From assembly GCA_001830045.1 (NCBI GenBank), contig MIDA01000055.1:1-43161 (forward strand): a stretch of 43,161 nucleotides of DNA, read 5' to 3'. The position numbers and the translations under genes were made by a program. Below the pieces are notes generated by a model. That model did no database searches. It saw only the letters and a list, made by a program, of their open reading frames with translations, and was not told the origin of the DNA. The DNA is from Tenericutes bacterium RIFOXYA12_FULL_35_10 (GTDB lineage Bacteria > Bacillota_I > Bacilli_A > Acholeplasmatales > Acholeplasmataceae). Below, piece by piece: positions 1 through 43,161 of this stretch; within the stretch, counting starts at the first letter, position 1, and each line of letters begins with the position of its first letter.

Positions 1-330
1 CGTGCCATCTTCAGGAATCGCAATCATAAATAAAAGTTTTGCATCTTTACCATCCATCGCATCAAAAGGAATACCTTCATCACTTCGTGCAAAAATAACA
101 GATGGAATGATCACATGTTTTGATTTCGCATGTGGGATAGCTATCTGATAGCCAATTCCAGTTGACATGATGGATTCTCTTTCATAGATATCTTTTAAAA
201 ATCCTGATAAATCATTTATCGCTTTTTCTTTTAACAAGATATGTGCCATTGATTCAATCGCTTCTTGTTTGGTTTGTGCTTTTAAATCTAATGCAATATA
301 ATTTTGTCGAATCAAATCTTGGATAACCAT
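1..330 (-). CDS. Fructose-type PTS EIIA domain, N-terminal part of a gene cut by the window edge
   Basis: The 110 visible codons begin at an ATG and run off the left edge, so this is an incomplete gene. They encode a PTS EIIA domain of the fructose/mannitol (PtsN-like) type. His67 in the motif AIPHAKS is the expected phosphoryl-accepting residue, preceded by the family-typical STGIG turn at residues 56-60. The start is supported by AGGAG seven bases upstream, lying inside the last codons of fruK; only one base separates the two genes. In many Firmicutes such an EIIA is the first domain of a fused fructose EIIABC (fruA), and the link to fruK favours that here. A stand-alone EIIA cannot be excluded because the downstream sequence is missing. 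Confidence 0.85.
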   Translation of the reverse strand, partial: MVIQDLIRQNYIALDLKAQTKQEAIESMAHILLKEKAINDLSGFLKDIYERESIMSTGIGYQIAIPHAKSKHVIIPSVIFARSDEGIPFDAMDGKDAKLLFMIAIPEDGT

Positions 331-331
331 C

Positions 332-1243
332 TTATAACTCCTCAATAACCACTTTGGTTTGGTATTTTTGAATGTCTCTATGTGTGGCTAACTTCCCACT
401 AAATACAGTTGCTGATGCAGCTGCCACTGCTTCAATAAACGCTAACTTAGGATCTTTTGTCAGTTCATACATTGCAATAAACCCTGCGACCATGGAATCA
501 CCTGCTCCAGTTGATGAGATAACTGTACCTTCTAAGGGATGTGCTAAATATGCTTTTTCTTGATCTAAATATAGTGAACCACGTTCACCTAAAGAGATGA
601 TTAAATGCTTAACTCCTCTAAAGATAAGTTGTCTTCCATAAAAGATGATTTCATCTAATTCAAATAAATCCATCAGAAGATAATCATTTAGTTCTTTTAG
701 ATTAGGTTTCATTAAAAAAGGTTGATGATCAATAAATTGATGAAATAAATCCCCTGGTGTATCCATCACAAACCGAAGTTCTAAATCATCACAAAGCTGT
801 GCGATTTGCTGATAGGCATCTCTTTGACCACTGGGTGCAGATCCACTTACAATAAGCAAATCTTCTTTTTTCATGTTTCTAATGATTGATAGAATATGTT
901 CAAAAATATCATCTTTGACGCGTGGTCCTTCATGATTTAATTCTGTTTCATGATCAACTGTCATTTTGATGTTAATGCGTGTATCGCCCTCTACCCAAAT
1001 AGGTTTCAAATCAAGACGATAATCCTTTTTCATGCGTTCTAAAAGATAGCGTCCGGTAAAACCACCTAAAATGGCAATCGCTTCGTTTTGAACACCTAAA
1101 TTATTTAAAACAGCAGAAACGTTAATTCCTTTTCCACCGGGATGAAGAGATGCTTTTTTAAATCGATTTAACTGATTGAGTTCAAACCTTTCACACACTA
1201 TTTTATAGTCAATCGCTGGATTTAACGTCATCGTGTAGATCAT
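332..1243 (-). CDS. fruK: 1-phosphofructokinase (PfkB family)
   Basis: This 303-residue PfkB-family sugar kinase should phosphorylate fructose 1-phosphate to fructose 1,6-bisphosphate, taking the product of the fructose PTS into glycolysis. The N-terminal TMTLNPAID stretch is typical of FruK/LacC. GGKGIN (36-41) is the first PfkB signature, KPN (179-181) lies in the core, and STGAGD (244-249) carries the catalytic Asp249. A longer reading starts at a GTG at 1249, but AAGGGG sits only two bases from that GTG and eight from the ATG at 1243, so I chose the ATG. It is co-transcribed with the following EIIA gene. Tagatose-6-phosphate kinase is the main alternative; the PTS neighbour favours FruK. 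Confidence 0.88.
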   Translation of the reverse strand: MIYTMTLNPAIDYKIVCERFELNQLNRFKKASLHPGGKGINVSAVLNNLGVQNEAIAILGGFTGRYLLERMKKDYRLDLKPIWVEGDTRINIKMTVDHETELNHEGPRVKDDIFEHILSIIRNMKKEDLLIVSGSAPSGQRDAYQQIAQLCDDLELRFVMDTPGDLFHQFIDHQPFLMKPNLKELNDYLLMDLFELDEIIFYGRQLIFRGVKHLIISLGERGSLYLDQEKAYLAHPLEGTVISSTGAGDSMVAGFIAMYELTKDPKLAFIEAVAAASATVFSGKLATHRDIQKYQTKVVIEEL

Positions 1244-1264
1244 GGACACCGCCCCTTTAGTTTT

Positions 1265-1294
1265 ATTGTAACGGATTTTTTATATTTTTGTGAA
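1265..1294 (-). promoter_or_regulatory. Probable promoter of fruK and the EIIA gene
   Basis: On the minus strand TTCACA (1289-1294, 5 of 6 to the -35 consensus) is followed after 18 bases by TACAAT (1265-1270, 5 of 6 to the -10 consensus). It lies between the terminator of the preceding operon and the fruK ribosome binding site. No clear cre-like operator was seen. Confidence 0.6.
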
Positions 1295-1311
1295 AAAAAG
1301 GGTGCTGAAAC

Positions 1312-1334
1312 AAAAAAGGGTGGTAAACACCCTT
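1312..1334 (-). terminator. Rho-independent terminator after the metS-yitT operon
   Basis: An AAGGGTG / CACCCTT stem (1316-1334) followed on the minus strand by a run of T. It lies just past the stop of the YitT-family gene and separates it from the fruK promoter. Confidence 0.85.
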
Positions 1335-1338
1335 CGTA

Positions 1339-2298
1339 TTAAGCAATTGTTTTTCGTTTGAAATTACCAAAAACATTTTTAACTGGTTTTGTAACAATGA
1401 ATGCATTGGGATCCACCGATTTTACAAGGCTTACCAATGTATGAAGCTCATACGATGAAATCACAACGTAAATCAATGTTTTTTCATGATGAGAATATGC
1501 ACCTTCTACCTTCATCAATGTGACACCACGATAAACCTTATGAAGTATTTCATCGACTAAAATTTGAGGAACATTGGTAATGATATCTACCGATAAGAAA
1601 TGATATGACGTATGCATCCGGTCCGTTAAAATGGTTGTGACAATAATACGGATGACTGTATACGATGCGATGACACCACCCGTGATAATCTCACCAGAAG
1701 GTCCCATTTTTCCACCAACAATCAGTCCACCTAAAATCGCAATCGCAACGTTCATAATCATCGAAATAAATCCAACAGATTTACCCTTTCTTAATGAAAC
1801 GTATTGTGCAATAATATCAAGTCCTCCGGTTGATGTCCCATATCTTAATGCCGCACCACCACCGATACCAATGAGCAAGCCACCTAAAACAGCAGCAGCA
1901 AACGCATCACTACGATCGGTTAACCCCATGTTAACAATCGGTAACCACGATAAAATAAACGCTTGTAAGACGATAGAAATAATACTATGAATCGTAAACC
2001 GGTGTGAGACACCAAACCATCCTAATAGTAGAATAGGTATGTTTAAAACGATGATGAAGATCCCTAAGAAGTGTGGACCTAAATCAAGTCCAAACCAAAC
2101 ATATAAGCTGTCTCTGACAAGCTGTCCTAAACCTGGAATACCACCTGTATAAAGTGGAACCACAGAAGCTTCTAAAAACCAAGCAACACCAATCCCATAC
2201 ACAATGGTTGATAAAATGACTGCAATCAGTCTTTGAATTTCTGGCCAAACTTTTTGTTTCATTTGATCAGATTTAAGAAATGTTTGAATTTTATTCAT
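1339..2298 (-). CDS. YitT family membrane protein (DUF161 + DUF2179)
   Basis: The 319-residue protein has an N-terminal half with about five or six hydrophobic segments (roughly residues 17-220) and a soluble C-terminal domain (about 235-310). This is the layout of the YitT/DUF161-DUF2179 family. The stretch RYGTSTGGLDI in the loop after the fourth hydrophobic segment is the most recognisable family motif. The biochemical function of the family is not established; transport or membrane-bound sensing has been suggested. The start ATG overlaps the last codons of metS by eight bases, so the two are translated from one T-box-controlled message, and a terminator follows directly. Confidence 0.85.
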   Translation of the reverse strand: MNKIQTFLKSDQMKQKVWPEIQRLIAVILSTIVYGIGVAWFLEASVVPLYTGGIPGLGQLVRDSLYVWFGLDLGPHFLGIFIIVLNIPILLLGWFGVSHRFTIHSIISIVLQAFILSWLPIVNMGLTDRSDAFAAAVLGGLLIGIGGGAALRYGTSTGGLDIIAQYVSLRKGKSVGFISMIMNVAIAILGGLIVGGKMGPSGEIITGGVIASYTVIRIIVTTILTDRMHTSYHFLSVDIITNVPQILVDEILHKVYRGVTLMKVEGAYSHHEKTLIYVVISSYELHTLVSLVKSVDPNAFIVTKPVKNVFGNFKRKTIA

Positions 2299-3859
2299 GT
2301 TCTTGATTTAATATTTCTTCCAATTTCTTAACTGGATCATAACGTTCAAATAAAACTTCTGCTTTGCCCAAAGTTTGTTCCTGATAACCTCCAAATGAAT
2401 CTAATGATTCAAAGGATAAATCAGATACACCAATTTGGGCTGCAATACGTTTTGAAGTTTCTGGGATAAAGGGTTGTAGTAAAACAGCAATAAAACGAAT
2501 GGTTTCCAGTAAATGATAAAGTACGTGATCTAAAACTTCTTGTTTATCAGGATTCTTCATGAGTGCCCATGGTTCAGATACATCGATATATTTATTTGCA
2601 AAACGTGCAAGTTTAACAACTTCTTCTAAAGCATCTGAAACTCTTAAATCATTCATATACGTCTTCATTTGAGGAAGAACGTCTAATGCTTTTTCTTTTA
2701 AGGATAAATCAAAAGGTTCATCTAAAATGACGCGTTTGATCACACCATTTCTGTATTTATGTGCCATACCAATGGTTCGATTAACTAGGTTACCAATTGT
2801 ATTAGCTAAATCAGAATTGTTTCTTTCAATTAAGAGTTCATACGTGATATTACCATCTGCAGAAAAAGGTATTTCTTTTAATACATAATAACGCACAGGA
2901 TCAACACCAAAGTATTTCACTAAATCATCGGTATACATCGTATTTCCCACTGATTTACTCATCTTTGATTTATTCACTAAAACCCATGGATGACCAAAGA
3001 TTTGTTTAGGGAGTTCTAAACCAAGTGCCATTAATATAATGGGCCAATAAATCGTATGGAATCTTAAAATATCTTTACCAATTAAATGTACATCTGCTGG
3101 CCAATATGTCTTATATTGTTTTGTGAGTGGTTGATCAGGATGATAATCAAGACCTGTAATATAGTTTGATAACGCATCAATCCACACATAAACCACGTGT
3201 CCTGGATCAAATTCAACGGGAATTCCCCACTTAAACGATGTTCTTGAAACGGATAAATCAGGTAGTGGTTCTTTTAGGAAGTTTTGAATCATTTCATTTC
3301 TTCTTGATTCAGGTTCAATAAATTCTGGATGTTGTTCAATATGCTTGAGTAAACGTTCTTGATAGGGTGCTAAACGTAGGAAATATGCGGCTTCTTTTGT
3401 CCATACAGGAACATCACCGTTAGGTCCTTTACCATCAACGATGTCTTTTTCTAAAATAAACGCTTCTTCAGCAACAGAGTACCAACCTTCATACTCACCT
3501 AAATAAATGTCACCTTGATCGTAAAGCTTCTTAAAAATAGCTTGTACAGCTTTAACGTGACGCTCATCGGTTGTTCTCACGAACTGATCGTATGAAACAT
3601 TGACTTTATCATAGATACGTTTAATTTCTGATGAAATATGATCAACGAATGTTTGAGGTGAAAGTTCATTTAGATTTGCTTTACCTTCAATTTTTTGTCC
3701 GTGTTCATCTGTACCTGTTTGAAAGAAGACATCATAGCCTTCCAAACGTTTGAATCTCACAATAGCATCCGCTAAAATAGCTTCATAGACATTACCAATA
3801 TGCGGAATCCCTGATGCATATGCAATAGCGGTTGTTAAATAAAATTTTTTCTTTTCCAT
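2291..3859 (-). CDS. metS: Methionyl-tRNA synthetase
   Basis: This class I synthetase (522 residues) charges tRNA-Met and initiator tRNA with methionine. The HIGH-type motif is PHIG (19-22) and the KMSKS loop is intact (299-303). The connective-peptide region around residues 120-155 has no cysteine pair, so it is a zinc-free form. The C-terminal tRNA-binding (Trbp111-like) domain of longer bacterial enzymes is absent, and the protein ends after the anticodon-binding helical domain. AGGAGG lies eight bases before the ATG. Expression should be controlled by the T-box leader directly upstream, and the gene overlaps the following yitT-type gene. Confidence 0.97.
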   Translation of the reverse strand: MEKKKFYLTTAIAYASGIPHIGNVYEAILADAIVRFKRLEGYDVFFQTGTDEHGQKIEGKANLNELSPQTFVDHISSEIKRIYDKVNVSYDQFVRTTDERHVKAVQAIFKKLYDQGDIYLGEYEGWYSVAEEAFILEKDIVDGKGPNGDVPVWTKEAAYFLRLAPYQERLLKHIEQHPEFIEPESRRNEMIQNFLKEPLPDLSVSRTSFKWGIPVEFDPGHVVYVWIDALSNYITGLDYHPDQPLTKQYKTYWPADVHLIGKDILRFHTIYWPIILMALGLELPKQIFGHPWVLVNKSKMSKSVGNTMYTDDLVKYFGVDPVRYYVLKEIPFSADGNITYELLIERNNSDLANTIGNLVNRTIGMAHKYRNGVIKRVILDEPFDLSLKEKALDVLPQMKTYMNDLRVSDALEEVVKLARFANKYIDVSEPWALMKNPDKQEVLDHVLYHLLETIRFIAVLLQPFIPETSKRIAAQIGVSDLSFESLDSFGGYQEQTLGKAEVLFERYDPVKKLEEILNQEHE

Positions 3860-3860
3860 G

Positions 3861-4107
3861 TTTAAAACCTCCTAAAAATAAATAAAAGTCATCCTTAAAG
3901 ATATCTAAGGACGACATATTAATCGCGGTACCACCTTAGTTCTGATTGCTCAGCCCTCAATATCCTTAACGCGGATTAACGTTTTAGCCTACCTATCGAC
4001 TAAAAGGCTCAAAAACCATGTTCATCTACTGCTGGGATTGCTTACACCACCCGCAACCTCTCTAAACCAAGCTTCATAGACTACTCTTTTTCTCATTGCC
4101 TATATAC
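3861..4107 (-). ncRNA. T-box riboswitch leader of metS
   Basis: The minus-strand leader carries the conserved T-box AGGTGGTACCGCG (3924-3936). CTAAGG just 5' of it can pair with CCTTAG (3905-3910) as the antiterminator. The competing terminator is a 10-bp stem (3888-3897 with 3906-3915) followed by a T-rich run. In stem I, AGTA on the 5' side and GAAC on the 3' side fit the loop E of a specifier loop. The triplet right after GAAC is ATG (4017-4019), a methionine codon. The UGGU bulge in the T-box would pair with an ACCA tRNA end. Uncharged tRNA-Met is therefore the expected ligand that allows read-through into metS. Confidence 0.92.
3888..3915 (-). terminator. Conditional terminator of the metS T-box
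   Basis: A 10-bp stem (one G-T pair) with an eight-base loop, followed on the minus strand by TTTTATTTATTTTT and then the metS ribosome binding site. Its 5' arm includes the CCTTAG needed for the antiterminator, so the two structures exclude each other. Confidence 0.88.
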
Positions 4108-4113
4108 ATTCAT

Positions 4114-4141
4114 ATTATACTTTAACGTATCAAAAAATCAA
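4114..4141 (-). promoter_or_regulatory. Promoter of the metS T-box transcript
   Basis: On the minus strand TTGATT (4136-4141) and TATAAT (4114-4119) are separated by 16 bases. The -35 box overlaps the last codons of rsmI. Transcription would begin near 4107, just upstream of stem I of the T-box. Confidence 0.7.
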
Positions 4142-4986
4142 GAAGAAACCTCATCAATTTTTACAATACGATAAACTTCATTTTTTGATAAGTTATGTTT
4201 GCTTGCAACAATCTTCATTGCTTCTTTTTGTGGGTAACCTGCTTTAATGAGTTCAAGGTAATGTGATTTGACATCAAGCAAAGGTTGTTTTAATTCATCC
4301 GTTCCACCTTCGATAATCATCACATACTCACCTTTAGGATTCATTTCCATAGAGGATGCTTCTTTTAATGTGGTTCTTATGATGGTCTCAAAAGCTTTGG
4401 TGAGTTCTCTAGCGATCGCAATGTTTCTATCCCCTAAGACTTCATAAAGCATGTTCAATGTTTTTTCAATACGCATCGGTGATTCGTAGATTACAAGTGT
4501 TTCTTTTCTTGTTTTATAATCCTCAAGCACATGTTTTTGATCATTTGCTTTACGTGGTAAAAACCCAATGTAAGTAAATGGCTGAATGATTAAACCTGAA
4601 ACAACTAAAGCAGAAAGAATGGCACTTGCTCCTGGTATCGAAACGGCATAAAAGCCTTCTTCAATCACTTTTTTGATAATCTCATAACCTGGATCACTAA
4701 TCCCTGGTGTTCCGGCATCACTGATCAGTGCTAAAGATTTTCCTTCGTTTAATAAACCGATAATTTTTGTTTCTTGTTCTTCTTTATTGAACTCATGATA
4801 ACTTAACAATGGTTTTCTAATGTCATAATGTGAAAGTAGAACAGAGGAAGTTCTTGTGTCTTCAGCAAGTATGAAATCAACCTCACGCAATATTTCAACC
4901 GCGCGGTATGTAATATCTTTTAAATTCCCAATGGGTGTTGAAACCACATAAAGCGTTGGCTTCACTTCTTTAAAACTTTTTTGCAT
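4138..4986 (-). CDS. rsmI: 16S rRNA (cytidine1402-2'-O)-methyltransferase
   Basis: This 282-residue protein of the tetrapyrrole-methylase (SAM-dependent) superfamily should 2'-O-methylate C1402 in the decoding centre of 16S rRNA. TPIGNL (17-22), followed by a LAEDTR motif and then SDAGTPGISDPG, is the family fingerprint. The C-terminal part is the short helical extension seen in full-length RsmI. Its start overlaps the stop of the TerB-like gene by one base. It is the last gene of the ecfA1-to-rsmI operon and is followed directly by the metS promoter, matching the yabC(rsmI)-metS order of Bacillus. Confidence 0.95.
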   Translation of the reverse strand: MQKSFKEVKPTLYVVSTPIGNLKDITYRAVEILREVDFILAEDTRTSSVLLSHYDIRKPLLSYHEFNKEEQETKIIGLLNEGKSLALISDAGTPGISDPGYEIIKKVIEEGFYAVSIPGASAILSALVVSGLIIQPFTYIGFLPRKANDQKHVLEDYKTRKETLVIYESPMRIEKTLNMLYEVLGDRNIAIARELTKAFETIIRTTLKEASSMEMNPKGEYVMIIEGGTDELKQPLLDVKSHYLELIKAGYPQKEAMKIVASKHNLSKNEVYRIVKIDEVSS

Positions 4987-5396
4987 TAGTGGTTAACCAC
5001 GCGTTTTGCTTTTTCGCGTAAATCTCTTTCTAAATATACGATTTGCATTAATTGTTTTTTCTTTTGGTCAGAAATATGAAAACGTTCGCGTATGCTTTCT
5101 AAGAAAAAATGTTCAGTTGTATTATAAAAATCATCAACCATCGTTATTTTTACCAAGTTTAAGAAAACGATGTTTTTAACTGTCGGACTTGCTTCAACGA
5201 AATAGGCAATCGTTTCTTCTAAATCTTTGGATAATGCAAAATGATATTCTGAAACAATACCATCACCCACTTCAGCGAGCATAATGTTTAATATACGTTG
5301 TTCAATTTCATTGGGTTTTCCATCAACAGATACCATGTGCATCACTAAATCTAAAAACTTGAGTTTTTCTTTTCGATTTAAAAGTGTTAGTAACAT
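4986..5396 (-). CDS. Small TerB-like helical protein of unknown function
   Basis: The protein is a 136-residue, mostly helical, cysteine-free sequence. The stretch around residues 17-40 (FLDLVMHMVSVDGKPNEIE) resembles the first helical repeat of TerB-like domains, where an acidic D-G-x-x-x-E-x-E segment follows a helix. The match is by eye only. GGAGG lies eight bases before the ATG at 5396; an upstream ATG at 5411 would include that site, so I rejected it. The start is one base past the trmN6 stop. In Bacillus the equivalent interval holds yabA or yazA, neither of which this resembles. Function unknown; translational coupling suggests constant co-production with its neighbours. Confidence 0.75.
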   Translation of the reverse strand: MLLTLLNRKEKLKFLDLVMHMVSVDGKPNEIEQRILNIMLAEVGDGIVSEYHFALSKDLEETIAYFVEASPTVKNIVFLNLVKITMVDDFYNTTEHFFLESIRERFHISDQKKKQLMQIVYLERDLREKAKRVVNH

Positions 5397-5397
5397 G

Positions 5398-6099
5398 TTA
5401 TATTCCTCCATAAATGTCCGTCAGTTCTTTGGTCAGGACATGCTTTTCTATGTATAGGATCAGTGGCTTTTCAACAACCATTCCAATGCTACCTTGTTTC
5501 ATTGCTTCAATTAAGACATGTTTTGCTGGATGTCCAAGATAGGGATGTACAAATCTGACTCTTTTAGGAATAAGTTGATATTTTTCTAAGAGTGAAATGA
5601 TTTCCCCAAAACGATCTGGACGATGAATCATTGAAAAATAACCACCATACTTTAATGTCTTTGAAACCCATGAGATCAGTTCTTCTAAGGTTAACATCAC
5701 TTCATGTCTAGCGATGGTATCTTCTTCATTTTCATTTAAATTAGACGATTCAGTCACTTTGAAAAAGGGTGGATTAGATACTATCACATCCACATCTTTT
5801 AAATTGACGTGCTTCACATCTTGATGTATACATGAAAGTCGATTTTCTAAATGATTCAGTTTAATGTTTTTTAACGCTTGAAGGTAACGTTCTTCTTGAA
5901 TCTCGATTCCGATAATTTTTGCTTTCGTTTTTTTTGATAAATAGAGAATTAACGGGCCTGCTCCTGTCCCTATATCAAGAACCGTTTTTGACCTAACCGG
6001 TATCCTTGTAAAATGTGATAGTAAAATGGTATCCAAATTAAAAGCGTGACTGGATTGTTGTTCAATCCATAAGTCTGTACCTAAAAGTGTTCTAAGCAT
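5398..6099 (-). CDS. tRNA1(Val) adenine37-N6-methyltransferase-like protein (TrmN6/YabB family)
   Basis: This Rossmann-fold SAM-dependent methyltransferase has 233 residues. Motif I is DIGTGAG (42-48) and the catalytic N6-adenine motif is NPPFF (109-113). The N-terminal segment, with FNLDTILLSHF, matches the TrmN6/YabB type. The family methylates A37 of certain tRNAs; the exact substrate here is inferred. It lies between ricT and the TerB-like gene, the position yabB has in Bacillus. The start codon lies two bases beyond the ricT stop, so translation is probably coupled. Confidence 0.88.
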   Translation of the reverse strand: MLRTLLGTDLWIEQQSSHAFNLDTILLSHFTRIPVRSKTVLDIGTGAGPLILYLSKKTKAKIIGIEIQEERYLQALKNIKLNHLENRLSCIHQDVKHVNLKDVDVIVSNPPFFKVTESSNLNENEEDTIARHEVMLTLEELISWVSKTLKYGGYFSMIHRPDRFGEIISLLEKYQLIPKRVRFVHPYLGHPAKHVLIEAMKQGSIGMVVEKPLILYIEKHVLTKELTDIYGGI

Positions 6100-6101
6100 G
6101 A

Positions 6102-6896
6102 TTATGCACGTTTAATATCAGTTAAGGCAAGCCATTCAAGCCCGCCATTTTCAGCGTGAGCAACTTTGACCTTTTGACCAATAATGTTTAAGTCAATAAC
6201 AGTTGCTTCACCCTTATGCGTCATCACTTTTTCTTTTAAGTCTGGCATCGTGAGTTTGAGTTCTGTATAAACATCATCTTCATACTTAATGCAACATAAA
6301 AGTTTACCGCAGACACCACTAATCTTTTGTGGGTTTAAAGCTATATTTTGGTTTTTCGCCATCTTAATTGAAACCGTGTCAAATTCGCCAATGAATGTTG
6401 TGCAACATAAAATAAGACCACATGGTCCAATACCACCAATCATTTTAGCTGCATCTCTAGGTCCAATTTGTCTTAATTCAATGCGTGTGTGATATATCTC
6501 AGATAAATCACGCACCAAATTACGAAAGTCAATACGATTTTCTGCTTCAAAATAAACGAGTAGACGTTTGCGGTCGAGTGTATATTCAGCACCTAAAACT
6601 TTCATCTCAAGTTCATTTTGTTTCGCCAAAACTTTCGTTTTTTCAACGATTGCAGGCTCAAGTGTACGATTGTAAGCTTCTTCTTTTAGATCGCCTTCAG
6701 TCGCTTTTCTTAAAATCGGTTTAAGTTCAGATGTTAAATCTGTTTCCTCGATTTCTTTAAACATGTATACTTTGCCTATTTCAATACCACGTGTTGTTTC
6801 AACAACCACCTGGTCCTTTTTTTCTAATGGAAGTCCTTCATAGGAAAAATAGTATTTTTTTCCGGCTTCTTTAAATTGTACTAAAGCAACTTGCAT
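6102..6896 (-). CDS. ricT: RicT/YaaT, PSP1-domain Fe-S complex subunit
   Basis: The 264-residue protein is a PSP1-domain protein orthologous to Bacillus YaaT. Six cysteines form two C-x4-CC clusters (159/164/165 and 196/201/202), the residues used for Fe-S binding in the Ric complex. In Bacillus RicA-RicF-RicT works with RNase Y in mRNA maturation. The partners ricA and ricF are not in this window, so whether the full complex exists is open. The gene lies between holB (four bases upstream) and trmN6, the conserved order. Confidence 0.92.
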   Translation of the reverse strand: MQVALVQFKEAGKKYYFSYEGLPLEKKDQVVVETTRGIEIGKVYMFKEIEETDLTSELKPILRKATEGDLKEEAYNRTLEPAIVEKTKVLAKQNELEMKVLGAEYTLDRKRLLVYFEAENRIDFRNLVRDLSEIYHTRIELRQIGPRDAAKMIGGIGPCGLILCCTTFIGEFDTVSIKMAKNQNIALNPQKISGVCGKLLCCIKYEDDVYTELKLTMPDLKEKVMTHKGEATVIDLNIIGQKVKVAHAENGGLEWLALTDIKRA

Positions 6897-6900
6897 AAAC

Positions 6901-7845
6901 TCACCTCTTCTTCTCTAGTATATAAAACAAATGGTCCAATGCTAAGTCTAAGTTTATATTATAGGATTGTTGTTGTAAAACAGTCTGAATTTGCTCAATT
7001 AAATCATTAACTTCTAAAACTTGCATCCGATCGCTTTGAATTTGAATCACATCTTTTAAAAATTTATAAACAAGTGGTTGATGTGTGCGGTAGTGAACGA
7101 AATCTAAGAAATAGAGCAATAAAAGTTCTAAGAAATCCATGAAGAAATCACGATCTTGCATGAGAAAACCTGATTTTTGTGCAAAATGTATGGGATATGA
7201 AACATCTTTTTTATCCCAAAGTCGTGCGATCTCTTCAATAAGAGCGATCAAATCGAGAAAATTAGGGTTTTCTGCAAGGAGTGTTGCTTCTTCGATATTT
7301 TTAGTGACGTAAGGTGCGAGTGTTGCAACCTTTTCATCAACCCCTAGTTTAATTAACTCTTCTTCTAAATCGAGTTCATCAATACTCTTTAATGTCAGTA
7401 TTTGACTTCGTGATTGTATCGTACGTAGTACATCTTCTTTATCTTCAGCAAGTAAGAACCCAAATACCTGTTGACTTTGTGGCTCTTCCATAAACTTTAA
7501 TAACGAGTTTGCTGCTGCAATGCTGATTTTTTCAATGCCCTTAATGACATAAATACGTGGTCCACTAACAAGTGCTGTTTTAGAAAACTCATTTTGAAGT
7601 GCCAAAATTTGTTCTTTTTTAATGGATAATCCATCCGGTTCAATCACACTCATATTTTGAACTTTACGTTCTTTGATTTGTAATTTTAAATGAGGGGATT
7701 CAGCTTTCCCCTGATTTAAAATCAAATAAGCAACATCATCAACAAGTTGTGACTTACCAGATCCTTTAGGACCGACAATCAAGTAAAGGTGCGCTAATCT
7801 ATTTTTTTGTATGGTTTGTTTAAAAAAATAGTATGCTCTTTTCAT
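6901..7845 (-). CDS. holB: DNA polymerase III delta' subunit
   Basis: This AAA+ clamp-loader subunit has 314 residues. The P-loop GPKGSGKS (25-32) is intact, unlike the degenerate P-loop of E. coli delta'. SLLKFMEEP and the sensor-like SRSQIL follow. The cysteines of the usual zinc module after the P-loop are missing, so that module is reduced or absent. The protein should help load the beta clamp together with DnaX and HolA, which are encoded elsewhere. The start overlaps the tmk stop (ATGA), and the tmk-holB-ricT order is standard for Firmicutes. Confidence 0.92.
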   Translation of the reverse strand: MKRAYYFFKQTIQKNRLAHLYLIVGPKGSGKSQLVDDVAYLILNQGKAESPHLKLQIKERKVQNMSVIEPDGLSIKKEQILALQNEFSKTALVSGPRIYVIKGIEKISIAAANSLLKFMEEPQSQQVFGFLLAEDKEDVLRTIQSRSQILTLKSIDELDLEEELIKLGVDEKVATLAPYVTKNIEEATLLAENPNFLDLIALIEEIARLWDKKDVSYPIHFAQKSGFLMQDRDFFMDFLELLLLYFLDFVHYRTHQPLVYKFLKDVIQIQSDRMQVLEVNDLIEQIQTVLQQQSYNINLDLALDHLFYILEKKR

Positions 7846-8444
7846 AAGTGCTTTTCAATCTCTTCGAGTATTTGTTCTTGAATTTTTTCGATTGTTTGAG
7901 AACCATCAATCACAATAATACGTTCTTGATAACGTTTAGCAACTTCTAAATAGCCTTCTCTCACTTTCGTATGAAAATCAAAAGCTTCTTGATCAAGACG
8001 ATCATACTTATCGCGATGTGCAATGCGTGATAAACCAATTTTAGGATCTAAATCGATGTAAAACGTTAGATTCGGTAAATTTTCAACCGCATAACGATTG
8101 ATTGATAAGACAAAATCAAAACCTAAGTTTCTTGCATATGCTTGATAAGCTAAACTCGAATCTATATAACGATCACATAAAACGATTTTTTGTGCACGAA
8201 GTGCAGGTAAAATCACTTCATCTAAATGTTGCGCTCTTGATGCTGCTAAAAGAAGTGCTTCCGTGTAAGGTGTTACACCTTGATATTTCGGATTTAAAAT
8301 GATGTCACGAATGGCTTCTGCAATGTTAGACCCACCAGGTTCACGTGTTGTTACGACGTTATACTGATTTCTTAACACGGCTGCAATGCCTTGAATTAAT
8401 GTCGTTTTACCGGTGCCTTCGCCACCTTCAAAGGTGATAAACAT
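7842..8444 (-). CDS. tmk: Thymidylate kinase
   Basis: This 200-residue dTMP kinase makes dTDP on the way to dTTP. The P-loop is GGEGTGKT (7-14), REPGG (34-38) contacts the nucleotide, DRYIDSSLAYQ (from 91) is the DRY/H signature, and AHRDKYDR lies in the lid. AGGAG is nine bases before the ATG. The gene follows truA after 14 bases and overlaps holB, so dTTP supply is linked to a replisome component in one transcript. Confidence 0.97.
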   Translation of the reverse strand: MFITFEGGEGTGKTTLIQGIAAVLRNQYNVVTTREPGGSNIAEAIRDIILNPKYQGVTPYTEALLLAASRAQHLDEVILPALRAQKIVLCDRYIDSSLAYQAYARNLGFDFVLSINRYAVENLPNLTFYIDLDPKIGLSRIAHRDKYDRLDQEAFDFHTKVREGYLEVAKRYQERIIVIDGSQTIEKIQEQILEEIEKHL

Positions 8445-8458
8445 AGGTGCACACTCCT

Positions 8459-9193
8459 TTACGTTCTTTTTTTATAATTGATTTTAACTAAAAATAGTCC
8501 TCTTGATTCAGCAGTTTTACCTGCTAAATGACGATCTTTAGTTTCTAAAATAGTGCTAATAATGCCTGGTTCTTTACGGTGAAGTCCTATTTGAATGAGT
8601 GTTCCCATCATGGATCTCACCATATATTTTAAAAATGAATTTCCATGAAAGGTAAATACATAATGTTTAGATGTTTCTTTGAGCGTGACTTCATGTATTG
8701 TTTTAACGGTAGGTTTTCCTGGAACTAACTGACAAAAACCTCTAAAATCATGCGTACCCACAAAAAGTGGTAATGCTTCTTTGATGGGATTGATATCTAA
8801 ATTTCTAATGTAGACTTCATAGTTTTTTGTAAAAGGTGTTTCAGGATTTTTCGCAATCACATAGCGATAGACTTTAGAAGTTGCACTATGTCTTGCATGG
8901 AAATCTGAAGCAACTTTTTTTACACTCTTTAGTCTGATATCTAAAGGAAGACGGTCGTTAACCCCTCTAACCCAAATATCTGAAGGTAGATCAATTTTAC
9001 TATCAAAATGAAAGACTTGACCAAGTGCATGGACACCTTTATCCGTTCTTCCTGCACTATGAATCTTGATCTCTGTTTGTGTCATTAGTCGAAGTGCTTT
9101 TTCAATCACTTCTTGAATACCCAAACCGTTATGTTGGCTTTGAAAACCGATGTAATTTGAACCATCATAACTCACAACTGCTTTATATCTCAT
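8459..9193 (-). CDS. truA: tRNA pseudouridine(38-40) synthase
   Basis: The 244-residue TruA isomerises uridines 38-40 in the anticodon arm of many tRNAs. The catalytic Asp51 lies in AGRTDKGVHALGQ (48-60), and YDGSNYIGFQ near the N-terminus is the other family signature. Length is normal. The start overlaps the ecfT stop by four bases (ATGA), giving the ecfA1-ecfA2-ecfT-truA order common in Firmicutes, where it usually follows the alpha ribosomal operon. Confidence 0.96.
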   Translation of the reverse strand: MRYKAVVSYDGSNYIGFQSQHNGLGIQEVIEKALRLMTQTEIKIHSAGRTDKGVHALGQVFHFDSKIDLPSDIWVRGVNDRLPLDIRLKSVKKVASDFHARHSATSKVYRYVIAKNPETPFTKNYEVYIRNLDINPIKEALPLFVGTHDFRGFCQLVPGKPTVKTIHEVTLKETSKHYVFTFHGNSFLKYMVRSMMGTLIQIGLHRKEPGIISTILETKDRHLAGKTAESRGLFLVKINYKKRT

Positions 9194-10170
9194 CCGATAA
9201 TCCTCATCATAATGATGATTGCTAAAAATAAAGTTACAACAAACACAGCCATGATATCTTTAAAACCAATCTTATATTGATCAATTTTTGTACGCTTCGC
9301 GCCAATCACATAACCTCTTACTTCCATGGCATTCCCTAAATCTTCAGCTCGTTTAAAACTGATGACGAAAACAGGAATGAGAAGTGAAATGATTTGAACA
9401 ACTTTATCTTTAAATTTACTTTCTTTGAAATCTACTCCACGTGATGCTTGTGCCTTCATAATCTTTTCGGTTTCACCCAAAAGTGTTGGAATGTAGCGAA
9501 GCGTTAACGATAACATCATCGCAATCACATCAACAGGGACTTTAATCCATTTAAGTGGTTTTAAAAGTGATTCAATCGCGTAATTTAAATCAGTTGTCAT
9601 CGTTGTAAATGTGAGTAACGACGTCATGATAATCACATTGGTAATACGTATGAATATAAAGCCTGCACGTAGTAAGCCTTGATCATAAACGTCAAGTTTA
9701 TATGTATATAAGCTAATGTATGGTAATACGGCTTGTACAAAAAAGATTAACCCGACAATGAGTAAAAAATATAATATTCTAAACTTAATGTATTTTTTGG
9801 ACCAATTGTAAAAGACAAATAAAATAAGAATTGCTCCAATGCTTGCAACCGATAAATAAAAATCAAAAGAAACAAGCAATTCTCCTTCAGTAATAAAGAA
9901 TAACTGAATAAAGAAGGTAAATGTTAATAGAAATACAATCGGACGTAGTCCATTGATCACTTTTTTAATTGGAATACCCGCACTTGCAGTTAAGATCATC
10001 ATGCCCAAAAAGATAGCAACCATGGTGATAATCGGAATTAAATCTGCAGAAATCGGAATGATAAATGTTCCAACCAATAAAATCACAAGTGAAAACAACT
10101 TTATTCTTGGATCAAGTCTGTGCAACCAAGAATCACCAGGAATATATTGACCTAATGTGATGTTATTCAT
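9190..10170 (-). CDS. ecfT: Energy-coupling factor transporter transmembrane protein EcfT
   Basis: EcfT links the two ATPases to exchangeable substrate-binding S components for vitamin or metal uptake. The coupling helices are visible: ASRG in MKAQASRGVDF and VRG in AMEVRGY are the two arginine-containing motifs that contact EcfA1/EcfA2. At 326 residues it is longer than the usual ~265. The extra length lies at about residues 105-160, where additional hydrophobic segments follow a charged stretch (YNWSKKYIKF). No S-component gene is adjacent, consistent with a group II (shared) ECF module. GGGGG precedes the ATG, which lies inside the end of ecfA2. Confidence 0.93.
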   Translation of the reverse strand: MNNITLGQYIPGDSWLHRLDPRIKLFSLVILLVGTFIIPISADLIPIITMVAIFLGMMILTASAGIPIKKVINGLRPIVFLLTFTFFIQLFFITEGELLVSFDFYLSVASIGAILILFVFYNWSKKYIKFRILYFLLIVGLIFFVQAVLPYISLYTYKLDVYDQGLLRAGFIFIRITNVIIMTSLLTFTTMTTDLNYAIESLLKPLKWIKVPVDVIAMMLSLTLRYIPTLLGETEKIMKAQASRGVDFKESKFKDKVVQIISLLIPVFVISFKRAEDLGNAMEVRGYVIGAKRTKIDQYKIGFKDIMAVFVVTLFLAIIIMMRIIG

Positions 10171-11011
10171 GTTGCACCCCCTTTAAATACGCTAAAAGAG
10201 ATGCGTAATCATAATGAGGTTTGTAGACAAGTCCTACTTCTTTTTCTAATGTTTTTAAAATCTTTAACGGCGTTGGTAGATCTAAATGGAAATCATCAAA
10301 CTGTGGGTGTTCAAATAACATTTCTTTGGTTCCATCAAATACAAGACGCCCATTATCTAAAACAATAACGCGTTTTGCATATTCTGCAACCAAATCCATA
10401 TCATGCGTAATCATGATAATCGTTTTATCTTCGGTATCATGAATTTCTTGGAAGATCGCCATTAAATCTTTACGACCTTTAGGATCAAGACCGCGTGTAG
10501 GTTCATCTAAAACCAAAATATCAGGCTCCATCGCTAGAATTCCTGCAACTGCAACTCTTCTCATCTGACCACCAGAAATGCGAAACGGTGATTGATTAAA
10601 AAGTGATTCATCAATACCAACAATAGCGGCAGCTTTTTTTGCTTTTACTTCCGCTTCACTTTCCGTAGATTTAAAATTTTTAGGACCGAACATAATATCT
10701 TTAAGTATGGTTTCTTCAAATAACTGATATTCAGGGAACTGAAAAACAAGACCAACTTTTTGTCTTAAATAGTTAATCTTTTCATGTCTTTTAGGGGGTA
10801 AGTCTTGACCAAAGATGACAACATTTCCTTTTGTAGGTAAAAGGAGTGCATTCATATGTTGAACAAGTGTTGATTTTCCAGATCCAGTATGACCGACAAC
10901 AGCAATAAACTCACCTTTGGGTTTAATATCTAGCGTGATATGACCAATGGCATCGTAATTGACTTTATAACCCCGATACGCATAGCTTACATCTTTGAAT
11001 TGAATGCCCAT
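10163..11011 (-). CDS. ecfA2: ECF transporter ATPase EcfA2
   Basis: This 282-residue ABC ATPase is one half of the ECF energising heterodimer. Walker A is GHTGSGKST (40-48), the signature is RISGGQMRR, and Walker B is DILVLDEPTRGLDP. QMRR in place of QKQR in the signature is typical of the A2 partner. The C-terminal extension beyond the nucleotide-binding domain is characteristic of EcfA proteins. GGAGG precedes the ATG, which lies 25 bases inside the ecfA1 reading frame, so the two ATPases are translationally coupled in equal amounts. Confidence 0.95.
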   Translation of the reverse strand: MGIQFKDVSYAYRGYKVNYDAIGHITLDIKPKGEFIAVVGHTGSGKSTLVQHMNALLLPTKGNVVIFGQDLPPKRHEKINYLRQKVGLVFQFPEYQLFEETILKDIMFGPKNFKSTESEAEVKAKKAAAIVGIDESLFNQSPFRISGGQMRRVAVAGILAMEPDILVLDEPTRGLDPKGRKDLMAIFQEIHDTEDKTIIMITHDMDLVAEYAKRVIVLDNGRLVFDGTKEMLFEHPQFDDFHLDLPTPLKILKTLEKEVGLVYKPHYDYASLLAYLKGVQHE

Positions 11012-11790
11012 AGTGCCTCCAAAAGCTTAGGATCCGTTTTGGGATCTTTTGCTAAATCGTTATATAAAGCCAAACCAAAGGGGAGTTCTAAGTGGGATGA
11101 TTTAAGTAATTCTTCATGCTTAAATACATCTCTTGGCGTTCCCTCTAAAATCACTTCGCCATCTTTTAAAACAATTAATCGATCACTTAAGCCAGCAAAA
11201 GATAAATCATGAGTAATCGTGATGATCGTTTTATTCAACGTTTTATTTAAATACTTAATCAGTTCTACAATTTCTCTTGTTCCCTCAGGATCTAACATAG
11301 AAGTCGCTTCATCAAGAATTAAGATATCTTGTTCCATCGCAAGCGCACCTGCTATAGCAACCCTTTGTTTTTGCCCACCAGAAAGGTGATGTGGTTCTTT
11401 ATTCAAAAAGTCTTCCATACCCACGAGTTTTGCGTAATGGTTAATTCTTTCCATCATTTCATCATGGGGAAGACACTGATTTTCAAGACCAAAAGCGATA
11501 TCGTGTTTAACGGTCACCCCAACAAATTGATTATCGGGATTTTGAAAAACGATACCTATTTTTTTACGTATATGAGGAAGATTTTTTTCATCCAATTGCT
11601 GCCCATCGATAAAAATCTCTCCGGATGTTGGCGCTAATAAACCAACCAAACATTTAGATAATGTCGATTTACCTGACCCGTTATGCCCTAAAATAGACAC
11701 CCAAGATCCTTTTTCGACAGAAAGATTAATCTTCTTTAATGCTTCATCTTCTTGATTATATGAAAAGCTTAAATCGCTCACTTTAATCAT
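10987..11790 (-). CDS. ecfA1: ECF transporter ATPase EcfA1
   Basis: This is the second ECF ATPase (267 residues from the ATG at 11790). Walker A is GHNGSGKST (35-43), the signature is HLSGGQKQR, and Walker B is DILILDEATSMLDP. A GTG at 11799 is in frame, but AGGTG lies six bases upstream of the ATG and overlaps the correct spacing for that codon only. It is the first gene of a ten-gene run ending with rsmI. The promoter region carries an 8-bp inverted repeat over the -10 box. Confidence 0.95.
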   Translation of the reverse strand: MIKVSDLSFSYNQEDEALKKINLSVEKGSWVSILGHNGSGKSTLSKCLVGLLAPTSGEIFIDGQQLDEKNLPHIRKKIGIVFQNPDNQFVGVTVKHDIAFGLENQCLPHDEMMERINHYAKLVGMEDFLNKEPHHLSGGQKQRVAIAGALAMEQDILILDEATSMLDPEGTREIVELIKYLNKTLNKTIITITHDLSFAGLSDRLIVLKDGEVILEGTPRDVFKHEELLKSSHLELPFGLALYNDLAKDPKTDPKLLEALWAFNSKM

Positions 11791-11812
11791 GCATGTCACC
11801 TACATTTCGTAC

Positions 11813-11834
11813 CTTAACATTATATCATGTTAAG
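11813..11834 (-). promoter_or_regulatory. Probable ecfA1 -10 box inside an inverted repeat
   Basis: The minus-strand TATAAT at 11819-11824 lies 28 bases upstream of the ecfA1 ATG. No good -35 box is present 16-18 bases away. The -10 is embedded in a perfect repeat, CTTAACAT (11813-11820) and ATGTTAAG (11827-11834), around a six-base centre. This arrangement could be an operator; no regulator can be named. Confidence 0.45.
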
Positions 11835-11915
11835 CAAACTTATGAAAGTAGCGAACTAAATATCACCTGTTTGTATTCTTTACTTTAAAGAATGCTTTTT
11901 ATAACTTTAACAAAG

Positions 11916-11957
11916 AAATGTAAAAAGGTAGCCTTTTTTAACATTTTTATTTATAAT
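11916..11957 (+). promoter_or_regulatory. trxA promoter region with an imperfect inverted repeat
   Basis: TATAAT (11952-11957) sits about 29 bases before the trxA start. The -35 position (near 11929) shows no consensus. It lies within an imperfect inverted repeat, AAATGTAAAAAGG (11916-11928) against CCTTTTTTAACATTT (11932-11946). Either an operator for an activator or repressor, or a terminator-like hairpin, could explain the repeat. Confidence 0.45.
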
Positions 11958-11985
11958 GGGTATGATATCAATTTGAGGTGAAACC

Positions 11986-12297
11986 ATGGTACATATATTT
12001 ACAACAGGAAATTTCGAAAAAGAAGTATTAAAAAGTGATGTTCCCGTTTTAGTTGAGTTTTGGGCAACATGGTGCGGTCCTTGTCAACGGGTTGCTCCTA
12101 TTTTAGAAGACTTAGCAAATGACGTGAAAGATTTAGCAAAAATTGGAAAACTAGATGTTGATGAAGAGTATGAAATTGCAGATGAACTTGGAATCATGAG
12201 TATTCCAACACTCATCGTTTTCAAGAATGGAAAAGTTCATCAATCTACGATTGGCGTCCAATCAAAGGAAACATTAAAGAAGCTTTTAGATTTATGA
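11986..12297 (+). CDS. trxA: Thioredoxin
   Basis: A 103-residue thioredoxin with the classical active site WCGPC (Cys30 and Cys33) and the cis-proline segment MSIPTLIVF. It reduces protein disulfides and serves ribonucleotide reductase and peroxide defence. There is no signal peptide, so it acts in the cytoplasm. TGAGGTGA lies a few bases before the ATG. Its TGA stop overlaps the ATG of the reductase gene, so the pair forms a two-gene operon transcribed divergently from ecfA1. The TGA stop also shows that UGA is not read as Trp here. Confidence 0.97.
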   Translation: MVHIFTTGNFEKEVLKSDVPVLVEFWATWCGPCQRVAPILEDLANDVKDLAKIGKLDVDEEYEIADELGIMSIPTLIVFKNGKVHQSTIGVQSKETLKKLLDL

Positions 12298-13169
12298 AAA
12301 ACATCATTATTATTGGCTATGGACCCGCTGGTATTTCAGCGGCTATCTATTTAAAAAGACAAGGTGTACAACCCCTTGTTATTGGTAAAGATTTTGGTGC
12401 TCTTGAAGGTTATGATGATAAAGTTGAAAACTTTTATGGCCAAGCTGAACCCATTGATGGTAAAGTGCTCATTCAAAATGGCATAAACCAAGCTAAGCAT
12501 TTAGGTATTGATGTCATTACAGAAAGTGTCATTTCACTCAAGAGTGTTGGTGAAACATTTGAAGTTGTGACAACCTCGCATACGTTTGAAACAAAAGCAG
12601 TCTTACTTGCTACAGGTAAAACAAGACATACCGTTAGAAGAGCGGGATTTACTCAGTTTCGGGGTAAGGGCATTAGCATGTGTGCGATTTGTGATGGTTT
12701 CTTCTACCGTCGGAAAAAAGTTGCTGTCATCGGCTACGGTCCATATATGCTCCACGAACTTGATTTCTTAAGAAAAATGACGAAAGATATTACCATTTTT
12801 ACAGATGGTCACGCATTTGATGATGAGATTGATTTTCCTGTGGTCAGAGAAAAAATAACGAAGTTTATTGGTAATGAAAAATTATCACATATTGAAACAA
12901 CCCAAGGCACATATGAGATTGATGGTGCATTCATTGCACTTGGAACGCCGAGTTCAGTTGAATTTGCCAGCCAACTTGGTGTCATCATCGAAAAAAACAA
13001 TGTTGTCGTAAATGATAAATACATGACAAACATTCCAGGATTGTTTGCAGCTGGTGATATCATCGGTGGTAAACTTCAAATTGCGAAAGCTGTTTATGAT
13101 GGCATGAATGCTGCTGACGCCATTTACAATTATCTACATCCAAAAAAATCACCTGGATTATCCAAGTGA
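12294..13169 (+). CDS. Compact thioredoxin reductase-like flavoprotein lacking the usual NADPH motifs
   Basis: The 291-residue flavoprotein has the FAD motif GYGPAG (8-13), the redox pair Cys130/Cys133 in CAICDGFF, and the C-terminal FAD motif GLFAAGD, as in thioredoxin reductase. The second Rossmann motif, normally GxGxxA/G, reads GYGPYM (147-152). The HRRxxxR segment that binds the 2'-phosphate of NADPH is absent; TDGHAFDD lies there. At ~290 residues it is shorter than usual TrxB (~310). These features are those described for ferredoxin-dependent flavin thioredoxin reductases of clostridia, so the electron donor may not be NADPH. It overlaps trxA by four bases, making thioredoxin the likely partner. 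Confidence 0.88.
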   Translation: MKNIIIIGYGPAGISAAIYLKRQGVQPLVIGKDFGALEGYDDKVENFYGQAEPIDGKVLIQNGINQAKHLGIDVITESVISLKSVGETFEVVTTSHTFETKAVLLATGKTRHTVRRAGFTQFRGKGISMCAICDGFFYRRKKVAVIGYGPYMLHELDFLRKMTKDITIFTDGHAFDDEIDFPVVREKITKFIGNEKLSHIETTQGTYEIDGAFIALGTPSSVEFASQLGVIIEKNNVVVNDKYMTNIPGLFAAGDIIGGKLQIAKAVYDGMNAADAIYNYLHPKKSPGLSK

Positions 13170-13178
13170 TTTTTTTTA
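13142..13178. terminator. Bidirectional terminator between the reductase gene and the convergent operon
   Basis: AATCACCTGG / CCAAGTGATT with a short loop, flanked by A-runs on the left and T-runs on the right. It overlaps the last codons and TGA stop of the reductase gene and lies just beyond the stop of the convergent small membrane protein gene, so it can serve both strands. Confidence 0.85.
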
Positions 13179-13185
13179 TATTTTT

Positions 13186-13584
13186 TTATTTTTCTAGATT
13201 TTTTTGATCAACATATCTCAGATACGTCGATAAAATCAATAGACTGACATAAACAAAACCGAGGAACTCTAAGAATGTTCCGAGAAATGTAAACATCACT
13301 AAACTTAAGATTGCTGTGATATTAACAATCATGTTGATACCTTCAATCCATTTTATCGTTGGTTTTTTTTGTATCATCTCTACCATGATGCCCACGAAAT
13401 GAATGATAACACCGAGGAAAATGAGACCTATTACAATGTTACCGATGATAAGATAATCTCCTTGAGTGATTGCATCAAATCCAGTAAAAACGACTTCTTC
13501 AACATCTTTTTGATGCATCATCGGAAAAAAGAAAGTGATAATCAATCCGACTTGAATGATCAGTCGAAGCCATGAAAGTTTCAT
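13186..13584 (-). CDS. Small four-helix membrane protein, function unknown
   Basis: This 132-residue protein has four hydrophobic stretches of transmembrane length (about residues 5-20, 42-68, 80-103 and 106-125) with short charged links. No family was recognised. I chose the ATG at 13584; an in-frame TTG at 13605 would overlap pepF by 20 bases and has no ribosome binding site. The chosen ATG also lacks a clear site and starts two bases before the pepF stop region, so coupling to pepF translation is likely. It is the last gene of a pepF operon that ends at the shared terminator. Confidence 0.7.
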   Translation of the reverse strand: MKLSWLRLIIQVGLIITFFFPMMHQKDVEEVVFTGFDAITQGDYLIIGNIVIGLIFLGVIIHFVGIMVEMIQKKPTIKWIEGINMIVNITAILSLVMFTFLGTFLEFLGFVYVSLLILSTYLRYVDQKNLEK

Positions 13585-13585
13585 T

Positions 13586-15277
13586 TTATAGCTTTGTATC
13601 GTCAACAGAATCTAAGTAACCACGAATGGGTTTTACAATATCCTTGACAGTACCCTTCTTAAATGGATTTCTTAAATCTGCTGAATCCACTAATCCGAGG
13701 AAGCTCTTTGAACCACCAAGACGACATAATTTGATATATGAATCGAGTGCTTTCGCGTGATTTTCTTGGCTCTTCACCCAATATTGGAATGCACAAACTT
13801 GAGCTAATGTGTAATCAATGTAATAGAAAGGCGCACTGAAGATATGACTTTGTCTAAACCAGAACGTACCTTTTTCCATAAATAAATCATCATCATAATC
13901 TTTGAATGGTAGGTATTTCTTTTCGATGTTACGCCATGTAGTTTTTCTTTCATCTGGTGTCATTTCTGGTTTTCCATAAACTTCATGTTGGAATTCGTCA
14001 ACTGCTGCACCATAAGGTAAGAAAGAAACTGCACCAGCAAGATGGTTAAACTTATATTTAGCTGTATCTTCAACAAAGAATTCATGAATCCATGGCCATG
14101 CCAAAAACTCCATACTCATCGAATGAATTTCAGCTGCTTCCATGGTTGGCCAGCGGTATTCAGGAATCAAGTCTCTACTTGAAAACACTTGGAACGCATG
14201 TCCTGCTTCATGTGTTAAGACATCAACATCATGTGATGTACCATTGAAGTTTGCGAAAATAAAAGGTGCATTGTAATTAGGTAAAAATGTACAATATCCT
14301 CCGCCTTGTTTACCTGCTTTTGCATCTAAATCAAGGAGATCTTGATCAAGCATAAAGTTAAAGAATTTAGATGTTTCAACTGACATTTCATCATACATTT
14401 TTTTCGCTCTTTCAACTTGCCATGCACGATCACCTTTGGGTGTTGGATTACCTGATAAGAAAGAAAGTGCTAAGTCATAAGATTTTGGTTTTTCAATACC
14501 TAAGCGTTTGGCTTTTCTTTGGGTAAGTTCATTGACTAGAGGAACAATATCTTCAAAAATTTGATCACGATATGTTTTTACATCTTTTGCGTTATAATCG
14601 GTTCTACCAAAACGATCATAACCAAGTTGAATAAAGTTTTCATAACCAAGTGTTTTAGCGATTTTAGTTCTTACCTTAACCATATCATCATAAATACGAT
14701 CAAACTGTGCTTCATTTTCTGCGAAGAATTTAGAGACTGCAAGCTGTGCTTGGTGTCTGGTTTCACGGTTTTTATCTTGTAAGAAAGGTGCCATTTGTGA
14801 AAGGTTATAAATATTTCCGTTAAACGGAATCTTAGCTGATGCCTGAAGTTTACCGTATTCTGTTGATAACTTGTTTTCTAATTGTAAATCGGGAATGATT
14901 TCAGGTTTAAATGTTTTTCTTGCAAGTTCCCCTCTTTCAAACATCAAAGAACCAAATGCTTTAACTAAACCTTCTCGATTTGGAGAATCAAGTAATTTCT
15001 CGATAAACATTTGATCGTACTCACGTAAAATAGGACCATTTTCATCAAAGAACTCCTGCTCTTTTTCGTAAAACTCATCGGTTGTATCAATGCTATTTCT
15101 AATTGATACTAAAACACCCATTGTCCCAAGATCATCATTGATTTTAAAAATATCATATGCTGCTTTAATCTCAGTATCCACATCTTTACCTGTGTTAATC
15201 AGAGCAAGTTTTTCTTCTAAACTTTTCTTGATAAGATCTAGATCAGGGCGCACATACTTAAATTCACTGAATTTCAT
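13586..15277 (-). CDS. M3 family oligoendopeptidase (PepF type)
   Basis: This 563-residue zinc metallopeptidase has the active site HEAGH (His356, Glu357, His360) inside VLTHEAGHAFQV. The third ligand region follows as MEAAEIHSMSMEF. The protein has the long helical N-terminal half of M3 peptidases and no signal peptide, so it acts on imported peptides in the cytoplasm. The sequence fits the shorter M3 oligoendopeptidase subfamily rather than classical PepF of ~600 residues. AGAGGT precedes the start. A strong promoter with a palindrome over the -35 box lies directly upstream. Confidence 0.93.
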   Translation of the reverse strand: MKFSEFKYVRPDLDLIKKSLEEKLALINTGKDVDTEIKAAYDIFKINDDLGTMGVLVSIRNSIDTTDEFYEKEQEFFDENGPILREYDQMFIEKLLDSPNREGLVKAFGSLMFERGELARKTFKPEIIPDLQLENKLSTEYGKLQASAKIPFNGNIYNLSQMAPFLQDKNRETRHQAQLAVSKFFAENEAQFDRIYDDMVKVRTKIAKTLGYENFIQLGYDRFGRTDYNAKDVKTYRDQIFEDIVPLVNELTQRKAKRLGIEKPKSYDLALSFLSGNPTPKGDRAWQVERAKKMYDEMSVETSKFFNFMLDQDLLDLDAKAGKQGGGYCTFLPNYNAPFIFANFNGTSHDVDVLTHEAGHAFQVFSSRDLIPEYRWPTMEAAEIHSMSMEFLAWPWIHEFFVEDTAKYKFNHLAGAVSFLPYGAAVDEFQHEVYGKPEMTPDERKTTWRNIEKKYLPFKDYDDDLFMEKGTFWFRQSHIFSAPFYYIDYTLAQVCAFQYWVKSQENHAKALDSYIKLCRLGGSKSFLGLVDSADLRNPFKKGTVKDIVKPIRGYLDSVDDTKL

Positions 15278-15303
15278 ATTTTTTACCTCTTTCTTTAGGG
15301 TTA

Positions 15304-15332
15304 ATTATACTATGTTTTGTCTATTTAGACAA
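15304..15332 (-). promoter_or_regulatory. pepF promoter with a 16-bp palindrome over the -35 box
   Basis: On the minus strand TTGTCT (15327-15332) and TATAAT (15304-15309) are exactly 17 bases apart. The -35 box is the left half of a perfect palindrome TTGTCTA-AA-TAGACAA (15317-15332). The same geometry occurs at the nuclease promoter near 22171. Confidence 0.75.
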
Positions 15333-15335
15333 GAA

Positions 15336-15363
15336 ATGAAAAAGGAAAGTCGCGCTTTCCTTT
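15336..15363 (-). terminator. Terminator after the 284-residue lipoprotein gene
   Basis: AAAGGAAAG (15341-15349) and CTTTCCTTT (15355-15363) form a 9-bp stem with a five-base loop. On the minus strand it is followed by TTTTTC. It lies about 30 bases past the lipoprotein stop and just ahead of the pepF promoter. Confidence 0.8.
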
Positions 15364-15391
15364 AATGTTTTCATTTTTTCAAAAATGATTA

Positions 15392-16246
15392 TTAGGATGA
15401 AACGGGTCTTTTAATAAATAAGAACCCATTCACATTGGTGATCGGATGTGACAAAGTAAATTTAATAAGCAGTGTATTTTTTGTCGTATTCACCTCAAAA
15501 TAAGATGAAATAAAACTTGAATTGATGGTTAGTCGATTGTCATTAATCTCATAATCTTCTTCGGTTAACCCATCACCAGTGATACTTATAATTTCACTAT
15601 CATATAGATTTTCTTCGTAAAGTGCATACATTACGGTAACATCTTCACCAATAAATACAATAGATGGATCAGTAACTATATAAGGAAATCCGACATCATT
15701 GATGGTTAATGTAACATCAAAACTACCTAAATCTTCCACTGTCACTGTAATCACATGTTCACCTTTAGATAACAGTTTTAAAAATGATGAATTTAGCGTA
15801 AGTTTCCGATTTGCATATAAATAATTTGACTCTGAGACTACTCCCGTAGAACGTGACAATGTATCGATAGTCACATCTTCATTAAACTGATAAATAACAA
15901 GGTCAAATGTTGAATAAATACTATAGTTATAAGCTACATTTATCAACTCATCTGTTAGTATGAATTGATAAATTTGCGTAAAAGCTGAATCTTGATATCC
16001 TTCAGCCTGAGCTTTAACACGAACCGATAATTCTCCACGTTCAACAAAATCATAGAAATGATCGGTCACTGTTATGACTTCACCATTGATTTCAATCACA
16101 TACTTTGTAGCATGCTCAACTTCATCAAACAAAAGTCTACTTCCTTCACGACGAACATTATCCGGTGTATCTAGTACAGTTGAATTACTCGGAGTACATC
16201 CGATTAAAGTTAAAACGAAAAGCATAATGAACACTATTTTTTTCAT
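15392..16246 (-). CDS. Surface lipoprotein with X2/Ig-like beta modules
   Basis: The 284-residue protein begins with a lipoprotein signal ending at LIGC, so it is anchored on the outer face of the membrane. After a short Ser/Thr-rich linker comes a fibronectin-like module (about residues 30-95). Two stretches with the pattern of X2-type modules follow: a NRKLTLNSSFL-type strand then a KGEHVITV-type strand, and a second copy with NDNRLTINSSF. No catalytic motif was seen; binding or adhesion is possible. The ATG at 16246 has GAGG eight bases upstream; an upstream ATG at 16258 would contain it. The gene is monocistronic between its own promoter and terminator. Confidence 0.75.
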   Translation of the reverse strand: MKKIVFIMLFVLTLIGCTPSNSTVLDTPDNVRREGSRLLFDEVEHATKYVIEINGEVITVTDHFYDFVERGELSVRVKAQAEGYQDSAFTQIYQFILTDELINVAYNYSIYSTFDLVIYQFNEDVTIDTLSRSTGVVSESNYLYANRKLTLNSSFLKLLSKGEHVITVTVEDLGSFDVTLTINDVGFPYIVTDPSIVFIGEDVTVMYALYEENLYDSEIISITGDGLTEEDYEINDNRLTINSSFISSYFEVNTTKNTLLIKFTLSHPITNVNGFLFIKRPVSS

Positions 16247-16271
16247 GTTATACCTCACTTCTTGTTAGTTC

Positions 16272-16301
16272 ATCATATCATAAGATATGCTTGTTTGTAA
16301 A
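16272..16301 (-). promoter_or_regulatory. Probable promoter of the 284-residue lipoprotein gene
   Basis: TTTACA (16296-16301, 5 of 6) and TATGAT (16272-16277, 5 of 6) are separated by 18 bases on the minus strand. A 6-bp inverted repeat CATATC-ATAA-GATATG (16274-16289) covers the -10 box; in such AT-rich DNA it may be chance. Confidence 0.6.
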
Positions 16302-16333
16302 CGCACATGAAATAATCCCATCATGTCCCACGT

Positions 16334-17938
16334 TTAACCTTGGTACTTTCTAAAAAATAACTCTGTTTTTGTCTCAATCAGCCAAACCAAGGGGATCAGT
16401 AATACGAGATTTAATACACTCATCAAACCAAAAACGAGTGATCCAGAAACGTATTTATCTAGTTGAACATAGACAAAACCGTTGATTGCCATCCATGCAA
16501 ATCCACCAAAAATAGCGAGAAATGCACTTGCACTTTGTTTAATGACTTCAACATCGTTTACAAAATTAAATTTTGGAGTCCAAAGATTGATGATGGCATC
16601 GAAGAAACTGATTAATCCAGAAAATGAAATCACAAGCAATATCATCAATAGTTGATTGATAACAGGTATTTTTAATGAAATACCAAAAAGTAAGATGCTT
16701 AAAATTCCAATCGGCACCGCTAGAAGCATGTTGAATACAATTTTACCGTATATAACCGTTTTAGGTTGAATCGGTAAACTTTTTATTAACCATAACTGCT
16801 TACCTTCCAGGCTTAGCGAGATGGCCGGTGTATAGGTCATAGCCAATGAAAAACCAATCAGTAATAAAATCATGATTTCAAGAGGTAAACCTCCTACACC
16901 CATAGCTTCACTTAAAATGGATTCGAGCTTAGATTGAAAGAATAAGCTTGCTACCGATGCAACAAGTAAAATAATAGGACCAAATCCAGCATTTGTTGCA
17001 TAGAGCACGCTATTAAAAAACTTTTTAAACTCTTTTTGTACAATAGAAATAAGAGGTGATCTTTGAATATAGCGAATAGCACTTACGCCGTGCTTCATTG
17101 CAACTCTAACACCTTTTTGGTTTGTTTTAGCAACTAATCCTTGTATTGAAAATAAGTATAGAACAAAGAGGATCCCGTGACTTAAAACCAAGTACATAAA
17201 GTGAGGTAATGACTCTTGGTGAACCGCAATACGGTACCAGTCAAATGGTAGATATACTTTGGCTATGCCCTTAAATAAATCGATTTGTCCCGTTAATGGA
17301 TTTTGATCAACTTCATTGACAGAAAACATAATCATGAATAGCCCAATCATTAAGACAAAAACTAATATAATACTGATGATTTTAGCATGTCTTAATCTTG
17401 CAGTTAACGTAGCAACCCCTAATGATAAAAAGCTAATAAGTGCAACTGGAACAAGTGGTAAAAAGAAGAAACCAATCACCATATAGATACCGCTGAGTAT
17501 TGTCATACCATTCCAATAAATGTAGGAAAATAAAATGGGTAAGGTGAATAGAAAAGATGTTAGGTATAGCATGATCATTAATACCGTCATCTTAGCAAAC
17601 AAGATAGTTCTTGGATGTATAGGTAGAGGTGCTAATATATCATAATCTTTATAGTAAAACAAATATCCACTTGCACGAAATAAAGTAATGAAAAAGGCCA
17701 TTCCCAGCATATAAATACATATAAAACTTAAAAGTAATTCGCTCTGTCCCATATCGTGAAGTATTTTTCCTAAATCAAAAAACATATAACCAAATGCACC
17801 GACAAAGACTGCAAGTGCATATATGATTGCAAGACCAATACCGATTGCTTTTGCTTTCGAACGCTTAACATCAAATCCCATCAGTCGCTTAAGGGAGATG
17901 TTCTCTTTTATAAATAATGAAACGAGTTTAAAATACAT
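16334..17938 (-). CDS. ABC-2 type exporter permease
   Basis: The 534-residue membrane protein has roughly a dozen hydrophobic segments, in two clusters (about residues 30-260 and 310-520) around a soluble stretch. The phrase DYDILAPLPIHPRTILFAK, repeated in kind as LIKSLPIQPKTVIYGK in the second half, is typical of large ABC-2 permeases where a loop follows the first membrane pair of each half. Its start overlaps the ATPase stop by one base (TAATG), so the two proteins form one transporter. The substrate cannot be told from sequence; export of a peptide or lipid-like compound, or an antibiotic resistance role, is possible. Confidence 0.82.
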   Translation of the reverse strand: MYFKLVSLFIKENISLKRLMGFDVKRSKAKAIGIGLAIIYALAVFVGAFGYMFFDLGKILHDMGQSELLLSFICIYMLGMAFFITLFRASGYLFYYKDYDILAPLPIHPRTILFAKMTVLMIMLYLTSFLFTLPILFSYIYWNGMTILSGIYMVIGFFFLPLVPVALISFLSLGVATLTARLRHAKIISIILVFVLMIGLFMIMFSVNEVDQNPLTGQIDLFKGIAKVYLPFDWYRIAVHQESLPHFMYLVLSHGILFVLYLFSIQGLVAKTNQKGVRVAMKHGVSAIRYIQRSPLISIVQKEFKKFFNSVLYATNAGFGPIILLVASVASLFFQSKLESILSEAMGVGGLPLEIMILLLIGFSLAMTYTPAISLSLEGKQLWLIKSLPIQPKTVIYGKIVFNMLLAVPIGILSILLFGISLKIPVINQLLMILLVISFSGLISFFDAIINLWTPKFNFVNDVEVIKQSASAFLAIFGGFAWMAINGFVYVQLDKYVSGSLVFGLMSVLNLVLLIPLVWLIETKTELFFRKYQG

Positions 17939-18651
17939 TAGCTTTCCTTTTGAATTTCCATGAAGATGCTTTCAAGCGACTGATCTTTAATAATGGTTTG
18001 TGTATCTCCTTCTGCTACTATTTTACCTTGCTTAATAATAGCTACCTTGTTACACAATTTTTCAACAACTTCAAGTACGTGTGTGGAGAAGAAAATAGCA
18101 CTACCCTGATCACACATCTCTTTAAAGATCTCTTTAAGTTGAAAACTTGCTTTCGGATCTAAACCGACAAAGGGTTCATCTAGTAAAAGCAATTTAGGTT
18201 GATGAATGAGTGCGCTAATAATGACTAATTTTTGTTTCATACCATGCGAGTATGAAGAGATAGGATTTTGTAAAACATCGCGTATTTCAAAAAGGTTAGC
18301 ATACTTTTCAATTTCTCTTTGGCGATCCTCTTCTGAAACTTCAAAAATGTCTGCAATGAATGACAAATATTGGATTCCCGTGAGTGATTCATAAATATCT
18401 GGGTTATCCGGAATATAAGCAATCATTTTTTTAACCCGCAAAGGTTCCTTTTTAATTGAAAGGCCACTAACTGTGATATTTCCTTCATCAAAATCAATAA
18501 TACCTGCAATCGATTTTAGAAGTGTCGTTTTTCCTGCACCGTTATGTCCAACAAACCCAAAAATATCGCCTTCTTCAATTGTAAGCGAAATGTCATTACA
18601 TGCTTTTTTGATACCATCATAACTTTTATATACATTCTCTATGATTAACAT
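17938..18651 (-). CDS. ABC transporter ATP-binding protein
   Basis: This 237-residue ATPase belongs with the permease gene that follows. Walker A is GHNGAGKT (35-42), the signature is the relaxed YSHGMKQK typical of ABC-2 exporters, Walker B is LLLLDEPFVGLDP, and the switch His lies in FFSTHVLE. GGAGG stands five bases before the ATG at 18651. An ATG at 18663 is in frame but includes this site, so I rejected it. Transcribed divergently from the DUF975 gene. No clear promoter was found in the 128-base gap, only a TAAAAT with a poor -35. Confidence 0.9.
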   Translation of the reverse strand: MLIIENVYKSYDGIKKACNDISLTIEEGDIFGFVGHNGAGKTTLLKSIAGIIDFDEGNITVSGLSIKKEPLRVKKMIAYIPDNPDIYESLTGIQYLSFIADIFEVSEEDRQREIEKYANLFEIRDVLQNPISSYSHGMKQKLVIISALIHQPKLLLLDEPFVGLDPKASFQLKEIFKEMCDQGSAIFFSTHVLEVVEKLCNKVAIIKQGKIVAEGDTQTIIKDQSLESIFMEIQKES

Positions 18652-18723
18652 AAAACCCTCCATTAACGTTTTTTCAAGGCCATTTTACCACTTTATGAAC
18701 AAAATGATTCTAATTCAGTGATT

Positions 18724-18775
18724 TTGACTTTCTTTTATCTTATAATAGTATATAAACGATACACGCTTAGGAGGG
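18724..18775 (+). promoter_or_regulatory. Candidate promoter and Shine-Dalgarno of the DUF975-type gene
   Basis: TTGACT (18724-18729) is a good -35 box, but the nearest good -10 (TATAAT, 18741-18746) is only 11 bases away and the next, TATATA at 18749, lies at 19. The active pair is therefore uncertain. AGGAGG (18770-18775) is an ideal ribosome binding site five bases before the start. Confidence 0.45.
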
Positions 18776-18779
18776 TATT

Positions 18780-19373
18780 ATGAAATCAAGTAGAGAATTA
18801 CGTCATCAAGCCTGGGAACAACTCAGAAAGAGTTATTGGATGGTACTTGTTGTCACATTAATTGTGGCTGCACTTCCTGCTGCATCTTCTATTGCAGTCA
18901 TTGGATTTCTTTTATTGGGACCACTTTTAGTTGGTCAAGCGATTTATTTAATTGATATGATTGATAATAACACCGATGGTAAAAAACTTGAACTTATCAT
19001 TGAGGGTTTCAAAAAGAGTTTTGTTAACTCCATGATTGCTTCACTTCTTGTTGGTATTTTCACATTCTTATGGTCATTATTATTCATTATTCCAGGAATT
19101 ATTAAGTCATTAGCATATGCGATGACGCCTTATATCATTGCTGAAGATCCAACGATTGATGCAATGAAAGCGATTGATCAATCTCAAGAAATGATGAAAG
19201 GTCATAAAATGGAGCTTTTCATTCTTCATTTAAGTTTTATTGGATGGTATATTTTAGCAATGTTTACATTTGGAATCGGTATGATTTTCTTACTTCCTTA
19301 TGTTAAAACAGCTGAAGCAAACTTCTATATTGAACTTCGCGGAAGAAAATCAATTATTGCAGAATTTGAGTAA
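18780..19373 (+). CDS. DUF975-type integral membrane protein
   Basis: The 197-residue protein starts with a charged helix (SSRELRHQAWEQLRKSYW), as DUF975 proteins do. Hydrophobic segments follow at about 20-55, 80-115 and 145-180. The stretch IIPGIIKSLAYAMTPYIIAEDP and the later DQSQEMMKGHK are the recognisable DUF975 core. The function of the family is not known. It stands alone on the plus strand between the divergent ABC exporter and a convergent aldo/keto reductase gene, with a two-way terminator after it. Confidence 0.82.
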   Translation: MKSSRELRHQAWEQLRKSYWMVLVVTLIVAALPAASSIAVIGFLLLGPLLVGQAIYLIDMIDNNTDGKKLELIIEGFKKSFVNSMIASLLVGIFTFLWSLLFIIPGIIKSLAYAMTPYIIAEDPTIDAMKAIDQSQEMMKGHKMELFILHLSFIGWYILAMFTFGIGMIFLLPYVKTAEANFYIELRGRKSIIAEFE

Positions 19374-19399
19374 AAAAAGGCCGAAAGGCCTTTTCTTTT
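19373..19399. terminator. Bidirectional terminator between the DUF975 and aldo/keto reductase genes
   Basis: AAAAAAGGCC-GAAA-GGCCTTTTCT, a stem with a stable GAAA tetraloop flanked by A and T runs. It lies directly between two convergent genes and should stop transcription from both sides. Confidence 0.9.
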
Positions 19400-20381
19400 A
19401 CCATAAATGATGAACATGTGCTTTAATATAGTCATCATAGATGCGTTTAACTTCATCCATTTGATGTTGTGTTAGTGGCGGTAGTGATGCTGCTTTAACA
19501 TTACTTATAATGTGTTCTGGTTTACTTGCACCAGGTATCACAGTTGAAACACCATCAAACATGAGTATCCATCTTAACGCATAAAGATTTAATTCATTTG
19601 CTGGAAAAACACGTTTTAATTCTTCTACAGCTTTTAAACCAACATCATAGGGAACACCAGAAAACGTTTCACCTTTATCAAATGCTTCACCATGTCTATT
19701 AAATGTTCTGTGATCATGTGGTCCAAAGGTTGTATCTTTGGTAAATTTACCTGTTAATAGTCCACTCGCTAATGGAACTCTCACGATGATGCCAACACCT
19801 TTTTGTTTTGCTTGATCAAATAGTTCTTCAGCTGGACGAAGTCTAAACATGTTAAATATCACTTCAATAGCTTCAACGCCAGGATGATTTAACGCGAGTA
19901 ATCCTTCTTCGATCGTTTCGATTGATACACCATAGTGTTTAATTTTTCCTTCTTTTTTAAATCCATCCATATAGTCAAATACATGGTTTTTTTGATATAA
20001 GTCTGTTGGTGGGCAATGGAGTAAGACCATATCAAGTTGATCTACCTGAAGTCTTTCTCTAGATTCATCAATAAACTGGTTTAATGCTTCTTTTGTGTAA
20101 AGGCTTGTATCTTGTTTAGGGAGTTTTCTACCTATTTTCGTGATGACAAAGACTTTCTTATCTTGTTTATTATTAAATAAACCAATCGTTTCTTCGCTTA
20201 GTCCGCCTTGATAGACATCTGCGGTATCAAAGCTATTAATTCCAAGATCAACTGAAGTTTGTAAAGTTTCTAATGCGATTTCTTCATTAAAAGGATCTCC
20301 CCATTTAGAACCGAGTTGCCATGTGCCAAGTGAAATTTCTGAGATGATAAATCCTGTTTTGCCAAAAGCTCTTTGTTTCAT
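19398..20381 (-). CDS. Aldo/keto reductase
   Basis: This 327-residue NADPH-dependent reductase has the complete catalytic tetrad of the family: Asp52 and Tyr57 (FDTADVY), Lys82 (VITKIG) and His122 (LLHCPP). The sequence is of the YajO/general stress AKR type with an (alpha/beta)8 barrel. The natural carbonyl substrate is unknown. AGGAGG lies just upstream of the ATG, nine bases after the nuclease stop, so it is probably co-transcribed with the surface nuclease; a functional link between the two is not obvious. Confidence 0.93.
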   Translation of the reverse strand: MKQRAFGKTGFIISEISLGTWQLGSKWGDPFNEEIALETLQTSVDLGINSFDTADVYQGGLSEETIGLFNNKQDKKVFVITKIGRKLPKQDTSLYTKEALNQFIDESRERLQVDQLDMVLLHCPPTDLYQKNHVFDYMDGFKKEGKIKHYGVSIETIEEGLLALNHPGVEAIEVIFNMFRLRPAEELFDQAKQKGVGIIVRVPLASGLLTGKFTKDTTFGPHDHRTFNRHGEAFDKGETFSGVPYDVGLKAVEELKRVFPANELNLYALRWILMFDGVSTVIPGASKPEHIISNVKAASLPPLTQHQMDEVKRIYDDYIKAHVHHLW

Positions 20382-20390
20382 GCTAACCTC

Positions 20391-22121
20391 CTACATTGAA
20401 TATTTATTTTTTTTCAACTCCGTGTAGTTAATTTCAGGAATAATAATAATTTCTGTCATGATACTCTCAAAATCGATTGAAAGATTGGATGATGTTTGAT
20501 CATGTCGAATAACAATTGGCCCCCAGATACGTTCTACAAATTCAGGATGATCGATAAATGGGTTTCTATTGTTTTGTTCATCAAATATCAGTTCATTTCG
20601 ATTTAACTCAAAACTATCGACAGGATCTAGTTTATGCCATCTAAGTAATAAATCAAGATCGCCTACCGTTGAAGTTCCAATCGTTAAATTCCATCTGACA
20701 TGCATATATAAAAGGATACGAGCGATATCGCCACGATCTGCTGCACCAGGATAATAGCCACCACCGATTAATCGGTTAGCCCCTGTTCCATCAACAAATG
20801 GGTAATTACTTCGTGTTGAATTAATACTTGGATTTGCAGGCTTTAAGTTTTGTAGGTCAGAAGCGATGTTAGCTGTACCGTTATCAGCACTTGCACCTAA
20901 CATGCTTTGTGGCCACACGTGTTCTCTATTCCACGTGATTCCACCATCCCAAACTCCAGAAACAGATGCTCTGTTATAAACCAAAATCACATTGTTTGGA
21001 TTTGATGGGTCTTCATCGGTATCATTTAGGATATATCTTGCATCACCATAGGTTTGTAAAGTCATGGTTGTAATAAGTTGTCTCAGTGCTAATTTTAACT
21101 GACCATCAGATACGGATGTAATAGATGCATAATAACCTTCATAGACTGCATTACTTTCAAAGATGGCATAAAGGATCGTGTTTGATGAGATGAGTTCTGT
21201 CTCATCAAAGACCGTTGAACCAAAGCGGTCAATTGACCAATAAGAAAAGACATAGTCTTCTTTAGATGGCTCTGCAGGAAGTGTTACAAGTTCACCATAG
21301 GTAATGGTTTCTCTTCCAACTTCGATACCATCACTTTCATAAATAACAGTATATGTTTCCCTTGTGTAGTAAAGATTTAATACGGTCGTAGTCTCAGAAA
21401 TGACACCTGTTGTGGTGGAGAGTTCAGTGTTTAAAATAAACCCTGTACGATCTGTATCAAGTTCAATTGAGGTTCCTTTTTCACCAAAATGTGTCGTGGT
21501 CTCTGTTAATGTATAGTTTTCATCTAATAAATTTTGTAAGTAAATACGAACTTGGTATTCTCCTGTGACATATGCTCTTAATTTAGCTTCAACAGTTAAA
21601 GACTCATTGATTGGATTAGAAAAATCAAATGCTACAGTGAGTTCAGGAGAAATAAACCATCCTTCAAAAGCATATCCAACAATCTCTGGGTTATCAAAAG
21701 GAGTTATTGTGCTACCTTCTTTAATTTCAAATTCTTGAAAGATTGTATCCTGTACTTTAAATGTTACCGATACTTTTTCAAAACGACCATTCACCGTTAA
21801 TGTAAACGTATTTGATGAAGAGACACCATCTAAGGTCACTTTTACGGTTAAAACAACATCTGTATCAATTTCAGGCGTATTCACAGTTCCATATGTATCA
21901 ACGATATTTGGATGTGAACTTTGCCATTCAATGATAACATCATCTCTTAATGATGATGATTTGGGAAGTTTAATATGTGTCGAAACAGAAGATGCATTAT
22001 CACCTTCTGCATATTCAATTTGAATATCGTCTAAAACATCAAACAGTGATGCTTCTTGTTGGCATGCTGAAAAAAAGAAAAGTGCTACCAATCCAAGCAT
22101 CAAAAATACTAATTTTTTCAT
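20391..22121 (-). CDS. Surface-anchored endonuclease I lipoprotein with Ig-like and InlB-type repeats
   Basis: The 576-residue precursor has a lipoprotein signal ending at SAC (Cys20). Domains in order: a degenerate bacterial Ig-like domain (about 27-112), a first InlB B-repeat-type module with YAFEGWF (about 115-185), a beta-rich module (about 190-255), a second repeat with VFSYWSI (about 258-322), and an endonuclease I domain (about 330-540). That domain holds the signature NREHVWPQSMLG near residue 397, then RGDIARILLYMHVRW. Family enzymes cut DNA or RNA with a divalent metal. On the cell surface it probably feeds nucleotide scavenging. It heads an operon with the aldo/keto reductase gene. 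Confidence 0.9.
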   Translation of the reverse strand: MKKLVFLMLGLVALFFFSACQQEASLFDVLDDIQIEYAEGDNASSVSTHIKLPKSSSLRDDVIIEWQSSHPNIVDTYGTVNTPEIDTDVVLTVKVTLDGVSSSNTFTLTVNGRFEKVSVTFKVQDTIFQEFEIKEGSTITPFDNPEIVGYAFEGWFISPELTVAFDFSNPINESLTVEAKLRAYVTGEYQVRIYLQNLLDENYTLTETTTHFGEKGTSIELDTDRTGFILNTELSTTTGVISETTTVLNLYYTRETYTVIYESDGIEVGRETITYGELVTLPAEPSKEDYVFSYWSIDRFGSTVFDETELISSNTILYAIFESNAVYEGYYASITSVSDGQLKLALRQLITTMTLQTYGDARYILNDTDEDPSNPNNVILVYNRASVSGVWDGGITWNREHVWPQSMLGASADNGTANIASDLQNLKPANPSINSTRSNYPFVDGTGANRLIGGGYYPGAADRGDIARILLYMHVRWNLTIGTSTVGDLDLLLRWHKLDPVDSFELNRNELIFDEQNNRNPFIDHPEFVERIWGPIVIRHDQTSSNLSIDFESIMTEIIIIPEINYTELKKNKYSM

Positions 22122-22157
22122 GTGAAACCTCGCTTGTTCTTTTTGAAGTGCATTACT

Positions 22158-22186
22158 ATTGTATAAAACTTTGTTATAAATAACAA
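22158..22186 (-). promoter_or_regulatory. Nuclease promoter with a 16-bp palindrome over the -35 box
   Basis: On the minus strand TTGTTA (22181-22186) and TACAAT (22158-22163) are 17 bases apart. The -35 box is the left half of a perfect palindrome TTGTTAT-TT-ATAACAA (22171-22186), the same layout as at the pepF promoter. Confidence 0.7.
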
Positions 22187-22204
22187 CTTAAAAAGATGTT
22201 TACG

Positions 22205-23194
22205 TCATTTTTTATATGATACATTGCTTAAATCAATCTTGAATCTACATGCACCATCTTTATGTAAAGCAGATGAAATAAGTTCAATCTTTAAGTCTTG
22301 ATCAAAAATAGCATCGAATGGAAGCTTTGTAAAACCTCCACTGCAATAACACCAATTTGATGAAATAGTTTGATCATTTTGATTGATTGATTCTCTTGCA
22401 AATGGGCAGTGACAAAGGTAATAATTTTTTTCTTCGATTGATGTTGCTTCTAGAAATTTCTTGGTATCATAGGGGATTTTTGTTATATAGAGTGCATCAT
22501 CTTTTAATACAGCTGACATGATTTCTTGGTTACTTTTGACATAGTCAATCACTTCTGGTGTAATCTCTTGTTCATACCAAACTTTTCTTTGATTGTAAAA
22601 GAGTTCAAGCTCCTTTATTTTTCGAAGATGAAGATCTTTTAAGTATACCTCTAATGTTGGCGAAGCTTCATAAAATAGTTTTTCTTCGATAAAGGAATCT
22701 CTTGGAATTTGATGGTGATTATCAGATAAAACAAGACGTAGTTTTTCTTCATCTAAATGAGAATCTAGCCATGTTATAAACTGCTTAGTAAAGTAAACCA
22801 TTTCACTTGGGGATGTGCCTAAAAAAGGAATACTCATTTCATTTAAAACGGCTTCTTTAAAGGATCCCCCCATGACTTTGATGAGTTTTTTTAAGATAGA
22901 TTCGATGACACCATATCCACCTGTATATTGTGTAAGACGAATGAAATTTTCATGATGATTTATCATTTTATAATAGCGCATCAGCATAATAAAATACCCT
23001 ATATCATTTTGTTTTGTACGCATCATATATATGACAATTTGATCAAGATCTTGTTCACTAACACCGTCCAAATCAGAAAGATTTTGTTCCTTTAAGTAAC
23101 CTTCGATTTGAGATAAAAACAAGAAAGACTCCTCGTATTTTTCTAATGAAATATGGTTATTTTGATACCATGTTTTAAGTTCACATTCTCTCAT
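22205..23194 (-). CDS. Uncharacterised protein with a C-terminal cysteine cluster
   Basis: I do not recognise this 329-residue protein with confidence. The first 200 residues look alpha-helical and soluble. The last 90 contain a clustered set of cysteines: CHCPFARE, WCYCSGGF and a final ACRFKI. The CxCP...WCxCSGGF...CRF pattern recalls a group of clostridial proteins with 4-vinyl-reductase-like or amino-thiazoline-hydrolase-like C-terminal domains. The spacing suggests metal binding or redox activity, but that is inference. GAGGTGA lies six bases before the ATG. It is single, placed between the alpha-operon terminator and the nuclease gene, and has no clear terminator of its own. Confidence 0.7.
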   Translation of the reverse strand: MRECELKTWYQNNHISLEKYEESFLFLSQIEGYLKEQNLSDLDGVSEQDLDQIVIYMMRTKQNDIGYFIMLMRYYKMINHHENFIRLTQYTGGYGVIESILKKLIKVMGGSFKEAVLNEMSIPFLGTSPSEMVYFTKQFITWLDSHLDEEKLRLVLSDNHHQIPRDSFIEEKLFYEASPTLEVYLKDLHLRKIKELELFYNQRKVWYEQEITPEVIDYVKSNQEIMSAVLKDDALYITKIPYDTKKFLEATSIEEKNYYLCHCPFARESINQNDQTISSNWCYCSGGFTKLPFDAIFDQDLKIELISSALHKDGACRFKIDLSNVSYKK

Positions 23195-23244
23195 CAGCGC
23201 TCACCTCTACATTCATTCTATCACTAACTTAAATCAGAATATAA

Positions 23245-23270
23245 AAAAAACAGGCCGAAGCCTGTTTGAT
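23245..23270 (-). terminator. Terminator of the S10-spc-alpha ribosomal supercluster
   Basis: AAACAGGC (23248-23255) and GCCTGTTT (23260-23267) pair around a four-base loop (TTCG on the minus strand). A long T-run follows on the minus strand. It lies five bases past the rplQ stop. Confidence 0.92.
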
Positions 23271-23274
23271 TTAA

Positions 23275-23631
23275 TTAAACGAATTCAATGATTGCCATAG
23301 GCGCAGCATCGCCACGTCTTGGGACAGTCTTGATAATACGTGTGTAGCCACCTTTACGATCTTGGTAGCGGGGACCGAGTTCAGAGAATAACTTTTGAAG
23401 TGCATTTTGGCCTTCCTTAACGTCCTCAAAACGAACGGTTTCAGCAGCTTGTCTGCGTGATGCAAGCGTACCTTCCTTCGCTAAAGTGATCATCTTGTCG
23501 GCAAGCTTCTTCAATTCCTTAGCCTTCGCTTCAGTCGTAACGATACGTTCATTGATGATGATATCAGTCACGAGATCGCGAAGAAGGGCTTTTCTCTGAT
23601 CGCTGGTGCGTCTTAATTTGCTATAAGCCAT
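23275..23631 (-). CDS. rplQ: 50S ribosomal protein L17
   Basis: L17 (118 residues) binds 23S rRNA near the tunnel exit region. The N-terminus [20 protein letters not shown] carries the conserved R-x-x-x-x-R-x-A-L-L-R core, and the C-terminus ends in [12 protein letters not shown] as usual. The protein is of the short bacterial length. It is the last gene of the alpha operon, three bases after rpoA and just ahead of the terminator. Confidence 0.97.
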
Positions 23632-23634
23632 GAT

Positions 23635-24624
23635 TTACTCCTTCTCTTCATCGTCAAAATGAAATTTTGATTCTTTATTCGAAGTGTTTTCGAATTCTAA
23701 GCCGTGTTCAGCAAGCTTTTCCTTTAATTCCTTAAAGGACTTTCTGCCTAGGCTTCTAAATCTCATCACATCTTCTTCGGTCAAACGAATGATTTGACCC
23801 ACTGTATAAATACCAGAACGTTTTAAACTATTGAATAAACGTACTGATAAATCGAGTTGTTCAATCTTCATGTCAAGTTTCTTGTTGGTCGGTTCTTCTT
23901 CCTGTTCGAAGATGAAGTCGGTTGATGCAGCTTTTTCACTGATTTGAACGATGGTATTGAAATAATCAATGAGCATCTTAGAAGCTAATGCTAACGCATC
24001 TTTTGCTAAAATAGCACCATTTGTTTCAATCTCAAGCATCAATTCATCAGCATCTCCTCTTGTTTTTTCAACATGATAGGAAACGCGTGTTACCGGTGTA
24101 TAAATGGCATCAATAGGAATAATACTCTTCTCGTTTCTTGAGAATACCTTATTCTTGTCTGCTGAAACATAACCTACACCACGACGAACTGTAACCTCCA
24201 TGGACAAACGTCCATTATCTGCGAGGGTTGCGATGACTTGGTTTGGATTAATGATTTCAACACCGTCAACATGATTGAATTCTTTCGCGGTTACTGGGCC
24301 AGCACCTACTGCATAGAGTTCAAGTTTTTGTTCAAAGTCAGGGTCGTTAGAATCAACTGCGAAGATGACCTTCTTTAGGTTCAAGACAATACCCATCACG
24401 TCTTCATAAACACCATCAATGGTAGAGAATTCGTGTTCGACGCCATCAATTTTAATATTTACGATAGCTGCGCCTGGAAGTGAAGAGAGCAGAACTCTTC
24501 TTAAAGCATTACCTAAGGTAATACCATAACCTCTTTCAAGAGGTTTGATTTGGAAGCGCCCTTTATTGCCGTCTACAGATATTTCTTCAACTGCGGTTGG
24601 TTTTTCAAACTTTAAATCTTTCAC
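23635..24624 (-). CDS. rpoA: RNA polymerase alpha subunit
   Basis: The 329-residue alpha subunit nucleates RNA polymerase assembly. The dimerising N-terminal domain (1 to about 230) shows ERGYGITLGNALRRVLLSSLPG, the most conserved stretch. A flexible linker (about 231-250, Glu/Lys-rich) leads to the C-terminal domain with SVRLFNSLKRSGIYTVGQI and RFRSLGRKSFKEL, the helix-hairpin-helix that touches UP elements and activators. Full length, so promoters here may use UP elements. Lies between rpsK and rplQ as in other bacteria. Confidence 0.98.
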   Translation of the reverse strand: MKDLKFEKPTAVEEISVDGNKGRFQIKPLERGYGITLGNALRRVLLSSLPGAAIVNIKIDGVEHEFSTIDGVYEDVMGIVLNLKKVIFAVDSNDPDFEQKLELYAVGAGPVTAKEFNHVDGVEIINPNQVIATLADNGRLSMEVTVRRGVGYVSADKNKVFSRNEKSIIPIDAIYTPVTRVSYHVEKTRGDADELMLEIETNGAILAKDALALASKMLIDYFNTIVQISEKAASTDFIFEQEEEPTNKKLDMKIEQLDLSVRLFNSLKRSGIYTVGQIIRLTEEDVMRFRSLGRKSFKELKEKLAEHGLEFENTSNKESKFHFDDEEKE

Positions 24625-24643
24625 AAGTTACCCCTCCTTCTAA

Positions 24644-25030
24644 TTAGCCACGTGGACGTTTGGGTGGTCTGCATCCGTTGTGTGGAACTGGTGTTACGTC
24701 TTTGATTGCTGTAATTTCAAGACCTGCTGCCTGAAGCGAACGAATTGCTGCTTCTCTACCTGGACCAGGTCCTTTGACAGATACTTCAACCTTGATCATA
24801 CCATTATCCATTGCTGCTTTTGCCACTGCTTCAGCGGACATTTGAGCTGCATAAGGTGTTGATTTCTTTGATCCTTTGAAGCCAAGTGCACCAGCACTGC
24901 TCCATGCGATCGCATTACCATCAACGTCAGTAATTGTCACGATTGTATTATTGAAGGTTGTATGAATGTGTGCTACACCAAGGGGAATATTCTTTCTAAC
25001 CTTACGTTTTGTTGTCTTTTTCTTAGCCAT
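24644..25030 (-). CDS. rpsK: 30S ribosomal protein S11
   Basis: S11 (128 residues) sits on the platform of the small subunit next to the mRNA exit and the anti-Shine-Dalgarno end of 16S rRNA. The basic N-terminal tail ([13 protein letters not shown]), the core [18 protein letters not shown] and the terminal [12 protein letters not shown] are all present. Placed between rpsM and rpoA, the normal alpha operon order. Confidence 0.98.
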
Positions 25031-25044
25031 GTGTCATTCCTCCT

Positions 25045-25410
25045 TTACTTCTTCTTGCCGGTAACTGCCTTTGGCTTACCTTTTCTGGTACGCGCATTGT
25101 TACGTGTGTTTTGTCCACGAACTGGCAATCCCTTGCGGTGACGAATGCCACGATAAGAACCGATTTCCATTAAACGTTTAATATTTAATGTAATTTCACG
25201 ACGTAAATCACCTTCGGTGTTATACTTCTGAATTTCTGTACGAATACGGTTCAATTCGTCTTCTGTTAAATTCTTGACGCGTGTATCTTCACTGATATTT
25301 GCGTCCTTTAAAATTTGTTTGGAAAGGGGTAACCCGATTCCGTATACATAAGTTAACGAAACCACAACGCGTTTGTCGCTTGGAATGTCAACGCCTGCTA
25401 TTCTTGCCAT
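25045..25410 (-). CDS. rpsM: 30S ribosomal protein S13
   Basis: S13 (121 residues) is in the head of the 30S subunit, forms bridges to L5 and contacts the P-site tRNA through its basic tail. The start [15 protein letters not shown], the segment [12 protein letters not shown] and the motif [21 protein letters not shown] are typical. A clear GGAGG precedes the ATG. First gene of the alpha operon part, following rpmJ. Confidence 0.98.
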
Positions 25411-25422
25411 AGTTTCCTCCTA

Positions 25423-25539
25423 CTATCCTTGTCTTTGATTATGTCTCTTATTTTTCTTATTGATGACATAAATTTTGCCTTTACGCTTAACGATGATATC
25501 GTCTTCGCTTCTTTTTTTAACGGATGCTCTAACCTTCAT
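25423..25539 (-). CDS. rpmJ: 50S ribosomal protein L36, cysteine-free form
   Basis: A 38-codon gene encoding [14 protein letters not shown] at the start and HNQRQG at the end, which identifies L36. The usual zinc ribbon needs C-x2-C, a third Cys and a His. Here the cysteine positions hold Ser, Asp and Asn, and no cysteine is present at all, so this is the zinc-independent (C-minus) form. L36 binds helices 89-91 region of 23S rRNA late in assembly. Ribosome binding site GGAGG lies upstream, and the gene sits between infA and rpsM, the standard place, so it is likely the only or main L36. Confidence 0.95.
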
Positions 25540-25551
25540 ATCGTTTCCTCC

Positions 25552-25773
25552 TTATTTGCGGCGATAAGTAATGCGACCGCGTGTTAAATCGTATGGTGAT
25601 AACTCTACTGTAACTTTATCACCAGGTAAAATGCGTATGTTATTCATGCGGATTTTACCAGATACGTGCGCCAAAACGATGTGACCGTTTTGGATAAGTT
25701 CAACTTTGAACTTGGTATTAGGTAATACTTCGATGACTTTCGCCTCGACTTCAATTAAATCTTCTCTTGCCAT
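25552..25773 (-). CDS. infA: Translation initiation factor IF-1
   Basis: IF-1 is a 73-residue OB-fold protein that occupies the A site of the 30S subunit during initiation. The start [18 protein letters not shown], the central [20 protein letters not shown] and the end [13 protein letters not shown] match the family along the whole length. It follows map after four bases and precedes rpmJ, the conserved map-infA-rpmJ order of Firmicutes. Confidence 0.98.
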
Positions 25774-25777
25774 AGAT

Positions 25778-26536
25778 TCACTCCTTTTTTGCGATTGTTA
25801 AGATCTCATAGCCAGTTTCCGTAATCACAATCATATGTTCATAATGAGCAGATGGTTTGCGATCAGTTGTCACTGTTGTCCAATTATCAGACAATATTTT
25901 TACGCGCTTGGTACCTAAATTTAGCATAGGTTCCACGCAAAATGTCATTCCCGGCTTAAGCACCGGGCCTTGCTTCGGTTGTCCAAAATTAGGAACATAT
26001 GGATCTTCATGAAGACTTCTTCCGATACCATGACCGGTGAACTCTTCAACAATACCATAACCGAAAGGTTTGACGTAAGACTCAATTGCATGTGAGATAT
26101 CTGAAACATAATTTCCAGGTTTTGCTTGTTCTAATCCAACATAAAGACTTTTTTCAGTAATTTCAAGAAGTTTTTTTACTTCATCACTGATTTGTCCAAC
26201 GGGATAAGTCGTTGCAGAGTCTGCGTGATATCCTTTGTAATTGACGCCAAAATCTAAGGTAATAATGTCTCCTTCTTTTAAAACATGTTTTGAAGAAGGA
26301 ATACCGTGAACAACAACTTCGTTAATGGAAGTACAGATGGATCCTGGAAAGCCATGATAACCTTTAAATGATGGAGTAGCTCCCAGTTTTAGAATAAAAT
26401 CTTCGGCGAGCGCATCGAGTTGAAGCGTGCTAATACCTGGCTTGATGTGTGTCTCAAGCATTTGTCTTGTTAAATCTAGGATGCGACCAGCTTCGCGCAT
26501 CAACTCAATTTCGCGTTGTGATTTGATTAATATCAA
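25778..26536 (-). CDS. map: Methionine aminopeptidase, type I
   Basis: This 252-residue enzyme removes the N-terminal Met from nascent proteins at the ribosome. All metal ligands and the substrate His are visible: His77 (VVVHGIP), Asp95 (LDFGV), Asp106 (HADSA), His169 (FTGHGIG), Glu202 (CVEPM) and Glu233 (YEHM). There is no N-terminal zinc-finger extension. It overlaps adk by four bases (ATGA), giving the usual adk-map-infA order. Confidence 0.97.
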
Positions 26537-27183
26537 TTCATCTCACCTAATACTTTCTTAATCGTAGAATCAGTCGTTTGAATGGATTGTGTTCCATCAA
26601 TTTCGACGATTGATCCTTTTCGTTTGTAATAACCGATGACAGGTGCTGTTTGTTCATTATATACACGAAGTCTACGTTGAACCGTTTCTTCCATATCATC
26701 TGCACGTTGAATAAGCTTACCACCATCTACATCACATATACCCTCAACTTGAGGTTTTTTGTTTGCAATGTGATAAACTGCTCCACATGTTTCGCAGACA
26801 CGACGACCAGCAATACGTTTAATAATGACTTCATCTGGAGCAGCAATGTTAATCACTGCATTTAACTTCCATCCGAGTTCATCAAGTAACGCATCAAAAG
26901 CTTTTGCCTGTTCAATATTTCTTGGATAGCCATCGAAGAGAAATCCCTTCTTGCAATCCTTGTGCATCAATCTGTGGCGGACGATCTCATTCGTGATATC
27001 ATCAGGAACGAGTTCGCCACGATCGATATATTCTTTGGCAATTTTGCCAATAGCCGTTCTATCTTTATAGAGCTCACGGAAAATATTTCCAGTTGAGATA
27101 TGCGGAATCTGATAATGCTTTACCAAAAGTTCGGCTTCTGTACCCTTGCCCACACCGGGAGGGCCCATCAAAATGATGCGCAT
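26533..27183 (-). CDS. adk: Adenylate kinase, zinc-binding lid form
   Basis: This 216-residue enzyme interconverts 2 ADP with ATP and AMP. The P-loop is GPPGVGKG (7-14), and FDGYPR (83-88) is the family signature. The lid has Cys130, Cys133, Cys150 and Asp153, the four ligands of a structural zinc, in the CCCD variant. I chose the ATG at 27183, eight bases after GGAGG; the ATG at 27189 is only two bases from that site. It sits between secY and map as in other Firmicutes. The zinc-bound lid contrasts with the zinc-free S14 and L36 in the same cluster. Confidence 0.96.
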
Positions 27184-27198
27184 CGCCATAACCTCCGC

Positions 27199-28512
27199 TT
27201 ACTTGAAGATGCCGCTGTATTCTGTTTGACTTGCGTCTGTTTCCACCTGTTGTGTCGTTTCAATGGCAACCCCAACAATAATCAGTAAGCTTGTACCACC
27301 GAGTGTAATCGCACTCGCTTCTTGATCAGTAAATCCAAATACAATCGATGTCAAAATCGGTAATATAGCTAGTATAACAAGATATACGGTACCTATGACA
27401 GTAATCTTGAACAATAATTTCGCGATGAAATCTTTTGTCTCAATGCCTGGACGAATACCTGGGACGTAAGCATTTGACTTCGTTAAGTTATCACTAATCT
27501 TCTCTGGGTTGATGGTAAGGAATGAATAGAAGAATGAGAACACGACAATCAACATCACATAAAGGATAAATCCAATAGGTTGTTGATAATTGAAAATGCT
27601 GTTAATCCATCCACCTGCACCGGTTGTTGAATTAGCACCGGTAAAACCGATAACGGTTAGTGGAATACTTAGGATTGTTTGAGCAAAGATGACAGGAATA
27701 ACGCTTGCGCTGTTAATCTTCATCGGAATGTGAGAATCTGATTTACCCTGACGATTCGCATATTGAATGGGAATCTTGCGGGTCGCAATATGCATGTAAA
27801 CAACACCGAGTAAAATACCAAAATAAAGTGCCATGATTAAGATGAAGAAGACAATGTCCCATCCACCAGTACCATTAGTAATATATTTTGTCCAAACTGT
27901 TGTCCACATAGCTGGTAAGCTTGTTACAATACCCGCAACAATTAACATTGATGTTCCATTGCCAATACCACGCTTTGTGATTTGATCAGCTAACCAAATA
28001 GCTAATGCAGAACCACCGGTCATAACAAGTGCCATATAGATATAGAATAAATAACGGAATTGTGAAACAGCTGATGCTTCGAGTGAAGGAACTAACACAG
28101 AACCGTTAACGCTCATACCAATAATTAAAGCAAACGCTTGAATGAATGCTAAAACGATGGATGAATAACGTGTGATACGGTTAAGCTTTTGTTTACCTGT
28201 TTCACCTTGTTCGCTCCATTCCTTAAAGGAAGGAACAACCATTTGAAGCATTTGAACAGCAATAGATGCTGTAATGTAGGGAGAAATCCCTAAAGCGAGA
28301 ATTGAGAATCGTTCAAGGGCTTGACCACTGAAGTTATTCAGGATGGCAATAAAGTTACCACTTGATCTCATTACTCTTTCAATCGCTTCAACGTCAAAGA
28401 GTGGTACGGTAATATGACTTGCAATTCTAACAACCAACAGGATGAATAAAGTGAATGCTAAACGTAGCATCACAGTTTTGTTACTTAGAATTCGTTTTAT
28501 ACGCAGCCACAC
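27199..28512 (-). CDS. secY: Preprotein translocase subunit SecY
   Basis: SecY (437 residues) forms the protein-conducting channel with SecE and SecG. Ten hydrophobic segments are present. Recognisable parts are ALGISPYITASIAVQML (the segment after the plug), a cytoplasmic loop with QYANRQ-type basic residues near the middle, and NAYVPGIRPG in the late cytoplasmic loop that contacts SecA and the ribosome. It lies right behind rplO (one base gap) in the spc operon. Confidence 0.97.
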   Translation of the reverse strand: MWLRIKRILSNKTVMLRLAFTLFILLVVRIASHITVPLFDVEAIERVMRSSGNFIAILNNFSGQALERFSILALGISPYITASIAVQMLQMVVPSFKEWSEQGETGKQKLNRITRYSSIVLAFIQAFALIIGMSVNGSVLVPSLEASAVSQFRYLFYIYMALVMTGGSALAIWLADQITKRGIGNGTSMLIVAGIVTSLPAMWTTVWTKYITNGTGGWDIVFFILIMALYFGILLGVVYMHIATRKIPIQYANRQGKSDSHIPMKINSASVIPVIFAQTILSIPLTVIGFTGANSTTGAGGWINSIFNYQQPIGFILYVMLIVVFSFFYSFLTINPEKISDNLTKSNAYVPGIRPGIETKDFIAKLLFKITVIGTVYLVILAILPILTSIVFGFTDQEASAITLGGTSLLIIVGVAIETTQQVETDASQTEYSGIFK

Positions 28513-28513
28513 T

Positions 28514-28951
28514 TTACATCACCTCGACAGTTCCACCAGCCGCTACGATTGCTGCTTCAGCAGTTTTCGAAAATACATGTGCTTTGACGGTTAACTTCTT
28601 TTCTAAGGTTCCGTTTCCTAAAACCTTGACACCTGAGTTAAGTTTCTTCAAAACATTGCGAGCGATCAATACTTCTGGCGTAACAACTTCTCCGTCATTG
28701 AATAAATTCAAATCTGATAAGTTGACGACAGCATATTCTTTACGGTTAACGTTATTGAATCCACGCTTTGGAAGTCTTTGGAAGAAAGGAATCTGTCCAC
28801 CTTCAAAGCCTGGGCGAGGGCCGCCACCTGAACGCGCGAGTTGACCTTTAGTACCTTTACCAGCAGTTTTGCCAGTTCCAGAACCTGGACCTCTACCAAG
28901 ACGTTTACGGTTTTTACGAGCACCTTCTACGGGTCTTAAATCGTTTAACAT
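28514..28951 (-). CDS. rplO: 50S ribosomal protein L15
   Basis: L15 (145 residues) joins the large subunit late in assembly and contacts many 23S rRNA helices with its long N-terminal tail. The tail is Gly/Arg/Lys-rich, with [21 protein letters not shown]-like composition at residues 18-38. [18 protein letters not shown] is the family motif. It is placed between rpmD and secY. Confidence 0.97.
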
Positions 28952-28962
28952 GGGTCGTCCTC

Positions 28963-29142
28963 CTACTCTACTTCTTTAACTTCAACCAAGTGAAGGATGG
29001 TGTTAACCATACCGTTAATGGCGTCGTTAGACTCTTTTACCACGACTTGATTAAGTTTTCTTAAACCTAATGCATGTGCTGTTTTAACTTGATTTGGCTT
29101 GCGGCCAATCAAACTTCTTTTCAAAGTGATTTGTAGTTTCAT
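28963..29142 (-). CDS. rpmD: 50S ribosomal protein L30
   Basis: A 59-codon gene: it begins [18 protein letters not shown], the L30 pattern with an initial beta strand followed by I-G-R-K/x-P, and continues with [14 protein letters not shown]. The ATG overlaps the stop of rpsE by one base (TAATG), so the two are translationally coupled. Its position between rpsE and rplO is canonical. L30 binds 23S rRNA near the 5S region. This gene is absent from some bacterial lineages but present here. Confidence 0.96.
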
Positions 29143-29654
29143 TAGACCAACTCCGATACATCTACACCGCGAAGTGCAGCGACTTTTTCAGCTGTTCTAA
29201 GTTCTTGTAACCCAGCGAATGTTGCACGAACCATGTTAATAGGAGTGCTTGATCCAATTGATTTAGATAAAATATCATTTATGCCAGCGAGTTCGAATAC
29301 AGCACGGACCGCACCACCAGCGATGATACCAGTACCTTCAGATGCAGGTTTCAAGAATACTTGACCAGCACCGTAGTGTCCTGTGATTTGATGTGGGATT
29401 GTTGTTCCAACGATGGGAACATTAATTAAATTTGTTTTAGCTTGTTCAACAGCTTTTTTGATCGCATCGGGTACTTCAGCAGCTTTACCTGTTCCAAAAC
29501 CAACTTGACCTTGTTTGTTACCGATAACAACTAAGGCTGCAAAACGGAAACGACGACCACCTTTAACAACTTTAGTGACGCGGTTAATGGCAACAACACG
29601 TTCTTCGAACTGGTTGTCGGTTTGTTCTTCTTGGTTGAATCTTTCTTTTGCCAT
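29142..29654 (-). CDS. rpsE: 30S ribosomal protein S5
   Basis: S5 (170 residues) lies at the mRNA entry of the 30S subunit and affects decoding accuracy and mRNA unwinding. The N-terminal dsRNA-binding-like domain shows [19 protein letters not shown], and the loop [14 protein letters not shown] is the site of known ram-type and spectinomycin mutations. The C-terminal domain has [20 protein letters not shown]. Followed by rpmD with a one-base overlap. Confidence 0.98.
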
Positions 29655-29668
29655 GTTCGTTCTCCTCC

Positions 29669-30022
29669 TTAGAATTGCAGACCAGCTTCACGAGCGGCTT
29701 CAGCAAGTGCCTTGATACGTCCGTGGTATAAATAACCACTGCGATCAAAGACAACCGAAGTCAATCCTTTAGCTAGTGCTTTTTCAGCAATCAATTTACC
29801 AACTGCCTTAGCTGTTTCAATGTTTGAATGCTTAAGGCCTAATTCTTGAGAGCGTACACTGACTAATGTTGTTTGTGCTAAATCATCGATGAGTTGAACA
29901 TAGATTGCAGTGTTAGAACGGTAAACTGAAAGTCTTGGACGTTCTGCGCTTCCTTGAATAATTTTGCGGATACGAAGATGACGTTTTTGTCTTGTTACGT
30001 TGCTTGAAATTTTTCTAATCAT
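29669..30022 (-). CDS. rplR: 50S ribosomal protein L18
   Basis: L18 (117 residues) binds 5S rRNA and, with L5, attaches it to the large subunit. The basic N-terminus ([12 protein letters not shown]), the [18 protein letters not shown] strand and the terminal [26 protein letters not shown] are standard. It lies between rplF and rpsE, with short spacers containing GGAGG sites. Confidence 0.98.
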
Positions 30023-30036
30023 ATCAGTATCCTCCT

Positions 30037-30576
30037 TTACTTAGCAGTCTTTCCGGCTTTACGTGCCACGTATTCATCCACATAGCGAATACCTTTTCCA
30101 AGGTAAGGCTCAGGTTTACGTACGCTTCTGATTTTAGCCGCAAATTCACCAACGAGTTGCTTGTCAGCACCTTCAATGATGATGTCTGTATTCTTAGGGA
30201 TCGTCACTGTTAGTCCTGCAGGAATTTCTAAGTCAACTGGATGAGAATAACCCATTGATAAGTTGACAACTTTTCCTTGAAGGGCAGCACGGTAACCGAC
30301 ACCACGAATTTCTAACTGCTTTTTAAAGCCTGTTGAAACACCAACGACCATGTTTGATAACAGGGCACGAGTTGTTCCATGAATTTTACGTGTAAAAATT
30401 TCATCATTTGGACGAGAAACTTTAATATCATTACCATCCTTATTGATGGTAAGCATTTCATTAAATTGGAATTCAAGTTGACCTTTTGGACCCTTAACCA
30501 CAACGTGGTTTTCTGGGCTAATCGTTACAGTAACGCCAGCAGGAACATGAATCACTTTATTACCTATACGTGACAT
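30037..30576 (-). CDS. rplF: 50S ribosomal protein L6
   Basis: L6 (179 residues) sits beside the sarcin-ricin loop and the GTPase-factor site. The start [17 protein letters not shown] and the C-terminal motif [15 protein letters not shown] identify it. An upstream ATG at 30597 is in frame, but AAGGAGG lies between it and the ATG at 30576, so the latter is the start. It follows rpsH and precedes rplR. Confidence 0.97.
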
Positions 30577-30590
30577 AATATCCTCCTTTA

Positions 30591-30989
30591 TTACCAAACG
30601 TAGGCGAGCACTTCGCCGCCAACTTGAGCCAAACGCGCTTCACGATCAGTCATAATACCTCTTGATGTTGAAATCACTGCGATTCCGAGTCCATTCAACA
30701 CTTTAGGTAAATTTTCAACTGAAGCATACACACGAAGACCTGGTTTCGATATCCGTTTCAATCCCTTAATAACACGTTCTTTTGTTGAAGTGTACTTAAG
30801 AGCGACAACAATTTTACCTTGTACTCCATCTTTGACCATTTGATAGTCAACGATGAAACCTTCTTTTTTAAGTACCGCTAATACATCGGCCTTTAAACGA
30901 GAAGCTGGCATTTCTACTTTTTCGTGACGCATTTTATTCGCGTTACGAATGCGGGTCAGCATATCCGCAATTGGATCAGTCATAACCAT
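30591..30989 (-). CDS. rpsH: 30S ribosomal protein S8
   Basis: S8 (132 residues) is a primary binder of the central domain of 16S rRNA and, in E. coli, the repressor of the spc operon. The start [18 protein letters not shown] and the C-terminal [14 protein letters not shown] motif are diagnostic. AGGAGG lies seven bases before the first ATG, supporting that start over the ATG two codons later. The gene sits between rpsN and rplF. Confidence 0.97.
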
Positions 30990-31003
30990 AGTTCTTCCTC
31001 CTC

Positions 31004-31273
31004 TTACCAGCTTGCCTTTTTGACACCTGGGAGTTCACCCTTGTGTGCCAAATCACGGAATGTTAAACGTGACAAGCCAAACTTGCGCATATAGCCTCTA
31101 GGACGTCCGTCGAGTGCATCGCGATTTCTTAAACGTGTTGGTGATGCGTTACGTGGTAACTTAGCGAGTGCAGCGTAATCGCCTTTTTCTTTAAGTTCTG
31201 CACGAATGTCAGCATAACGCTCAACAATCACACGACGCTTTGCTTCTTTTACGATTTTTGATTTCTTTGCCAT
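31004..31273 (-). CDS. rpsN: 30S ribosomal protein S14, zinc-free long form
   Basis: S14 (89 residues) belongs to the head of the 30S subunit. The sequence is the long C-minus type: [28 protein letters not shown] is recognisable, and there is no cysteine anywhere, so the zinc ribbon of the short (61-residue, four-Cys) type common in Firmicutes spc operons is missing. It nevertheless occupies the standard spc place between rplE and rpsH. This suggests that the zinc-free form is the housekeeping S14 here. Confidence 0.96.
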
Positions 31274-31284
31274 AGTGCGCCTCC

Positions 31285-31824
31285 TTACTTCTTAAACGGC
31301 ATGCCAAGTAGTGTCAATAATTGACGACCTTCTTGGTCTGATTTTGCCGTTGTTACAATTACAATGTCCATACCGCGAACTTTTTTAACTTTGTCGAGGC
31401 TGATTTCTGGGAAAATGATTTGTTCCTTGATACCTACAGTGTAGTTACCGCGTCCGTCAAATGAGTTAGCAGAAATACCTCTGAAGTCACGTACACGTGG
31501 AAGTGCAATGTTGACTAATTTATCAAGGAAGAACCACATACGGTCGCCACGAAGCGTTACTTTAGCACCAATAGGCATACCTTCTCTAAGTTTGAAGTTA
31601 GAGATGGAATTCTTAGCTTTAGTAACAAGTGGTTTTTGACCTGTGATAGCTCTTAATTCTTCAACCGCATCGTCTAAGACTTTTGGATTGAAGACAGCGT
31701 CACCAACACCCATGTTGACAACAATTTTTTCGATTTTTGGCACTTGCATCACGGATGTGTAGTTGAATGCCTTAATCAGTTCGGGTTTGACAACATTTGA
31801 ATATCTTTCTTTAATTATGCTCAT
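31285..31824 (-). CDS. rplE: 50S ribosomal protein L5
   Basis: L5 (179 residues) holds 5S rRNA in the central protuberance and touches S13 and the P-site tRNA. The motif [11 protein letters not shown] near residue 33, the [26 protein letters not shown] core and the [24 protein letters not shown] end are typical. Placed between rplX and rpsN. Confidence 0.98.
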
Positions 31825-31836
31825 TGTCTAAACTCC

Positions 31837-32178
31837 TTATTTATCAAGGCTTGCGCCTGATTTTTTAGCATAGCGAATCTTCTTGCCATCGACTTCTTTA
31901 ACACCAACGCGTGTTGGTTTACCAGTCTTTGGATCGATCATTGCTACGTTAGAAACATGAATGGGTGCTTCTTTTTCAATAATGCCGCCTTTATCATTTG
32001 CCTGTGTTGGTCTTTGGTGTTTCTTAACTTTGTTGACACCTTCAACTAACACACGGTCAGTTCTAGGATAAACTTTTAAGACGCGGCCTGTCTTGCGAGT
32101 TTTATTACCTTTTTTGTCAGTTACAAATTGATCGGCTCCAGCGATGACTGCAACTGTATCTCCAGCTTTAATATACAT
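31837..32178 (-). CDS. rplX: 50S ribosomal protein L24
   Basis: L24 (113 residues) is an assembly initiator of the large subunit. It has the KOW-type start ([15 protein letters not shown]...[10 protein letters not shown]) and the conserved [15 protein letters not shown]. The N-terminus contains a short insertion ([12 protein letters not shown]) between the two strands of the KOW motif, where E. coli has only a tight GKDKG turn. Placed between rplN and rplE. Confidence 0.97.
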
Positions 32179-32191
32179 CGATTGAACCTCC

Positions 32192-32560
32192 TTATAGTAC
32201 TTCTGGAGCTAAGGAAACGATCTTCATGAAGTTCTTTTCTCTAAGCTCTCTTGCCACTGGTCCGAAAATACGGGTTCCACGTGGGTTTAAATCATCTTTA
32301 ATAATGACAACTGCATTTTCATCAAATTTGATGTATGAGCCATCTGCGCGACGAAGTCCAGAAACCGTACGTACGATAACTGCCTTAACGACATCACCTT
32401 TCTTAACGGCACCGGCTGGAGTAGCCTTTTTAACCGTTACAACGACGATATCACCGATGTTAGCATAGCGGCGACGTGTGCCACCGAGAACTTTAATCAC
32501 AAGGACTTCTTTAGCGCCGCTGTTGTCAGCAACAACTAATCTACTTTCTTGTTGAATCAT
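32192..32560 (-). CDS. rplN: 50S ribosomal protein L14
   Basis: L14 (122 residues) lies at the subunit interface and is the docking site of the silencing factor RsfS. The start [27 protein letters not shown] and the later [28 protein letters not shown]-type end are fully conserved. Placed between rpsQ and rplX. Confidence 0.98.
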
Positions 32561-32575
32561 AGTGTTTTATCCTCC

Positions 32576-32836
32576 CTATACTAGATCGGCCTTAGCAACA
32601 ACCTCTAAGAGACGGAATCTCTTGGTCTTGGATAGTGGTCTTGTTTCCATAATGGTTACAGTATCACCAATTCCTGCTAAGCCTTCTTCGTCATGCACGT
32701 GAAACTTCTTAGAAACTTTAACGCGTTTTCCGTATAAAGCATCTTTTTTGTATGTGTCAACAACCACCGTGATCGTCTTATCCATTTTGTCGGATACAAC
32801 TGTTCCGGTATAAATTTTTCTATTATTACGTTCCAT
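32576..32836 (-). CDS. rpsQ: 30S ribosomal protein S17
   Basis: S17 (86 residues) is an OB-fold primary binder of the 16S 5' domain. [19 protein letters not shown] and the downstream [21 protein letters not shown] are the family motifs. It stands between rpmC and rplN with a 10-base spacer. Confidence 0.97.
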
Positions 32837-32846
32837 GGTATCCTCC

Positions 32847-33035
32847 TTATTCAGTGCGTTCGCTGATGATTGTCTTCATTTGTGCAATCGTCTTTTTAAC
32901 CTGACTAATACGTGCTGTATTCTCGAGCTGTCCTACTGCAAGTTGAAAGCGTAGGTTGAATAATTCAGCTTTTAGCTCGACAATTCTTTTTTCAAGATCA
33001 GGGGTGCTGATCTTTCTAATTTCTGCCGCTTTCAC
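32847..33035 (-). CDS. rpmC: 50S ribosomal protein L29
   Basis: L29 (62 residues) is a two-helix hairpin at the tunnel exit next to L23. The motif [33 protein letters not shown] is diagnostic (residues 19-51). The ATG overlaps the rplP stop by four bases (ATGA), so the two genes are translationally coupled. Confidence 0.97.
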
Positions 33036-33448
33036 GCTTGCTCACCTCTTTTTACAATCTTAGTGCGGATAGGCAGTTTGTGTGATGCTAAACGGAGAGC
33101 TTCTCTTGCTACTTCTTCAGTCACTCCATTAATTTCAAACATCACTTTGCCTTCCTTAACAACCGCTACCCAGTGGTCTGGAGCACCTTTACCGGAACCC
33201 ATACGCACTTCAAGTGGTTTCTTAGTTTTTGCTAAGTGTGGGAAGATGTTAATCCATACTTTCCCAAGTCTCTTCATATGTCTTGTCATCGCAATACGTG
33301 CTGCTTCAATTTGGCGGTTGGTAACCCAAGCGCCTTCTTGAGCGATTAAAGCAAAGTCTCCGTTAAGAATTTCATTTCTTCCCTTAGCTTTACCTTCATA
33401 ACTTACACGGTGAGGACGACGGAATTTTGTTCTTTTAGGCATTAACAT
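33032..33448 (-). CDS. rplP: 50S ribosomal protein L16
   Basis: L16 (138 residues) lines the A-site tRNA binding region of the large subunit. The start [14 protein letters not shown], the core [11 protein letters not shown]-like segment (here [20 protein letters not shown]) and the [13 protein letters not shown] loop are conserved. GGAGG lies nine bases before the first ATG and fifteen before the second, which supports the longer N-terminus. Overlaps rpmC. Confidence 0.97.
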
Positions 33449-33450
33449 AA

Positions 33451-34212
33451 TTACTTGCCTCCCTTGCTGTCACGTGCGTTACCCTTGTTTTCACGAGGTG
33501 CGCGTCTTTCTCTGTCTTGACGTGGTGCTCTTTCATCTTGTTTTCTTAGGTTTTCTTCACGTGTCTGTCCTGGTAGAACTTCTCCATTATAAATCCATAC
33601 TTTGATACCTAAAACACCATAGGTTGTGTGTGCTTCTGCAGTTGCATAGTCGATGTCAGCTCTTAATGTGTGTAGTGGAACTTGACCTTCTGAATAACCT
33701 TCGCTACGTGCAATTTCTGCACCACCAAGACGTCCAGAGACGAGTGTCTTAACACCTTTAGCACCTGACTTGAGTGCTCTTTGCATTGCAATTTTTTGTA
33801 CACGTCTGAATGATGCACGGTTTTCAAGTTGTTCAGCGATGCTTTGTGCAACTAATGTAGCGACGCGTTCTGGACGCTTCACTTCAACGACGTTAAATAC
33901 GATTTCTTTTTTGGTAAATTTTTCTAAGTATGCAACAGCCTTTTTCTTTGTTTCAGCATCTCTACCGATAACAATACCAGGTTTTGCAGTGTGAAGTGTT
34001 ACTTTCACGCGGTCTTTTCCGCCTTTACCTTTCACGCGTTCAATTTCAACGTGAGAAACAGCGGCTTTCTTGTAAAAATCATTAAGGTATTCGCGGATCA
34101 GTGCATCTTCTTTGACTAAAGCAGGAACCGCTGTTTTTTCAGCGTACCACTTAGAGTCCCAATTACGGATGATACCGAGGCGCATACCTACTGGATTAAC
34201 TTTTTGTCCCAT
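33451..34212 (-). CDS. rpsC: 30S ribosomal protein S3 with a charged C-terminal tail
   Basis: S3 (253 residues) forms the mRNA entry with S4 and S5. The N-terminal [23 protein letters not shown] and the C-terminal domain with [31 protein letters not shown] are typical; a KH domain lies between. Residues from about 218 to the end form an Arg/Lys/Asp/Glu-rich tail of about 35 residues, longer than in E. coli (233). The tail has no recognisable domain. Placed between rplV and rplP. Confidence 0.97.
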
Positions 34213-34224
34213 GTGTTCTCACCT

Positions 34225-34560
34225 CTACTCTTTATCTGCCACAACAACAGTGATGTGGCTAGTTCTCTTTTGAATGATATCGCCTTGACCTTTTGCTCTT
34301 GGGAACAATCTCTTTAAGCGAACACTTTCATTTACATAACATTCTTTAACATAAAGATTTTCAACGTTTGCATTGTTATTGTGCTCGGCGTTTGCAACTG
34401 CACTGTTGAGCACTTTTAAAATAATCGGTGAGGCAGCGCGTGGTGTGAACATTAAGATAGCTCTTGCTTCTTTAATATTCTTTCCACGAATCAGATCGAT
34501 AACCAATCTTGCCTTTCTCGGAGCAATGCGAACGGTTTTAGCTATAGCTCTAGTTTCCAT
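34225..34560 (-). CDS. rplV: 50S ribosomal protein L22
   Basis: L22 (111 residues) lines the peptide tunnel with its beta-hairpin. The start [26 protein letters not shown], the middle [10 protein letters not shown] and the hairpin [27 protein letters not shown] are present. The hairpin tip is where macrolide resistance changes are known; the sequence looks wild type. Placed between rpsS and rpsC. Confidence 0.98.
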
Positions 34561-34578
34561 GTTTCATTCCTCCTCCAA

Positions 34579-34860
34579 TTACTTCTTCTTAGCTTTCTTG
34601 TCTTCCTTGTTGTGACCATGATATGTACGTGTTGGCGCAAATTCACCAAACTTGTGACCAACCATATCTTCGGTTACATACACGGGAACATGTGATTTAC
34701 CATTGTAAACGGCAACCGTATGACCGACGAAATCAGGGAAAACCGTTGAACGGCGTGACCATGTTTGGATCACTTTATTTTCGTTTGCTGCATTTTGTTT
34801 TTGAACCTTCTTTAAGAGATGATCATCACAAAATGGACCTTTTTTAACTGAACGTGCCAT
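34579..34860 (-). CDS. rpsS: 30S ribosomal protein S19
   Basis: S19 (93 residues) sits in the 30S head and forms bridge B1a with the A-site finger. [16 protein letters not shown] and the motif [33 protein letters not shown] are diagnostic. It lies between rplB and rplV in the S10 operon. Confidence 0.98.
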
Positions 34861-34870
34861 AATTTTCCTC

Positions 34871-35701
34871 CTACTTCGAACGGCGACGAACGATCAAGTC
34901 GTTAGACGCTTTCTTATGATCGCGAGTCTTAACACCGCGAGCCTTCTTACCCCATGGTGTCATGGGTTGCTTTCTACCGATAGGTGTCTTACCTTCACCA
35001 CCACCGTGTGGGTGGTCGTTAGGGTTCATGACAGATCCACGTACTGTTGGGCGAATACCCATGTGGCGTGTTCTACCAGCCTTACCGATATTGACAAGTT
35101 CCCAAGTTTCATTACCGACAGTACCAATGGTTGCACGGCAAGTTCCTAGGATTTTTCTGACTTCACCAGATTGTAAACGTAGTAAGACATATTTATCTTC
35201 ACGTCCAAGAATTTGTGCTGAAGCACCCGCTGAACGCGCGATTTGTCCACCGCGACCTGGAGAAAGTTCGATGTTGTGAATAATAGTACCAACAGGAATA
35301 TTCATAATAGGTAATGCATTACCTGTTTTGATATCTACTTGTTCACCTGAAACAATTTCCATACCTACTTCCAAACCTTTTGGAGCTAGGATGTATCTCT
35401 TTTCACCATCTACATAGTTAATTAACGCAATGTTAGCACTGCGGTTTGGATCGTACTCAATCGTAGCGACCTTACCAACAATATTATCTTTATTACGTTT
35501 AAAATCAATTACACGATATTTTCTTTTTGCACCGCCACCGATGTGACGAACAGTAATCTTACCTTGATTATTGCGTCCACCCGTGCGAGAAAATGGCTCA
35601 AGTAGTGATTTTTCAGGAGTAGATGTTGTAATTTCTTCGAATGTTAACACACTCATGCCACGACGACCTGGGGTAGTCGGGTTGTATTTTTTAACCGCCA
35701 T
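34871..35701 (-). CDS. rplB: 50S ribosomal protein L2
   Basis: L2 (276 residues) is essential for subunit joining and the peptidyl-transferase centre. [27 protein letters not shown] lies in the N-terminal domain. The conserved loop [19 protein letters not shown] with its functionally important His near residue 230 and the tail WGKKARG are intact. Placed between rplW and rpsS. Confidence 0.98.
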
Positions 35702-35729
35702 TTGGTTAAACCTCCTCTAATCTTTCACT

Positions 35730-36017
35730 TTAAATTGTGAAGGCGTCAATCTTTTGACCTTCTGCTAATTTAACAACTGCTTTTTTATAAGCTGATTTAT
35801 ATCCTTCATGCTTACCCATTCTTTTGAACTTAGGAAGTACATTGACTGTATTCACGGATAAGACTTTAACATTGAAAATGGTTTCGACCGCTTTTTTAAT
35901 TTCAACCTTATTTGCTTTTGGGTCAACTTTAAATGTATAACGATTTTGACTTTCAATGAGTTTTGTCGATTGTTCTGTTATGATTGGAGCCTTGAGAATA
36001 TCATAATATTTAGTCAT
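35730..36017 (-). CDS. rplW: 50S ribosomal protein L23
   Basis: L23 (95 residues) is the docking point of trigger factor and SRP at the tunnel exit. The start YYDILKAPIITEQSTKL, with the SKNKYTFxV-like segment NRYTFKVDPKANKVEIKKAVE, and the KRMGKHEGYKSAYKKAVV end identify it. The ATG overlaps the rplD stop by eight bases; GGAGG lies inside the end of rplD. Confidence 0.97.
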   Translation of the reverse strand: MTKYYDILKAPIITEQSTKLIESQNRYTFKVDPKANKVEIKKAVETIFNVKVLSVNTVNVLPKFKRMGKHEGYKSAYKKAVVKLAEGQKIDAFTI

Positions 36018-36639
36018 TGCCCAATACCTCCTCTAATGCTGTAACCGCATCTTTAGTAATCACTAAATTCTTGCAGTTAAGAATGTCATATACGCTAACA
36101 TGGTTAACTAACGAGAACGCTACGGTTGGAATGTTTCTTGCAGCAAGAAGTTCATTATCAGAGAATTCTGATGCGATAACTAAAGTCTTTCCAGAAATTC
36201 CTAAATCACTGAGCAATTGTTGGAATAACTTTGTCTTTGGTGCTTCAATCGCAAGACTGTCAACAACTTTTAATTGACCGTTAGCTGCATGATACGATAA
36301 CGCGGATCTCAATGCTAATTGACGAACTTTTTGGTTTAGTTTGATTGCATAGCTTCTTGGAGTTGGTCCGAAGACAACACCACCATGACGCCATTGTGGA
36401 GAACGTGTAGAACCTTGACGTGCACGGCCTGTGCCTTTTTGACGCCATGGTTTTCTACCACCACCGGATACTTCACCACGGTTTTTAACATCGTGTGTAC
36501 CCTGTCTCATTGCTGCTCTTTGCGCATTGACTACATCGTATAAAACTTGTTGATGTGGTTCAATACCGAATACGTAATCGGATAAGGTGAGTTCAGCAAC
36601 CGTTTTACCTGTTTGATTTAATACATTAAGTTTTGGCAT
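36010..36639 (-). CDS. rplD: 50S ribosomal protein L4
   Basis: L4 (209 residues) reaches into the peptide tunnel with a long loop and, in gamma-proteobacteria, represses its own S10 operon. The loop GGGRKPWRQKGTGRARQGS lies at about residues 61-79, and RSALSYHAANG follows. Whether L4 controls this operon is unknown, but the structured rpsJ leader makes it possible. Placed between rplC and rplW. Confidence 0.98.
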   Translation of the reverse strand: MPKLNVLNQTGKTVAELTLSDYVFGIEPHQQVLYDVVNAQRAAMRQGTHDVKNRGEVSGGGRKPWRQKGTGRARQGSTRSPQWRHGGVVFGPTPRSYAIKLNQKVRQLALRSALSYHAANGQLKVVDSLAIEAPKTKLFQQLLSDLGISGKTLVIASEFSDNELLAARNIPTVAFSLVNHVSVYDILNCKNLVITKDAVTALEEVLGND

Positions 36640-36650
36640 GATGACCCTCC

Positions 36651-37289
36651 TTACTTCGTGCTCTTGATCGCAGTTTTAACGATGACAAGACCCTTGTTTG
36701 GTCCTGGAACGCTACCGCTAATCAGAAGCAATTGATTTTCAACATCGACACCTGCAATTTTCAAGTTCTGGATGGTGACAGTTTCATGTCCCATATGCCC
36801 TGGTAATAACTTACCTTTGAGCTTGCCTTTCATAGCACCCATAGAACCTGGACCACGGTGGTATCTAGAACCGTGGGTCATTGGACCACGTGAGTGTCCA
36901 TGTCTTGTAATCGAACCTTCAAAACCCTTACCTTTGGAAGTTCCGGTGACGTCAACGACTTCACCAATCTTGAATAAATCTGTCTTCACAAGGTCACCGA
37001 CCGTCAAATCAACTAATTCATTCTGCACTTCTTCAAAGCGGATTTCTCTAATGAAGCGCTTAGGTGCTGTATTAGCTTTTTTCACGTGCCCTTGTTCAGG
37101 CTTGTTACTTAAATTTTCCCGTTTCGTTTCAAAGCCGACTTGAGTTGCAACATATCCGTCTGTTTCAACGGTTTTTTGTTGGAGAACTACGTTATCAGCC
37201 ACATCAACAACGGTTACTGGAATTAGAACGCCATTTTCATCGAAAATTTGTGTCATTCCAAGTTTTCTACCTAAGATTCCTTTGGCCAT
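36651..37289 (-). CDS. rplC: 50S ribosomal protein L3
   Basis: L3 (212 residues) is an assembly initiator whose loop reaches the peptidyl-transferase centre. The N-terminus [19 protein letters not shown], the loop [21 protein letters not shown] and the tip [20 protein letters not shown] are conserved. The residue before the usual loop-tip P-G-R reads as Ala-Met here (SMGAMKG), a variation also seen in other Mollicutes-like sequences to my memory. Placed between rpsJ and rplD. Confidence 0.97.
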
Positions 37290-37313
37290 AATTTAACCTC
37301 TTTCTTGTTTTCT

Positions 37314-37622
37314 TTATTTTTTAAGTACGATATCAATACCTGATGGAAGGTCGATATCCATTAATGCACTGATTGTTTTTGGATTTGGATCAACAATTTG
37401 AATTAATCTCTTGTGCGTTCTACGTTCGAATTGTTCACGTGAATCTTTGTTAACGTGTGGTGAACGTAAAATTGTGAAGATTTCCTTTTCTGTTGGAAGA
37501 GGAATTGGTCCTTGAACAGTTGCTCCCGTTCTTAGTGCACTTTCAACAATCTTTTTCGCAGCTTGATCAATTAATCTGTGATCGTAAGCCTTTAAACGAA
37601 TCTTGATAACATCTTTTGCCAT
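37314..37622 (-). CDS. rpsJ: 30S ribosomal protein S10 (NusE)
   Basis: S10 (102 residues) is in the 30S head and also acts as NusE with NusB and NusG in transcription. The start [16 protein letters not shown], the loop [29 protein letters not shown] and the end [15 protein letters not shown] are conserved. AAAGGAG lies seven bases before the ATG. It is the first gene of the 25-gene-plus ribosomal supercluster. Confidence 0.98.
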
Positions 37623-37754
37623 TTTAATAGCTCCTTTCGCCTATAATCCTGTATAGACTTGCTCCATGGAAAAACCCGACATCATGACAACGGCTATCCG
37701 TGTGTCAGCAACCTTCCATTTCACAGCCCCTCGCATTTACACACGAGCGTTATT
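37623..37754 (-). ncRNA. Structured leader of the S10 operon
   Basis: About 130 bases of untranslated RNA separate the promoter from rpsJ. Two pairings are visible: CGTGTGT near the 5' end with ACACACG about 40 bases later, and the competing GACACACGG with CCGTTGTC around an ATAG loop (one bulged C). They share the ACACACG segment, so two alternative folds are possible. A GGAAGGTTGCTGACAC segment recalls ribosomal-protein leaders of Firmicutes S10 operons. No terminator with a T-run was seen. A regulatory role, for instance by L4, is inference. Confidence 0.5.
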
Positions 37755-37783
37755 ATTATATAAGAAAAGCCAAGATATTGCAA
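37755..37783 (-). promoter_or_regulatory. Promoter of the S10-spc-alpha supercluster
   Basis: TTGCAA (37778-37783, -35) and TATAAT (37755-37760, -10) are exactly 17 bases apart on the minus strand. The -35 box lies inside the terminator hairpin of the upstream gene, so the two operons are packed with no spare DNA. No other strong promoter was seen inside the cluster. Confidence 0.75.
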
Positions 37784-37810
37784 CCCTTATGTGCAATTTT
37801 CTTGGCTTTT
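37765..37810 (-). terminator. Terminator after the ROK-Enzyme I-like operon
   Basis: AAAAGCCAAGA (37765-37775) pairs with TCTTGGCTTTT (37800-37810), extended inward by TTGCA/TGCAA. On the minus strand the 3' arm ends in TTTTCTT. It begins ten bases after the Enzyme I-like gene stop. Confidence 0.8.
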
Positions 37811-37819
37811 ATATCTTTT

Positions 37820-39637
37820 TTATTCGTTATTGTTCTCAGAATCTTCTGGATCCTCGTTTTTTTCTTTATCATCTTTTTTGTTCTCTTCTTCAAGCTTTTT
37901 TTGCTCTTCGAGATGCTTTTTATAAAGACGATAACGTTTTTTAAACTTTGCAGGATCTTCTGCCTTCTTCTTTAAGTTTCTGTAAAACTCTGTTCTTGCA
38001 ATATCTTCATAGTAGACACCAACGTATTGACCACGTCGACTGAAATAGTAATCTATAACATCATAAATATGGTTTGTTGAAGATGCCGGAACCATGAACT
38101 CTCTGTATCCTGCAATGATGAGTCTATGTAATATACTTCTTTCTTGAGCGCAATGACCCGAAATTATACATCTCTGTTTAAAACTTCTCAGTTTCATAAT
38201 GTAACGCGTATATTGTAAATCTCGATAAATATTCGATTCATTGATGGTATTGATTTCGACTTCATCTCTTGAAAATACGGTATGTTCTACATAAGAAGCC
38301 ATTAAGGAGTTTAAATTGATCACAAAATCATCAAGATACTTTAAAGCTTCCATTTCATACATTGCTTGTTTTGTGTCATACTCGTATGAGACTCTTACTT
38401 GATTTGTTTGATCTCTTCCCTCAACCATACATTCTATATGATACTTCCATAAATCATAGTCAAATTCAAATTCCAAATTTGGTATTAGTATAGATATTTT
38501 CTTTTCTGGGTATTGCTCGGAAACATCAGCAATCGCATTTGCAAATGGTTCAACATACTCTGGGTAATCTCGAAGTATGTCAAACTGATTTATGCCTATT
38601 AATTCTTGGGTATTAACCCACTCATTAAAGGAAATAAATCGAACAAACACTTCTTCACCTTTAAAATTTTTTAATATATAATGAAATCTCTCAACCCATT
38701 CATTATATGTTAATGACTTACCTTTTGATGCAACGACAATATCCGTTTGATAGAGTAGTGCAGTTTGAAATAGTGGATGGCGCTGAATTTTATCAACATC
38801 CATGTAATTAGATATCATTGCATTAATCTTAAAATTAGTTTCTTTATATGGGTTTTCAATGAAACATTGATTTTCTACGAGAGCATTATACTCTTTAAAA
38901 ACATACAGATCATCGCTTGTTGGGTTAACAATAATGGATTCATCGAGATCAACAAGTACATAATTGCCATCTTCAATGTTTTGTTCTGAATATTTAATCG
39001 GTAACTGATAATGCACAGCGTAATGGTTGAATGAAACAATTTCTTTTTTGTTGCGATAGATGATTGCTTTTAAGAAAGGACTTGGTTTAAAGAAAATTTC
39101 TTTTATAAACTTATCGATTACAATAATAAAGTCTTCTTCTATTTTATTTTGAAAATCATCTAAAAGTAAAATAGTAAACTCTGAGTTAATACGATCAATG
39201 TGGTATTGAAGAACGTGAAGCAGTTCTTTATACTCTATATCATTGACTCTTTTCAGCAAGTCATGCCTCGCCTTTTGCAAACCTACTTTAAATGAAGCGG
39301 TGACAGATCCAATGAAGTCACACTGTTGATCTAGAACTTTCATCTCAATCAACTCTATAACCTCTGGTACATCTATTGCCATTTGTATTTTCCGAGAAGG
39401 TATCTGATTAATATCCATTTTTGTTCGTCTTTCAATCAGAATACTTCTATCAAGATCATCTCGAAAAATATTAAACAATTTTTCTAAAAAGAGTTGTCTT
39501 TTCTTTTTTGAGAACGAAGCTGCATATTTTTTGGGATCAAATGCGATCGCCTTTCCATATGCCATTTTGTTAAAAAATAAATTTGTGTTTAGGTGTTCCC
39601 TCATGTTTTTTTCATTGTCTTTTAACACATTAATCAC
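37820..39637 (-). CDS. Degenerate PTS Enzyme I-like protein, probably without phosphotransfer activity
   Basis: The 605-residue protein follows the order of PEP-protein phosphotransferase (Enzyme I). It has a helical region (about 30-155), a swivelling domain ending in DGNYVLVDLDESIIVNPTSDD (223-243), and a TIM-barrel-like part (about 285-525). The active sites are changed. The GGxTSH site reads KEIVSF (198-203), so the phosphorylated His appears to be Phe. The TLDIGGDK segment reads FISFNEWV (334-341), and the catalytic Cys motif CGE reads SGH (493-495). A charged tail of about 50 residues (from ~555) is extra. Identification is by eye. The GTG start has AAAGGATG ten bases upstream. It follows a ROK kinase gene by 21 bases. 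A regulatory role is inference. Confidence 0.72.
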   Translation of the reverse strand: MINVLKDNEKNMREHLNTNLFFNKMAYGKAIAFDPKKYAASFSKKKRQLFLEKLFNIFRDDLDRSILIERRTKMDINQIPSRKIQMAIDVPEVIELIEMKVLDQQCDFIGSVTASFKVGLQKARHDLLKRVNDIEYKELLHVLQYHIDRINSEFTILLLDDFQNKIEEDFIIVIDKFIKEIFFKPSPFLKAIIYRNKKEIVSFNHYAVHYQLPIKYSEQNIEDGNYVLVDLDESIIVNPTSDDLYVFKEYNALVENQCFIENPYKETNFKINAMISNYMDVDKIQRHPLFQTALLYQTDIVVASKGKSLTYNEWVERFHYILKNFKGEEVFVRFISFNEWVNTQELIGINQFDILRDYPEYVEPFANAIADVSEQYPEKKISILIPNLEFEFDYDLWKYHIECMVEGRDQTNQVRVSYEYDTKQAMYEMEALKYLDDFVINLNSLMASYVEHTVFSRDEVEINTINESNIYRDLQYTRYIMKLRSFKQRCIISGHCAQERSILHRLIIAGYREFMVPASSTNHIYDVIDYYFSRRGQYVGVYYEDIARTEFYRNLKKKAEDPAKFKKRYRLYKKHLEEQKKLEEENKKDDKEKNEDPEDSENNNE

Positions 39638-39658
39638 CGTGAATAAGCATCCTTTTGT

Positions 39659-40582
39659 CTATATTGTATATTTTGCAGCGCCGATAATCCCGGCGTCATT
39701 GCCTGTTTTAGCTAAGACAAATGGAATGTCAACTGTACCAAATCTAGCGAATACACGATAGTGCTTTAAAATTTGATCAATTAATATTTGTCCTGCTTTT
39801 GCAATTCCTCCCCCAATAATAATAATATCGGGGTCCAAACTTACAGATAATATACTCGCACTCAATGCGATATACTTTGCTACACGATCTAAGACTCTAA
39901 AACCTACAGGATCGTTTTTCTTAGCAGCATCGAACACATCTTTAACTGTTATGTGTTTAAAATCTATTGATGATTCATATTCATGTGACAATTCTTTTGC
40001 ATAATCTAAAATGGCTTTTGTTCCACAAATCTGTTCAAGACAACCTGATTTACCACATCCGCAAATTTCATCATGTTCAAAAATCTGCATATGGCCAATT
40101 TCTCCTCCAGCACCTGTTCTTCCTTCAACAATTTTACCATCGATAATAATACCGCCACCAACACCAGTACCCAACGTGTAGAAAATAGCGTTTTGTAGAG
40201 GTACTTCCAAAGAATAGTTTTCTCCGTATGCTGCAATATTCGCATCATTGGAAACTACAACTTTAATGTGTGGTTCGAGTAGATCTCTCATTGAAGAAAT
40301 TACATCAAGTGATTCCCATTTCAGGTTAGGGCACTTCACAACATACCCATTTTTTACTGGGCATGGTATAGCAAAACCGACGCCATGAACATCGTTATAT
40401 GTAATATGATGAAGATCTAATAGATCTGTCATGTTTTTTTTAGTGACTTCAAATATAGAAGTTGTGTGGTTATATTTAGGTGTTGAGACTTCTCTTTTAT
40501 CAACCAAACGAAATGGGTCAACTTCAAATAAACCAATTTTTATGTTAGTTCCACCAACATCAATTCCAAATGAATATTTCAT
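39659..40582 (-). CDS. ROK family sugar kinase, probable glucokinase
   Basis: This 307-residue kinase should phosphorylate glucose or a related sugar. The phosphate-binding motif is DVGGTNIK (8-15), the catalytic Asp is Asp113 in SNDAN, GTGVGGG (138-144) is the second ATP motif, and the ROK zinc site is His164 with Cys174, Cys176 and Cys181 in CGCGKSGC. There is no helix-turn-helix, so it is not a ROK repressor. GGAGG precedes the ATG at 40582; an in-frame ATG further out (40615) contains that site. It forms an operon with the Enzyme I-like gene. Glucokinase is most likely; other hexose specificity is possible. Confidence 0.88.
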   Translation of the reverse strand: MKYSFGIDVGGTNIKIGLFEVDPFRLVDKREVSTPKYNHTTSIFEVTKKNMTDLLDLHHITYNDVHGVGFAIPCPVKNGYVVKCPNLKWESLDVISSMRDLLEPHIKVVVSNDANIAAYGENYSLEVPLQNAIFYTLGTGVGGGIIIDGKIVEGRTGAGGEIGHMQIFEHDEICGCGKSGCLEQICGTKAILDYAKELSHEYESSIDFKHITVKDVFDAAKKNDPVGFRVLDRVAKYIALSASILSVSLDPDIIIIGGGIAKAGQILIDQILKHYRVFARFGTVDIPFVLAKTGNDAGIIGAAKYTI

Positions 40583-40606
40583 AGTGATTTCCTCCACACT
40601 TATACG

Positions 40607-40612
40607 ATTATA
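40607..40612 (-). promoter_or_regulatory. Candidate -10 box of the ROK kinase operon
   Basis: TATAAT at 40607-40612 on the minus strand, about 25 bases before the start codon. The -35 position shows only TTTATT. An alternative pair TTGCGA / TATAAA with an 18-base gap lies further upstream, so the exact promoter is uncertain. Confidence 0.4.
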
Positions 40613-40654
40613 CATATTTTATAATTTAAAATAAAGGTTTATCGCAAATTTTGT

Positions 40655-40685
40655 AAAAAAATAAAGCACACAAAATGTGCTTTAT
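40655..40685 (-). terminator. Terminator after the DegV-MarR operon
   Basis: AAAGCACA (40663-40670) and TGTGCTTT (40676-40683) form an 8-bp stem with a CAAAA loop, followed on the minus strand by TTATTTTTTT. It lies shortly after the MarR gene stop. Confidence 0.9.
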
Positions 40686-40700
40686 GTATTTTTTAGCATT

Positions 40701-41138
40701 TTAGTATCTTTGTTTGAAGTATTGACTAATATTTTCGAGTGATTTCATCAGTACTTCGTCTTTCTCCAAATCTAAATCCTTGAATAAAGAAGAGATCATT
40801 TCATCGTGAAATGCATCATGTATTTTTAATACATTAAAGGCACTATCTGTTAATTTCAAATATACTTTTCTTCGATCTGATTCATCGCGTTCTCTTGTCA
40901 AATGTCCTTTTTTGACTAAAACATTAACTGAAGTTGTTAATGTTCCCAAAGTGACTCGTAACTTGTGAGCTACATTTCCCATTGTTGGTATGTCTACATT
41001 TCGAACAGCTTCCAACACATGTACTTCCGTCATTGAGAGACGTACACCTTTTTGCTTCAATACGTCTGCTTCAATGCTGAGTATATGATTGAAAACATCT
41101 ACAAGCAACTCATTGATAACTTCTTTGGGTGAAACCAC
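40701..41138 (-). CDS. MarR family transcriptional regulator
   Basis: This 145-residue winged-helix regulator has the recognition region AHKLRVTLGTLTTSVNVLVKKGHL and the wing DESDRRKVYLKLT. That is the typical MarR pattern DxRxxxxxLT, here with an extra basic residue. I start it at the GTG at 41138, eight bases after AAAGGGG and just beyond the DegV stop; an in-frame GTG at 41174 lies inside the DegV gene without a site. Linked to a DegV/FakB-type gene, it could be a FabT-like regulator of fatty-acid metabolism. The three half-sites upstream of the operon are its probable target. Confidence 0.88.
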   Translation of the reverse strand: MVSPKEVINELLVDVFNHILSIEADVLKQKGVRLSMTEVHVLEAVRNVDIPTMGNVAHKLRVTLGTLTTSVNVLVKKGHLTRERDESDRRKVYLKLTDSAFNVLKIHDAFHDEMISSLFKDLDLEKDEVLMKSLENISQYFKQRY

Positions 41139-41151
41139 TTTAACAACCCCT

Positions 41152-42003
41152 TTATAAGACAATATACCCGACACCTAAAGTACCTGGACCTGCATGTGCT
41201 CCGACAACGGGTGTTAAAGGCACCAATTCAACAGTTATATCAGGACGGAATGATTGAATTTGTTGTTTAATCTCTTGTGCTTTATCTAGGTTATTAGTGT
41301 AAGCAATAAACATGATTACGTTTTTACCATCGACATCATGCTTAACAACTTCAAGAAGGCGTTGTTGAGCTTTACTGGTCGTTCTAATTTTTTCAAATGG
41401 AACTAGACTTCCATCACGTTGAACATGAAGAAGTGGCTTAATTTTTAAAAGCGTGCCTAAGAATCCGCTAGTTGCAGATAATCTTCCATTCTTAACAAGG
41501 AACTTCAACGTATCAACTAAAACATAGATATATATATTATCTCTTATTTTTTCTAATTTATCAATAATCTCGCGAGTTTTATGACCACTTTTAATCATTT
41601 TGATTGCTTCAAGAACAAGAAAAGCCTCACCGTATGAAACGCTTCTAGAATCTATTACATATACATTAATTCCAGGTACCATATCTTTTGCAAGTACAGC
41701 ACCTTGATAGGTTCCACTAAGCTTTGAAGAAATAACAACAGCAATTACATCAGTATAACCTTCATCTTTTAGTTCTTCATACACACTAGCAATCTTTCCT
41801 GTTGAAGTTTGTGATGTTGAAACATCAATGTCTGGATTCGCTTGGATTATGTCGTAAAATTCTTTTGCTTGAATATCAACATAGTCTTCATATTCTTTTC
41901 CACCCAAGTTTAATGTGGAACGAATCATTTTTACTGGATAATCCAATTTCATGTAATCAACGCCTGAATTGCCACAAACAACTAAACCTATTTTTTCACT
42001 CAT
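41152..42003 (-). CDS. DegV family fatty-acid-binding protein
   Basis: The 283-residue protein has the two-domain DegV/FakB fold. TSQTSTG (about 62-68) and SSKLSGTYQGA (about 92-102) line the fatty-acid head-group pocket, and the C-terminus ends with VVGAHAGPGTLGVGY, the typical His/Gly loop. In Firmicutes these proteins present exogenous fatty acids to the kinase FakA. A fakA gene is not in the window. GGAG lies a few bases before the ATG. It is the first gene of the operon with the MarR regulator; a role in exogenous fatty-acid use would fit a lipid-requiring Mollicute, but that is inference. Confidence 0.92.
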   Translation of the reverse strand: MSEKIGLVVCGNSGVDYMKLDYPVKMIRSTLNLGGKEYEDYVDIQAKEFYDIIQANPDIDVSTSQTSTGKIASVYEELKDEGYTDVIAVVISSKLSGTYQGAVLAKDMVPGINVYVIDSRSVSYGEAFLVLEAIKMIKSGHKTREIIDKLEKIRDNIYIYVLVDTLKFLVKNGRLSATSGFLGTLLKIKPLLHVQRDGSLVPFEKIRTTSKAQQRLLEVVKHDVDGKNVIMFIAYTNNLDKAQEIKQQIQSFRPDITVELVPLTPVVGAHAGPGTLGVGYIVL

Positions 42004-42017
42004 AATATATTTTCTCC

Positions 42018-42040
42018 TTCAAATTATTTGAACTTCAAAT
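42018..42040 (-). promoter_or_regulatory. Three phased half-sites, probable MarR operator
   Basis: Read on the plus strand, TTCAAAT (42018-42024), ATTTGAA (42026-42032) and TTCAAAT (42034-42040) follow each other with one-base spacers. This makes two overlapping perfect 15-bp palindromes. They lie between the promoter and the DegV ribosome binding site. The TTTGA-x-TCAAA type is reminiscent of FabT sites of streptococci. Confidence 0.65.
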
Positions 42041-42055
42041 TATGATACTAACACT

Positions 42056-42083
42056 ATGATATCATAATAGAAAAATAATTCAA
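42056..42083 (-). promoter_or_regulatory. Promoter of the DegV-MarR operon
   Basis: TTGAAT (42078-42083) and TATCAT (42056-42061) are 16 bases apart on the minus strand. A perfect 9-bp inverted repeat ATTATGATA / TATCATAAT with a 12-base centre (42039-42068) spans the -10 box. The phased half-sites would then lie in the first bases of the transcript. Confidence 0.6.
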
Positions 42084-42096
42084 GAGGATTGATAAT

Positions 42097-42774
42097 TTAT
42101 GTATAATTTTGAATCATTTCAAGTTGTTTCATTGCGTGTATCTCGTCTTGATATTTGATGTGATGCATAATAAATTGCGATAGCAGATTAATTTCTCTAT
42201 TATTATATTCAATATTTTCTTCATTAATTCTTTTGTATATTCGATCATACTCGGGTCTATATACAAGCACATAATTTACAACTACCACACTAGAATTTAC
42301 CATGTTGGCTAAGACCTGTCTATGTGTTATCGAATCTTGAAGTTTCTTTGTATATCTTTCTTCACTACGCTTTTCATCTTGATTAAACATTCCAAACTCA
42401 ATTACAATAAGTAATCTATCATAAACAATAAGATAATCTGTTCTCATATGATTCCCAAAAACGAGTGGATACTCCATTAAGATCTTAAATTTCTCACCTT
42501 GGATACCTTTCTTGAATAACAGGTTAACCATCCTTCTCATAATTAGAAGAGTGTCCATCCAAGTTATTACTTCCTCTTCTTTTAATGGCCATATAGTCAA
42601 CTTCTTTGAAACAAATGAACTCTTCAATTGCTGAAAGAATTCATTTTTTCGATATATCTCAACACGATCTTTTAGTAATTGCTTTTCAATTCGCCACCCA
42701 ATATTCTCCAACGCTTCAGTAAAGTGGTAAAAAGAATTAATATGATCAAACTTATGCATACACACAACTTCCAT
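42097..42774 (-). CDS. Hypothetical protein, possible nuclease-like fold
   Basis: I do not recognise this 225-residue protein. GAGGTGA lies seven bases before the ATG, supporting a real gene. The central part MRTDYLIVYDRLLIVIEFG looks like the Asp-x(n)-Glu strand pair of PD-(D/E)xK nucleases, followed by a helix with a QxxxY-like arrangement (YTKKLQDSITHRQVL). The usual Lys after the Glu is not present, so activity is doubtful. The rest is helical and rich in Met, Tyr and Lys. It stands downstream of the tRNA cluster, after its terminator, with no partner gene. AT content looks slightly higher than in its neighbours. Confidence 0.6.
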   Translation of the reverse strand: MEVVCMHKFDHINSFYHFTEALENIGWRIEKQLLKDRVEIYRKNEFFQQLKSSFVSKKLTIWPLKEEEVITWMDTLLIMRRMVNLLFKKGIQGEKFKILMEYPLVFGNHMRTDYLIVYDRLLIVIEFGMFNQDEKRSEERYTKKLQDSITHRQVLANMVNSSVVVVNYVLVYRPEYDRIYKRINEENIEYNNREINLLSQFIMHHIKYQDEIHAMKQLEMIQNYT

Positions 42775-42826
42775 TAAATATCACCTCATATAATAATAGA
42801 TAATTAACGGAAAAATTACTTTAAAA

Positions 42827-42853
42827 ATAAAAAAAAGCCCTACTAGATGGCTT
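42827..42853 (-). terminator. Terminator of the tRNA cluster
   Basis: AAGCC (42835-42839) and GGCTT (42849-42853) pair around a nine-base loop, and the minus strand continues with a run of T. It is short but placed directly after tRNA-Phe. Confidence 0.6.
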
Positions 42854-42867
42854 CACAAAGGATTGGA

Positions 42868-42943
42868 TGGTGGCTCCGGGCAGAATTGAACTGCCGACAC
42901 AAGGATTTTCAGTCCTTTGCTCTACCGACTGAGCTACAGAGCC
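42868..42943 (-). tRNA. tRNA-Phe (GAA)
   Basis: The 76-base minus-strand gene folds as a cloverleaf with acceptor GGCTCTG/CGGAGCC (one mismatch-type pair), discriminator A and an encoded CCA end. The anticodon loop CTGAAAA gives GAA, so it reads UUU and UUC codons. It is the last tRNA of the cluster before the terminator. Confidence 0.95.
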
Positions 42944-42949
42944 TAATAA

Positions 42950-43025
42950 TGGCGGTCCGGACGGGATTTGAACCCGCGATCTCCTGCGTGACAGGCAGGC
43001 ATGTTAACCCCTACACCACCGGACC
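42950..43025 (-). tRNA. tRNA-Asp (GTC)
   Basis: The 76-base minus-strand gene has acceptor GGTCCGG/CCGGACC, discriminator G and an encoded CCA. The anticodon loop CTGTCAC gives GTC, reading GAU and GAC codons. Six bases separate it from tRNA-Phe and six from the initiator tRNA. Confidence 0.96.
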
Positions 43026-43031
43026 GTATTT

Positions 43032-43108
<77 letters not shown>

Positions 43109-43144
43109 ATATGAAATACTATATAAATTTTATTAGACTACTCG

Positions 43145-43161
43145 TGGCGGAGGAAGAGGGA
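43145..43161 (-). tRNA. 3' end of a tRNA-Ser, cut by the window edge
   Basis: The minus strand reads TCCCTCTTCCTCCGCCA at the window edge. This matches the T-arm/acceptor 3' strand of bacterial tRNA-Ser, with TCCTCC, discriminator G and an encoded CCA. The anticodon is outside the window, so the isoacceptor is unknown. It shows that the tRNA cluster continues to the right. Confidence 0.75.

Follow-up and report, generated by a model that had tools for sequence, protein, structure and literature searches.

An apparently catalytically dead Enzyme I-like protein of Acholeplasmataceae, a degenerate member of a second Enzyme I lineage

The closest described counterpart of the protein analysed here is PTS Enzyme I (EI, PtsI; TIGR01417, E. 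coli structure 2hwg), which it resembles in domain order, predicted fold, a near full-length profile match of its family and ancestry. Pyruvate phosphate dikinase (PPDK) and PEP synthase share with it a swivel domain and a PEP-binding barrel. A third system is the EINtr of Brucella melitensis, which belongs to a regulatory, incomplete PTS according to its description (PMC2937029); its likeness is to intact relatives of our protein that occur with HPr and hardly any permease.

We analysed a stretch of 43,161 nucleotides from an Acholeplasmataceae genome (Tenericutes bacterium RIFOXYA12_FULL_35_10, contig MIDA01000055.1), called the window below, that encodes an Enzyme I-like protein (EIL). With moderate confidence, we interpret the window EIL as a degenerate orthologue of a second, order-specific EI, which would now have a PTS-independent scaffold or sensor role in its C-terminal barrel. 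Across one bacterial family, an enzyme of central metabolism seems to have become non-catalytic, and the altered EI is retained even in some genomes without recognisable HPr, its usual partner.

Predicted fold and active-site columns of the window EIL

The EIL reading frame lies on the minus strand, starts with GTG and encodes 605 residues without interruption. Its features are as follows.

37820..39637, minus strand: EIL, Enzyme I-like protein of 605 aa, predicted to be catalytically dead (open reading frame, profile-profile comparison with EI, AlphaFold, Foldseek)
39026..39049, minus strand: phospho-His loop position, residues 197-204 (KKEIVSFN), with no His in the column (alignments)
38615..38641, minus strand: equivalent of EI RTLDIGGDK, reading RFISFNEWV, residues 333-341 (alignments)
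38153..38161, minus strand: equivalent of EI CGE, reading SGH, residues 493-495 (alignments)
37823..38017, minus strand: charged C-terminal tail, residues 541-605, with 18 K/R and 19 D/E (composition, AlphaFold)

The window EIL sequence alone is insufficient to reveal its relationship to EI. Its best Pfam match is PF02896 (E 0.08, below the cut-off), while NCBIfam returned no EI model and, as its best hit, a partial match to a homoaconitase small-subunit model (E 0.0044, 16.5 bits, cut-off 230). A sequence search of the PDB gave no match, and no relative turned up in the viral contigs scanned. The match to EI becomes significant because relatives are added: a profile of 27 EIL family sequences (A1, which leaves out the fragments L025, L028 and L029, a second hit in genome G036 and the hits in G033 and G007) matches the canonical EI of the same family with an E-value of 6e-35 over 499 columns in a profile-profile comparison, covering residues 17-531 of the window EIL. 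The profile search proposed in the earlier note on this DNA is thus negative for the protein by itself, but positive for its family. TIGR01417 (PTS EI) is matched at E <= 1e-3 by 22 of the 27 members, all of them far under its cut-off and the window EIL not among them, and all 16 PDB chains found by the A1 profile at E <= 0.01 are EI-type (best 2.7e-29). PF02896 was detected in 21 of the 27 members versus one for PF05524, the HPr-binding N-terminal domain, which is the least recognisable part of EIL by Pfam.

The AlphaFold model of the window EIL (mean pLDDT 83.6, pTM 0.80) contains a helical portion, the strands of a swivel domain, a linker helix and a barrel of eight strands, with low confidence in the final residues of the tail. 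In a Foldseek search of the PDB it matches E. coli EI 2hwg best (E 2.6e-18, 560 columns, TM 0.52/0.55), and PPDK is the next enzyme in the ranking. The predicted model supports a full-length EI fold with the EI domain order, and the alignments show all three motifs lost, as the earlier note had described for a 605-residue protein with an added acidic and basic tail, here placed at residues 541-605 of a minus-strand gene.

We mapped the named EI residues by motif onto the window genome's own ptsI, presuming the usual names and roles of His189, Arg296, Arg332, Arg358, Lys340, Glu431, Asn454, Asp455, Arg465 and Cys502. The motif segments of the window EIL start at residues 229 (VDLDESIIVNPT), 334 (FISFNEWV) and 493 (SGH). 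Two alignments agree that the phospho-His column holds Ser202. The previously noted replacement of TSH by VSF is therefore correct in that no His occupies the site, but it is one residue off, as it would have placed the column at Phe203. His205 and His209 are close to the column and neither lies in it; the EIL alignment of the window's family is gappy in this loop. The profile alignment bears out the replacement of TLDIGGDK by FISFNEWV and of CGE by SGH: Arg alone is retained between RTLDIGGDK and RFISFNEWV, and the active-site Cys is replaced. Neither a phospho-His nor a Cys occupies its expected column and, as read from the alignments, the catalytic residues for PEP-dependent phosphorylation of HPr are absent from the window EIL. 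As to PEP binding, another earlier suggestion, most of the PEP-pocket residues are replaced in the window EIL and the Arg332 and Asn454 positions are retained; the Arg465 position is ambiguous in the alignment of the window's subclade, and this column was not relied on for that subclade.

An old lineage and its PTS context

EILs were compared across the window's family (f1, Acholeplasmataceae) and two sister families of the same order (f2 and f4). In a 69-sequence alignment, His and Cys are both present in 22/22 canonical EIs, 9/9 f2 EILs and 4/5 f4 EILs; a phospho-His or Cys is found in 0/33 f1 EILs. An alignment-free search of 41 f1 EILs (the 33 aligned and eight further) detected none of the three motifs, with a sensitivity of 19/22 EIs for the His loop and of 21/22 EIs, 8/9 f2 EILs and 3/5 f4 EILs for the Cys motif. 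Some His lies within eight columns of the lost phospho-His in 18 of the 33 f1 EILs and at the column in none, and four of the six members of the window's subclade share a His about seven residues past the lost column. From their residues, the sampled sister-family EILs look catalytically complete and would be active; an alignment of ten intact rows (A4) left out L092, L097, L102 and L105 of the 14 sister-family EILs.

A tree rooted on EI separates EIL from canonical EI (SH-aLRT 100) and joins the f1 EILs in a single clade (SH-aLRT 100) on a long branch of 1.27, requiring two changes from intact to dead. When the active-site columns and two long rows were removed, the topology and the changes stayed the same and support for f4 went down to 59. 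These trees were built with a quick method and contain long branches, for which L108 and L109 were left out of one of them. The window genome also carries an intact ptsI on another contig (L042: GGQTSH, TLDIGGDK and CGE), the second copy for which the earlier note had proposed a search. On this phylogenetic evidence, the window EIL belongs to a separate second EI lineage and did not arise by recent duplication of the ptsI of its genome. The notion that a dead paralogue has been retained in another role survives as far as the lost motifs and the signs of purifying selection go, but the paralogue is an old separate lineage.

The PTS context differs by family. HPr was found in all 55 f2 genomes and an EI-type match at E <= 1e-40 in 50 of them, above the TIGR01417 cut-off only in G122. 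Across the three EII families searched, EIIA_2 and EIIA-man were found in 0/55 f2 genomes and the PF02378 EIIC in 2/55. The intact f2 EILs (L091-L098 and L101, nine aligned) are short and usually the sole EI match. By gene content, f2 looks like it has a regulatory, almost permease-free PTS, possibly driven by EIL, and we found no description of this type of PTS in the open-licence literature searched. Canonical EI is also present in three of the ten f4 genomes with EIL (G150, G152 and G153). One of these, G150, combines canonical EI with an intact EIL, showing that a canonical EI does not force EIL loss. Of the 50 f1 genomes in which EI is matched at E <= 1e-40, 38 also have EIIA_2.

A dead EI could act as a decoy within the PTS that binds canonical EI, HPr or EIIA, transfers no phosphate and dampens the phosphorelay. 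The EIL model has an EI fold with an N-terminal helical domain, and the window genome has, beside canonical EI, four HPr matches together with PTS EIIA and EIIC matches. However, EIL is retained in four genomes in which no HPr match passes the family cut-off (G015, G016, G017 and G147); G015 has one partial match of 14.5 bits. The first three, all from one genus, gave no EI match at E <= 1e-3 and were likewise negative for EIIA_2, EIIA-man and PF02378, and each of them keeps a short EIL beside rpsJ. Independently, the f4 genome G147 has a dead EIL and a ROK kinase with no HPr. The poorly recognisable N-terminal domain is apparently missing from short EILs of 359-393 aa, whose match is limited to the C-terminal half of the profile; those of the HPr-free genus score merely 35-73 bits, so their orthology call leans on gene position. 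Since EIL is retained in these four genomes, neither phosphorylation nor binding of HPr can be its function everywhere. The earlier proposal of HPr or EIIA binding is thus not supported as a general function, and we judge the decoy quite improbable, although EIL may have a PTS role in HPr-bearing species. In G010 and G030 (completeness 90% and 84%), we found HPr and a dead EIL and detected no EI.

Our preferred reading, a PTS-independent role of a degenerate second EI, would proceed as follows. The ancestral type of EIL would be the catalytically complete form seen in the sister families; in f2 it is probably the sole EI feeding HPr, in a PTS nearly without sugar permeases. At the base of f1, EIL would have lost the phospho-His, GGDK and Cys, a plausible loss since a canonical, transport-type EI could phosphorylate HPr. 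The remainder would be a non-catalytic function of the C-terminal barrel, independent of EI and HPr, with EIL serving as a scaffold or as a sensor for a protein or small-molecule partner.

Gene neighbourhood, distribution and selection

The window gene is preceded by a ROK-family kinase gene and followed by the S10 operon, within a syntenic region that contains the following features.

41152..42003, minus strand: DegV/FakB-type protein, syntenic, upstream (Pfam and NCBIfam)
40701..41174, minus strand: FabT-like MarR regulator, syntenic, upstream (NF050133, 108 bits, under the cut-off of 200)
40661..40685, minus strand: terminator-like hairpin separating the ROK gene from fabT (consensus scan)
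39659..40615, minus strand: sugar kinase of the ROK family, upstream of EIL with a gap of 21 bp (PF00480, 2.6e-60; TIGR00744, 232 bits, under the cut-off of 260)
37758..37819, minus strand: intergenic terminator-like hairpin and T-rich DNA (GCCAAGA...TCTTGGC-TTTTCTT) directly after EIL (fold -19.7 kcal/mol, z -5.3)
37637..37732, minus strand: S10-Clostridia ribosomal leader RF03136 (37.4 bits, gathering 35.1)
37314..37622, minus strand: rpsJ (S10), first gene of the operon downstream of EIL (open reading frame, synteny)

Because terminator-like hairpins lie on both sides, the ROK and EIL genes probably form their own two-gene unit in the window, and they are probably on one transcript. The hairpin at 37758..37819 is not among the sites of a consensus terminator scan, and a promoter scan gave 31 hits versus 29.6 in shuffled sequence, which is no excess. 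As the hairpin and the S10 leader separate EIL from rpsJ, the S10 operon is probably regulated separately and the shared neighbourhood may be stable synteny alone. A function of EIL tied to the S10 operon was set aside on account of this intervening hairpin and leader RNA.

Other genes of the region were also recorded. A 225-aa protein (42097-42774, minus strand) with no significant Pfam or NCBIfam match is kept upstream of degV-fabT-ROK-EIL in many relatives, and three consecutive tRNA genes (42871-43108, minus strand; Rfam) lie at the contig end. The contig start cuts through a PTS EIIA_2 domain at window positions 4-315 on the minus strand, which matches PF00359 over profile positions 2-105; profile positions 91-142 are matched on contig C69, adjoining a PTS EIIC match. 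Given this split match and its EIIC neighbour, genes for a PTS EIIA-EIIC pair are probably located close to this ribosomal region.

Genome counts from the large searches are among the matches listed or tallied. The single window protein found an EIL homologue in 32 of the 88 f1 genomes, and all searches combined found EIL in 44. It is present in 20/20 genomes of the window's genus and in 0/29 of another genus (g11), which we take to be Phytoplasma. This genus, whose genomes are very small, accounts for 29 of the 44 f1 genomes in which EIL was not found, and several of the 44 are incomplete; EIL is clearly dispensable in some genomes of the family. The A1 profile has matches in 117 of the 160 genomes of the order, a count that includes true EIs. 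A search for the intact-EIL range yielded 24 matches of at least 463 bits in 395 genomes of the class, all in f2 or f4, and the next match was a normal-length EI at 374.8 bits.

EIL lies between ROK and rpsJ in f4 and mostly in f1, and seldom in f2, among the fetched loci. We found rpsJ 64-531 bp downstream of EIL in all 42 f1 loci with downstream DNA (two of the 44 are without such DNA). A comparison of named loci covered the best 80 of 542 relatives. Among these 80, EIL precedes rpsJ in 25 of the 28 loci with an L3 at least 64% identical to that of the window (L111-L138) and in none of the remaining 52, some of which have less than 1 kb of upstream DNA. The three exceptions are L125 (contig end), L137 and A. 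equifetale (L134), where the EIL position is a 457-bp gap with no open frame. Separately, the MAG Zod_Metabat.963 contains two differing degV-fabT-EIL-rpsJ loci (L111 and L120), probably from two species in one bin, and G036, with two EIL/rpsJ loci, was taken as a mixed bin.

The regular neighbour raises the possibility that EIL serves the ROK kinase as an accessory or regulatory subunit, co-transcribed with it and joined to it in hexose phosphorylation. ROK adjoins EIL in 27 of the 39 decidable f1 loci (five are undecidable, and one of the 27 neighbours, in L215, is a weak 46-bit match) and in 5/5 f4 loci, where short overlaps of the two genes occur; the pair is bounded by terminator-like hairpins in the window, and G147 retains both ROK and a dead EIL without HPr. 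Yet EIL stays in place though ROK is missing from its position in 12 of the 39 decidable f1 loci, including that of A. laidlawii, where EIL is present with no adjacent ROK, and ROK adjoins EIL in merely one of nine sampled f2 loci. The expectation that relatives would carry the same gene beside a ROK kinase thus holds for most f1 and all five f4 loci, but not for the others, and a PTS-ROK link, previously guessed, is not supported as the general function of EIL. We regard the kinase-subunit explanation as possible, if on balance unlikely. As side observations, the other eight f2 EILs lie away from ROK and some adjoin PHP-domain, phosphodiesterase or AbrB/MazE-like genes.

Peloplasma aerotolerans (L113) retains EIL on a contig that ends 169 bases upstream of it, leaving an adjacent ROK undecidable. 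Its genome paper reports that glucokinase is absent (PMC11122141).

The EIL gene evolves faster than its neighbours: between the window and its nearest relative, EIL is 41% identical, compared with 85% for ROK and 94% for FabT (in part), a difference that could mean weakened constraint. IQ-TREE codon models put the omega of EIL at 0.077 in the window's clade and, in three further clades, at 0.083, 0.068 and 0.071, against 0.039-0.050 for ROK and 0.049-0.081 for L3; with dS saturated for almost every pair, these values are approximate and model-dependent. For L030/L031, the sole pair with unsaturated dS, the dN/dS of EIL is 0.074 (NG86), 0.077 (ML) and 0.103 (YN00), and that of ROK is 0.070, 0.050 and 0.052, respectively. 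These are signs of purifying selection on EIL, and a pseudogene is unlikely.

Could EIL be a relic in slow decay that no longer has a function? The lost motifs, shortened forms and fast divergence would fit, as would its absence from many f1 genomes and from its A. equifetale position, and the frame is split in strain zrk7 (Mycoplasmatota; L128, 4815-6482) into 441 and 96 residues. Nevertheless, EIL frames are open across highly diverged genomes with an omega of about 0.07-0.08, the position is kept at 42/42 loci, and the family has acquired conserved residues of its own, described below. We consider a relic highly improbable.

Conserved barrel residues and comparison with known systems

Residues were counted in 21 aligned dead EILs of f1, the window's subclade of six left out. 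The Mg-ligand Glu is retained in all 21, and a basic residue occupies the Arg296 position in 17 of them and the Arg465 position in 19. The dead EILs have gained a His (21/21), a second His (19/21) and a Trp (20/21) that are not usual in EI or intact EIL, and the second His sits in a short insert absent from the 13 intact EILs and 22 EIs used. Two Glu by the old pocket occur in 18/21 and 19/21 dead EILs and already in 4/13 and 7/13 intact EILs. The dead EILs also have a C-terminal RGKYxGV-like segment. In the window EIL, the Trp (W397) and two Gly of this segment are kept, while R478 and C490 occupy the new His positions and the Glu column holds Asp.

These retained and new residues, and the presence of the C-terminal half in the forms of 359-393 aa, point to the barrel as the working part. 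One possibility, which we hold to be rather unlikely, is that the dead barrel was re-armed for a new chemistry or ligand in most of f1, the window's subclade excepted, as residue conservation might suggest; if true, EI would have turned into another enzyme or a metabolite sensor. Within our preferred interpretation of a PTS-independent scaffold or sensor, the fast branch of the window EIL and the replacement of most of its pocket residues make a scaffold likelier than a PEP sensor for this protein. Active-looking orthologues at the same gene position in a sister family make the change of function directly testable.

Among the described systems, the EINtr of B. melitensis (PMC2937029) differs from the window EIL in that the latter is without catalytic residues. 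The f2 system differs from that regulatory PTS in having no EIIA_2 or EIIA-man match in 55 genomes, and scores in the intact-EIL range are confined to one order in the class sample. Compared with PPDK and PEP synthase, EIL is without the nucleotide-binding domain, as the remainder of the protein is a short N-terminus and a tail, and the dead EIL family sequences match EI models and EI chains exclusively. The window EIL differs from PTS Enzyme I itself in being without the phospho-His, GGDK, the Cys and most PEP and Mg residues, in its charged tail and in its fast evolution.
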